Of a DNA stretch of 47,889 nucleotides, positions 1 to 47,889 are shown in pieces. Made by a program: the position numbers and the translations under genes. The notes beneath the pieces were generated by a model that was not told the origin of the DNA, ran no database searches, and worked only from the letters and a program-made list of their open reading frames with translations. The stretch spans positions 1 to 47,889 of the forward strand of contig JAUMXK010000009.1 of NCBI GenBank assembly GCA_030535295.1, read 5' to 3'. The number at the start of each line of letters is the position of its first letter. Within the stretch, counting starts at the first letter, position 1. The DNA is from Eubacteriales bacterium (GTDB lineage: Bacteria > Bacillota > Clostridia > Lachnospirales > Vallitaleaceae).

Positions 1-98
1 GTTATATTATTTTACAGCTAATATTAATATTTTCTTTACAGTTCTCTGAAATATGATAAGATATTGAAATAAAGTTTACGAAAAAGTGAGGTTAGTCA

Positions 99-1829
99 AT
101 GATGGAATTAAAAAAAATAGTAAAGAAAATAGGGTATTCTCTGGTGATTGTCATTGTAATATTGGCTTTTTATCAGGCAATTAGTGCAAATGTAGATGCC
201 GAAAATCCGGTCTGGAGTGTTTTGGGCTTTTGGACATTGGTTCCACCGATTGTGGCAATCAGTCTGGCATTTTTGACACAAAATGTCATCATTTCGCTTG
301 CCAGCGGTATTTTTGTCGGTTCTATGCAGCTTGCTCTAGTAACACATCATAGTATTTCAAGTAGTTTACCGGCGGCTTTTACCGGAATGATTAAGACCGT
401 TGTGAGTTCGATGGCTGACCCATGGAATGCCGGTATTTTATTACAGGTTATGTCGATTGGCGGCTTAATTGCATTGGTTTCTCGAATGGGCGGAACACAA
501 GCGGTAGCTGAAAAATTATCACAAATGGCGGGAAGTGTACGTTCGACACAGCTGATTACTTGGATTTTAGGTCTTTTTGTCTTTTTTGATGACTATGCCA
601 ATTCTTTGATTGTCGGACCGATTATGCGACCGGTTTCAGATAAAAAGAGAATTTCCAGAGAAAAGTTAGCCTTTATTATTGATGCGACGGCAGCACCGAT
701 TGCCGGAATTGCATTGGTTTCGACTTGGATTGGCTATGAACTCAGTCTGATACAAAATGAATTACCGGGTCTTAGCTTTAAGACTTCGGCATACAGCATA
801 TTTTTGGAAACTCTGCCATATCGCTTTTACAATATCTTTATATTAGCTTTGATTGTCATTACGATTGTACTTTTAAGAGAAATGGGTCCAATGTTTCAAG
901 CGGAAAAAAGAGCCAGAACAACCGGTAAAGTCATTGCAGACAATGCAACGCCTATGGCGGTCGAAGAAAATATGAATATCAAACCGGAAGCCAAGCAAGA
1001 AACCAATATCTGGAATGCGATTGTGCCTATCGGCTCCCTTATTGTTATTTCGCTCCTTGCCTTTTATTTTAACGGCAAGGCAGCACTGGAAGGGGAAGAA
1101 CTGGCGATGGTAGAGGCGGCACCGTTTTCTATTGATGCCATTCGAATTTGTTTTTCAGCCTCAGATGCCTCCATTGTTTTGTTTATGTCGGCTGTCTTAT
1201 CTTCAGTAATTGCCATCGTAATGGGATTATTCCAAAAGTTATTTACTTTGAAAGAAGCCATTGATACATGGATTGAGGGCTGGAAATCTATGATAATTAC
1301 TCTGGTTATCTTGCTCTTGGCATGGTCGATTGCCGATGTGATTAAAAATCAGCTTGATGCCGACCAATTTTTGGTAGAGGCATTAAAGGGAGATATTCCG
1401 GTGTTCCTCATTCCAAGCATTATTTTCGGCTTGGGAGCGGGTATCTCTTTTGCCACCGGCACCAGTTACGGAACAATGGGCATTTTGATGCCGCTTGCAA
1501 TTCCACTGGCCAATGCCGCCTCTCATGGAGATAAGTCCTTAATTATTGCAGCGGTCGGAGCGGTGCTGACAGGAGCAATTTTCGGTGATCACTGTTCTCC
1601 GATTTCCGATACGACGATTTTATCCTCTATGGGTTCAAGCTGTGACCATTTAGACCATGTCAAGACGCAGCTCCCTTATGCGGTTTTAATTGCGGTAATC
1701 TCGATTGTGTTCGGATTTTTGCCGGCAGGTTTCGGAGTTTCGCCGATTATTACACTGCCACTGGGTATTGTTTTCTTGTTTATAGTCTTCAGGCTGTTCG
1801 GAAAAAAAGTACCAAATACAGAAAAATAA
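99..1829 (+). CDS. nhaC: NhaC-family Na+/H+ antiporter
   Basis: A polytopic membrane protein of 576 residues in the NhaC family, which exchanges Na+ (or malate/lactate in the MleN branch) for protons across the cytoplasmic membrane. Many hydrophobic segments are visible in two halves, separated by a hydrophilic linker at about residues 265-310. Family-type polar motifs inside membrane stretches are FFDDYANSL (162-170), ATGTSYGT (452-459) and FGDHCSPISDTT (from 495). The start at 99 has a GTGAGGT ribosome site 7-8 bases upstream; a second ATG follows immediately. The gene appears monocistronic and is closed by a hairpin terminator. The family assignment is firm. The transported substrate (Na+ versus organic acid) is not decided by sequence alone. 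Confidence 0.88.
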   Translation: MMELKKIVKKIGYSLVIVIVILAFYQAISANVDAENPVWSVLGFWTLVPPIVAISLAFLTQNVIISLASGIFVGSMQLALVTHHSISSSLPAAFTGMIKTVVSSMADPWNAGILLQVMSIGGLIALVSRMGGTQAVAEKLSQMAGSVRSTQLITWILGLFVFFDDYANSLIVGPIMRPVSDKKRISREKLAFIIDATAAPIAGIALVSTWIGYELSLIQNELPGLSFKTSAYSIFLETLPYRFYNIFILALIVITIVLLREMGPMFQAEKRARTTGKVIADNATPMAVEENMNIKPEAKQETNIWNAIVPIGSLIVISLLAFYFNGKAALEGEELAMVEAAPFSIDAIRICFSASDASIVLFMSAVLSSVIAIVMGLFQKLFTLKEAIDTWIEGWKSMIITLVILLLAWSIADVIKNQLDADQFLVEALKGDIPVFLIPSIIFGLGAGISFATGTSYGTMGILMPLAIPLANAASHGDKSLIIAAVGAVLTGAIFGDHCSPISDTTILSSMGSSCDHLDHVKTQLPYAVLIAVISIVFGFLPAGFGVSPIITLPLGIVFLFIVFRLFGKKVPNTEK

Positions 1830-1836
1830 AGAGAGC

Positions 1837-1880
1837 GAAAACGGTGCTACATTGAAAATCCAGTGTAACACCGTTTTTTT
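1837..1880 (+). terminator. Rho-independent terminator after nhaC
   Basis: A hairpin begins 7 bases after the stop codon. The arm AAAACGGTG is matched by CACCGTTTT, with an extended lower-quality stem through TACATTG/CAGTGTA, and ends in a run of seven T. This is a typical intrinsic terminator. Confidence 0.88.
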
Positions 1881-2069
1881 GGGATAAGATGAGGGTTGCT
1901 TCAAAATATTTTTCTAAATATCGTCAATATTTTTTTGAAAGGACGAAGAGTATAGTGAAGAGTTGTAATATTGAATAAAGAGAAAATAGCCAAATTATGT
2001 TTTATGTAAAATATAATACAAAAAAATGTGATGATTTAGCAATATTATGGTTAAATAGTACGAAATGAA

Positions 2070-2098
2070 TTGACACATTGCTATGCCTGCTATATAAT
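2070..2098 (+). promoter_or_regulatory. Consensus sigma-A promoter for the phosphofructokinase gene
   Basis: TTGACA (2070-2075) and TATAAT (2093-2098) are separated by exactly 17 bases, a perfect match to the housekeeping consensus. It leaves a leader of about 100 nt before the start at 2208. The rest of the 1881-2207 gap is AT-rich and shows no other gene or obvious structure. Confidence 0.85.
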
Positions 2099-2207
2099 AA
2101 AAATATAAATTTTTGATTTCTATTCTCAATTTCAGATTATAAACTGGTAGAAATGAATCATTTATTAGCAACGGAATTTAATGGAATTATGGGAAAAGGA
2201 GAACGCT

Positions 2208-3425
2208 ATGGAATTAAGAGGTAAAGTTTTAATTGCACAAGGCGGCGGGCCGACTGCCGTAATCAATCAATCCTTGGTGGGAGCAGTACTGGAATCCAGA
2301 AAGTTTCCGCAAATTACCAGAGTATATGGTGCGGTACATGGTGTAGAAGGTATTATTAATGAGCAGTTTTGGGATCTTACCAAAGAAACCACCAATAACC
2401 TTGAAAAAGTAGCAATCACCCCATCGTCTGCATTGCTTTCCACTAGAATCAAACCGGATCATTTGATGTGTAAGGAAATGTTCCATGTAATGAAAGCACA
2501 TGATATTCGCTATTTCTTTTATATTGGCGGAAATGATTCAGCAGATACGGTACGTATTGTAAATGAGGAAGCAAAGAAAGCCAATTATGAACTGAGAGCG
2601 ATACACATTCCGAAAACAATTGATAACGACTTGGTGCTAAATGACCACACGCCGGGATACGGTTCTGCTGCAAAATTCGTAGCGGAAGCATTTGTAGGAG
2701 CAAACTTGGACAATAGAGCCTTGCCGGGAGTATATATTGGAGTGGTAATGGGTAGACATGCCGGATTTCTGACCTCGGCAGCATCTTTGGCGAAGAAATA
2801 TCCGGATGATGGGCCACATCTTATTTATTTGCCGGAAAGAGCGTTCAGTACCGAGAAATTCCTTGCGGATGTCAAAGAGGTCTATGACCGACTGGGAAGA
2901 TGTATTATTGCAGTATCTGAGGGAATTCAGGACGAAGCCGGTACACCGATTGTTCAGAAAATCAGTGGGAAGCTGGATAAAGATGCCCATGGCAATGTAC
3001 AATTATCCGGTACGGGTGCACTTGGTGATTTGCTCAGCAACTTAATCAAAGACCAGCTGAAAATCAAACGGGTAAGAAGTGATGTCTTTGGCTACCTGCA
3101 ACGTTCCTTCAGCGGCTGTGTCTCGGATGTAGACCAATCGGAAGCCAGAGAAGTGGGAGAAAAGGCTGCACAATATGCAATTTGGAATAATGTAGATGGC
3201 TCGATTGCGATTGAACGCACCGGATATTATTCTGTCAATTATCGTTTGGTTGGCCTGGAAGAAATTGCAGCGAAGACCAGACACATGCCGGATCATTTTA
3301 TCAATGAGGCCGGCAACAATGTTACCCAAGAGTTTATTTATTACGCACGTCCGTTAATTGGTGATGGCTTTAGACAGGCACATAGACTTAGGGCAGAATT
3401 AGCACCGAAATTATTGGGAAAATAG
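2208..3425 (+). CDS. pfp: PPi-dependent 6-phosphofructokinase
   Basis: Phosphorylates fructose 6-phosphate in glycolysis, reversibly and with pyrophosphate as donor, in the cytoplasm (405 residues). The phosphofructokinase fold is marked by GGGPT near residue 12, GGNDS (107-111), PKTIDND (135-141) and MGRHAGFL (181-188). The donor type is readable: ATP enzymes have Gly at the second position of the GDGS motif and Gly in PGTIDND. Here these are Asp (GGNDS) and Lys (PKTIDND), the known PPi-specific pair. An in-frame ATG at 2181 exists, but the AAAGGAG site at 2196-2202 sits 5 bases before the ATG at 2208, so 2208 is the start. A consensus promoter lies upstream and a hairpin terminator downstream. 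Use of PPi fits an energy-limited fermentative anaerobe. Confidence 0.92.
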   Translation: MELRGKVLIAQGGGPTAVINQSLVGAVLESRKFPQITRVYGAVHGVEGIINEQFWDLTKETTNNLEKVAITPSSALLSTRIKPDHLMCKEMFHVMKAHDIRYFFYIGGNDSADTVRIVNEEAKKANYELRAIHIPKTIDNDLVLNDHTPGYGSAAKFVAEAFVGANLDNRALPGVYIGVVMGRHAGFLTSAASLAKKYPDDGPHLIYLPERAFSTEKFLADVKEVYDRLGRCIIAVSEGIQDEAGTPIVQKISGKLDKDAHGNVQLSGTGALGDLLSNLIKDQLKIKRVRSDVFGYLQRSFSGCVSDVDQSEAREVGEKAAQYAIWNNVDGSIAIERTGYYSVNYRLVGLEEIAAKTRHMPDHFINEAGNNVTQEFIYYARPLIGDGFRQAHRLRAELAPKLLGK

Positions 3426-3468
3426 AGTTTCACACATAAAAGAGTTTCGCCTTGAAAGCGGTTTTATG

Positions 3469-3522
3469 AAAAAGTACACGAAGAAAGAAAGCCATTTGGC
3501 CTTATTCCTCCGTGTACTTTTT
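3469..3522. terminator. Convergent, probably bidirectional terminator
   Basis: A perfect 12-bp stem AAAAAGTACACG (3469-3480) / CGTGTACTTTTT (3511-3522) encloses a 30-base loop that holds a second small hairpin, GCCATTTGGC (3491-3500). It carries T-runs in both directions and lies between the converging phosphofructokinase and glycosyltransferase genes, so it can end both transcripts. Confidence 0.75.
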
Positions 3523-3551
3523 ATATTATAAGTAGAAATTCCCCATGGTTT

Positions 3552-4757
3552 TTATTCTTCCCATGGGAAAAAGCTGATATCGCTTTTGGATTCCTTCTTT
3601 AATTGGATGATTTTTTGATAAATATCTTGCATGTTTAGGGCAAAGGATTCCTTGGATAAAGAATCTACAATTTCTTTGCCTTTTTTTGCCATAGCTTTTG
3701 TCTCAAAAGGTGAAGCAAAGTCATCCATGACAGCCTGAATATAACCTTCCCGGTCTGTAAACAAACGACCGGATTCATGATCAATAACCACATCGGCTAC
3801 ATTGTCATCATCAAAAACAATCACCGGCAGATTAGAGGCCATGGCTTCAAAAATGGTTAAACCCTGTGTTTCCGTTTTGGAAGCATTGACAAAGATATCT
3901 GCAAGGCTGTAATAATTTATCACTTCATTAAAGGGGATACGACCGGCAAAGCGGATATATTGCGATAAATTCAATTTGCTTACCATTTCCTCCAAAAATA
4001 CTTTGTATGGTCCATCTCCCACAATGAGTAGGCGAATATTTGAATCTTTTTGTATCAGCTCAGGCATGGATTCGATTAAAAAATCAATGCTTTTCTCTTT
4101 GGAAATCCTGCCAAGAGAGAGCAAGACTTTTGCATTTTTATCATATCCATAATGCTCCAGTAAAGTTTTTACAGTTTCATTTTCTCTGTCCAGACGTTCA
4201 AACTGCTTGACATTAATACCTGTAGGTAAAATCACAATATCATTGGTGACACCGTAACTGCGTAGAGCAGACTGAGTTTTTTTGCTTGGCACGATTACTA
4301 CATCATATCCCTGCACATAAAATTTACTGCTAATTTGCATTAGTGATTTGACCATCGGTTGACCGAGATTGGATACATAATGAGTATAATCTTCGTACAT
4401 GGTATGATAAGTATGGGTTATCGGCAAACGAAAAGTTTTGGCAATAAAACGCCCCAGTAAACCAAGAGAAAATTCGGTATGGGTGTGAATCACATCCAAA
4501 TTCAAAGACTGAATCTGATAAAAAGAGCGATGAAAGAAAGTGGGAATACCAACTCGGAATTCACGCCATTTTGCAAAGGGAACAGAGGGAACCCGGATAA
4601 TATTTTTTTCTTCGCTTCCGTCATAATTTGGGATTTTGACAGTTATAACAAAGACATCATGTCCCAATTCTTCTAAAGATTCTTTTAGTAGCATAACAGA
4701 TGTTACAACACCATTTACCTGAGGGTAGTAACAATCTGTAAATAGACCAATTCTCAT
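3552..4757 (-). CDS. GT4-family glycosyltransferase, probable glycolipid synthesis
   Basis: A 401-residue GT-B fold glycosyltransferase. The N-terminus MRIGLFTDCYYPQVNGVV is the usual acceptor-domain start of GT4 enzymes. The donor domain has LLSLGRISKEKS near 212-223, LLIVGDGP near 243-250 and the E-x7-E motif with E296 and E304 (ETQGLTIFE). The closest general resemblance is to diacylglycerol glucosyltransferases of Firmicutes that make membrane glycolipids. No signal peptide is present, so it should act at the cytoplasmic membrane face. The start has an AAGAGG ribosome site. It lies 86 bases downstream of a flippase-like membrane protein on the same strand, a pairing that supports a lipid-linked role. 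The exact sugar and acceptor are inference. Confidence 0.82.
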   Translation of the reverse strand: MRIGLFTDCYYPQVNGVVTSVMLLKESLEELGHDVFVITVKIPNYDGSEEKNIIRVPSVPFAKWREFRVGIPTFFHRSFYQIQSLNLDVIHTHTEFSLGLLGRFIAKTFRLPITHTYHTMYEDYTHYVSNLGQPMVKSLMQISSKFYVQGYDVVIVPSKKTQSALRSYGVTNDIVILPTGINVKQFERLDRENETVKTLLEHYGYDKNAKVLLSLGRISKEKSIDFLIESMPELIQKDSNIRLLIVGDGPYKVFLEEMVSKLNLSQYIRFAGRIPFNEVINYYSLADIFVNASKTETQGLTIFEAMASNLPVIVFDDDNVADVVIDHESGRLFTDREGYIQAVMDDFASPFETKAMAKKGKEIVDSLSKESFALNMQDIYQKIIQLKKESKSDISFFPWEE

Positions 4758-4843
4758 AAAAACCTCTTTTTCTATTCAATGAAATCAATGGAAAACGAAT
4801 AAACTGCATTTCATATAATTGGATATTTTTGATATCTCCAAGA

Positions 4844-5872
4844 TTAGGGGTTGGATTTTTCCGGCTTATAGCCAAAGAAAAAGACAACAAAACCTAAAAT
4901 TAAACCAATATAGTAGGTAATGAATCTCCAGACCAACATAATTGCTGTGGCCAATGGGCCTGCAATAAATGAACTGAAGAAAACAAGGAAACCAAATTCC
5001 GCACCGGCAGAAGCTCCGGGGAGTGGAACGATTGAGCTAATCAACATGGTGTAAGCACTTGCTAAAATAGCTTCTATCATGGTGATATTATCAAAGCCGA
5101 GGGCACGGCATACAAAATAAGAAACCATATAAAAAGCGGTCAGTCGTAATGCATTTAAAAAAATAGTTTTAAAAAGTAGTGCCGGATCATTTTTCAACAG
5201 GTTCATGTTTTCCGAAAAGTCTTTTGTAAACTTGACAAGCTTGTGCAATGCCTTGTCTTTATTTTTGATAATATGGATTTTAGCCAAAATATTAAAAATA
5301 ATTGTGCCGACGAAGTGGAGTACACGTGGACTGTAGCTAACTGCAAAGAGGAAGACAATGACCAGTATATTTAGTACAAAACCGCCGGCCAAAATCCAGC
5401 CGGAATATTTTCCGAAGAGCAACATCGGATGAATCAAATGAATGACCAAAGCCACAAAGCAATATGCCACAAGTGCCAACTGATAGACGATAAAGTTTTG
5501 CACGGAAGCGGAAGTGATTTTCTCCAGACCCAACTTACTTTCCGTATTTAAAATATAGATTTGAAACGGTTGTCCGCCGGTCGAAAATGGAGTAATTCCA
5601 TTGAAAAACTGAGTGGCTACCGTTAATTTGAACATTTGCATAAATGAAATCTCATTGGTGTATTTTTGCAAGATGGCGTGATAGATATGAGCTTCCAGAT
5701 ACCAGAAAACAAGCATGCTGATAACTCCGAAAAAGAGCCATGGCAGGCTTGCGTGCAGCAAGGCACCTAAAATATTGATAAAGTCCTTATATAAGAAAAA
5801 AACTAAGAGTACCAAAGAAATTATCATTGTTATGATGAAATTTCTGCGGTTAAAAAATGTTTTCATAATCAT
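4844..5872 (-). CDS. Lysylphosphatidylglycerol synthase-like (UPF0104) membrane protein
   Basis: A 342-residue integral membrane protein with about eight hydrophobic segments, matching the membrane half of MprF/AglD-type proteins. Family signatures are FSTGGQPFQIY (about 96-106) and PLPGASAGAEFGF (283-295). In MprF this half flips lysyl-phosphatidylglycerol. Stand-alone members are widespread beside glycosyltransferases and are thought to move or remodel lipids. There is no aminoacyl-transferase domain here. AAGGAAG precedes the first ATG; a second ATG two codons later could also serve. It is the first gene of the pair with the glycosyltransferase downstream, so flipping of a glycolipid product is a reasonable inference, not shown by the sequence. 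Confidence 0.8.
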   Translation of the reverse strand: MIMKTFFNRRNFIITMIISLVLLVFFLYKDFINILGALLHASLPWLFFGVISMLVFWYLEAHIYHAILQKYTNEISFMQMFKLTVATQFFNGITPFSTGGQPFQIYILNTESKLGLEKITSASVQNFIVYQLALVAYCFVALVIHLIHPMLLFGKYSGWILAGGFVLNILVIVFLFAVSYSPRVLHFVGTIIFNILAKIHIIKNKDKALHKLVKFTKDFSENMNLLKNDPALLFKTIFLNALRLTAFYMVSYFVCRALGFDNITMIEAILASAYTMLISSIVPLPGASAGAEFGFLVFFSSFIAGPLATAIMLVWRFITYYIGLILGFVVFFFGYKPEKSNP

Positions 5873-6073
5873 TTCACTTCCTTATTGTTTGGTTTTAAGG
5901 ATTGTATTGAAAATATCATACCTCATCCGGTAAATTATCCTTAAAAATACGAAATATGTCATTTGCCTAATCATCATTATATAGGGAAACAAGGATAAAA
6001 TGAATTAATAAACAATTAAAAATTAATGAGATTGGCTATTTTTGTGATTATGTTATGGTTTATGAGAAAGAAT

Positions 6074-6113
6074 GAAAAAAGGGAGTAGATGCGAAAATCT
6101 ATTCCCCCTTTAA
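6074..6113 (-). terminator. Terminator of the ribU-MutS-like transcript
   Basis: Read on the minus strand, AAAGGGGGAATAGAT pairs with ATCTACTCCCTTT around a short TTTCGC loop and ends in a U-run (six A on the plus strand at 6075-6080). It begins 7 bases after the MutS-like stop codon. The remaining gap up to 5873 is AT-rich; a TATAAT-like box at 5976-5981 (minus strand) with only a weak -35 could serve the lipid gene pair. Confidence 0.8.
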
Positions 6114-6120
6114 AATCAGC

Positions 6121-7644
6121 TTACTTTTGATTGAGGGCAATTCTTTGATTGATTTTATCAATTAATGCCGGCTCGTATTTTAGATATTCCAGGATTTTTA
6201 CTGCATTTCTCGTAGATGTAATACCCGGATGAATTTTATAGTCAAAGTTTAAATCTTCTTTGGTAACATTTTCCGTAAAATAATAAGGCAGATAACTTGG
6301 AATCTGTGGAATCAGCTGCAAATCATGCGTTGCTACAAAGCCAAGCGTATTGGCGGCAGCAAGAGCAAGACAAATTTCAGTGGCGGAAGCAATTCTTTCC
6401 ACCGGATTGGTACCTTTGAAAATTTCATCAATTAAGAATAACGTACAATAAGGTCGATTGCTGAGAAGAAGCATTCTTTTTATAGCATCCGCTTCTTGCA
6501 GGAAATAGGACTTGCCTTCCTGAATACTGTCCTGCAAACTAATGGAAGTAATAATGTGCATTGGACAAAGCTCAAAAGCTTTGGCAAAAGCGAAGTTCCA
6601 TGTTTGAGCAAAGAGGACATTCAAACCGATGGTGCGTAGGAATGTGGATTTTCCGCTCATATTTGAGCCTGTAATGACAATGGATTGCTTGACAGCCAGA
6701 CTATTGCTGACCGGATTTGCCAAAAGAGGATGAATCATCTCTTCAAATTGCAAATGTTTATTATCTTTATCGACGAATACCGGTTTACAGGTCTTTGCGG
6801 AAACGGATTCCAAATAAATGCTCATACTCTGGTGCATATCCATTTGTCCGACTTTTTCATAAAGCCGAAAGAGAATATCCATTTTGGGTTCCAGTTTTTT
6901 CGCCACTTTGAGATATCGTCTTTCTTTTATCAGGAAGAGAATATTTAAGTATTCGGCAATAAAATCAAGACTTTCCAGTTGAAAGATAAAGGAAATGTCT
7001 TTGTGAGTTTTTCGAATATCCTCGTAAAGAGGAGCTAAACCATATTCCTTGAAAAATTCTTTTTTGCTGTATAAATTACAAAAGTTCAGCAATTTATAAG
7101 TATAAGACAGAGTATCGATTTGGGCTTCGTATTTTTTAGTGAATTTAAAGTGCATGGTACCATTGAAGATAACACATAAAAAAATAAAAATACCGATATT
7201 CCATGCCTTGGTGACAAGCATGAGGATGACCAACACAAGGAAAGTCGCAGGCCCCAGCAGGTACATTAATTTTTCTTTCAGACTTAAAGAAAAATCCTCT
7301 TGAATGGAACGACGAAAATCATAGCGAAGTCGTCCGGTCTTTTTTAAGGCATTACGCAATAGTTCACGGTTTTCATCAGAATCGGAAAACGCTTGTACTT
7401 GACGACTTCTTCGCTCCAATTCTTCGGTATCAAAGACAGGATTGTGAAGAGAGTGGTAAAGGGCTTCATCTCCTTGAGCTGTCAGAGTTTCTTCCATTTC
7501 TGCATACATATCGTCCATATTTAAATCTGCCCAAGTTACCTCGTCAATGAAGGATTCCGCTTTTGGGTAGTATTCCAGCATTTCTTGTAAATGTTTAAAG
7601 TTAATTTCGTTTTTCTTTCTTTTAAATAAATTTGGTGTTTTCAT
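6121..7644 (-). CDS. Membrane-anchored MutS-type (domain V) ATPase
   Basis: A 507-residue protein whose C-terminal third is the MutS ATPase: Walker A GSNMSGKST (326-334), Walker B LFLIDEIFKGTN (402-413) and ATHDL (about 438). The mismatch-recognition and connector domains of MutS and the Smr domain of MutS2 are missing. Instead two hydrophobic segments lie at about 127-164, followed by helical clamp-like sequence. Such proteins are annotated 'MutS-related' and have no proven role; a membrane location is inferred. A longer frame opens with TTG at 7701, overlapping ribU. The ATG at 7644, 2 bases past the ribU stop codon, is preferred, although its own ribosome site is weak (GGAT), which suggests translational coupling. 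It would share the FMN-riboswitch transcript. Confidence 0.75.
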   Translation of the reverse strand: MKTPNLFKRKKNEINFKHLQEMLEYYPKAESFIDEVTWADLNMDDMYAEMEETLTAQGDEALYHSLHNPVFDTEELERRSRQVQAFSDSDENRELLRNALKKTGRLRYDFRRSIQEDFSLSLKEKLMYLLGPATFLVLVILMLVTKAWNIGIFIFLCVIFNGTMHFKFTKKYEAQIDTLSYTYKLLNFCNLYSKKEFFKEYGLAPLYEDIRKTHKDISFIFQLESLDFIAEYLNILFLIKERRYLKVAKKLEPKMDILFRLYEKVGQMDMHQSMSIYLESVSAKTCKPVFVDKDNKHLQFEEMIHPLLANPVSNSLAVKQSIVITGSNMSGKSTFLRTIGLNVLFAQTWNFAFAKAFELCPMHIITSISLQDSIQEGKSYFLQEADAIKRMLLLSNRPYCTLFLIDEIFKGTNPVERIASATEICLALAAANTLGFVATHDLQLIPQIPSYLPYYFTENVTKEDLNFDYKIHPGITSTRNAVKILEYLKYEPALIDKINQRIALNQK

Positions 7645-7648
7645 TGTT

Positions 7649-8245
7649 TTATCCAATTTTCTGTGTGACGGTTTTATTGGAAACAGAAACCTCCCTTTCA
7701 ATTAAATTGGCTTTTCTCAGTGCATTGACAAGAGGTTTATAAAGGAGCAAAGCCAATATTGAGTTTAAGGCCGATTTAATGAGGTTAAACGGCAAGATAG
7801 CACTGGTCAGCAAGGGAATTACTTTTTCCAAAGGAACGTTCATATAAATAGGAGTCAGAAGATAATTCCAAAGCAGCATAGTAACCGTAGTTGCAACGGC
7901 ACCAATCAACATGCCGATACTTGCATGCTTAAAAGTTCTTTTTCTTTTATATAAATAAGCAGCAGGAACTACAAATGTAACCGTAGATAGAATGTTCATG
8001 ACAAAGCCGATAATACCGGTAGAGCTGATGGTCACAAGTTCTACCAAGCTGACAACAACAGATACCATGATGGCGGATAACGGCCCGAAAATAAAACCTG
8101 CCATTAAAACAATGACATCTTTCGGTTCATATTTTAGGAAAGGCACTGCCGGAATCAAAGGAATCCGAATAAGAAAAACGGATAAAAAAGCCAGTGCAGA
8201 TAACATTCCCAATGTTGTAATTTTTTTAGTGCGAAGATTGGACAT
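7649..8245 (-). CDS. ribU: Riboflavin ECF transporter S component RibU
   Basis: A 198-residue membrane protein with about six hydrophobic segments, the size and shape of ECF substrate-binding subunits. It binds riboflavin and works with a shared EcfA-EcfA'-EcfT module encoded elsewhere (not in this window). The sequence LKYEPKDV near residue 38 and the GPLSA stretch that follows are typical of RibU. The decisive evidence for the substrate is the FMN riboswitch directly upstream. AAAGGAGG stands 7 bases before the ATG. The MutS-like gene follows immediately. Confidence 0.9.
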   Translation of the reverse strand: MSNLRTKKITTLGMLSALAFLSVFLIRIPLIPAVPFLKYEPKDVIVLMAGFIFGPLSAIMVSVVVSLVELVTISSTGIIGFVMNILSTVTFVVPAAYLYKRKRTFKHASIGMLIGAVATTVTMLLWNYLLTPIYMNVPLEKVIPLLTSAILPFNLIKSALNSILALLLYKPLVNALRKANLIEREVSVSNKTVTQKIG

Positions 8246-8269
8246 GATTTTCCTCCTTTAAAGTAAAAT

Positions 8270-8297
8270 ACGACGCTGAAAATATTCTTTGCGCCGT
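8270..8297 (-). promoter_or_regulatory. Probable expression platform of the FMN riboswitch
   Basis: On the minus strand ACGGCGC pairs with GCGTCGT (one G-U pair) around a 14-base loop, followed by ATTTTACTTT and then the AAAGGAGG of ribU. The position between aptamer and gene, and the T-rich tail, fit a conditional terminator. The T tract is interrupted, so control of translation is also possible. Confidence 0.5.
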
Positions 8298-8317
8298 AAA
8301 AAGAGTGGAAATTTACC

Positions 8318-8420
8318 TTTTCTCATCCAGACTATACTGTCGGTATTGGAATTGCACCAATTCAGCTTGCGCTCGCGGACTTTACCGCCGATCGGGAATT
8401 ACACCCTGCCCCAAAGATAT
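8318..8420 (-). ncRNA. FMN riboswitch (RFN element)
   Basis: The minus strand reads as a near-consensus FMN aptamer. It has GGGGCAGGGTG, AATTCCCGATCGGCGGTAAA and TCCGCGAGCGC, a variable arm GAATTGGTGCAATTCC, then ACCGACAGTATAGTC and GGATGAGAAAAG. All conserved joining segments of the six-stem aptamer are present. Binding of FMN normally switches off riboflavin uptake or synthesis genes; here the target is ribU and, probably, the gene behind it. Confidence 0.96.
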
Positions 8421-8460
8421 TCTCATGCAATATTCTGTTAAAAATAATACTAATACAAGT

Positions 8461-8489
8461 ATAATATAATATTTCCATCGGAAAATCAA
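8461..8489 (-). promoter_or_regulatory. Promoter of the riboswitch-ribU transcript
   Basis: On the minus strand TTGATT (8484-8489) and TATTAT (8461-8466) are 17 bases apart. They place transcription initiation about 30 nt upstream of the aptamer. Confidence 0.55.
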
Positions 8490-8614
8490 GCCAAAAATAT
8501 AAATTGAATTTTGTAGATAAGTTCATCCTTTCGAGTGATGGCAATTTGACTGAGATGATGTATAGTAGTTTCATAGAGAAATAGAAGTTCCTACGGAAAA
8601 AAGGAGAGTTTAAT

Positions 8615-9247
8615 ATGAAAAAGTTTTTGGTGACAATTATTTGCTTTGTCATGTTGTCTACAGTCTTTGCAGGATGCGGAAAATCAGGAGCGAAGGATAA
8701 ACCGAAAGAAAAAACAAATACAGAAAAAAGCGTGAATCAGAATAAAAAGCAAGGAAATCAAGAAACAGAAAAGAAAGATGAGAAAAAAGATGAAACAAAA
8801 GACGAAAAGGTAACCGGCGAAATTTATGATGTCGGAAAATACACAGTCCTTGTGCCGGAAGGATGGAAAGCTTTCCAAGTTCAAAATATGAATAAAGAAG
8901 GAGAAATCGACCAAACCCGAATCAATATTTATAAGGGGGCAAAGGAAGAGTCAGATATGTTTTACAATCCCGGTATGCTGATTACTTATTATGGAAAGGG
9001 AGTTGAAAACAATATTGATAGTTTAAAAAGTGTGTATGAAGACACGAAGGATATGGAGCCGATTAAAATCGGTAAATATAACTGGAAGGGATTTACCGGA
9101 AAAATGTCCGGAAACGGTATTTTGATTATGTCCAATGAGGAAGAGGAAAGATTCCAAATCAGTATTTGGACTGAGGTAGAAGGAAAAACTGCCGGTTTGC
9201 AGGATACGGACGTAAAGGCATTAATAGAGAGCATTAATCTGAAGTAA
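8615..9247 (+). CDS. Putative lipoprotein of unknown function
   Basis: A 210-residue exported lipoprotein. Residues 1-20 form a type II signal peptide with lipobox VFAGC, so Cys21 would be lipidated after cleavage. Residues 22-68 are an extremely Lys/Glu/Asp-rich spacer, which would hold the folded part away from the membrane. The remaining ~140 residues look like a compact alpha/beta domain beginning VGKYTVLVPEGW; I do not recognise its family. A GGAGAG ribosome site precedes the ATG. The gene stands alone, divergent from ribU and followed at some distance by a strong terminator. Extracytoplasmic location is secure; function is unknown. Confidence 0.75.
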   Translation: MKKFLVTIICFVMLSTVFAGCGKSGAKDKPKEKTNTEKSVNQNKKQGNQETEKKDEKKDETKDEKVTGEIYDVGKYTVLVPEGWKAFQVQNMNKEGEIDQTRINIYKGAKEESDMFYNPGMLITYYGKGVENNIDSLKSVYEDTKDMEPIKIGKYNWKGFTGKMSGNGILIMSNEEEERFQISIWTEVEGKTAGLQDTDVKALIESINLK

Positions 9248-9374
9248 TAAGACACTTTTGAATTTTGAAATTGTGTAAATGCAGGGTTGAAAGTTGAGCC
9301 AAGAAAAAACAGGAACGAAAAATTGTATACACAGGTGATTCATTAGGAACTATCTATTAATTTGAATGAAGGAT

Positions 9375-9400
9375 AAGAGCAGGATACTGCTCTTTTTTTT
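9375..9400 (+). terminator. Strong rho-independent terminator
   Basis: A perfect 8-bp stem AAGAGCAG / CTGCTCTT with a GATA loop and a run of eight T. It closes the lipoprotein transcript about 130 bases after its stop. The intervening bases hold nothing I recognise. Confidence 0.9.
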
Positions 9401-9445
9401 ACCGGTATTTTGCAATATAATTTTAATGTATAGATGTAAAAATTA

Positions 9446-9454
9446 TGCTATACT
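9446..9454 (+). promoter_or_regulatory. Extended -10 promoter for the DUF4132 module
   Basis: TGCTATACT is an extended -10 (TGn plus TATACT) 43 bases upstream of the 9497 start. The -35 position holds only ATGTAT, as is common for extended -10 promoters. Confidence 0.5.
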
Positions 9455-9496
9455 TATGGTAATGGATTTTAGTCAATGTCTTTCAAGGAGAACCTT

Positions 9497-9916
9497 ATGC
9501 AAATTAAAATCAATCGAAAGCAAATCGGGAAAAGGCGAAACGCTGTCAAGGAAGAAATATATACCATCTCAGACAATCTTCAAACAGTCAAGGAACTATT
9601 AACGGATATTGTCACAAGGCAAGTAAATGAGTTTAATGCAAAGATAGGAAGCGGACAACTCATTGACTATTTGACGAATCAGCAAATCAAAGAGAATGCC
9701 GATGTGGGCAAAATCGGTTTTGGGGAGTTAGCTAATGATAAGAAGCAAGACTGCCAAAAAGCGGTGGATAATGCTTTGCAAAGTTTTGAAGATGGGATTT
9801 ATTGTGTCTTTATCGGGGAAGAACAAATGGAGAGTTTAAGTGACAGAATTGTGTTGACAGAAGAAAGCAGTATAACTTTTGTGCGATTAACCATGCTGGC
9901 AGGCAGAATGTGGTAG
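9497..9916 (+). CDS. Small conserved protein paired with DUF4132
   Basis: A 139-residue cytoplasmic protein with no signal peptide or membrane segment. It is Lys/Gln/Glu-rich and probably helical at the N-terminus, with a beta-like C-terminal part ending RLTMLAGRMW. An earlier ATG at 9476 is in frame, but AAGGAG at 9485-9490 stands 6 bases before the ATG at 9497, which I take as the start. Its stop codon lies inside the ribosome site of the giant DUF4132 gene, so the two are translated as a unit. I do not recognise a domain; the arrangement suggests a partner or subunit of the DUF4132 protein. Confidence 0.7.
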   Translation: MQIKINRKQIGKRRNAVKEEIYTISDNLQTVKELLTDIVTRQVNEFNAKIGSGQLIDYLTNQQIKENADVGKIGFGELANDKKQDCQKAVDNALQSFEDGIYCVFIGEEQMESLSDRIVLTEESSITFVRLTMLAGRMW

Positions 9917-9927
9917 GAGGATTTCTT

Positions 9928-12900
9928 ATGATGCATTATAATGTACCGAAAACAAAAAAAGATGCCTATTTAAAAGAAGTAGCGAGAAATAAGGACAAAC
10001 GGAATTCGGCAAGTAGGCAAATGATAGAAGAAATTTTATATACCGATGATGATTATAGACATATGCTTTACTATTGGAAAGAACAAGTAGAAAAAAGGCT
10101 ATCGGAAAAGAAAAGCTGGAAGCTGTCGGATATTTTTCCGGAAGAAGTTTATCCGGCACTGGATGTACTGATAGGGGAAAAATTCCGCAAGGACTTTTTG
10201 GCTATTTGTGAAAGGGTTGTGAAGTATCCCTATACAGAGGGATATTATCGTAAGATGATTCGTTCTACCGATTATCGTCATTATTTTTCAAGGATTACAC
10301 AAAGAATTCTTCCGCATTTTATCACTTGCCGGATTATGAACTATGATATTTACAGTATGGCTCACGCAGAGTTTGAGGATGATGTCAGACAGGAGCTGGC
10401 GGAGCATTATTCCCTTGAAATTGACAGAGGAAATGAAAAGATTATCGAAACTATCAAAGAAATGCTGTTAAGCGAAAATAATACCTCTCTCCTAACTTAC
10501 TATGTAGTACAAAGCATTTTTATGTCTGAAAATGAGGAACTCCTTACCTTGCTGGAAAAACTTCTTCTGGCTGCCAAATTACAAGAAGGAGTCAGACAGG
10601 TCATTTGTGAGAATATGGATAGCGGTCGGCAAGAAAATTTTGTACGCTTTTTTGATGTGGTTTATGAAAATAATTTAATGCGTTTTTCCTCCGTAAAACG
10701 GGCGATTGCTACTTTTACAGGACTGGGAGAAGGTTTTGGGGAACGAATCACAAAGAAAGAGCTGGAGCTTATCCATGGGCTGAATCATGGCGAGCTTTCG
10801 GCGGAGGAACTGATAGTAAGCGAGGATAATGTCGTTGCCTCTTTGGGACTTTGGAAAAAAGGCTCAGAGGATATTACTCATTTGATCGAAGCAATGGAAG
10901 AGATACTGGAAAACGGCAAAAGGCATAGCCGCCTAATGGTTTCCTATTATCTAAGTTTCCTATCCGATGGGGCTTCCTTATCCCAAATTGCCAAGAAAGT
11001 GATTTTAGAAGAATGTTTTGAGGAGCATCATTTTAATCAGGATAACGGACTGGAATTTATGGCTTGCTATCATCCTTTCTTATTTTCCGGTATCGCCTAT
11101 TATCGGAGAGATGATATTTCAAAATATGCGGAGGAAATTGGGAAGCATTTTTCATCTCAAAAAGAAGCGGAGCAAATCTTTGCTTGTTTGGAAAGAGCCT
11201 TACTTTCGATGAAGAAGAAAGACGAAGTTTTTTCGCCATGTATTTTCCCATGGTACAGTAGCAGTATCAGTAAATATCGTTTAGCCAGAAGCATGGCTCT
11301 TTGTACCCTTTATTTACAAGGGGAGTATCTTGACAGGATGACCGGTTATATGAAGTTTCTGGAATGGGATATGACAGAATTTTTGTCGGCATTATACAAA
11401 AAGCCGGCAACGCAAAAGCAAAAGGATATGCTCATTACCCTGTTGGGAGATAGAAATGTAAGTACCAAACCGGTTTATGAAATCATAAGGGACAATCAAC
11501 TGGCAAGCGAATATGTAGAGGTCTTGGAGGGCTATTTCCGATTAAAGACACCGGAAATCCGGCAAGCGGTAATTGCACTGATGGGTAGCTTTGAGGATAA
11601 GCAGTTAAAAGCCTCCATCGAAAAACTTCTTGCCCAAAAAGATGTGCAAAAGCGACTGGGTGGCCTTGACCTCCTTTTAAAATGCAAAAAAGAAAAAAGA
11701 TTGTCTACCAAAGAAATTAAGAAATTTACAAAGCAAATGACAAAAGTTACTACCGCTGAGCAGGTTATCATTGATACCTTATTGGCGGAGGATGTCCTGC
11801 TTGCAAATGATTTATATGATGCGAACTATCAGCCGGATTTACCATTGACACTGACTGAAGAAATAGATACAAAAAAGCTCTTAAAAAAAACATCCAAGGA
11901 ACTGTATGCCATTTTAAAGAAGTTAAACGACTTGGTTATCGCAAATGGAAATTATGAATATAAAAATGCCTACGGAACAGAACTTTTATTACGGGATTCT
12001 TTTGCCTCTATGGAAAAAAGAAATTATTATGACGAAGATAAACTGGAGTATTATCCTTTGGCAGAGCTTTGGTCAGACTTTTATGATAAGGAAATCGGCG
12101 ACTTTTGGACCTTATATCAGCTTCATACCATGATTGATTGGGAAATCGAAGAAAAAGATGATCTCGATGCACTTCTGGAGGAACTGGAACTTGATGAGAA
12201 GAAGGAGGCTACCGGTGAGGACAGAAAAGAGGCATTGGAGCAGGCACTTGCCGCGCAGCTGGAAACAATGTTTGGGCAGGATTTCTCAGCATTAGGGCAA
12301 AAATTAAAGAATGAGCCTCTGGATTACTGCGGGGAGAGATACAACGAAAATCATGTTTTTCGGATTCTCAATATGCTCTATGAAAGAGAAAAGAAGGAAC
12401 ACCGTAGCGAATTGCTCTCGCTGGCTAAGACCGTTTTTTCTGCCATTATGGAAAAATATGAGATTCGAGATTTGGCGTTGATAGAGGAAACATGGAGCAA
12501 AGAAAAATACTATGAGCTAATTATCGACGAGATTTCGATGTTGCAAGAACTGATGCTTATTTTAGATTTTGCGGAGAATGACAAGGATTTCAGAGAAATC
12601 TTTTCTTTCAAATATCATCTGGAAAGGGAAATGCTTAGCCTTTCCAAAGAAACCGAGATTAAGTATGAAGGTACTTATTTGAATTTTTCAGAACTGGTTT
12701 ATGCCATTCGAAGTGAAATTCTTGCACCGGATGCTTTTTATCAAAAGATATTTACTCATGTCAAGCAAAGAGTGAGAGATTCTGTACGGACAATTTCCTC
12801 TTATCTTACCGGTAAACTTCCGGATGTCAATGTAAGAGGCTACAATCCATTTTTGATGACAACGGAAAATATCGATTGGCTAAAAGAAAATGGCAGAAAG

Positions 12901-15003
12901 GCATTGGACTATATTATTTCTTTGGAACTGCGGCGTGGAGATATGCCTTTACCATATTCGGCTGCCATTCATTCGATTGACCGAATGGAAGGTATGGATA
13001 AGATGATTGCCGTCTTAAAGGGAATGGGCAATTTAAAGCTGGATAGAAATAGCTGGTATTGGAGTGCCGGAGATAGCAAAGCCTCTACTTTAAGCCATTT
13101 ATTGAAGGTCAGTTATCCGCTGGAAAAAGACAGCGCCAAAGAGCTTAAAAAACTCCTCAAGGATACAGATATTACCGAGCAGCGGCTGACGGAAGTTGCC
13201 ATGTATTCGCCGCAGTGGATTCCGATTTTGGAAGAGTATCTCGGCTGGAAAGGAATGGCAAGCGGTTGCTATTATTTTCATGCACATACCAGTGATGCGG
13301 ATAAGAAAAAAGAAGGACTATTCGCCAAATACACACCGATTAGCATTGAAGATTTACAGGACGGTGCATTTGATATTGACTGGTTTAAGGAAGCCCATAA
13401 GGAACTGGGAGATAATCGGTTTGAAATGCTCTATGAAAGTGCCAAATATATTTCCGATGGTGCAAAACATGGTAGAGCCAGAAAATTTGCCGATGCGGTA
13501 CTGGGGAAATTTAAGGTGGCAGATACCGAAAAGGAAATTTCAGATAAGCGCAACAAAGACCTTTTAGCTTCCTATGGCTTGATTCCGCTGGCAAAGGATA
13601 GAAAAAAAGATTTACTCCGGCGCTATCGCTTTTTACAAAAATTCTTAAAGGAAAGTAAACAATTCGGTGCACAAAGAAGAACCAGTGAAGCCAAAGCCTT
13701 TCAAATCGCCTTGGAGAACTTATCTCGTAATGCCGGATATACGGATGTAACCAGATTGGTTTGGTCGATGGAAACCGAGCTGATTGATACAATGAAGGAT
13801 TTTTTTGCACCAAAAGAGGTGGAGGACATCAGCATTTGGCTCCAAATTGATGAAAATGGACAATCGGAACTTCATTATGAAAAGGCAGGAAAATCTTTAA
13901 AATCGCTACCGGCAAAATTAAAGAAAAATGTCTATATCGAAACGATAAAAGAAGCACAAAAGAATCTCAAAGAGCAGTACAGCCGCTCGAAAAAAATGCT
14001 GGAAGAAGCGATGGAAGAAGCTACGGTTTTTTATGCGGAAGAAATCCAACATTTAATGGAGAAAAATCCGGTGATTGCTCCTCTCCTCAAATATCTGGTC
14101 TTTAAGAGCGGAGAACATTTGGGATATTATCAGGATATGACGCTTTGCTCTCCGGTAGAAAAAGCATGTAGCCTGAAAGAGGACAGTCCTTTGGTCATTG
14201 CCCATGCCCTTGACTTATACCGGAGCGGCTACTGGCAGGATTTCCAAAAAGATTTGTTTGAAAAACAAATCAAGCAGCCTTTTAAGCAAGTATTCCGTGA
14301 ATTATATATTAAAACGGAAGATGAGCTGGGTAAGTATGATTCTATGCGCTATGCCGGACATCAAATTCAGCCGCAAAAAACGATTGCCGTCTTAAAGAAT
14401 AGACGCTGGGTCATTGACGGAGAAGAAGGCTTGCAGAAGGTGTATTATAAGCAAAATCTGATTGCAAGGATATATGCTCTGGCAGACTGGTATTCGCCGG
14501 CGGACATCGAAGCGCCGACTTTGGAGTGGGTACAATTCTTTGATAGGAAGAGCTTAAAACCGATTTGTATTGACGAGGTGCCGGACTTACTATTTACCGA
14601 AGTCATGCGAGATGTGGATTTAGCGGTCAGTGTGGCTCATGTGGGTGGTGTCGATCCAGAAGCAAGTCATTCGACCATAGAAATGCGTAAGTCGATTATT
14701 GCCTTTAACTTACCTCTGTTTAAACTGCAAAATGTCAGCTTTACCGAGAAACATGCCTTGATCAAAGGTACATTGGCAAAGTACAGTATTCATCTGGGTA
14801 GCGGAATTGTTCATCAAAAGGCGGGAGCCGTCATCCATGTGCTACCGGTACATGGACAGCATCGTGGCAAAATTTTCCTGCCATTTATTGATGAAGATCC
14901 GAAAACAGCAGAAATTATGTCAAAAGTGCTACTTTTTGCTAAGGATGAAACGATAAAGGACACTAGCATTTTAGAGCAGATTAAAGGGAAAAAGGGAAAA
15001 TAA
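9928..15003 (+). CDS. Giant DUF4132-domain protein
   Basis: A cytoplasmic protein of 1691 residues, by far the longest in the window. The C-terminal part (about 1380-1610) resembles DUF4132 of Escherichia coli MolR/YehI, with MRYAGHQIQPQKTIAVLKNR starting at about 1473. The first ~600 residues are helical and repetitive in character, suggesting HEAT- or ARM-like repeats; this is inference. No WGR domain, nuclease or ATPase motif is apparent. TAGGAGG at 9914-9920 includes the stop codon of the previous gene and stands 7 bases before two adjacent ATGs (9928, 9931); a GTG at 9910 is poorly placed. The molecular function of DUF4132 is not established. The coupled small protein upstream is its only close neighbour. 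Confidence 0.8.
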   Translation: MMHYNVPKTKKDAYLKEVARNKDKRNSASRQMIEEILYTDDDYRHMLYYWKEQVEKRLSEKKSWKLSDIFPEEVYPALDVLIGEKFRKDFLAICERVVKYPYTEGYYRKMIRSTDYRHYFSRITQRILPHFITCRIMNYDIYSMAHAEFEDDVRQELAEHYSLEIDRGNEKIIETIKEMLLSENNTSLLTYYVVQSIFMSENEELLTLLEKLLLAAKLQEGVRQVICENMDSGRQENFVRFFDVVYENNLMRFSSVKRAIATFTGLGEGFGERITKKELELIHGLNHGELSAEELIVSEDNVVASLGLWKKGSEDITHLIEAMEEILENGKRHSRLMVSYYLSFLSDGASLSQIAKKVILEECFEEHHFNQDNGLEFMACYHPFLFSGIAYYRRDDISKYAEEIGKHFSSQKEAEQIFACLERALLSMKKKDEVFSPCIFPWYSSSISKYRLARSMALCTLYLQGEYLDRMTGYMKFLEWDMTEFLSALYKKPATQKQKDMLITLLGDRNVSTKPVYEIIRDNQLASEYVEVLEGYFRLKTPEIRQAVIALMGSFEDKQLKASIEKLLAQKDVQKRLGGLDLLLKCKKEKRLSTKEIKKFTKQMTKVTTAEQVIIDTLLAEDVLLANDLYDANYQPDLPLTLTEEIDTKKLLKKTSKELYAILKKLNDLVIANGNYEYKNAYGTELLLRDSFASMEKRNYYDEDKLEYYPLAELWSDFYDKEIGDFWTLYQLHTMIDWEIEEKDDLDALLEELELDEKKEATGEDRKEALEQALAAQLETMFGQDFSALGQKLKNEPLDYCGERYNENHVFRILNMLYEREKKEHRSELLSLAKTVFSAIMEKYEIRDLALIEETWSKEKYYELIIDEISMLQELMLILDFAENDKDFREIFSFKYHLEREMLSLSKETEIKYEGTYLNFSELVYAIRSEILAPDAFYQKIFTHVKQRVRDSVRTISSYLTGKLPDVNVRGYNPFLMTTENIDWLKENGRKALDYIISLELRRGDMPLPYSAAIHSIDRMEGMDKMIAVLKGMGNLKLDRNSWYWSAGDSKASTLSHLLKVSYPLEKDSAKELKKLLKDTDITEQRLTEVAMYSPQWIPILEEYLGWKGMASGCYYFHAHTSDADKKKEGLFAKYTPISIEDLQDGAFDIDWFKEAHKELGDNRFEMLYESAKYISDGAKHGRARKFADAVLGKFKVADTEKEISDKRNKDLLASYGLIPLAKDRKKDLLRRYRFLQKFLKESKQFGAQRRTSEAKAFQIALENLSRNAGYTDVTRLVWSMETELIDTMKDFFAPKEVEDISIWLQIDENGQSELHYEKAGKSLKSLPAKLKKNVYIETIKEAQKNLKEQYSRSKKMLEEAMEEATVFYAEEIQHLMEKNPVIAPLLKYLVFKSGEHLGYYQDMTLCSPVEKACSLKEDSPLVIAHALDLYRSGYWQDFQKDLFEKQIKQPFKQVFRELYIKTEDELGKYDSMRYAGHQIQPQKTIAVLKNRRWVIDGEEGLQKVYYKQNLIARIYALADWYSPADIEAPTLEWVQFFDRKSLKPICIDEVPDLLFTEVMRDVDLAVSVAHVGGVDPEASHSTIEMRKSIIAFNLPLFKLQNVSFTEKHALIKGTLAKYSIHLGSGIVHQKAGAVIHVLPVHGQHRGKIFLPFIDEDPKTAEIMSKVLLFAKDETIKDTSILEQIKGKKGK

Positions 15004-15041
15004 TAGAAGCTTGATAAATGCGGTAAAAAAGGAGTAAGTTC

Positions 15042-15089
15042 GTGCATTGTAAAAGAGTCCAAGATAGAAGCTGCCGAAGTTGTCTCTGA
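15042..15089 (+). other. Possible 15-residue Cys-containing micro-ORF
   Basis: AAAAAAGGAG stands 7 bases before a GTG that opens a 15-codon frame, MHCKRVQDRSCRSCL, then TGA. The ribosome site is good but the frame is too short to judge. It could be a leader peptide, a gene remnant or chance. Confidence 0.2.
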
Positions 15090-15118
15090 AAAGAACCATT
15101 CAAAAGAACAGAAATCCA

Positions 15119-15147
15119 TTGAAAATAAGAGCGGAAAGAGGTATAAT
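15119..15147 (+). promoter_or_regulatory. Sigma-A promoter for the YibE/F gene
   Basis: TTGAAA (15119-15124) and TATAAT (15142-15147) are separated by 17 bases, 65 bases upstream of the GTG start. Confidence 0.7.
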
Positions 15148-15211
15148 AAAAGAAAAGTTAAGAGATTAACAAGGCATCTAAAAGCTCTTGTTTTCAATAT
15201 TGGAGGGTTTT

Positions 15212-16372
15212 GTGAAGGGGCAGAAGGTTCATTCAAAGGAAATTTATCATTTCATTTTTATTTTGGCAACCGTAATTTCCATTGTAGCTATGGCGGCTGT
15301 TTCGCCCATTTTAAAAGAAGGTTTACCTAAGCCGGATTACTACAATCAGGATTTTGAAGAGGCAAAAATCTTAAAAATAAAAGAAGAATCTATTCAAGAG
15401 GATGCGGTCATTGAAGGCTTTGTTACCGGAAAGCAAACCGTAGAAGTAGAGGTGCTGACCGGCAAACATAGGGGCTTGATTCAAGAAACTGTAAATGTAA
15501 TAGACTTAAGTCATGCAGTGTATGCAAGTGAGGGAATGGAGGTAATTGTCGGAATTCGGGAAGCGGAGGACGGGCCGAGAGTTTGGGTATACAATCATAA
15601 AAGGCAAAATTACCTCTATCTACTTGGTGTTGTCTTTTTTCTGCTTTTAGTTCTGTTTGGACGAAAGAAAGGAATTCATGCAATTGTTGCCTTACTGTTT
15701 ACTACGGCAATTTTGATTTTTGTTTTGGTTCCCTTTATTTTTCACGGCTATTCTACGGTGCTTGTGTCCAGTTTATGTTCCATTATTGCATTGGTTGTTT
15801 CGTTTTTGGTCATTGGCGGTTTCGAGAAAAAAACGCTGGTTGCCATTTTGGGAACAATTTGCGGTATTTTGGCAGCCGGATTGGTATCTTTTATTTTTAG
15901 TCACTTGGCTAAGGTTTCGGTAGTCAATTTGGAAAAAGGCAGTCAGATTGTTTACATGGCATTGGATTATAAAATCAAAGTAAAAGGAGTGATGTATGCT
16001 TCGATTTTAATTGCTTCTCTTGGAGCGATTATGGATGTGGCCATGTCGGTTTCCTCTTCCATGCAAGAGATTTATGAGTTAAATCCTGCGATTGCTTTTT
16101 CGGAATTATTTAAAAGGGGAATGAATATCGGACGAGATATCATGGGAACTATGGCAAATACTTTGATATTGGCTTTTATGGGTGGCTCTTTCAGCTTGGT
16201 GATGCTGCTCTGGGGTTATAATATGAGTTTGCGCCAAATCTGCAATTTGCCGTTTATAGCAATAGAGGTTGTTCAGGGAATTTCCGGCAGTATCGGTATA
16301 GTCCTTACAGTGCCCTTTACAGCGTTTATGGCATGTATGTTATATCTGAAAAAAAGAGGTAAGAGTTTATAA
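15212..16372 (+). CDS. YibE/F-like multipass membrane protein
   Basis: A 386-residue membrane protein of the YibE/F family. One N-terminal hydrophobic segment is followed by an extracytoplasmic beta-rich stretch of about 100 residues (EGFVTGKQTVEVEVLTGKHR and onwards). Seven further membrane segments then run to the C-terminus, eight in all. The family has no proven function; Firmicute members occur as YibE/YibF pairs or fusions and are suspected transporters. The frame is open from TTG at 15188, but GGAGG at 15202-15206 is spaced for the GTG at 15212, which I take as the start. It has its own promoter and no close partner gene. A weak hairpin without a T-run (about 16391-16429) follows. Confidence 0.78.
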   Translation: MKGQKVHSKEIYHFIFILATVISIVAMAAVSPILKEGLPKPDYYNQDFEEAKILKIKEESIQEDAVIEGFVTGKQTVEVEVLTGKHRGLIQETVNVIDLSHAVYASEGMEVIVGIREAEDGPRVWVYNHKRQNYLYLLGVVFFLLLVLFGRKKGIHAIVALLFTTAILIFVLVPFIFHGYSTVLVSSLCSIIALVVSFLVIGGFEKKTLVAILGTICGILAAGLVSFIFSHLAKVSVVNLEKGSQIVYMALDYKIKVKGVMYASILIASLGAIMDVAMSVSSSMQEIYELNPAIAFSELFKRGMNIGRDIMGTMANTLILAFMGGSFSLVMLLWGYNMSLRQICNLPFIAIEVVQGISGSIGIVLTVPFTAFMACMLYLKKRGKSL

Positions 16373-16516
16373 CTGCACGTAGAGATTCCATTTTACTTTT
16401 TCTAAATGAAAGAGAAAGGAGAGTAAAAGTGATAGAAAAGTAGAAAAGGTAAAATAAAGATAAAAAATAGTTGTAAATAAAGGTTTAGGTCAATGCAACA
16501 AAAAAGGAGGCATTTT

Positions 16517-18511
16517 ATGAAACGAAAACTTGCAATTATTTTATCAATGTTGTTACTATTTACTTCTGTAAATATATCCGCAAAAACTTACACTGTTCAA
16601 AGTGGGGATGTGCTATGGAAAATTGCCAAAGCACATGGCATGGACTATCAAACGTTAGCAAAACATAACAATTTGAAAAATCCGCATTTAATCTATGCCG
16701 GACAGGTTTTGGAAATTCCTGAAACACAAAAAGAGGAAAAAGAACCGACTCCGGAAATGCCGACGGCAGAGGAAACCATCACCATTTTGGGAACTGCCGA
16801 TATGCATGGTCGTATTTATGCTTACGAATATGCCATTGATGAAGAGGATAAAGATGCCGGTTTTGCCAAAATTACTACTTTGGTAAAAGAAGAAAGAGCA
16901 AAAAATCCCAATTTACTATTGATGGATGTCGGTGACACTGTTCAAGATAATAGTGCAGAGTTATTCAATGATTTACCGGTACATCCGATGGTAGAAGTCA
17001 TGAATGACCTGAAAGTAGATGTTTGGGCACTTGGAAACCATGAGTTCAACTTTGAAAAATCTTTCTTGGAAAGAAATATTGCGGCATTTAAAGGAACCGT
17101 ATTATCTGCCAATATTTATAAAGAAGGTACCAAGGAACGTTTCGTAGACGGACATAAAGTATTTAATATTAACGGTGTAAGAGTTGCAGTGATTGGTATG
17201 ATTCCACCGCATGTTCCTGTTTGGGAAGCCAGCTCGCCGGAACATTTTGCAGGACTTACTTTCCACAATATTACAGAAGAAACCGAAAAAGCGATTAAAG
17301 AGTTGGAAGGAAAATATGATGTATTGGTTGGTGCTTATCATATTGGACCGGAAGGGGAACACGGCTTTGACGGAATCGAAAAAATCGCAGAAAAATTCCC
17401 ACAATTTGCTGTTATTTTCGGTGGACATGCTCACTCCAGATATCAAAAAGAAGTAAATGGGGTGCAACTGATTGAGCCGGGTGCGTATGGATGGGCATTG
17501 GCAAAAGCGGATATCAAAGTAAAAAAAGGCGAAAAAGGCGTTGAAATCTTGTCGGTTGTTACGGAAAATATCAAGACGGAAAAAGTCGAAGAAGATAAGG
17601 CTGTTCTTGAAAAATACGAATTTGTTCACAAAAAATCCATTGAAGATGCCAACACGGTAATCGGTGAAATTACTGCTGATTTCCTTAGTAAAGTTGACTA
17701 CATTACCGGAAAAGACAAAGTAACAACAATGCCTACCGCTCAAGTGGAGGACACAGCACTGATTGATTTAATCAACGAGGTGCAATTGTATTACACAAAG
17801 GCGGATATTAGTGCGGCAGCAGCATTTAAAAATGATATGAACCTTAAAAAAGGTGAATTTAAGAAGAAAAATGTAGCGGATATTTATAAATATACCAATA
17901 CTTTAATGGGTATCAATATTACCGGTGAAAAACTAAAGAAATATATGGAATGGTCAGCAAGTTACTACAACACCCATAAAGATGGTGATGTAACGATTAG
18001 TTTCAACGAAAATATCAGAGGATACAATTATGATATGTTTGCCGGAGTGACTTATGACATTGATATTTCTAAGGAACCGGGCAACAGAATTACCAATTTG
18101 AAGTTGAACGGTCAGCCGGTCAAAGATGATAAAGTCTATAAATTGGCAGTCAATAACTACCGATTCGGTACTTTGATGAACTTAAAACTGGCAAGCAAGG
18201 AAGATGTTTACTATGATTCCTATGAGGTTTATCAAGATAATGGCCGTATCCGTACTTTGATTGCACAATATATTCAAGAAGTCGGAAAGGGCAAAATCGG
18301 TCCAAAGGTAGACAATAACTGGAAGATTATCGGTGCACCAGGATTAAATCACAGCCGTAAAGAAGAAATTTACAATTTAATTCGGGAAGGAAAGATTAAA
18401 ATTCCACGTTCCGAGGACGGTAGAACTCCGAATGTAAAATCAATTAATATTCATGAATTAATCAAAGAAGGATTGATTTCCGTTATTACCGAATTGTTAG
18501 ATGCAGCTTAA
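16517..18511 (+). CDS. Secreted LysM 5'-nucleotidase/2',3'-cyclic phosphodiesterase
   Basis: A 664-residue exported UshA/YfkN-type metallophosphoesterase. A signal peptide (1-22) is followed by a LysM peptidoglycan-binding repeat (about 24-67, YTVQSGDVLWKIAKAHGM). The metallophosphatase core then shows all its metal ligands: TADMHGR (95-97 DMH), VGD (138-140), GNHEF (173-177) and GGHAH (302-306). The 5'-nucleotidase C-terminal substrate domain covers about 395-590. It should hydrolyse extracellular nucleotides for nucleoside and phosphate scavenging and be held on the wall by LysM; no LPxTG motif is present. The frame extends upstream to ATG 16493, but AAGGAGG is spaced for 16517. A strong terminator follows. 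Confidence 0.9.
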   Translation: MKRKLAIILSMLLLFTSVNISAKTYTVQSGDVLWKIAKAHGMDYQTLAKHNNLKNPHLIYAGQVLEIPETQKEEKEPTPEMPTAEETITILGTADMHGRIYAYEYAIDEEDKDAGFAKITTLVKEERAKNPNLLLMDVGDTVQDNSAELFNDLPVHPMVEVMNDLKVDVWALGNHEFNFEKSFLERNIAAFKGTVLSANIYKEGTKERFVDGHKVFNINGVRVAVIGMIPPHVPVWEASSPEHFAGLTFHNITEETEKAIKELEGKYDVLVGAYHIGPEGEHGFDGIEKIAEKFPQFAVIFGGHAHSRYQKEVNGVQLIEPGAYGWALAKADIKVKKGEKGVEILSVVTENIKTEKVEEDKAVLEKYEFVHKKSIEDANTVIGEITADFLSKVDYITGKDKVTTMPTAQVEDTALIDLINEVQLYYTKADISAAAAFKNDMNLKKGEFKKKNVADIYKYTNTLMGINITGEKLKKYMEWSASYYNTHKDGDVTISFNENIRGYNYDMFAGVTYDIDISKEPGNRITNLKLNGQPVKDDKVYKLAVNNYRFGTLMNLKLASKEDVYYDSYEVYQDNGRIRTLIAQYIQEVGKGKIGPKVDNNWKIIGAPGLNHSRKEEIYNLIREGKIKIPRSEDGRTPNVKSINIHELIKEGLISVITELLDAA

Positions 18512-18530
18512 AATGCAATAATTTTACGTT

Positions 18531-18582
18531 AGGGGCTGTTGTAAAAATGATTTTTACTTTCGTTTTTGCAACAGTCCCTTTT
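18531..18582 (+). terminator. Terminator after the 5'-nucleotidase gene
   Basis: AGGGGCTGTTGTAAAAA pairs with TTTTTGCAACAGTCCCT (two imperfect pairs) and ends in TTTT. Long stem, 20 bases past the stop codon. Confidence 0.85.
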
Positions 18583-18599
18583 GCATGCATTTTAAACGA

Positions 18600-18628
18600 T
18601 TGACAAAAGATATCTATGCATTTAAAAT
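18600..18628 (+). promoter_or_regulatory. Sigma-A promoter for the TPM-domain gene
   Basis: TTGACA (18600-18605) and TAAAAT (18623-18628) with a 17-base spacer, 41 bases before the ATG. Confidence 0.78.
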
Positions 18629-18669
18629 AAAGAAGAAATTTGAATCATAGCAACGAAAAGAGAGTGAAA

Positions 18670-19782
18670 ATGAAAAAAATTAATCTTGCCCTTTTTGCCG
18701 TTCTTAGTGTTTTTGCTGCATATTGCTTTTCTTCTGCAGCTATCGCACAGCAAGACGAAAAAGCCTATATCTATGACAGGGGAAATCACCTAAGCCCCGA
18801 GCAAAAAGCGGAATTAAATGAGCTGGCCCAAAATGCGGCGAAAATTTCGTTTAAGGAAATGATACTTGTCTATTCCGAAGAACCGAGCCTACCGGCGGAA
18901 GATATGATGATAGATGAAATCATAGCACTTTCCGAACAAAATGATTATGGAAGGCTTAAAGGCAATTTGGCACCGACACTTTTCCTCTTTGTCAATCAGG
19001 ATGAGAAAGGACATTTTACGACCTATGTCAATTCGAAATTTTCGGCAGAATATGGCGAAAAAAACTATATCCATGTGGATATGCAAATGAGGATAGAAGA
19101 GGAGCTGAACTTTTCCAAAGATATTCAAAAAGCCTTTCAGATGGCAATTGATTTGGATTTAGACTATTTGTATCCGGTTGTGACGGATGTCAGCAAGGAG
19201 TTGATTTCGAAGGCAGCGATTCACAATGCATCCTATGAGTTAACCGAATGGGAAGTCCAAAAAAATCAGAGGATTGCTGTTTTGTGGAAAAGCCATTTAA
19301 AGGAGGAGTTGACGGAGGATTATCTGGATAATTTCTATGATGCTGCACTCTATCGCAGGGACAGAGATGGTGTTTTTATTTTGTGTAGTGATGAGGCAAA
19401 GTATTTGGAAATCCGTTTTTACGGAAATTTGCAAAACAAATATACAGACGAAGATATAAAAGAGCTGAAAGCTACTTTAAATCAGCATAGAGAAAAACAC
19501 GAACTGGAAGAAATGATACATTCTCTGGAGCGATTTTTAGATCCGAAAGAAAGTGTTCCGCTAGTGAAAAGAGATTTTGAAGAACCACCTAAAATGCCGC
19601 ATACCGAAATCAAAATTGATTCAAATGAGGGAAAAGAAATACTAGAATCTATCAACTGGGGCAGGTTAGTAATGCAAGCTATGATTTTGGGCTTTTGTCT
19701 GATGGTAGGAATCGTCTTATTGATTTTTATAGTCATATTTGTGGAAAGAAGAAGACAAAGAAAAAAAGATATTAAGAAATGA
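18670..19782 (+). CDS. Exported TPM-domain protein with C-terminal membrane anchor
   Basis: A 370-residue protein with a signal peptide (about 1-26, cleavage near SSAAIA). A TPM domain starts at YIYDRGNHLSPEQKAEL, and one strong C-terminal hydrophobic segment (about 336-358) is followed by a Lys/Arg tail. TPM domains are found in TLP18.3/YgcG-type proteins, some with phosphatase activity. A second domain of similar pattern lies in the middle (ILWKSH-like region to about 290), perhaps a degenerate TPM copy. The predicted layout is an extracytoplasmic domain anchored by its C-terminus. An upstream in-frame TTG at 18640 is unlikely; the ATG at 18670 has a modest GAGAGTG site and a real signal peptide directly after it. 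Function is unknown. Confidence 0.68.
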   Translation: MKKINLALFAVLSVFAAYCFSSAAIAQQDEKAYIYDRGNHLSPEQKAELNELAQNAAKISFKEMILVYSEEPSLPAEDMMIDEIIALSEQNDYGRLKGNLAPTLFLFVNQDEKGHFTTYVNSKFSAEYGEKNYIHVDMQMRIEEELNFSKDIQKAFQMAIDLDLDYLYPVVTDVSKELISKAAIHNASYELTEWEVQKNQRIAVLWKSHLKEELTEDYLDNFYDAALYRRDRDGVFILCSDEAKYLEIRFYGNLQNKYTDEDIKELKATLNQHREKHELEEMIHSLERFLDPKESVPLVKRDFEEPPKMPHTEIKIDSNEGKEILESINWGRLVMQAMILGFCLMVGIVLLIFIVIFVERRRQRKKDIKK

Positions 19783-19790
19783 ATATTTCA

Positions 19791-19819
19791 TTGAAAGAAT
19801 AATGGGAATATGCTATAAA
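19791..19819 (+). promoter_or_regulatory. Promoter for the NUDIX-DUF2721 pair
   Basis: TTGAAA (19791-19796), a 17-base spacer and TATAAA (19814-19819) with a TGC extended -10 element. It lies 47 bases before the NUDIX start. Confidence 0.68.
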
Positions 19820-19866
19820 TAATATAGGTTGTACTGTCAATCCTGCTGATCACTTAGGAGTTTAAG

Positions 19867-20379
19867 ATGGAATTATGGGATTTATTTGATGAAAATCGAA
19901 ATGCATTAGGGAAAACGCACGAAAGAGGAAAACCTTTATCAAATGGGGAATACCATATTGTGACAGATATTTGGACCGTTCGCTCTGACGGGAAAGTCCT
20001 AATTACCAAAAGACATCCGAACAAAATATGGGGAAATATGTGGGAGTGCACAGGCGGCTCGGCACTTGCCGGGGAAACAAGTGAGGTTTCTGCAGCGAGG
20101 GAATTGGAAGAAGAGGTCGGAATTTCGGTCAAACCGGAAGACCTTAGACTTTTGCATACCATTCGTGTCAAAGACCGCTTTGTAGATACTTATGGTGTCC
20201 TTTATGATACAGATGAAGCACATTTGACTCTTCAAGATACCGAGGTCATAGAAGCAAGATTTGTCGATTATAAGGAATTGAATCAAATTTGGCAGGACAA
20301 CATGTTAGTACCAAGAGAACGATTTTTAATGTACCGTCAAGCACTCAAGGATTATATTGATGAGGTACAAAAAAAATAG
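19867..20379 (+). CDS. NUDIX hydrolase, YfcD/IPP-isomerase-like branch
   Basis: A 170-residue cytoplasmic NUDIX protein. The complete Nudix box G-x5-E-x7-REUxEExGU lies at 64-86 (GSALAGE ... RELEEEVGI), so metal-dependent hydrolysis of a nucleoside diphosphate derivative is expected. The N-terminus ELWDLFDENRNALGKTHERG and the WTV ... KRHPNKIWGNMWE block are characteristic of the branch related to isopentenyl-diphosphate isomerase and YfcD. Family members differ in substrate, so none is assigned. The ATG has TTAGGAG 6 bases upstream. The next gene begins 11 bases after the stop and is probably cotranscribed. Confidence 0.85.
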   Translation: MELWDLFDENRNALGKTHERGKPLSNGEYHIVTDIWTVRSDGKVLITKRHPNKIWGNMWECTGGSALAGETSEVSAARELEEEVGISVKPEDLRLLHTIRVKDRFVDTYGVLYDTDEAHLTLQDTEVIEARFVDYKELNQIWQDNMLVPRERFLMYRQALKDYIDEVQKK

Positions 20380-20390
20380 GAAGGATTTTT

Positions 20391-20777
20391 ATGTTAGAGG
20401 TAACCACGCCGGCATTACTGTTTCCGGCAATTTCTTTATTGATGTTGGCTTATACCAACCGTTTTGTCACTCTGGCAGGACTGATTCGTGACCTAAAGGC
20501 AAGGCATGATGAAAAACCGAGTGAGAATTTGATGTTGCAGATTGACAATTTGGCTTTTCGCTTGAATGTCATTCAATATATGCAAATTATGGGGGCACTT
20601 GCTTTTTTCTTTTGTGCTTTCTCTATGTTCGCCTTTTTTATTCATAAAGAAGGTATTGGCACTTGGATGTTCGGCTTTGGTTTAGGTTCTCTGTTGATAT
20701 CTTTGATTTTATTAATTGTGGAATTATCGGTATCCGTCAGAGCCTTGAAGGTAATGCTGAAAAGTATTAAAAAATAA
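20391..20777 (+). CDS. DUF2721 membrane protein
   Basis: A 128-residue protein that fits DUF2721: an N-terminal segment TPALLFPAISLLMLAYTNRF, a polar central loop with RDLKARHDEKPS, then two membrane segments separated by FIHKEGIGTW. About three membrane segments in total. Function is unknown across the family. GAAGGA precedes the ATG, and the gene follows the NUDIX gene closely. Confidence 0.68.
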   Translation: MLEVTTPALLFPAISLLMLAYTNRFVTLAGLIRDLKARHDEKPSENLMLQIDNLAFRLNVIQYMQIMGALAFFFCAFSMFAFFIHKEGIGTWMFGFGLGSLLISLILLIVELSVSVRALKVMLKSIKK

Positions 20778-20896
20778 GATGCTTTTGTTCCCACGCATTG
20801 AAGGTGTCTAAAAAAATACTGTTCCGGAGATAAGAAAAATCGGAGTAAAATTACAGAATAGAATAAATCACATAAAAATATAGTAAGGAAAGAAAA

Positions 20897-21928
20897 ATGA
20901 AATATTGTTTTAATTTAATGGTATGTATTATCCTCGCAAGTGGTATCTTTGCCTCAAATGTGGAAGCAAGAAACAGGCCGTTTGCCGATGTCAAAGAAAA
21001 CCACTGGGCTTATCAGGAAATTACGGAAGCTTATGAACGTGGAATTTTGAAAGGAACCGGCTATCAGTCAGGAGGCTTTCAGTTTTCGCCAAATGGCTTA
21101 TTGACAAAAGCCCAATTTTTAACCGTGTTGACCAGAGCTTTTTATAAATATGAATTGGCAGAGCTCGGAAAAACTCAGGGGAAATGGTATGAACCGGCAT
21201 ATAAGATTTCTCAGCAATTTAACTTGATAGAGCCTAATGTGACACTTACCGATTTGGAAACAGAGGTAACACGTCGTGAAATGGCAATAGTTTTATATCG
21301 TTTGTTGAGTGATTATAAGGCAGACCTTTTGCCGAAAGATAAGTATCTCAGTTATGAAGATAAAATACCGGATTGGAATACTTTAAATTCAGAAGAAGAA
21401 AAAATGGCCGTTGCCGAAATGTTCCAAAAGGGAATTTTAAAAGGTATTGATGATACCGGAGCCTTTGCAGCAGATAAAGTCTTTTCCAGAGCGGAAATGG
21501 CAATCATATACAGTCGTTTGAACAAACTTCTTTTTGCAGAGCAAAAAATCCGAATCAGTCAGTTTCATGAAAAGCAAGTAATTCGTATCGTCAATGAAGA
21601 AAGGAAAAAAAACGGCCTTTCTCCGCTAGTTTGGGATCCGGTATTATCAGAAGCAGCTTTGACAAGGGCAGCGGAAGTATTGAAAGTTTTTGAACATATT
21701 CGCCCGGATGGCAGACCGATTAGTACGGTATTGACAGATTCTTATGATTATCCGTATTTTTCTTTGGGTGAAAACATTGCGGTAGGATTTTTTAATTCAA
21801 ACAGTGTAATGGATGCTTGGATGAACTCACCGGGACATCGTGGCAATATTTTAGATCCTGATCTTACTCACATAGGAGTTGGATTTTATGAAGGCGGCTG
21901 GGCTCAATTGTTCTCGATTCCAAGGTAA
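20897..21928 (+). CDS. SLH-anchored CAP (SCP/PR1) domain surface protein
   Basis: A 343-residue cell-surface protein. A signal peptide (about 1-24) leads into three S-layer homology repeats: a clear one at 29-82 (FADVKENHWAYQEI), a weaker one at about 95-140, and a third at 150-210 ending FSRAEMAIIYSRLNKLL. The CAP domain fills 225-343 with EHIRPDG (H267), GENIA (E292) and SPGHRGNI (H314), the usual cavity residues. SLH repeats bind pyruvylated secondary wall polymer, so the protein is displayed on the wall. The function of bacterial CAP domains is mostly unknown. A GTAAGGA site precedes the ATG. The 119-base gap before it shows no clear promoter. Confidence 0.88.
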   Translation: MKYCFNLMVCIILASGIFASNVEARNRPFADVKENHWAYQEITEAYERGILKGTGYQSGGFQFSPNGLLTKAQFLTVLTRAFYKYELAELGKTQGKWYEPAYKISQQFNLIEPNVTLTDLETEVTRREMAIVLYRLLSDYKADLLPKDKYLSYEDKIPDWNTLNSEEEKMAVAEMFQKGILKGIDDTGAFAADKVFSRAEMAIIYSRLNKLLFAEQKIRISQFHEKQVIRIVNEERKKNGLSPLVWDPVLSEAALTRAAEVLKVFEHIRPDGRPISTVLTDSYDYPYFSLGENIAVGFFNSNSVMDAWMNSPGHRGNILDPDLTHIGVGFYEGGWAQLFSIPR

Positions 21929-21981
21929 AACACTTTTTACAAAAGTTTTTAAACTCATTTCCCGGACTCTAAAATTTCCCA

Positions 21982-22010
21982 TTGCATTCTAAATCGAATT
22001 GTGATATCAT
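21982..22010 (+). promoter_or_regulatory. Promoter for secG-rnr
   Basis: TTGCAT (21982-21987), 17-base spacer, TATCAT (22005-22010) with TGA as an extended -10. It stands 35 bases before the secG ATG. Confidence 0.6.
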
Positions 22011-22045
22011 ATTAAGGATATATTGTGCGGATTGGAGGTGTGGTG

Positions 22046-22276
22046 ATGATTATAGCTTTGAAAGTGGTGTATGCCATCGTATGTGTATTATTGATTTTAA
22101 TTATTTTATTACAACAAAGTAAAGTTTCGGGACTTTCCGGAACCATTGGTGGTGCAGGAGAAACCTATTGGGGAAAAAATAAAGCACGCTCTATGGAAGG
22201 TGGATTGCATATTGCAACTGTTGTTCTTTCCGCAGCGTTTATTGTGTTATCTCTTGTGATCAACCGTTTACAATAA
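22046..22276 (+). CDS. secG: Preprotein translocase subunit SecG
   Basis: A 76-residue protein with two membrane segments flanking the conserved polar loop LLQQSKVSGLSGTIGGAGETYWGKNKARSMEGG, which is diagnostic of SecG. It assists SecYE in protein export. Several in-frame starts exist from GTG 22025; GGAGG at 22034-22038 is best spaced for ATG 22046. secG followed by rnr is the usual Firmicutes order. A terminator-like hairpin between them probably lets some transcription continue. Confidence 0.92.
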   Translation: MIIALKVVYAIVCVLLILIILLQQSKVSGLSGTIGGAGETYWGKNKARSMEGGLHIATVVLSAAFIVLSLVINRLQ

Positions 22277-22282
22277 AATCGG

Positions 22283-22311
22283 AAACCGTCGATATTTTCG
22301 GCGGTTTTTTT
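22283..22311 (+). terminator. Terminator or attenuator between secG and rnr
   Basis: AAACCGTCGA / TCGGCGGTTT stem (one G-U pair) with a TATTT loop and a seven-T tail. Because rnr has no other visible promoter, it probably works as a partial terminator. Confidence 0.82.
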
Positions 22312-22345
22312 AAAATAAATTTATGTTCAACCCATGGAGGGTAAG

Positions 22346-24688
22346 ATGAATCAATTTGAAATAAGAAAAAAGATGTTAATGGAAGTATTCTCTCATCCGG
22401 AATATAAGCCCATGAAAAGTAAGGAACTTTATGTTCTGCTGGGTTTAAAGAAGAGAGAAATGGATAGTTTAAGAGAGGTTTTAGAAGAGCTGGTACTACA
22501 AGGAGAGATTGTTTTAACTCCACGTGGAAAATATATGCTGCCGACGGATGATTTCTTTAAAACCGGAAAATTTATTGGAAATCCTTCGGGATTTGGTTTT
22601 GTCGAAGTGGAAGGTATGGAATCGGACATTTTTATTCCGGCTACGAGGACAGGCGGTGCCATGCATGGAGATACGGTCAGCGTAAGGCTTTTGTCTGCTC
22701 CGGGTACACCTTTAGTTCCGGGCAAAAGAGTGGAAGGTGAGATAAGCAAAGTTTTAAAAAGAGGGTATACCGAGCTGACCGGTGTTTTTGAAGATTCCAA
22801 GAGTTTCGGTTTTGTCGTACCGGATATCAGTAAAATTGGAAAAGATATTTATATAGGCAAAGGATTACGAAAAAATGCCAAATCCGGTGATAAAGTAGTT
22901 GTTAAACTCCTCGATTATGGCAAAGCCGGAGAAAGTCCAAGAGGAGAGATTGTAGAAATACTGGGTGATTCGAAATCCGTAGAGGTGGACATTACTTCTA
23001 TTGTCCGCAGCTATGATTTATCCTATATTTTTCCTGAGGAAGCCATCCGTGAAGCCAGAAACTTTTCGCCTAAAATTTCACAGGATGAATATAATCATAG
23101 ACTGGATTTGAGAAATGATTTGGTGATTACCATTGATGGTGAAGATGCCAAAGATTTGGATGATGCCATCAGTATTGAAAAAGTGGGAGATAACTACCGG
23201 CTGGGTGTGCATATTGCTGATGTCAGTCATTTTGTACCGGAATACAGTGCCCTTGATGTGGAAGCTTTTAAAAGAGGCACCAGTCATTATTTGGTAGACA
23301 GGGTGATTCCAATGTTGCCGGCGGAACTGAGTAATGGACTTTGCTCTCTCCATCCGGAGGAAGACCGCTTGACGCTTTCTTGCATTATGTTGATTAGTCC
23401 GCAAGGTAAAGTCATTTCCCATGAAATCAAAGAATCCGTCATTCGCTCTTCTTATCGTATGACCTATACAGAAGTTGCGAAAATATTGGAACCGGAGCGT
23501 TGCAGCGAAGAAGAAAAAGCAGTATTACGGAAGAAATACGAGTGGCTACTGCCAAGCTTGTACCAAATGGCAGATTGTGCTAAAATCTTACAAAATGCCA
23601 GAGAGCATAGAGGCTCGATTGACTTTGATTTTACGGAGGCAAAGTTTATCTTAAATGATGACAGTTCCGTATCAGAAATCAAAGCTTATGAAAGAAATGT
23701 GGCAACTCGCTTAATTGAAGATTTTATGTTGATTGCCAATCAAACGATAGCCGAGCATTTTTTCTGGCAAAGCATTCCATTTGTCTATCGTAGTCATGGT
23801 GAGCCGAAAGAGGATAAGATTACAGAATTATCCGCTTATCTTAAGGCAATGGATCATCCGTTTCGGAAGACAAGCAATCTTCACCCAAAAGATTTGCAAA
23901 ATTTATTGACGGAAGTATCCGGTAAACCGGAAGAAAATATTATTCGTAGAATGGTGCTTCGCAGTATGCAGCAAGCCAAATACAGTGAATGGAATGAAGG
24001 GCACTTCGGACTTGCGGTCAAGTATTATTGTCATTTTACTTCGCCGATTCGCAGATATCCGGATTTGCAAATTCATCGTATTATCAAGGAAATTTTGCAA
24101 GGTAAATGGAACAGCAGCCGTCAAGAGCATTACAACAAGCGTTTGCCGAATGTAGCGGTCAAAACCTCTGCACTGGAGAGAAGAGCAGATGAAGCGGAAA
24201 GAGAAGTTCATAAGCTGTTAAAAGCTCACTACATGCAAAGACATATTGGGGAAAGCTTTGAGGGCATAGTTTCAGGAGTTAATCAATGGGGAATTTTTGT
24301 TGAATTGCCGAATACCGTTGAGGGTTTGGTGAATATCGGCAGTATTTCTGATGATTTTTATGAGTTTGACAGTGCAAAGATGGCACTTATCGGTATGAGA
24401 TACCAAAGGGAGTATCATTTGGGCGATAAAGTAAAAATTACAGTCACTGCTGTCGATTTAGCCAGAAAAGTAGTTGACTTTAAGCTCTATGATGAGGATA
24501 ATAGAAGTATTGAAAAAACAAGCGGTTTTTCCCTAAAAGACAGTGTAAAAATAGTTCGTAAGGACAAAAGCAAGGAACAGCCGAGAGATAAAGGCAAGTC
24601 AAAATCCAAGAGCAAAGCCAAACAAAACTTTGCCGGTACAATCGGAAAGCCTAAAAAACAAAGTAGGAAAAAGGAGAAAAGAAAATAA
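22346..24688 (+). CDS. rnr: Ribonuclease R
   Basis: A 780-residue 3'-5' exoribonuclease of the RNase II/R family, able to degrade structured RNA and important in RNA quality control. The order is an N-terminal winged helix (about 1-70) and two cold-shock/OB domains (about 75-230). The RNB catalytic domain follows, with its Asp cluster in DGEDAKDLDDAIS (near 265-277), then a C-terminal S1 domain (about 625-710, GIVSGVNQWGIFVELP) and a Lys-rich tail typical of RNase R. GGAGG at 22336-22340 is spaced for the ATG at 22346; the ATG at 22334 lies across this site. The stop codon overlaps the ATG of a small remnant ORF. smpB, the usual next gene, is absent here. Confidence 0.95.
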   Translation: MNQFEIRKKMLMEVFSHPEYKPMKSKELYVLLGLKKREMDSLREVLEELVLQGEIVLTPRGKYMLPTDDFFKTGKFIGNPSGFGFVEVEGMESDIFIPATRTGGAMHGDTVSVRLLSAPGTPLVPGKRVEGEISKVLKRGYTELTGVFEDSKSFGFVVPDISKIGKDIYIGKGLRKNAKSGDKVVVKLLDYGKAGESPRGEIVEILGDSKSVEVDITSIVRSYDLSYIFPEEAIREARNFSPKISQDEYNHRLDLRNDLVITIDGEDAKDLDDAISIEKVGDNYRLGVHIADVSHFVPEYSALDVEAFKRGTSHYLVDRVIPMLPAELSNGLCSLHPEEDRLTLSCIMLISPQGKVISHEIKESVIRSSYRMTYTEVAKILEPERCSEEEKAVLRKKYEWLLPSLYQMADCAKILQNAREHRGSIDFDFTEAKFILNDDSSVSEIKAYERNVATRLIEDFMLIANQTIAEHFFWQSIPFVYRSHGEPKEDKITELSAYLKAMDHPFRKTSNLHPKDLQNLLTEVSGKPEENIIRRMVLRSMQQAKYSEWNEGHFGLAVKYYCHFTSPIRRYPDLQIHRIIKEILQGKWNSSRQEHYNKRLPNVAVKTSALERRADEAEREVHKLLKAHYMQRHIGESFEGIVSGVNQWGIFVELPNTVEGLVNIGSISDDFYEFDSAKMALIGMRYQREYHLGDKVKITVTAVDLARKVVDFKLYDEDNRSIEKTSGFSLKDSVKIVRKDKSKEQPRDKGKSKSKSKAKQNFAGTIGKPKKQSRKKEKRK

Positions 24689-24813
24689 TGACACAAGATA
24701 TTCCGGCCAATTGTATTGCTGCCGGAAACCCTTGCAGAGTGATTCGAGAAATCACGGAAGCAGATAGAAACCTTTATTTTAAAGAAAAAAGCTTTGATGT
24801 AACATGGGAGTAG
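24688..24813 (+). pseudogene. C-terminal remnant of a maltose/galactoside O-acetyltransferase
   Basis: A 41-codon frame starts in the TAATG overlap with the rnr stop. Its start, MTQDIPANCIAAGNPCRVIR, followed by EITEADRNLYFKE, matches the end of hexapeptide-repeat acetyltransferases of the maltose O-acetyltransferase type, where the same motif follows VVTKDIP. All the catalytic left-handed helix coils are missing. It is therefore the tail of a deleted gene. The frame is intact and has GGAG 12 bases upstream, so the scrap may still be translated. Confidence 0.75.
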
Positions 24814-24817
24814 GAAA

Positions 24818-25993
24818 ATGAAGACAAATATTGCAGTATTTTTTGGCGGAAAGGCAACAGAGCATGAAGTTTCCGTCATTTCAGCCATTCAAGCAATGGA
24901 AAATATGAATAAGGATAAATATCATATTATTCCGGTGTATATCAGTAAAGAAGAAAAATTTTATTGCGGAGAAGAACTAAAAGATATTGAAAAATACAAA
25001 AATCTCAACCAATTGCTGCAAGACGTACCGCAAGTTGCTTTTGTAAAAAATCCGCAAAATAACAAAGTAGAAATTTACCGGATTCCATTCAAATTCCTGC
25101 CGAAGAAACTGGCGGAATTTGAAATTGCTTTTCCGATTTTACATGGAAACAAAGGAGAAAACGGAAGTACCCAAGGAATGTTTGAAATGTGGCAAATCCC
25201 TTATGTAGGCTCAAGTGTCGGAGCGGCAGCCATTGGTATGGATAAGGTAGCTGCAAAGCGAATTGCCAGAGATATCGGGATTCCGGTAGTGGATTTCGTG
25301 GCATTTGATAAGTATCGCTTTTTTGCAGAAGAGGAAACCTGTCTGGCAGAATGTGAAAACAAGCTTCATTATCCAATGATTTTAAAGCCGGCAAGCGGCG
25401 GATCAAGCATTGGTGTTGAAGTGGCAAACAACAAGGAAGAGCTAGCTTATAAATTGAATCAGGTATTTTTGCTTGACCGGAAAGTTATTGTAGAAAATAA
25501 AGTGATGTCTATTCGGGAAGTCAATTGCTCAGTAGTCGGTGATGTTACCGAAGCCAATCCTTCGGTGATAGAAGAACCGATTACCGCTTCGGAATTGTTG
25601 TCCTTTTCCGATAAATACATGAATAATGCCAGCAAAGGTATGAGTAGTGCTACACGTAAGATACCGGCCGATATCGATGAGGAAATGAAGAAAAAGGTGG
25701 AAGAATATTCCTTGCGTCTTTTCCGTGAATTTGGCAATGCCGGTGTAGTGCGAATAGATTACATCATTGACCGGGAAAAGAACCAGCTTTATTTCAATGA
25801 AATCAATACGATTCCGGGTTCGCTTTCCTTTTATTTGTGGAAACCTCTAGGAGTGGAGTATTCGGCATTGCTGGACCGCCTGATTAAGATTGCGGTACAA
25901 GAACATAAAAGGCTTTCGGAAATTCAATATTCTTTTGAAAACAACTTGTTCCAAAGCAATTCCCTCGGCAAGATGAAAGGCTTAAAGAAATAA
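24818..25993 (+). CDS. ddl: D-alanine--D-alanine ligase family protein
   Basis: A 391-residue ATP-grasp ligase of the Ddl family, which makes the D-Ala-D-Ala dipeptide for peptidoglycan. Visible landmarks are FGGKATEHEVSVISA at the N-terminus, PYVGSSVGAAAIGMDK (usually PYVG..), LKPASGGSSIGV (the ATP-grasp Lys) and FNEINTIPGSLSFYLW near the C-terminus with the metal-binding Glu and Asn. The usual HGxxGEDG loop reads HGNKGENG, an Asp-to-Asn change. The C-terminal ~30 residues extend beyond the typical family length. GGAGTAGG precedes the ATG, 4 bases after the remnant's stop codon. D-Ala-D-Ser or D-Ala-D-Lac specificity is not suggested by any neighbouring van genes. Confidence 0.85.
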   Translation: MKTNIAVFFGGKATEHEVSVISAIQAMENMNKDKYHIIPVYISKEEKFYCGEELKDIEKYKNLNQLLQDVPQVAFVKNPQNNKVEIYRIPFKFLPKKLAEFEIAFPILHGNKGENGSTQGMFEMWQIPYVGSSVGAAAIGMDKVAAKRIARDIGIPVVDFVAFDKYRFFAEEETCLAECENKLHYPMILKPASGGSSIGVEVANNKEELAYKLNQVFLLDRKVIVENKVMSIREVNCSVVGDVTEANPSVIEEPITASELLSFSDKYMNNASKGMSSATRKIPADIDEEMKKKVEEYSLRLFREFGNAGVVRIDYIIDREKNQLYFNEINTIPGSLSFYLWKPLGVEYSALLDRLIKIAVQEHKRLSEIQYSFENNLFQSNSLGKMKGLKK

Positions 25994-26064
25994 GCTGATT
26001 TTCTGTTTTGTATCGAAACTGATTGTGCCGGCATTGTGTTGTTGACCAAAGGTGAATTATACAA

Positions 26065-27159
26065 ATGAAAGAGAATAAAAAATTTTTATCGGAGCAAATT
26101 ATTACCTATATAGGCAATAAAAGGCTTCTGATTCCTTATATTGAAAAAGAAGTATTATTAATAAAAGAAAGCTTAAATCAAACTAAGCTTGTTTGTGCAG
26201 ACCTTTTTTCCGGCTCGGGTATTGTATCCAGAATGTTGAAACAACACTCTTCCTATCTGTATGTCAATGATTTGGAAAAATACAGTGCGATTGTCAATCT
26301 ATGTCATTTGACCAACCGCAGCAGCTTTCCGGAAAAAGAATATCGTTCTTGTCGTAAGGAATTGAAAGAGGGATTGAAAAATCCACTGGAAGACGGACTG
26401 ATTTATCAAAATTATGCACCCAAAAATAGTGCGGAGATATTAGAAGGTGAAAGAGTCTTTTATACACCGGAAAATGCCAAAATCATTGACACCACCAGAG
26501 CCTTTATTGAAAAGTTGCCAAATGATTTGCAAAGATTTTTTTTGGCACCATTGCTGTATGAAGCCTCGGTGCATGTCAATACCGGTGGGATTTTCAAAGG
26601 CTTTTACAAGGACAGAAAAACCGGACTCGGTAAGTATGGAGGTACGGCAGAAAACGCTCTAAGTCGTATTATGGCAAAAATCGAAATTCATCCTCCGGTA
26701 CTTAGCAATTTTGAAGCCGAAGTAATGGTAAGTCAAGCGGATGCCAATCAGAGAATTGAGGAATTGCCGCAACTGGATGTTTTATATCTGGATCCGCCAT
26801 ACAATCAGCATCCTTACGGCTCGAATTATTTTATGCTCAATGTAATTGCCGAAAATAAGATTGATGCACCTATCAGCCGAGTATCCGGGATTCCGGATAA
26901 TTGGAATCGTTCCCTCTACAACCAAAAAAAATCGGCAAGGCTTTCTCTGGAAGATATTGTCAAAAAAGCAAAGGCAAAGTTTCTTATTATCAGCTATAAT
27001 TCAGAAGGTTTCATCTCCAAAGGAGAAATGCTGGAGTGCTTACAAAAATATGGCAGGGTAAAAATCGTAGATATTCAATATAATACCTATCGTGCATCCA
27101 GAAATCTGAAAGCCAGACAAACTTATGTCAAAGAGTATTTATTTATTTTGGAAAAATAA
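26065..27159 (+). CDS. Orphan D12-class DNA N6-adenine methyltransferase
   Basis: A 364-residue SAM-dependent methylase. ITYIGNKRLLIPYI (13-26) and DLFSGSGIVSR (46-56) form the SAM-binding start of the D12/Dam-like class. The catalytic motif LDPPYNQHPYGSNYF has DPPY at 243-246. The target-recognition insert lies between (about 70-235). No restriction endonuclease gene is adjacent, so it is an orphan methylase or one whose partner is elsewhere; its site is unknown. An AAGGTG site lies about 10 bases before the ATG. A perfect terminator follows. Role in regulation or phage defence is inference. Confidence 0.85.
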   Translation: MKENKKFLSEQIITYIGNKRLLIPYIEKEVLLIKESLNQTKLVCADLFSGSGIVSRMLKQHSSYLYVNDLEKYSAIVNLCHLTNRSSFPEKEYRSCRKELKEGLKNPLEDGLIYQNYAPKNSAEILEGERVFYTPENAKIIDTTRAFIEKLPNDLQRFFLAPLLYEASVHVNTGGIFKGFYKDRKTGLGKYGGTAENALSRIMAKIEIHPPVLSNFEAEVMVSQADANQRIEELPQLDVLYLDPPYNQHPYGSNYFMLNVIAENKIDAPISRVSGIPDNWNRSLYNQKKSARLSLEDIVKKAKAKFLIISYNSEGFISKGEMLECLQKYGRVKIVDIQYNTYRASRNLKARQTYVKEYLFILEK

Positions 27160-27170
27160 ATCAAATGAAG

Positions 27171-27201
27171 AAAAGGGATTGTTATTTGGCAATCCCTTTT
27201 T
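27171..27201 (+). terminator. Terminator after the adenine methylase gene
   Basis: Perfect 11-bp stem AAAAGGGATTG / CAATCCCTTTT with an 8-base loop and T-tail, 12 bases past the stop codon. Confidence 0.9.
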
Positions 27202-27213
27202 GGCATTTTTCAT

Positions 27214-27241
27214 TTGCAGGAATGAAATTTTGTGATATTAT
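27214..27241 (+). promoter_or_regulatory. Candidate promoter for the polA operon
   Basis: TTGCAG (27214-27219), 16-base spacer, TATTAT (27236-27241) preceded by TGA (extended -10). The leader to the polA start would be about 125 nt; no clear structure is seen in it. Confidence 0.5.
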
Positions 27242-27372
27242 GATATGGAAGCGATTTGTGAAGAAAAATAGTTTTATGCACATAAAAATCAAGTCATTAA
27301 AGGAATTACATGACGTGTGAAGTCAAATGTAAACAATAGACTTTCTAAATGACTTACTAAATGGAGAGATAT

Positions 27373-30033
27373 ATGGATAAATTATTATTGATAGACGGAA
27401 ACAGTATTTTAAACAGGGCTTTTTACGGTTTGCCTCTTCTCAGTGATGAAAAGGGTAGATATACCAATGCCGTGTTTGGTTTTTTATTGGTTTTGATTAA
27501 GACCTTGGAATCGGAAAAACCCAATAAACTGGTTGTAGCCTTTGATAGAAAAGCTCCGACTTTTCGTCATAAGATGTATGAAGAATATAAGGGCACTCGC
27601 AGTAAAATGCCGGAAGAATTGGTAATGCAATTACCGATTATCCGAGAGGTACTGGATAAGATGAACATTACCTATATGGAAAAGGACGGGATAGAAGCAG
27701 ATGATATTCTGGGAACCTTAGCCAGAGAAGCCGAAGAAGCCGGGATGGATGTCAGTGTCTTAAGTGGCGATAGAGATTTGTTGCAACTGGCAACCGAAAA
27801 AACCAAGATATTGATTCCTTCTACCAAGTCTAAAAAGACGGAAACCAAAGAATACTTTGCCGCAGATGTCTTGGCGGAATATGAGGTCACACCTTTGGAA
27901 TTTATTGAGCTGAAAGGCTTAATGGGCGATACTTCAGATAACATTCCGGGGATTGCCGGAGTCGGCATCAAGACGGCAACGCAAATCATCAAAGAATTTC
28001 ATAGTATTGAAGAAGCTTATTTGAATCTGGATAAATTAAAAAAAGGACCGGCTGCCAAGCTCAAGGATGGAATTGAAAGTGCTCGCCTAAGTAAGATTTT
28101 GGCAACCATTGATACCCATTGTGATTTGGAGTTTGAATGGTCTGATTTTGGTATGGAAAATTTGTATAATGAAGAAGTGTATGAACTGTTTCAAGATTTG
28201 AAATTTCATTCTCTGATTCCGAAGTTGATGTCACAGACCAGACAGGAAAGAGAAATGATGCAAATGGCAGAAACCACCTCTTTTTCTGTCAATATTCTTG
28301 AAAAATTGACTCGAATAAAAGAAGCCCCAAAAAGAGCGGTTTATTATATTATTGATAAGGAAAAAATTTATTTATCGGCATTTGACGGAGAGGAACTGAT
28401 TTATTATCAGGATGAGCTGGCCAGAGCTATGCCGTCGGTCGAGAGATTGCTTAGCCATACCAAACAAATTATTTTACACAACAGCAAATGTTTTATGCAT
28501 GATTTCGGCAAAGGAGAAGCTTGGTTTCAGGCAATTCAAAAAGCATATCTGGAAGGCTCTGAACTTCCCATGCTTGATATTTCCCTAGCCACATACCTGC
28601 TCAATCCCAATGAAAGTGACTATGCCATTGAAAAGATAGGCTATCAATATACAGAGTTTACTTTGCAAACAGAAGAAGAAATCTTCGGTAAAGGAAAAAA
28701 CAGACAAGGAATCTCCGATTTGGCGGAGCCGGATGCACAAAATTACCTTTCAAAAGCCTGTCAGGTAGTCTGGCAGAGTGCTGAAAAATTGATTCATGAG
28801 CTGAAAGATAAAGAATTGTATGCTCTTTATGCGGAAGTAGAATTGCCTTTGGCTGTGGTACTGAAGGAAATGGAAGAAGCCGGTGTTCAAGTCGAAGCCA
28901 ATGCCCTTTTGGAATTTTCCCGTCTATTAGGAGAACAGCTGGAAGAGCTGGAAACCAAAATTTATAACTATGCCGGCAGGGAATTTAATATTAATTCGCC
29001 TAAACAGTTGGCGGAAGTCTTATATGAAGATTTGAAACTGAAAGTAGTAAAAAAAGGAAAAACCGGATATTCTACGGCTGCGGATGTTTTGGAAAAGCTT
29101 AAGAGAGAGCATCCTATCGTGGAGTTGATTTTGGAATACAGGGGCTATAGTAAGCTAAAATCCACTTATGCTGACGGTTTGATGGATTATATTCAAAAAG
29201 ATGGCCGAATCCATACCACCTATATGCAAACCGTTGCCGGCACGGGCAGATTAAGCAGCATTGATCCCAACCTTCAAAACATACCGATTCGCTCTAAGGA
29301 AGGAAGGGAAATTCGCAAGGCCTTTGTGGCGAAGGAGGGATATTCTTTTGTGGGTGCGGACTATTCACAGATTGAGTTACGTCTTTTAGCACATTTGTCA
29401 GAAGATGAAATTTTCTTAAGAGCTTATTGGGACAATGCAGATATTCATAGAACTACTGCATCCCAAGTGTTTCACATTCCCTATGACGAAGTAAGCGATT
29501 TGCAACGCCGTAATGCAAAAGCTGTAAATTTCGGTATTGTTTACGGCATCAGTGATTATGGTCTAAGTCAAGATTTAAATATCACGGTAAAAGAAGCCAA
29601 AGAATATATTACCAATTTTTTCCTGAAATATCCGAAAGTGGACAGTTTCCTGAAAAATTGTGTTACCGATGCCAAAGCAAAGGGATATTCCACAACCATG
29701 TTTGGAAGAATCCGCCCGATTCCGGAGCTCTCTTCCGGCCAATTTATGGTGCGTAGCTTTGGTGAAAGAATTGCCATGAATGCTCCGATACAAGGAGGTG
29801 CGGCAGACATTATCAAAATAGCTATGAATAAAATCTATTCGGCTCTGAAGGAAGAGAAAATTGACGGAAAGCTTGTATTGCAGGTACATGACGAATTGAT
29901 TTTGGAAGTGGCGGATTATGATGCGGAAAAGGCACAGGCAATTTTAGTGCGGGAAATGCAAAATGCAGTGGAGCTGAAAGTACCGCTCATTGCCGAGAGC
30001 TATATTTCCAAAAATTGGTTTGATGCAAAGTAA
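27373..30033 (+). CDS. polA: DNA polymerase I
   Basis: An 886-residue family A polymerase for Okazaki-fragment maturation and repair. The N-terminal 5'-3' exonuclease (about 1-290) starts LLLIDGNSILNRAFYG and includes DGIEADDILGTLA. The central 3'-5' exonuclease-like region (about 300-480) lacks the DxE proofreading residues (YYIIDKEKIYL stands at that place), as in Bacillus enzymes. The polymerase domain carries motif A VGADYSQIELRLL (D663), motif B RRNAKAVNFGIVYG and motif C LQVHDELILEV (D840). GGAGAG is spaced for the ATG at 27373, within a frame open from 27361. coaE follows 14 bases downstream, a common order in Firmicutes. First gene of a run reaching 35910. Confidence 0.96.
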   Translation: MDKLLLIDGNSILNRAFYGLPLLSDEKGRYTNAVFGFLLVLIKTLESEKPNKLVVAFDRKAPTFRHKMYEEYKGTRSKMPEELVMQLPIIREVLDKMNITYMEKDGIEADDILGTLAREAEEAGMDVSVLSGDRDLLQLATEKTKILIPSTKSKKTETKEYFAADVLAEYEVTPLEFIELKGLMGDTSDNIPGIAGVGIKTATQIIKEFHSIEEAYLNLDKLKKGPAAKLKDGIESARLSKILATIDTHCDLEFEWSDFGMENLYNEEVYELFQDLKFHSLIPKLMSQTRQEREMMQMAETTSFSVNILEKLTRIKEAPKRAVYYIIDKEKIYLSAFDGEELIYYQDELARAMPSVERLLSHTKQIILHNSKCFMHDFGKGEAWFQAIQKAYLEGSELPMLDISLATYLLNPNESDYAIEKIGYQYTEFTLQTEEEIFGKGKNRQGISDLAEPDAQNYLSKACQVVWQSAEKLIHELKDKELYALYAEVELPLAVVLKEMEEAGVQVEANALLEFSRLLGEQLEELETKIYNYAGREFNINSPKQLAEVLYEDLKLKVVKKGKTGYSTAADVLEKLKREHPIVELILEYRGYSKLKSTYADGLMDYIQKDGRIHTTYMQTVAGTGRLSSIDPNLQNIPIRSKEGREIRKAFVAKEGYSFVGADYSQIELRLLAHLSEDEIFLRAYWDNADIHRTTASQVFHIPYDEVSDLQRRNAKAVNFGIVYGISDYGLSQDLNITVKEAKEYITNFFLKYPKVDSFLKNCVTDAKAKGYSTTMFGRIRPIPELSSGQFMVRSFGERIAMNAPIQGGAADIIKIAMNKIYSALKEEKIDGKLVLQVHDELILEVADYDAEKAQAILVREMQNAVELKVPLIAESYISKNWFDAK

Positions 30034-30047
30034 AGAGAGGAGTCTCT

Positions 30048-30647
30048 ATGATTAGTATTGCTTTAATCGGGGGCACCGGAACAGGAAAGTCTACCTTGGC
30101 TGAGTTTTTATGTCAAAGATACCGTGCGGTATGGCTGGACTGTGATAAAATCGGTCATCGCCTTTTAGATAGAGAAGATATACAATTGAAAATCAAAAAT
30201 ACTTTTGGAGAATCTGTGATGGAAGAAAAGCGGATTAATCGAAAGAAACTGGGAAATATTGTATTTGCTGACAGCAAAGAACTGCTGAAATTAAATCAAA
30301 TTATCCATCCTCCAATTATGCAGGAACTTAAAGATAGGCAAAAGGAAGCAAAAGAAATGGGAATGGAGCTTTGTATTTTGGACGGAGCACTGCTGATGGA
30401 TGTGAATGTAAGGCAAATGGTGGACATGGTATGGGCTGTTACTGCAGACAAATCCTTGCGTATGGAAAGACTTCTGAAAGGCAGAAATATTGCACCGGAA
30501 AAAGCAATGCAAATTATGAAAAATCAAATTTCATCGGAGGAGTATAGTCGTTATGCCGATATTACGCTATCGACAGATGATGGTGTCGAATATCTGGCAG
30601 AAGCAATCGAAGAAATTTTGGCGAAGTGGATGTCGCCTCGAAAATAG
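30048..30647 (+). CDS. coaE: Dephospho-CoA kinase
   Basis: A 199-residue P-loop kinase for the last step of coenzyme A synthesis, phosphorylating dephospho-CoA with ATP. The P-loop is GGTGTGKST (8-16), followed by VWLDCDKIGHRLLD, the CoaE counterpart of the D(A/C)DxI motif. The lid region carries RMERLLKGRNI. Length is normal for the family. GAGGAG stands before the ATG. Its position directly after polA supports the call. Confidence 0.92.
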   Translation: MISIALIGGTGTGKSTLAEFLCQRYRAVWLDCDKIGHRLLDREDIQLKIKNTFGESVMEEKRINRKKLGNIVFADSKELLKLNQIIHPPIMQELKDRQKEAKEMGMELCILDGALLMDVNVRQMVDMVWAVTADKSLRMERLLKGRNIAPEKAMQIMKNQISSEEYSRYADITLSTDDGVEYLAEAIEEILAKWMSPRK

Positions 30648-30668
30648 AAAGTAGGAAAGGATAAGAGA

Positions 30669-32198
30669 ATGAGAGGAAAAAACGTCCGGAAATTTTGGCA
30701 GACAGTACTTCCAATACTGTTTTTGTCGTTGCTTTTCTCTTCTTGCAAAGTAGTGGAAAGTATCTCGGAATATAATCTACCCAAAGAAGGGCTTAACGTT
30801 GAAAAAACGGATAAGCCAAAAGAAGCGGTGGAGCCGTCAAGTTTTAAAAAAACACAAATTAGCCTGTTGGCCTCCACGTTGAAAGGGTTAAATCCTTATA
30901 TTGCTCAGGATTATTCGATAGAAATGATTTTAAAGCTTTGCTATCAAGGCTTGATGACTCTGACAGCAAGTGGAGAAATTATGGAGCAATTGGCCAATGA
31001 AGTTATTTTGTCGGAAGATACTTTAAGTTGTCAGATTGATTTGGGGGAAAAATATTTTCACAACGGTTCCAAAGTCGGTTATAAAGATATTCTCTATAGC
31101 TGGCAAAAGGCCAAAGAAGGCAGATATGCCGAAGAAGTAGCGGCAATAAAGAAAATCAGTCCCCTGAAAAATGACAGGATTCAAGTCGATTTTCATACAA
31201 AAGGCAAGCTCAATTTATATAGCCTTGTCTTTCCGATTGTGGCCGATAAAAGTCTGGAAAAGGGGAATTTAAGAGAAATCAACGGGACAGGTGCATATCG
31301 GCTTATAGAATATAAACCCATGCAAACTATGACCTTGAAATCAGAATGGAATGAATTGGAAGTACGCCTCAGCAGAACGGAAAATGTCATTCGTGACGGT
31401 TTTTTACATGGCTTGACCGATATTTATTATGCCGACGAATTTCCTTGGTTTTCTTTTTCGGAAGAAACCTTGAAAAATATTTCCAAATTTCCGGGAAGAT
31501 ATTTTTATTACATGGGTTTCCATAGTAATAACCCTGTATTGGCAGATATCAATCATCGTCAATACTTACTACACAAGCTGGATTTTGAAGAACTGAAAAA
31601 GACGGCATTTTTAAATCACATAATTGAGCAAAGTCTTCCATTCTATCGTGGATTCGAGTGGGAGCTAAACCAAGAAAAAGAAGAACTTCCGGAAGGGATG
31701 AATATTCTGGACAGTAATCCTTTGCCCATTGGACAAAAACTGAAACTGATTTATCTATCAGAAGATATTTCGATGAAAATTCTGGCGGAACGCTTGTTAC
31801 AGGAGTGGCAGCCTTATATCGGAATGGAGATTGCCGGTTATTCGCAGGCAGACTTTGACAAGGCAGTATTGGCAGGCGATTATGATGTTTATCTGGCAAA
31901 AATGCCGCTGAAGGAAACCCCAAATATGCGAAACTTTTTAGGCAGCAGCGGAAAGTATAATTACAGTAAGGTAGCTGTTTTTGACAGTGCGGTGGAAGTT
32001 TTCATGCAAGCGGACAATGACGAAATGCTAAAGAAAGCCTACTTACAGCTTGCAAAAGAAATGACGGAAAGCAAATGGATACTTCCGTTTGGATTTAAAG
32101 AAAATGCAATTATTTTAAACAATCAAGTAAAAGGGCCAATAACGCCGAAAACTTACGATTTGCTCTCCGGAATCGGAGAATTGCGTGTGGTGAAGTAA
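30669..32198 (+). CDS. Oligopeptide ABC transporter substrate-binding lipoprotein (SBP_bac_5)
   Basis: A 509-residue exported lipoprotein. Lipobox LFSSC with Cys26; the mature part has the cluster C/family 5 pattern of OppA-like binding proteins. It begins SLLASTLKGLNPYIAQDYS and includes LCYQGLMTL, YSWQKAKEG and a GTGAYRLIEY block near 210. It should capture peptides or similar ligands outside the membrane. No permease or ATPase genes adjoin it, which is unusual; it may serve a transporter elsewhere or act as a sensor or chaperone. The C-terminal portion is shorter than most OppA proteins. It lies 21 bases behind coaE with AGGAAAGG before the ATG, so it is probably cotranscribed. Confidence 0.78.
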   Translation: MRGKNVRKFWQTVLPILFLSLLFSSCKVVESISEYNLPKEGLNVEKTDKPKEAVEPSSFKKTQISLLASTLKGLNPYIAQDYSIEMILKLCYQGLMTLTASGEIMEQLANEVILSEDTLSCQIDLGEKYFHNGSKVGYKDILYSWQKAKEGRYAEEVAAIKKISPLKNDRIQVDFHTKGKLNLYSLVFPIVADKSLEKGNLREINGTGAYRLIEYKPMQTMTLKSEWNELEVRLSRTENVIRDGFLHGLTDIYYADEFPWFSFSEETLKNISKFPGRYFYYMGFHSNNPVLADINHRQYLLHKLDFEELKKTAFLNHIIEQSLPFYRGFEWELNQEKEELPEGMNILDSNPLPIGQKLKLIYLSEDISMKILAERLLQEWQPYIGMEIAGYSQADFDKAVLAGDYDVYLAKMPLKETPNMRNFLGSSGKYNYSKVAVFDSAVEVFMQADNDEMLKKAYLQLAKEMTESKWILPFGFKENAIILNNQVKGPITPKTYDLLSGIGELRVVK

Positions 32199-32221
32199 GC
32201 TAATAGGATATGGAGGGAAAA

Positions 32222-34243
32222 ATGAGCCAAAAAAATAATTTGGTATTTGGATTTGATATCGGAACCAGGTCAATTGTCGGTGTTGCGGCGGTCAATGACT
32301 TTAATGAAAAAGACCATTTTCGTGTCGAAGCGGCACATGTGGAATTTCATACCTCACGCTCCATGCTGGATGGACAGATTCAAGATATCAATGAAGTAGC
32401 CAAAACAATCTATAAAGTAAAGATGGCTTTGGAAGCCAAAACCGGCACTACCATTACAGAGGCTTATGTGGCAGCAGCGGGGCGTGTTCTGCAAACCGTT
32501 GAAGTAGAGGCGGAAAAGGATTTGGAAGAGGATACTTTAATTACTGCCGATATGATTTCTTCGCTTGAACTTTTGGCATTGGAAAAGGCGAAGAAAGAGT
32601 TGCATTCCGGTAATAAAGACCGTTTCTATGCCATTGGTCACTCCGTGATGAAATACTATTTAAATGATTATGAGATTGTCAATCTTTTGGAACAAAGAGG
32701 CAAAAAAATCGGCTTGAAAATTTTGGCTACCTTTTTACCGGTCGAAGTGGTGGAAAGTCTTTACCAAGTGATGGATAAAGCGGAAATGAAGGTGGCATAT
32801 CTGACACTGGAGCCGATTGCCGCCAGTCAAATTGCTATTCCTGTATCTTTTCGCTTGCTGAATATTGCTCTGGTTGATGTCGGAGCCGGAACCAGTGACA
32901 TTGCTCTTACCAATGCCGGTACCATTAGTGCTTACGGTATGATTCCGGTGGCAGGAGATGAGATTACCGAATTTGTGGTACAGCAATATCTGGTTGATTT
33001 TGAAACAGCCGAGCAGATGAAAATCAATTCCACAACAGCCGAAGGAAGCATTGAGTATACCGATATTATGGATTTGCCGCAGTCCGTTTCGGTGGATGAC
33101 TTTATGACTTCTATCGAGCCAATCCTTGATAATATTACCTCGCAGGTGGCGAAAAAGATTATACAGCTTAACGGTGATAAGGCTCCCAATGCGATTTTTA
33201 TTGTGGGTGGTGGCGGTCAGGTCAAAGGCTTTGCAGAAATGCTGGCTGAAAAAATTGGTTTACCTCAGACAAGAGTATCGTTACGTGGAAAAGAGGCTCT
33301 TAAGGACATTGAAGTAGTTGACGAGACATTTAAGAAAAATCCGGAATTTATTACTCCAATCGGCATTTGCTATAAAGGTTTGGCAGATAGCCGAAAAGAT
33401 TTTATCCAAGTCTATTTGAATGATAAGCCGATTCGTCTTTTCAACAAAAGAAATTTGACGATTATGGATATTATGGCAACAGCCGGTATTGATCCGCGCA
33501 ATTTCCTTCTAACCAAAGGCAGCGATATTCATTTTTACTACAATGGCAAAGCCTATTCCCAAGAAGGGGAATACGGAGAAGTAGCGGAAATATATAGAAA
33601 CCATGATAAAGCGATGCTTAGCGACAGCATTGAAAGCAATGATTATATTTATTTCAGCGAAGCCAAAAGAGGCAAGAATGCCAAGCTCTCCATTTATCAA
33701 TTTATGACGGAAAAATTGGGAATGGCAGAAACAGAGGTCAGCCAGGACTATTATTATGTTACGGTCAACGGAAAGTTGATTGCAAGTTTACATCAGTTGA
33801 TAAATGAAAATGATAGAATCTTTTGCCGTTTACGCAAAGAAGAAGATGAGTGGTATGCCAATGAAGAGCCGGAAGTGGCTCTTAGCGAAAAGGAAGACGA
33901 CAAAACAGAAGAGATGTCGTTCCATGCTATCGAGGAAAAAGCGGAAGACAAGGTTGTCGCTGTGACAGATTCGGCTATTTCAGCGGACAGTCCGGCACAA
34001 AATAGCGAGATGAAAAATTCGGAACCGGCCGAGCCGCAAACGGAGGAGTTATCGGTCATGGTCAATAATACTGTGCTTACATTAAAAGGAAAGAAAAAGT
34101 ATATTTTTGTCGATATCTTTGATTATATCGAATTTGACCGGAGTCAGGTCAAAGGGAGGCTGGTTGCCAAGAAAAATGGTGAGAATACCAGCTATGTCGA
34201 GCCGTTGAACGAAAATGATGTTTTAGAAATATATTGGGAATAG
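32222..34243 (+). CDS. FtsA/PilM-like actin-fold protein with long C-terminal extension
   Basis: A 673-residue cytoplasmic protein. Residues about 8-390 form an actin/Hsp70-type ATPase fold of the FtsA/PilM group: FGFDIGTRSIVGVA (phosphate 1), LVDVGAGTSDIAL (phosphate 2, D219) and FIVGGGGQVKGF (adenosine loop). The following ~280 residues are not part of FtsA: ubiquitin- or SLBB-like beta-rich segments (PIRLFNKRNLTIMDIMATAGIDPRNF), an acidic low-complexity stretch (about 555-610) and a last domain ending NENDVLEIYWE. A role in division or envelope organisation is inferred from the fold. No FtsA-type C-terminal membrane helix is visible. The ATG at 32222, with GGAGG 5 bases upstream, is preferred over the one at 32210. 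Confidence 0.75.
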   Translation: MSQKNNLVFGFDIGTRSIVGVAAVNDFNEKDHFRVEAAHVEFHTSRSMLDGQIQDINEVAKTIYKVKMALEAKTGTTITEAYVAAAGRVLQTVEVEAEKDLEEDTLITADMISSLELLALEKAKKELHSGNKDRFYAIGHSVMKYYLNDYEIVNLLEQRGKKIGLKILATFLPVEVVESLYQVMDKAEMKVAYLTLEPIAASQIAIPVSFRLLNIALVDVGAGTSDIALTNAGTISAYGMIPVAGDEITEFVVQQYLVDFETAEQMKINSTTAEGSIEYTDIMDLPQSVSVDDFMTSIEPILDNITSQVAKKIIQLNGDKAPNAIFIVGGGGQVKGFAEMLAEKIGLPQTRVSLRGKEALKDIEVVDETFKKNPEFITPIGICYKGLADSRKDFIQVYLNDKPIRLFNKRNLTIMDIMATAGIDPRNFLLTKGSDIHFYYNGKAYSQEGEYGEVAEIYRNHDKAMLSDSIESNDYIYFSEAKRGKNAKLSIYQFMTEKLGMAETEVSQDYYYVTVNGKLIASLHQLINENDRIFCRLRKEEDEWYANEEPEVALSEKEDDKTEEMSFHAIEEKAEDKVVAVTDSAISADSPAQNSEMKNSEPAEPQTEELSVMVNNTVLTLKGKKKYIFVDIFDYIEFDRSQVKGRLVAKKNGENTSYVEPLNENDVLEIYWE

Positions 34244-34252
34244 GAGTTTAAA

Positions 34253-34525
34253 ATGAGAAGAGCAATTATAACGGTAGTAGGAAAAGACAGTGTGGGGATT
34301 ATTGCAGGTGTTTGCACTTATCTGGCAAACGAAAAAATCAATATTTTGGACATTACCCAGTCCATTAGGGATTGTTTTTTCAATATGATGATGATTGTCG
34401 ATATCTCATCGCAATCAGAAAATCTTGGCGAAATCATTGAAGGACTGAACAAAATCGGAGACCAATTAAATGTAAAAATTATGCTTCAAATGGAAGAAAT
34501 CTTTGATTCCATGCACCGCATTTAA
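34253..34525 (+). CDS. UPF0237 ACT-domain protein
   Basis: A 90-residue single ACT domain: RRAIITVVGKDSVGIIAGVC then LANEKINILDITQSI. ACT domains bind small ligands such as amino acids and give allosteric control. This family is conserved next to UPF0210, as it is here 26 bases upstream of that gene, suggesting it senses a ligand for the larger partner. ATAGGAG precedes the ATG. No ligand is known to me. Confidence 0.9.
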   Translation: MRRAIITVVGKDSVGIIAGVCTYLANEKINILDITQSIRDCFFNMMMIVDISSQSENLGEIIEGLNKIGDQLNVKIMLQMEEIFDSMHRI

Positions 34526-34551
34526 TGGCTATCTAAGGAAAGGGTAATGCT

Positions 34552-35910
34552 ATGATTCAAATCAATGAAGTATATGAAACAAACCAGATGATACTGGAAG
34601 ACAATTTGGATGTGCGGACGATTACAATGGGAATCAGTCTATTGGATTGTCGCTCGGATGATTTGGAAACCTTTAAAAGAAATATTTATGAAAAGATTAC
34701 GGATAGAGCCAAGTCCTTGGTAGAAACAGCAGATTATGTCGCCAGGGAATATGCCATTCCGATTGTGAATAAGAGAATTTCTATCACACCGATTTCCATT
34801 GCTGCAGGTTTTAAAAAACCGGAGGCTTATGTAGAGATTGCAAAGACACTGGATTTGGCAGCACAAAAAGCAGGAGTCAACTTTATTGGCGGTTTTTCCG
34901 CATTGGTACAAAAAGGTATGACGGAAGAAGATAATGCCTTGATTCTGGCCTTGCCCGATGCACTTTCTCAAACAGAGAGAGTTTGTGCCTCGGTCAATGT
35001 CGGTTCTTCCAAGGCCGGTATCAATATGGATGCCGTTCGTCTTTTGGGCGGAGTCATCAAAGAAATTGCAGAAAAGACAAAAGATTCAGATAGTATCGGC
35101 TGTGCTAAATTTGTGGTCTTTACCAATGCCCCCGATGACAATCCTTTTATGGCCGGAGCCTTTCACGGTGTTACCAATGCCGATACTTTAATTCATGTCG
35201 GTGTCAGTGGGCCCGGCGTTGTAAAAAAAGCATTGGAACAGTGTAAAGGCAAGCGTTTTGAAGAATTATCGGAAACGATTAAAAAGATTTCTTTTAAGAT
35301 AACCAGACTTGGTATGTTGGTCGGTCAGGAAGTGGCGGAAAGACTGGGATATCCATTTGGCATCATAGATTTATCTTTGGCACCGACACCGGCAATCGGT
35401 GATTCCATTGCCGATATTCTGGAACTGATGGGCCTGGAGTCCGTTGGGGCTCCCGGAACAACCGCTGCGTTGGCACTTTTAAATGATCAGGTAAAAAAAG
35501 GCGGTATTATGGCCTCTTCCTCGGTAGGCGGCCTTAGTGGTGCGTTTATTCCTGTCAGTGAAGACCAAGGCATGATACATGCAGTGGAAAGGGGAGCTCT
35601 TACTTTGGAAAAACTGGAGGCTATGACCTGTGTTTGTTCGGTCGGTCTTGATATGGTCGCTATCCCCGGAGATACCTCCGCTTCTATCATTTCCGGTCTG
35701 ATTGCCGATGAAATGGCGATTGGAATGATAAATAATAAAACCACTGCCGTGCGTATTATACCGGTAGTAGGAAAGAAGATAGGAGAATATGCGGAATTTG
35801 GCGGTCTGCTCGGAACAGCTCCGATTATGCCGATTAATCACTTTGAATGTAAAGACTTTATTAACCGGCAAGGATTTATTCCGGCTCCAATTCATAGTTT
35901 TAAAAATTAA
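34552..35910 (+). CDS. UPF0210 (DUF711, 'PFL family') protein
   Basis: A 452-residue cytoplasmic protein of UPF0210/DUF711, sometimes labelled PFL-like for a fold resemblance to pyruvate formate-lyase. I see no glycyl-radical motif, so formate-lyase activity should not be assumed. Family-type blocks are [14 protein letters not shown] at the start, [34 protein letters not shown], and a Gly-rich C-terminal half ([20 protein letters not shown]). It pairs with the ACT-domain gene. AAGGAAAGG stands before the ATG. It ends the polA run; a very long terminator follows. Confidence 0.9.
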
Positions 35911-35925
35911 GATATATTGCTATCC

Positions 35926-35990
35926 TAAGAGAGAAGTCTATTTACAACGGAAAGGGCATTTCCGTTGTAAAATAGGCTTTTCTCTCTTTT
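35926..35990 (+). terminator. Long terminator of the polA-UPF0210 run
   Basis: A stem of more than 20 bp: AAGAGAGAAG then CTATTTACAACGGAAA on the left, TTTCCGTTGTAAAATAG then CTTTTCTCTCTTTT on the right, with a GGGCA loop and a T-rich end. Confidence 0.88.
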
Positions 35991-36033
35991 AAGATGATTG
36001 GCATAAAGTAAAAAGAGTTTTGTTTATATCGGG

Positions 36034-36053
36034 CAAATCATTAAGATGATTTG
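36034..36053 (+). repeat. Hairpin in the GGDEF/EAL leader
   Basis: A perfect 8-bp inverted repeat CAAATCAT / ATGATTTG with loop TAAG, in the 280-base gap upstream of the GGDEF/EAL gene. It has no T-run, so it is not a terminator. Confidence 0.6.
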
Positions 36054-36072
36054 TAGAGAGCAAAAAAGACTG

Positions 36073-36249
36073 TGGGAAAGTTGAGTTAAAATTAAATACC
36101 GTAAAGGATAAGTTTTTCCCGAAAGAATGTCGATAAATTAAGAGCAGGAAGTTATTGTAAATAATCAAAACAGTCAAGAACTCAACTTTCTAATTTTCCC
36201 TATCTCCATATGGATTTAGATGTAAAAAACTTTGGGAAAGTGGAGTTAA
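36073..36249 (+). repeat. Duplicated motif upstream of the GGDEF/EAL gene
   Basis: TGGGAAAGTTGAGTTAA (36073-36089) recurs as TGGGAAAGTGGAGTTAA (36233-36249), 16 of 17 bases identical and 160 bases apart. The core GAAAGTTGAGTT also occurs inverted at 36179-36190. Three related sites in 180 bases before the start of one gene suggest regulator binding sites or a pairing RNA leader. Confidence 0.55.
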
Positions 36250-36270
36250 GAATAGATATGAGGAATTAAT

Positions 36271-38625
36271 ATGGTTTTATCAAAAAAACAAAATATCTAT
36301 ATTGCTGTTAAGGTTACAATTCTTATTTTGATTTATTTTCTGTATAATTTCGGTTTGGCTAGGGATTTAGCTTTACTACGCAATTTTTCGGCATTTTTAT
36401 TTTTGCTGTTTACTTTTGTTTTTATGTTTTTTAATCTGCAAAAGACTACTCACAAAAATAAGATTTTATACTATGTGCTACTTTTGATGGTAGGAGTGTG
36501 GCTTGCAAGGAACTTATTTTCCGTACTGAATTTAAACCGCAAAATTGTTTGTGTATTCGGAATATATTCATTTATTAATTTAACCTTTTCGTTTTTGGCG
36601 ACAGCATATATATTTTACAAATCTGCAAGTAAAATCAGAAAACTACAATTATTTATTGATGTTGTTTTGATTCTGATTGTACTTGTAACTTTAGGGATTT
36701 CGGCAAATTACTATTCTATTTGGTTTAGTACCGTCTCTTTTTCCTATACGCTTTTGCGATTTTTTTATTATTTCTTTGAGCTGATGATTGTCGTATTTAT
36801 TTTTGTTTTATTCACTTCTTACCGAAGCGAAAAACTGGCGAAACACAATCTATTAATATTGTTAACCTTGTTGTTTTTGGTACTGCTCAGAGGGATCAGC
36901 CAATATGGCACGGAGAGCTTAAATAGCAATTTCGTGGAGTTGGGTGAATATTTGTATTTGATACCGGCCTTGAATTTTTGGATTGTCACGGAAATGCTAC
37001 GTTATGGTAACAGTGATTCGCTTTTTCAAGTAGAAAGCAAAAATCAATTGGGAATGAATAAAGGCAAAGTATATGTGGCTTTATTTTTAGCATTTTTGGC
37101 TATTGTGCTGTTCAGTCGAAATCTAATTTCTCCATCTTCCATGTTAATCATTGTTTTGACATTACTTTTGTATTTCATGATAAACAATGCCTTTAAGCAA
37201 CATTATCTCGCCAAAGAAAGGCAAAGAGATGAAGCCCTGATTCGAAAGCAACTGGAAAAGGAAATCAATCGACGAACCAAAGAATTAAAGTCAAGAAATG
37301 AAGAGCTTCGTCAGAAAAACGAATTGCTCGGCGAGCTGATTTATTTTGATATGAGCTTGGGACTTTACAGTATACGATATTTGCAGGAAAATATCGTAAA
37401 ATGGAATGAAGATCATGCTCTTTTGCTTATGGTTATCGATATCAAAGACTTTAAGACCATCAACTCGTCCTTTAGCTATGCCGTTGGAGATAAAATCTTA
37501 TTAGAGGTGGCTACTCAACTGAAAGAAACCTATATGGAAGAAGCTGTTATTTTCCGGTTGAACTCGAATAAATTCGGATTACTCTTTTTGAACGAAATCA
37601 GCTATCAAAGAATGATGGAAATCATTCATAATATTCATCAAATGGGAAAAGACGGATATCAAATCGGCGAAGCAAGAATTCGTTTTAATATTTCGATTGG
37701 TGTGGCATTTTATGAGCAAAATGCCAGAGAGGTGCAAAAAATTCTGGAAAATGCAGAATATGCTGAGAGAGAAGCCCATAAGATGATTACAGAAAATGCT
37801 TATCAGATTTTTGACAGAGAAATCGAGCAGAAAGTGGAGCGTGAGAAGAACATTCGACGTTTACTGGAAAACATCGATTTTGATGAGGAATTTGAATTGC
37901 ATTATCAACCACAATGTGATGTAAATGGTAATTTGCTGGGAATGGAAGCATTGCTGCGTTGGAAGAGTCCCGAGCTGGGAAGAGTTTCGCCGGGTGAATT
38001 TATTCCAATTGCAGAGGGAAGTGCGGTTATTCTTCGGATTGCTCAATGGACTTTACGCAAGGGTATTGAGCAGGTGAAAATTTGGAATAACAAGTATCAG
38101 GAGAATTATCAAATTGGAATCAATATTTCTACCAAATTTATCGAAAACAGTAGTTTTTTAAAATATGTACAGGACACTATCCGCGAATTCGATATTCCAC
38201 CGGAGTGGCTTGACTTAGAAATTACAGAAACCAGTTTGATGAATATGCGTGGAGATGTCATTCACCTGTTTGAGCAATTGTCGGAACTGGGTGTCAGTAT
38301 CAGTATTGATGATTTTGGAACGGGATATTCTTCTCTCAGTTATATCAATGCTTTCCAAATGTCCAATATTAAGGTGGCAAGAGAATTGGTGGACGGCATT
38401 GTCGGTAATCCTAAGGAATCGGCATTGGTCAAAGCCATTATCATGATGGCAAATTCCTTGAATGTAGGAGTAGTGGCCGAAGGAGTCGAAGATAAAAGTC
38501 AGCTGGATTTACTTGCAGAGCTGGGTTGCGAAAAAATCCAAGGCTATTATTTCGGTAAACCGATAGACGGAAAAAATTTCGAAGAAAATTTCATAAAAAA
38601 AATAAAAAAAGTAGTTGCATTTTGA
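36271..38625 (+). CDS. Membrane GGDEF (degenerate)-EAL cyclic-di-GMP phosphodiesterase
   Basis: A 784-residue protein. About eight membrane segments fill residues 10-310, then a charged coiled coil (about 312-355), a GGDEF domain and an EAL domain. The GGDEF signature is replaced by NSNKF (431-435), so diguanylate cyclase activity is very unlikely; the domain may bind GTP or be structural. The EAL domain keeps MEALLRW (E559), NIS, ITET, DDFGTGYSS (from 680), the Lys of the KID position (here KVA), AEGVED and QGYYFGKP, so c-di-GMP hydrolysis is expected. A membrane sensor that lowers c-di-GMP is inferred. The leader has repeats and a hairpin. No recognisable ribosome site stronger than GAGGA stands before the ATG. 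Confidence 0.88.
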   Translation: MVLSKKQNIYIAVKVTILILIYFLYNFGLARDLALLRNFSAFLFLLFTFVFMFFNLQKTTHKNKILYYVLLLMVGVWLARNLFSVLNLNRKIVCVFGIYSFINLTFSFLATAYIFYKSASKIRKLQLFIDVVLILIVLVTLGISANYYSIWFSTVSFSYTLLRFFYYFFELMIVVFIFVLFTSYRSEKLAKHNLLILLTLLFLVLLRGISQYGTESLNSNFVELGEYLYLIPALNFWIVTEMLRYGNSDSLFQVESKNQLGMNKGKVYVALFLAFLAIVLFSRNLISPSSMLIIVLTLLLYFMINNAFKQHYLAKERQRDEALIRKQLEKEINRRTKELKSRNEELRQKNELLGELIYFDMSLGLYSIRYLQENIVKWNEDHALLLMVIDIKDFKTINSSFSYAVGDKILLEVATQLKETYMEEAVIFRLNSNKFGLLFLNEISYQRMMEIIHNIHQMGKDGYQIGEARIRFNISIGVAFYEQNAREVQKILENAEYAEREAHKMITENAYQIFDREIEQKVEREKNIRRLLENIDFDEEFELHYQPQCDVNGNLLGMEALLRWKSPELGRVSPGEFIPIAEGSAVILRIAQWTLRKGIEQVKIWNNKYQENYQIGINISTKFIENSSFLKYVQDTIREFDIPPEWLDLEITETSLMNMRGDVIHLFEQLSELGVSISIDDFGTGYSSLSYINAFQMSNIKVARELVDGIVGNPKESALVKAIIMMANSLNVGVVAEGVEDKSQLDLLAELGCEKIQGYYFGKPIDGKNFEENFIKKIKKVVAF

Positions 38626-38643
38626 AATAAGTTGTGATAATAT
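38615..38643 (+). promoter_or_regulatory. Candidate promoter for tRNA-Leu (and rpsO)
   Basis: TTGCAT (38615-38620), 17-base spacer, TAATAT (38638-38643). It overlaps the end of the EAL gene. A GTCGGC/GCCGAC hairpin (38650-38669) lies between it and the tRNA. Confidence 0.45.
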
Positions 38644-38675
38644 ATTCAAGTCGGCAAACGAAAGCCGACTAATAT

Positions 38676-38755
38676 GCGGACGTGGCGGAATCGGCAGACG
38701 CACTAGACTCAAAATCTAGCGGGAAACCATGTGGGTTCGACTCCCACCGTCCGCA
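38676..38755 (+). tRNA. tRNA-Leu (anticodon CAA)
   Basis: Acceptor stem GCGGACG (38676-38682) / CGTCCGC (38748-38754) with discriminator A. D-arm GCG-GAATCGGCAGA-CGC as in leucine tRNAs. Anticodon stem CTAGA / TCTAG with loop CTCAAAA, giving anticodon CAA. A class II variable arm CGGGAAACCAT is present but short, and the T-arm is GTGGGTTCGACTCCCAC. The CCA end is not encoded. Confidence 0.95.
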
Positions 38756-38856
38756 TTGTTGTATTTACAACATTCCTTAGCTCAGTTTTCGGTGACTTCC
38801 AGCCAATACTTAGCTATGTGGAGTATTTATTAATGAAGATTTTCAGGAGGAAGAAA

Positions 38857-39120
38857 ATGACAGCAGAACAAAAGAAAGCAATTGTTGCGGAATTTGGTCG
38901 TAATGATGCAGATACCGGTTCACCGGAAGTACAAATCGCATTACTTACCCATCGTATCAACCACTTAAATGAACACTTAAAAGGACACAAGAAGGATCAC
39001 CATTCTCGTCGCGGTCTTTTAAAGATGGTTGGTCAACGTCGCGGTTTATTAAAGTATTTAGCTTCTAAAGACATTGAAGCATACCGTAATTTATTGGTTC
39101 GCTTAGAATTAAGAAAATAA
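38857..39120 (+). CDS. rpsO: 30S ribosomal protein S15
   Basis: An 87-residue protein that binds 16S rRNA at the central-domain junction. The sequence [20 protein letters not shown] and the [16 protein letters not shown] block are diagnostic. The frame is open far upstream into the tRNA, but AGGAGG at 38845-38850 is 6 bases before the ATG at 38857. A TGTTGTATTTACAACA hairpin (38757-38772) lies between tRNA and gene and could be part of an S15 feedback leader. A perfect terminator follows, then pnp, the usual neighbour. Confidence 0.97.
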
Positions 39121-39129
39121 TGAAAAACT

Positions 39130-39164
39130 AAGGAGTTTCTTACTAGAGAAGAAACTCCTTTTTT
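39130..39164 (+). terminator. Terminator after rpsO
   Basis: Perfect 12-bp stem AAGGAGTTTCTT / AAGAAACTCCTT with a 7-base loop and a T-run. Confidence 0.92.
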
Positions 39165-39205
39165 GCGTTATCCTTGTTTTTTTGCTGGCGTATAAATGAA
39201 CTTTG

Positions 39206-39214
39206 TGATATACT
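39206..39214 (+). promoter_or_regulatory. Extended -10 promoter for pnp
   Basis: TGATATACT is an extended -10 without a clear -35. It would start a leader of about 130 nt that contains the structured region 39257-39330. Confidence 0.45.
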
Positions 39215-39256
39215 AGAAACGATAAAATAAAATAAGAAACAATAAACAAAATAACC

Positions 39257-39330
39257 GGAAAGCTAATTGGTCATTAGGTTTTGGGGTTTAGCAACAGCTA
39301 GACAGTAAAGCCTAACGACTGATGCTTTCC
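39257..39330 (+). promoter_or_regulatory. Structured pnp leader
   Basis: GGAAAGC (39257-39263) pairs with GCTTTCC (39324-39330) and TTAGG (39274-39278) with CCTAA (39311-39315). Inside is a small TAGC-AACA-GCTA hairpin. The structure ends 20 bases before the pnp ATG. In enterobacteria PNPase represses its own mRNA through a leader hairpin; a similar role here is inference. Confidence 0.6.
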
Positions 39331-39349
39331 ACCAAAGAAAGGAAACAAT

Positions 39350-41431
39350 ATGATTTTTTCAAAGGAAATCGCCGGCCGTGTATTTAGCGTAGAAACCGGC
39401 AAAGTCGCAGAACAATCCAGCGCAGCAGTCATTGCCAGATATGGAGATACGGTAGTGTTATCGGTAGTAACCGCTTCCGAAGAACCAAGACCGGGAATTG
39501 ATTTTTTTCCATTAAGTGTGGATTATGAAGAAAAGCTGTATTCTGTCGGTAAAATTCCGGGTGGATTTATCAAGAGAGAGGCTCGTCCATCGGAAAACGC
39601 AATTCTTACCTCTCGTTTAATTGACAGACCGATTCGTCCATTGTTCCCAAAAGATTATCGCAATGACTGTACCATCGTAAATACCGTCTTATCGGTAGAC
39701 CAAGATTGCCCGCCGGAGTTTACGGCAATGCTTGGCAGCTCGATTGCTCTTTGTATTTCGGAGGTGCCGTTCTTAGGGCCGATTTCTTCTGTCATTGTCG
39801 GTAGAGTAAACGGAGAATTGGTTTACAATCCGACTTCCGCACAAAGAGAAGTTTCGGATATGACACTGGTCGTGTCTTCGACCGCTGAAAAAGTAGTCAT
39901 GATTGACATGGATGGAAAAGAAATCGCAGAAGAAGATGTATTACAGGCGATTTTTGCAGCCCATGAGTTCAACAAGGAAATTATTACATTTATTTCTGAA
40001 ATTCAAGCAAAAGTAGGCAAACCGAAGGCTTCTTATATTGAAGTCGGTATCCCTGCCGATATGAATGAAGCCATGTACCAAATCGTAGACAGAGCGAGAA
40101 TGGAAGATGCCGTTTATACTGAATCAAAGAATGATAGAAAAGAAAAAATGGCTAAAATTAAGGAAGACCTTGTAAACGCTTTTACCGAAGAGCACGAAGA
40201 TTGGTTGGAGCTGCTGGATGAAGCCCTTTACCAATATCAAAAGAAAACCGTTCGCCGTATGATTTTGGAAGAAAAGAAGCGTCCGGACGGCAGAGATATC
40301 GAGGAAATTCGTTATTTGGCTGCGGAAGTTGATTTGCTTCCTAGAACACATGGTTCGGCACTCTTTACTCGTGGGGAAACACAGGTACTGAATATTACCA
40401 CACTTGGTGCACTTGCAGAAATGCAACGCCTTGACGGTATTGATGAATTGGAAACCAGCAAACGCTATATGCACCACTATAATTTCCCCGGATACTCTGT
40501 TGGAGAAGCAAGGACTTCTCGTGGTCCGGGACGCCGTGAAATCGGTCATGGTGCTTTGGCAGAAAAAGCCTTGATTCCTGTGCTTCCAAGTGAGGAAGAA
40601 TTCCCTTATGCGATTCGTACCGTATCGGAAGTATTAAGCTCCAACGGTTCTACCTCGCAAGGTAGTATTTGTGCCAGCTCCCTGTCTTTGATGGCAGCAG
40701 GTGTACCGATTAAGAAGGCGGTAGCAGGTATTACTTGTGGTCTTGTGACCGGTGAAACCGATGAGGATTACATCCTACTTACCGATATTCAAGGTTTGGA
40801 AGATTTCTTCGGCGATATGGACTTTAAGGTAGCAGGTACCGTAGACGGTATTACGGCAATTCAACTGGATATGAAAGTAGCCGGTATCACCAATGAAATG
40901 ATTCGTGGTGCGATTGCCAACACCAGAAAATCCAGACTTTATATTTTGAATGAAATTATGAATCCTGCGATTGCCGAGCCAAGAGCAGAGCTTTCACCTT
41001 ATGCGCCTAAAATTATGCAACTTACCATCAGTGTGGATAAAATCGGAGAAGTGGTCGGTGCCAGAGGTAAGACCATCAACCGTATCATTGAAGAAACCGG
41101 CGTGAAGATTGATATTGAAGATGACGGCAGAGTATTTATCATTTCGGAAGACCAAGAAATGGCAAATAAAGCTCGTAAGATTATCGAAACCATTGACCAA
41201 GGGGTTCAAGTGGGCGATGTCTTTGAAGCAAAGGTAATGAGAATTATGAACTTCGGCGCATTTGTTGAGCTGGTTCCGGGACAAGAGGGCTTAGTGCATA
41301 TTTCCAAACTTGCCAAAGAGCGTGTAGCCAATGTAGAAGATGTGGTCAAGATTGGTGATGTCATTACCGTAAAAGTAATGGAAATCGACAGCCAAGGTAG
41401 AATCAATCTTTCTCGCAAGGCAATGTTATAA
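39350..41431 (+). CDS. pnp: Polyribonucleotide nucleotidyltransferase
   Basis: A 693-residue PNPase, a phosphorolytic 3'-5' exoribonuclease of RNA decay complexes. Two RNase PH-like halves (about 1-230 and 305-545, the second with PGRREIGHGALAEKAL and DIQGLEDFFGDMDFKVAG) are joined by a helical linker. A KH domain (about 550-612, GARGKTINRIIEETG) and an S1 domain (about 618-690, FEAKVMRIMNFGAFVELVPG) complete it. AAAGAAAGG stands before the ATG. The C-terminus ends soon after S1, shorter than many homologues but complete. It has its own structured leader and terminator. Confidence 0.97.
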   Translation: MIFSKEIAGRVFSVETGKVAEQSSAAVIARYGDTVVLSVVTASEEPRPGIDFFPLSVDYEEKLYSVGKIPGGFIKREARPSENAILTSRLIDRPIRPLFPKDYRNDCTIVNTVLSVDQDCPPEFTAMLGSSIALCISEVPFLGPISSVIVGRVNGELVYNPTSAQREVSDMTLVVSSTAEKVVMIDMDGKEIAEEDVLQAIFAAHEFNKEIITFISEIQAKVGKPKASYIEVGIPADMNEAMYQIVDRARMEDAVYTESKNDRKEKMAKIKEDLVNAFTEEHEDWLELLDEALYQYQKKTVRRMILEEKKRPDGRDIEEIRYLAAEVDLLPRTHGSALFTRGETQVLNITTLGALAEMQRLDGIDELETSKRYMHHYNFPGYSVGEARTSRGPGRREIGHGALAEKALIPVLPSEEEFPYAIRTVSEVLSSNGSTSQGSICASSLSLMAAGVPIKKAVAGITCGLVTGETDEDYILLTDIQGLEDFFGDMDFKVAGTVDGITAIQLDMKVAGITNEMIRGAIANTRKSRLYILNEIMNPAIAEPRAELSPYAPKIMQLTISVDKIGEVVGARGKTINRIIEETGVKIDIEDDGRVFIISEDQEMANKARKIIETIDQGVQVGDVFEAKVMRIMNFGAFVELVPGQEGLVHISKLAKERVANVEDVVKIGDVITVKVMEIDSQGRINLSRKAML

Positions 41432-41488
41432 AAAATGAGGGCTTCGTTTTAATATATATTATAAAGGAAGAAACTCGTTACAATCAGG

Positions 41489-41535
41489 AAAAGCCAATTT
41501 CGGTTTCTTTCGAGGGAAACGAAATTGGCTTTTTT
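41489..41535 (+). terminator. Terminator after pnp
   Basis: AAAAGCCAATTTCG-TTTC pairs with GAAACGAAATTGGCTTTT (one bulge) and ends in six T. Confidence 0.9.
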
Positions 41536-41567
41536 ATACCTTGCTCACTTAAGACAGGAGGGAAACC

Positions 41568-42065
41568 ATGATTTTTTTAGAAACGAATCGTTTGGTGCTG
41601 CGAAATCTTGAGGAAAAAGATATTGATATCATGTTTGATTATCGTAACAATGAACTTTGTGCTCGCTATCAAAGAGGGCAAACAAAAGAGAGAGAAGGAC
41701 TGGAAAAACTTGTTGCCGAAAGAAAGAACGGAAAAATCTCCTTAGATGATTCCTTTATTCTGGCAATTGCTTTAAAAGAAAGCGATGAAATGATAGGAGA
41801 GGTTGTGGTGATGCCAAAGGATAAAACGATTTCTATGGGATATACCATTTCTTACTTACATCATAGAAAAGGCTATGCCTATGAAATGCTCTCGGCGTTG
41901 ATAGATTTATTGCATGTGAATTTTCCATGTCAGGAATTCATTTGTTTTGTTGAACCGGAAAATACAGCCAGTATCAACTTGTTGAAAAAACTTGGCTATG
42001 AGGACATGGGCTATATAGAGAAGATTCAATCACAGATGTATGGGAAGTTTAATTCTAACACTTGA
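41568..42065 (+). CDS. GNAT-family N-acetyltransferase (RimJ/RimL-like)
   Basis: A 165-residue acetyltransferase using acetyl-CoA. The start FLETNRLVLRNLEEKDIDIMFDYRN is typical of the RimJ/RimL branch. The acetyl-CoA site is in SYLHHRKGYAYEML (about 104-117), followed by FVEPENTASINLLKKLGYEDMG. The substrate is unknown. AGGAGGG stands before the ATG. It lies just behind the pnp terminator without a clear promoter of its own and opens the accessory-looking end of the window. Confidence 0.85.
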   Translation: MIFLETNRLVLRNLEEKDIDIMFDYRNNELCARYQRGQTKEREGLEKLVAERKNGKISLDDSFILAIALKESDEMIGEVVVMPKDKTISMGYTISYLHHRKGYAYEMLSALIDLLHVNFPCQEFICFVEPENTASINLLKKLGYEDMGYIEKIQSQMYGKFNSNT

Positions 42066-42092
42066 ATACATTCCCAAAAAGTACTATATTTT

Positions 42093-42122
42093 TTGTCGAA
42101 CTTGTACTTTTTATGATATAAT
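42093..42122 (+). promoter_or_regulatory. Promoter of the three-way-junction element
   Basis: TTGTCG (42093-42098), 18-base spacer, TATAAT (42117-42122) with TGA as an extended -10. Initiation would fall just at the outer stem of the structured element. Confidence 0.5.
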
Positions 42123-42127
42123 ATCCG

Positions 42128-42265
42128 CGAAAAAAGCACGAATACGTTGGACGAGCACAAAGAAATGATATGAGTACATAGAGATTTCTTTGTGCGAAGT
42201 ACGACATATGTGAGCCCTCGCGACCAAAAATTACGGAGTAATTTTTGGCTCATTCGGTGCTTTTT
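42128..42265 (+). ncRNA. Candidate structured RNA or miniature mobile element
   Basis: No ORF of note. The outer stem AAAAAGCACGAAT (42131-42143) pairs with ATTCGGTGCTTTTT (42252-42265) with one bulged G. Inside are a perfect 12-bp hairpin GCACAAAGAAAT (42155-42166) / ATTTCTTTGTGC (42184-42195) and a second arm. That arm is either CCAAAAATTAC (42224-42234) / GTAATTTTTGG (42238-42248) or TGAGCC (42211-42216) / GGCTCA (42247-42252) enclosing a shorter version. With a promoter in front and a T-run at the end of the outer stem it would make a transcript of about 140 nt. I do not recognise the family. Confidence 0.5.
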
Positions 42266-42275
42266 ATGATATAAT
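42245..42275 (+). promoter_or_regulatory. Candidate promoter of the ABC exporter operon
   Basis: TTGGCT, 19-base spacer, TATAAT (42270-42275) with extended TGA. It is formed by the second direct repeat and would produce a leader of roughly 105 nt before the 42389 start. Confidence 0.4.
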
Positions 42276-42388
42276 AAATTGGTTAAACAAATTATGACGA
42301 TAATTATAAGCTGTTTTGATCTGGATGAGGAAAAACTAATTTATATTTTTAAAAATACAGGGTAGTTTTATAAATGGGAGGAATTCAG

Positions 42389-43141
42389 ATGAGGTTGATT
42401 GTAAATTCCATGAGAAGACAAAGTTTGACCACAATTGGTACAACGATTTTTTATGTTGGGGTATTATTGCTTTTAATTACAATAACAAATTCCAATAGTA
42501 TGATATATTATAAAATTAGTCCATATACTTATGCTTCAGAGATAGTAGATTTCTTTTTTGCTCTGATTGTCAGTATTCCTTTTTCCTATTATACTTTTTT
42601 TATGAAAAAAGATAGATTTTTAGATTATGTGTCATTACGAATGTCAAAGAAAAGATATATTTTTTCTCATTTTGCCGCTACAATGTTCATGTGTTTTTTT
42701 ATGATATTTTTTGTAAATATGATCGGAGTGATTTTCTCATGTAGCATAGCAAGTATTACTATATCAGCCAATGCCCCTACACTCAAGGATTATATACTTG
42801 GACAATTGCAGATGAGTAATCCTCTGATATTTGGCATTATATGGTCATTTCAAAAAGCGTTAATCGGCAGTGCGATATGTTTATTTGCTCAAATAACAGC
42901 ATTATATGTTGAAAATTTGTTTTTAGCTTTATGCCTTCCCTTTGTATATGTTTTGTTAGAAAATTTTTTTACGTCAATTTTAAGTTTATCCCAATTTAGT
43001 TTAACTACAACATTTATATTAAATCGTTTAAAACCATCAGCAATGAGTATGGGAAATATCGTAATATCTGTTGCTATTTTTTTGTTTATAACCCTGATTA
43101 TATTTTTTTCCCTGAGAGGTTACTATGGAAGAAAAAAATAA
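42389..43141 (+). CDS. ABC-2-like exporter permease, first subunit
   Basis: A 250-residue membrane protein with about six hydrophobic segments, starting MRLIVNSMRRQSLTTIGTTIF, as in lantibiotic-immunity or ABC-2 type permeases. No conserved catalytic motif is expected. GGGAGG at 42376-42381 is 7 bases before the ATG at 42389; the ATG at 42374 overlaps this site. It overlaps the next gene by 17 bases, and the ATPase follows, so the three form one transporter. The base composition is visibly more AT-rich than in the housekeeping genes upstream, which hints at horizontal origin. Substrate unknown. Confidence 0.7.
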   Translation: MRLIVNSMRRQSLTTIGTTIFYVGVLLLLITITNSNSMIYYKISPYTYASEIVDFFFALIVSIPFSYYTFFMKKDRFLDYVSLRMSKKRYIFSHFAATMFMCFFMIFFVNMIGVIFSCSIASITISANAPTLKDYILGQLQMSNPLIFGIIWSFQKALIGSAICLFAQITALYVENLFLALCLPFVYVLLENFFTSILSLSQFSLTTTFILNRLKPSAMSMGNIVISVAIFLFITLIIFFSLRGYYGRKK

Positions 43142-44642
43142 AAAATACATTTATCTATTATTTAAAGAAAATAAGGTATTGTTATTTATTAATTTCTGTA
43201 TTCTCTGTTTTTTTAGTTTCTATGAACTTGAAGGATATCACAATATTGGAATTAGCACCATACATTTTATAATAATGATTTTAACCAACCATTATTATGT
43301 TCTATACTTTATGTTGCCTATTGTATTTATTATAATAGGCAAGAACTTGAAGAATAGTAGAACCATAGAAATTATCAGGCATAAAAACTATTATCACTAT
43401 ACCTATGAAATGATGTTGCGACTTGTTTCATGGATTTTTTCATATTTAGTATTTCATGTCATATCCTTGATAATTATTGGAAGTATAATATTAAGAAATC
43501 AGATGGAATCATTATTAAATTTAGCTTTACCGGATGAACAAATAATCCTTTTAAATCAATATTCTTCTTATTTTCATAATCCCATTATTGCTACTACTGT
43601 GATTATTATTTATATGATATTCGGATTTTCAGTGCTCGTAGCACTACTTTCCCATATCAATAATAAATATGGCTACAAGAAGATGGTATTAGCCGCTGTA
43701 ATTGTTTATATGATGACATTTATTGGTTTTAAAACACAGATAAAGACACTCATTCCGTTTATCTGCTTTAATAATTATATATTACTTCACCATAGTTTAT
43801 TTGTAAATGGAAGTGCGAGTTTTATAGGATTACTTTTAAGTGGTGTTGTGATACTAGGATTTTGTTTGGGTAAAATAAAAATAATAAATAAGATTAATTT
43901 TGGAACGTTTGTTCTTTCGCCAAAAGAAAAAATTATTTCAATACTGTTTCCGGTGGTATTATTGTCGATTGAAAGTTTAAAAGGTCTTGTTGAATTTGAT
44001 TTTAATTTAAGAAATGTGATAATAACAACTTTTCTTGGGGTTAGTCAATATTCTTCCACTTTTATTTCGTGGATAAAATTAACTAGTTTATATATGATTC
44101 CCTTGTTTTTCATTGGAGTTTCAAGCAGTCGAATAAAAACATTTGCTCAGGCACCGATTGTTATTCGCTATAAAAATAAGTATGATTTTGAATATAGAAT
44201 AACAATGGAATATTTCAAATACATTATTCTTTATACGTTTGTATTAGTTGTTATTGGAAATATGCTTTATTCCTTAGAACCAGCTTTGTTTCAGTCAAAA
44301 GACTATTTATTTGAGATGTTTCAAGTAGAATTTACTAGTAAGATTTTGAATATTTATTTTATAGTTTTTTTTGTGAATTTACTTTTCGATTTTGTTTTTT
44401 TTATGACTATTTCTAAGTACTTAAGTAATGTTGCAGCAACAGTACTTATCTTGGTTTTTAAGTTTATTTTTTACTTATTGCCAAAAATAAATTATTTGTA
44501 TTTAAATTTTGGAATTTTGAATTTATATGAAAAAATTGAGTTCGCACAACACTTGCTACTCAAATTATTTATTATGCTTGTAGGAATCGTTGGATATTTT
44601 GGTGTAATGATCATCAGGAGGTATAAGTATGTCAATAATTGA
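43125..44642 (+). CDS. Exporter permease, second subunit
   Basis: A 505-residue membrane protein with about 12 hydrophobic segments and little else conserved that I recognise. The middle (about 260-300) holds a cytoplasmic-looking loop beginning LSPKEKIISILFP. GAGAGG precedes the ATG, which lies inside the end of the previous permease gene; its own end overlaps the ATPase gene by 14 bases. Such tight overlap suggests assembly into one complex. It is strongly AT-rich, with many AUA and UUA codons. I infer a permease from context and hydrophobicity. Confidence 0.65.
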   Translation: MEEKNKKYIYLLFKENKVLLFINFCILCFFSFYELEGYHNIGISTIHFIIMILTNHYYVLYFMLPIVFIIIGKNLKNSRTIEIIRHKNYYHYTYEMMLRLVSWIFSYLVFHVISLIIIGSIILRNQMESLLNLALPDEQIILLNQYSSYFHNPIIATTVIIIYMIFGFSVLVALLSHINNKYGYKKMVLAAVIVYMMTFIGFKTQIKTLIPFICFNNYILLHHSLFVNGSASFIGLLLSGVVILGFCLGKIKIINKINFGTFVLSPKEKIISILFPVVLLSIESLKGLVEFDFNLRNVIITTFLGVSQYSSTFISWIKLTSLYMIPLFFIGVSSSRIKTFAQAPIVIRYKNKYDFEYRITMEYFKYIILYTFVLVVIGNMLYSLEPALFQSKDYLFEMFQVEFTSKILNIYFIVFFVNLLFDFVFFMTISKYLSNVAATVLILVFKFIFYLLPKINYLYLNFGILNLYEKIEFAQHLLLKLFIMLVGIVGYFGVMIIRRYKYVNN

Positions 44643-45306
44643 ACTTAAAAGCATCAGCAAAAAATTCAAACAAAATATTTTGTTTGATAGGGCTTCGCTC
44701 ACTATATATGAAGGAAAGATGGTGGGAATTGTAGGCGGAAACGGAGCAGGCAAAAGTGTTTTGTTTAAGCTAATTACCGGATTAGAATATGTTGATGAAG
44801 GCGAAATTTATGTTCGTGGTAAAAAAGTAGGTAAAAACTTTAATTTTCCTGAAAATGTAGGTTTGTTTGTTAACCAACCAGGATATATTGATTTTTATGA
44901 TGGATTTACAAATCTGAAGTTATTAGCAGACATACAATCTAAAATAAATGAAAAGGATATAAAAGATTGTATGAGGAAAGTTGGATTAAATCCTGAAGAT
45001 AAAACAAAAGTAAAAAATTATTCTGCCGGCATGAAACAAAAATTAGGAATTGCACAAGCGATCATGGAAAATCAAAATATTGTTTTGTTGGATGAACCTT
45101 TTAATGCTCTTGATTTTCAAACTAACATGGACATGCTGTCTATATTATCAAATTTAAAACAAGAAAGAAAAACTGTCTTACTCACATCCCATCAACACGA
45201 ATATTTAGAAAAGGTATGTGATGAACTCTATATTATTCTTAATAAAAAAATAGTCTTATTTGACAATGAGCTAAAGAAAGCTTACTTCTCGATATTTGAC
45301 AAGTAG
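44629..45306 (+). CDS. ABC transporter ATP-binding protein
   Basis: A 225-residue nucleotide-binding subunit. Walker A GGNGAGKS (36-43), Q-loop region FVNQPGY (80-86), signature YSAGMKQ (131-137), Walker B IVLLDEP (151-157, E156), D-loop NALD and switch His188 in TSHQH are all present. The protein should be active and power the two permeases encoded in front. It belongs to the drug/lantibiotic-type exporters with short ATPase subunits. AGGAGG stands before the ATG. A gap of 80 bases without a clear terminator separates it from the broken EFR1 gene. Confidence 0.9.
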   Translation: MSIIELKSISKKFKQNILFDRASLTIYEGKMVGIVGGNGAGKSVLFKLITGLEYVDEGEIYVRGKKVGKNFNFPENVGLFVNQPGYIDFYDGFTNLKLLADIQSKINEKDIKDCMRKVGLNPEDKTKVKNYSAGMKQKLGIAQAIMENQNIVLLDEPFNALDFQTNMDMLSILSNLKQERKTVLLTSHQHEYLEKVCDELYIILNKKIVLFDNELKKAYFSIFDK

Positions 45307-45386
45307 GACTCAAAGATTTGTTTATAGTTAATTCAAAGCAATAACTTGCTTTTAGTTTATACAAGATTAATTTACGGAGGGATGTT

Positions 45387-46144
45387 ATGGCAAAACTATA
45401 TCAAATTACCTTTAGTCCTACAGGAACAAGTCGTATGGTGGCTGAATGGATTTCTGAAATGTTTAAAGTTACAGTCATTCCTATTGACCTTTGTGATAAA
45501 TCCTATAAAAACCAATCATAGAAAAAGAAGATATTTGTATTTTTTCTGTTCCATGTTATGGTGGAAGAATCCCTAAAATAGTTAACGATAGGCTTAGTAG
45601 TATACAAGGTGATCAAACATCCTCAATCATTTGTATAACTTATGGTAACCGTGCTTATGAGGATGCTTTATTGGAGTTGGCTGATATTGTGGGAGATAAT
45701 GGATTTCAGGTTGTTGCAGGCTGCACGGTTGTTACGGAGCATAATATTCTAACACAATTTGCAAGGGGAAGACCTAGTTCGAAAGATAAAAAAGAAATAC
45801 AAGAATTTGCTTTATTATCTTCTAAGAAGATTTTAGAGAATGATTCAACTCGGCCATTTATTCCAGGGAGTTTTCCGTATAAGCAATGGGATGGAGTCCG
45901 GTTAAATATTCGTATAAATTATGACACCTGTATAAATTGTGGTCTTTGTTTTGAAAAATGTCCTGTAAATGCAATTTTTGAAAAGAGCTGGCAATGTGAT
46001 ATGGAAAAATGTATCCTATGTATGCGTTGTATAAAAATATGCCCTAATCAGAGTAGATACCTAGAGCCAAATGCCATTGCAAGAATGACGGAAGATATGA
46101 GAAAATTTTGTGAATCACGGAAAGAAAATGAGTACTACTTGTAA
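45387..46144 (+). pseudogene. EFR1-type flavodoxin/4Fe-4S ferredoxin, frameshifted
   Basis: The start MAKLYQITFSPTGTSRMVAE is a flavodoxin-like FMN loop (SPTGTS); a GGAGGG site lies before the ATG. After 44 codons this frame stops at 45519-45521. The protein continues one frame lower as IEKEDICIFSVPCYGGRIPK and runs to 46144 through two ferredoxin motifs, CINCGLCFEKCP and CILCMRCIKICP. Adding one A to the five-A run at 45507-45511 gives an uninterrupted 252-residue protein reading YKKPIIEKEDI. Intact EFR1 proteins are small soluble electron carriers. The break is a one-base deletion, a sequencing error in a homopolymer, or a slippage-controlled switch. Confidence 0.8.
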
Positions 46145-46200
46145 CAAAAAGTTTCCAAAATGTTAGAATAATAGAAAGCTTTAAATTGGGAGAAATAGCA

Positions 46201-46671
46201 ATGGAATTATCTCTTTACAAACCGAATAAAAATGACTTATGGTTTCGCCAGAAACTTTTAGCGGACGAAGAAACAATGCTATATAATAAGGCTTGGGGTG
46301 GTGTAATTGATTTTGAACCGGAAAAATGGCAAAATTGGTATAATAAGTGGATATTAGAGCATGAATCCGAAAGATTCTATCGTTATTTATTGGATGTAGA
46401 AACGAAAGAATGGGTTGGCGAGATAGCTTATCACTATGATGAAACGAAAAGGAGATATCTTTTAAATTTGATTATTTTGGCAAAACATCGCAAAAAAGGA
46501 TATGGAAAAGCAGGCTTAAGACTACTGTGTGAGATTGCCAAAGGAAACGGTATCAAAGAAGTATATGATGATATTGCCATAGACAATCCTGCCATAATAC
46601 TTTTTAAAGAAGAAGGTTTTATGGAAGTAGGTCAAAAAGAGGAATACATACTATTGCGAAAGAAATTATAG
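46201..46671 (+). CDS. GNAT-family N-acetyltransferase
   Basis: A 156-residue acetyltransferase. WVGEIAYHYDETKRRYLLNL leads into the acetyl-CoA loop LAKHRKKGYGKAGLRLL (about 94-110), with NPAIILFKEEGFMEVG near the end. The substrate is unknown. GGGAG at 46188-46192 is spaced for the ATG at 46201; an upstream TTG at 46186 is in frame but covers the ribosome site. Second GNAT of the accessory tail, only distantly similar to the first. Confidence 0.82.
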   Translation: MELSLYKPNKNDLWFRQKLLADEETMLYNKAWGGVIDFEPEKWQNWYNKWILEHESERFYRYLLDVETKEWVGEIAYHYDETKRRYLLNLIILAKHRKKGYGKAGLRLLCEIAKGNGIKEVYDDIAIDNPAIILFKEEGFMEVGQKEEYILLRKKL

Positions 46672-46677
46672 AAAACA

Positions 46678-46689
46678 GAACAAATGTTC
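46678..46689 (+). promoter_or_regulatory. LexA (SOS) box
   Basis: GAACAAATGTTC is a perfect GAAC-N4-GTTC palindrome, extended by A and T on the flanks, matching the Gram-positive LexA/DinR operator. It abuts the -35 of the promoter at 46690-46718, the right place for repression. Confidence 0.65.
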
Positions 46690-46718
46690 TTGTTTTGTAG
46701 AATCCATTATGGTAAAAT
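46690..46718 (+). promoter_or_regulatory. SOS-type promoter
   Basis: TTGTTT (46690-46695), 17-base spacer, TAAAAT (46713-46718), directly next to the LexA box. It reads toward the remnant ORF at 46823 and the fic gene. Confidence 0.58.
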
Positions 46719-46751
46719 AATAAACAGGAAGCAGCCGGTACAAGGTGGTAA

Positions 46752-46778
46752 ACCTCTCCCAAACCTAAGAGGGGAGGT
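46752..46778 (+). other. Hairpin in the SOS transcript leader
   Basis: ACCTC-T-CCC pairs with GGG-GAGGT (one bulged T) around an AAACCTAAGA loop. AGGTGGT occurs on both sides (46743-46749 and 46775-46781), so an alternative pairing with the left copy is possible. No ORF uses the GGGGAGGTGGTG that looks like a ribosome site; the next codon is TAG. Confidence 0.4.
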
Positions 46779-46822
46779 GGTGTAGAAAAGGGAAATGCAA
46801 TTAAAAATTTAAGGAGACCAGT

Positions 46823-46963
46823 ATGAATCTGTTTTTATGCTCTCACTTTGCAGAAGTGGGAATTTTACACAAATTCCCAAGCCATTTTGGTGCAAAACGA
46901 AAAGCGAACCATATTAAAAGTCTAAATTCTTTTGGTCTGTACATTTTATCATTTATAGGGTAA
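46823..46963 (+). pseudogene. 46-codon ORF, N-terminal remnant of a peptidase E-like gene
   Basis: AAGGAG at 46811-46816 stands before an ATG that opens MNLFLCSHFAEVGIL. This resembles the first strand of peptidase E/class I glutamine amidotransferase-like proteins (typically K-LFL-S-F). After about 15 residues the resemblance ends, and the frame closes at 46963 with unrelated-looking sequence. The likely reading is a gene cut down to its first codons by deletion. An independent small SOS-induced protein cannot be excluded. Confidence 0.4.
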
Positions 46964-47014
46964 AATTATAGGATAAAAGCTACATTCATCCGGTAATGGA
47001 AGGGGAGAAAGAAG

Positions 47015-47889
47015 GTGATAGGATTGGATAGGGATCCTTTTAAAGAATATTTCGTAGAACCCGATCCGACGAAGCGTGAAAAAGGCTATGCATGGCATAC
47101 AGCGATTGGTTTACAGGCGGTTGACGGACTAAAAACATCTGAATATTTAATGCATACTGCGATTCGAAATATTGAAGGAGAGATATCTTTTGAAGAAGCC
47201 AATATGCTTTTACAAGGATACTATGAAGAGAACCCTGTTCATGATATATCCGATCGTACCGAAGAGGCAGATAAGGTATCCATACGAATCGCAGCACTTC
47301 TTTCAGAAAAAGCGTTCAGTTTCACGGAAAATGAGTATTTATCAATTCATAGAAAGCTTTTTGCCGGCATTTATTCTCAGGCAGGTTGTTTCCGTGAATA
47401 TAATATTACAAAAAAAGAATGGGTGCTCGACGGTGCTACGGTTATTTACGGTAGTGCTACGGAATTGAAAGAAACTTTGAAATATGATCTTTCGATGGAA
47501 AGAGATTTTTCGTATCAAAATCTTTCGATGGATGAAATTATACATCATTTGGCGGTATTTGTATCGAGATTATGGCAAATCCATGTATTTGCGGAAGGAA
47601 ATACCAGAACGACAGCTGTATTCTTTATTAAGTATTTACGCACTCTCGGATTTTCGGTTACCAATGATATTTTTGCAGAAAATGCTTGGTATTTTCGTAA
47701 TTCTCTTGTTAGAGCAAACTACAATGATTTAAAGAATGGAATTCATGAAACGACGGAGTTTTTAGAATTATTTTTAAGAAATCTTTTACTAAACGAGAAA
47801 AACCCTCTTAAAAATAGAGAATTACATATCAGAGCCGCTTTGATAAAAACGAACAAATCGGACATTAAGCCATTGAAACCGGACATTGA
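47015..47889 (+). CDS. Fic-domain protein (3' end beyond the window)
   Basis: At least 291 residues; the frame is still open at the last base, so the C-terminus is missing. The Fic core motif HVFAEGNTR lies at 190-198, within WQIHVFAEGNTRTTAVFFIKYL. The catalytic His, the acidic/Gly phosphate loop and the Arg are all intact, so AMP transfer from ATP to a target protein hydroxyl is expected. The N-terminal ~90 residues are helical. I do not see a clear S/TxxxE(G/N) inhibitory motif in front; it could be elsewhere or missing. The GTG at 47015 has AGGGGAG 7 bases upstream. No antitoxin gene is adjacent. The SOS-type promoter 300 bases upstream reads toward it. Confidence 0.85.
   Translation, partial: MIGLDRDPFKEYFVEPDPTKREKGYAWHTAIGLQAVDGLKTSEYLMHTAIRNIEGEISFEEANMLLQGYYEENPVHDISDRTEEADKVSIRIAALLSEKAFSFTENEYLSIHRKLFAGIYSQAGCFREYNITKKEWVLDGATVIYGSATELKETLKYDLSMERDFSYQNLSMDEIIHHLAVFVSRLWQIHVFAEGNTRTTAVFFIKYLRTLGFSVTNDIFAENAWYFRNSLVRANYNDLKNGIHETTEFLELFLRNLLLNEKNPLKNRELHIRAALIKTNKSDIKPLKPDI

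Follow-up and report, generated by a model that had tools for sequence, protein, structure and literature searches.

The BOX elements of Streptococcus pneumoniae are interspersed, modular and highly structured repeats that are sometimes transcribed, lie near genes and have been proposed to be parasitic (PMC3049150). MITEs and Correia elements are short, AT-rich and repeated, and can supply promoters (PMC3049150). In 2010, Clostridiales-1 (RF01699) was included among candidate RNAs with no cis-regulatory role (PMC2864571).

We analysed an element in a gene-free gap of a clostridial contig; below, "the window" is the whole stretch of DNA that was analysed (47,889 nucleotides). The family to which the element belongs appears to behave like BOX, a likeness by analogy only: BOX is composed of boxA, boxB and boxC and has inverted ends that link it to an IS, whereas the window element combines a conserved promoter sequence with a predicted four-way junction. 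With MITEs and Correia elements the family has in common that it is short, AT-rich, repeated and a putative source of promoters. Like MITEs, it is present in multiple dispersed copies, but it differs from them in its flanks, where the repeat is not a target-site duplication but a family-wide sequence marking the boundary of tandem units. We consider it likely that the element belongs, as one unit, to a dispersed, often tandem family of structured-RNA repeats, and that it forms a transcription cassette restarting transcription into exporter genes.

Layout of the unit in the window

A scan of the window with the family covariance model R2 (described below) gave only one strong match, the whole unit at 42110-42276 on the plus strand (154.4 bits, E 2.1e-33). 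The unit is bordered by near-identical 20-base flanks, GTACTTTTTATGATATAATA (42104-42123) and GTGCTTTTTATGATATAATA (42257-42276). Repeat comparison bore out the identical 17-mers with a period of 153 given in the preliminary description: the inner 17 bases of the flanks (42107-42123 and 42260-42276) are the same, and the left copy, CTTTTTATGATATAATA, would form the boundary with a previous unit. Folding z-scores were -4.9 (42100-42285) and -6.4 (141-nt core), and 0/200 shuffles folded as well.

In the predicted RNA, an outer stem of 13 pairs (P1) is formed by AAAAAGCACGAAT at 42131-42143 and a 3' strand at 42253-42265, which ends in T5 and resembles a terminator. Inside it lie an arm (P2, 42155-42195) with a perfect 12-bp helix (42155-42166 with 42184-42195), a small hairpin (P3, 42210-42221) within a conserved AUAUGAG..CGA segment, and a terminal hairpin of 11 pairs (P4, 42224-42248; CCAAAAATTAC-GGA-GTAATTTTTGG). 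The P2 loop is GAGTAC in the window copy and UG-CUUG-CA in many other copies. The 13-bp outer stem, the T-run that follows it, the perfect 12-bp arm and a second hairpin had all been described before, as a three-way junction. These parts stand, but with the third, small hairpin the RNA is, as modelled, better described as a four-way junction made of an outer stem, an arm that is often CUUG-capped, a small hairpin and a terminal hairpin. A competing pairing had also been noticed. CGCGA at the 5' end (42126-42130) can pair with TCGCG on the 3' side of P3 (42218-42222), as an alternative to P3 or as a pseudoknot; in 26 copies 74.6% of the cells of this pairing are paired, and 9 are double-changed versus 4.9+-1.5 in shuffles (4/500 shuffles), which is no more than suggestive.

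A candidate promoter for this RNA lies at 42093-42122 on the plus strand (TTGTCG, an 18-nt spacer and the extended -10 box TG-A-TATAAT; 10/12 match in a simple scan), and would place the transcript start near 42127-42130. Because the same scan found promoter-like sites to be about as numerous as in shuffles, the case for this promoter rests on conservation: the -10 box recurs at the same position in copies from three species and is found at both ends of copies. The second putative promoter is formed by the 3' end of the unit (42246-42276, plus strand) and consists of TTGGCT, an 18-nt spacer and the extended -10 box TGATATAAT, which directly follows T5 of the outer stem; it is conserved in 14 aligned copies. 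Downstream on the same strand are genes at 42374-43141 and 43125-44642 (neither protein with a family match) and 44629-45306 (ABC ATPase). An own promoter ahead of the element and a second -10 box serving the exporter genes had both been proposed; the first agrees with the -35 match and the conserved -10 sequence, and the second box, present and conserved, probably does drive these genes.

The terminator-like end is less conventional. A simple scan of the element for a short-loop terminator found none; the candidate is the outer stem, which is long and leads into T5. Such a long-range stem is unlike a classical hairpin, and this counts against the cassette model. Several copies in multi-unit leaders are without the T-run or the 3' promoter, so that terminator-promoter action would not be universal.

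Elsewhere in the window, an FMN riboswitch (RF00050, 113.6 bits) lies at 8311-8422 on the minus strand and a tRNA gene at 38676-38755 on the plus strand.

Copies of the unit and conservation of its fold

A BLASTN-type search gave 7 matches in the host genome, and about ten BLASTN-level copies were present in Clostridiales bacterium COT-073, of the same genus. A covariance model built from eight full copies (R1) had matches in all three genus genomes, one of them missed by BLASTN. The model R2, built from 26 matches, found 13, 34 and 22 copies in the three genomes, grouped into 11, 26 and 16 clusters, and none in the other 18 genomes of the same family that were searched. Several clusters consist of two or three tandem units. 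Other members of the order carry one or two R2-type copies each, built on the same plan, although R2 includes promoter positions and so favours, among matches there, those copies that have a -10 box. In G122, two R2-type copies (L124 and L130) have an outer stem that is perfectly paired over a very long stretch, and the position normally taken by the -10 box is without one; they are possibly another branch. A single gene in G001 (L014, C81 17068-18511) lies between family units of opposite orientation. The plasmid and phage collections contained no DNA similar to the element, and the exact core pattern was not found in viral contigs; on these grounds we rejected plasmid or phage cargo as an origin.

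In the 26-row alignment of the copies, 88.7% of cells are paired, 36/42 pairs have changes on both sides and 246 cells are double-changed (shuffles give 80±8, slid controls no more than 55), numbers that are inflated because the alignment was fitted to R1, a model already holding the structure. The first MAFFT alignment, which was not structure-fitted, showed double changes in 16/37 predicted pairs. Helix by helix, compensatory changes were seen in 11/14 pairs of P1, in 17/17 pairs of the arm (helices 2-4) and in 8/11 pairs of P4, where 98.9% of cells are paired; P3 is paired in 83.3% of cells and covaries little. The P4 stem sequence is replaced altogether between branches (CCAAAAATTAC, ATCGAAAAATG, GAGAAAATCC). 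Structure is conserved across the repeat family and sequence is not, save for a near-invariant AUAUGAG..CGA segment and, outside the window copy's own branch, a near-invariant CUUG loop. G-U pairs outnumber A-C mismatches on this strand (44 vs 22), an excess that favours RNA read from this strand rather than DNA and that is likewise inflated by the structure-fitted alignment.

Had there been neither a second copy nor a covarying homologue, the element could have been put down to palindromes arising by chance in AT-rich DNA between genes. Three species carry homologous copies in which compensatory changes are seen; this contradicts such an account, and we reject chance palindromes as virtually impossible.

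Tandem boundaries, gene context and rival explanations

The element had been suggested, as one of two possibilities, to be a mobile insertion that duplicated 17 bases of its target. We found that in tandem copies the T-run and -10 box at the 3' end of one unit are the 5' flank of the next, and that across the whole family copies have a TTTATGATATAATA-like sequence at their borders. The 40 nt upstream of the window copy align to the 3' ends of other copies with a score of 27 (shuffled mean 12.6, 0/300 as high), and local alignment places what look like decayed remains of the previous unit's 3' end (CCCAAAAAGTAC..TATATTTTTTG..ACTTGTAC) at 42073-42106 on the plus strand, upstream of the left promoter. 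Such a remnant of the previous unit's 3' end is found in 10/14 canonical copies at p<0.05, the window copy included. Judged by these comparisons, the 17-mers are the putative terminator-promoter junction that adjoining units of a tandem repeat share. We therefore rejected target-site duplication, which is not needed where the flanks are unit boundaries with unit remnants upstream. An 81% relative of the upstream GNAT gene is present in G001, where the element is absent and the next gene is another one; searches for the downstream gene found it in neither G001 nor G002, and neither genome supplied an exact empty site. The GNAT relative is followed in G001 by a different palindromic tandem repeat (L101, GATTTGAAGCGCGCAAGCATAAATG..) with a unit of about 200 nt.

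The nearest downstream reading frame is co-directional in 44/50 clusters, mostly within about 150 nt, and the nearest upstream one in 30/50, with reading frames taken by a simple longest-ORF rule, so that single cases may be wrong. One G001 exception to the downstream orientation actually precedes a tRNA gene. The genes downstream of copies are functionally diverse. Between genomes, flanking genes look orthologous in just two cases, a pair downstream (a patatin-like protein) and a pair upstream, which indicates that copies turn over and that branches are lineage-specific. Since few insertion positions appear to be shared between species, the family disperses like an interspersed repeat. The dispersal through the genome proposed earlier is upheld.

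The preferred cassette model would work as follows. The RNA would begin immediately downstream of the left TATAAT and, about 140 nt long, would fold as a four-way junction of P1, a CUUG-type P2, P3 and P4. Transcription would then stop at the T-run after P1, and the fresh extended -10 box of the next unit boundary would restart it into the ABC-exporter genes from 42374. The start, the stop at the outer stem and the restart are made probable by the large majority of clusters that point at the nearest downstream reading frame. Copies would spread as non-autonomous repeats and work like pneumococcal BOX elements.

Lineage-specific, dispersed amplification with few shared positions could also reflect a miniature mobile element that acts as DNA, its folds recognised by a transposase or recombinase, its transcription incidental and its 17-mers an attachment or target sequence. 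The left and right flanks of one copy are indeed more alike than flanks taken from different copies in a genome (0/5000 permutations), a likeness that is expected from local tandem duplication, and several G001 copies sit at contig ends, as is typical for near-identical repeats. We nevertheless regard a DNA-level element as unlikely: the flank sequence is family-wide and the upstream remnants account for the direct repeats, which are then boundaries between tandem units; G-U pairs exceed A-C mismatches on one strand; the CUUG loop and -10 box recur together with the fold; and no larger element with matching ends came to notice. The orientation bias of the clusters would in turn suit units that serve as 5' untranslated regions, in which the fold controls the downstream gene by read-through and not by termination. 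Some arrays (G002 319677-320089 and 2112179-2112630, and one on contig C33 of G000) end in a truncated unit beside the ribosome-binding site of a gene, with no 3' promoter, and units in such clusters would form part of the mRNA leader. Against a cis-acting leader stand the diversity of the downstream genes and, in the window copy, the T-run and fresh promoter that lie between the RNA and the genes, and we find it improbable.

A small RNA acting in trans, as one gene of a family with a shared protein or target, would explain why the unit has its own putative promoter and a terminator-like end, and why the AUAUGAG..CGA core and CUUG loop are kept while arm sequences vary. The copy number, the decayed copies and the turnover of positions would be unusual for a conserved regulator, however, and the arm sequences have no obvious target-binding segment in common; we consider this quite unlikely. 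That Clostridiales-1 and a promoter-bearing relative reach at least 10 copies per genome, in tandem, at few shared positions and aimed at genes, shifts the question from the targets of a small RNA to how a structured RNA repeat spreads and what it does to neighbouring genes.

Relation to Clostridiales-1

The window copy matched no family in Rfam. A search of 42000-42400 with RF01699 at E<=10 gave no match, let alone one at the 48-bit membership score, and assignment to a known Rfam family, RF01699 included, was thereby rejected. RF01699, the closest RNA so far described, was found in neither G000 nor G001; G002, G026, G038 and many genomes of the order hold it in multiple, tandem copies, with at least 13 copies in several of them and 163 first-look candidates in G122.

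By inspection, Clostridiales-1 and the genus family are alike in having an outer stem, a long arm with a UGCUUGCA loop, an AUGAG..CGAA(U) segment and a further 3' hairpin. Clostridiales-1 has about 166 model positions, is multicopy and often tandem, and occurs in the same order, even in G002. The window copy departs from the shared architecture: its arm is capped by GAGTAC and not by a CUUG loop, and its core has diverged. Moreover, a -10 box is fixed at the unit boundary of the genus family, whereas the 22 RF01699 copies that we inspected have no such fixed box, promoters upstream of them showing no enrichment (3/22, background 12%).

Scores with the two kinds of model overlap at a few loci. 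A copy in G026, from another family of the order (L026), scored 29-33 bits with R1/R2 (R2 33.4) and 31.0 bits with RF01699; the RF01699 locus L076 scored 47.7 bits with RF01699 and 29.1 bits with R1; and L123 scored 27.7 bits with RF01699. Most RF01699 loci have no score in R2. Co-occurrence of R2-type copies and RF01699 was striking in the first 41 genomes and weak in 196; outside the genus, 3/10 genomes with R2 matches also have RF01699. Taken together, these comparisons suggest that the window family, which is small and well defined, is probably a sister branch of Clostridiales-1, forming a new subfamily and not a member of it.

We are doubtful of the wider proposal that Clostridiales-1 and the window family belong, as branches, to a single large class of dispersed RNA-coding repeats that rely on the RNA fold for their spread and carry promoters to adjoining genes. 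If it were true, such repeats would rewire expression across many clostridial genomes. In G002, 1032209-1032955 is occupied by a tandem array of five Clostridiales-1 units, each about 145-150 nt long (L088-L091).
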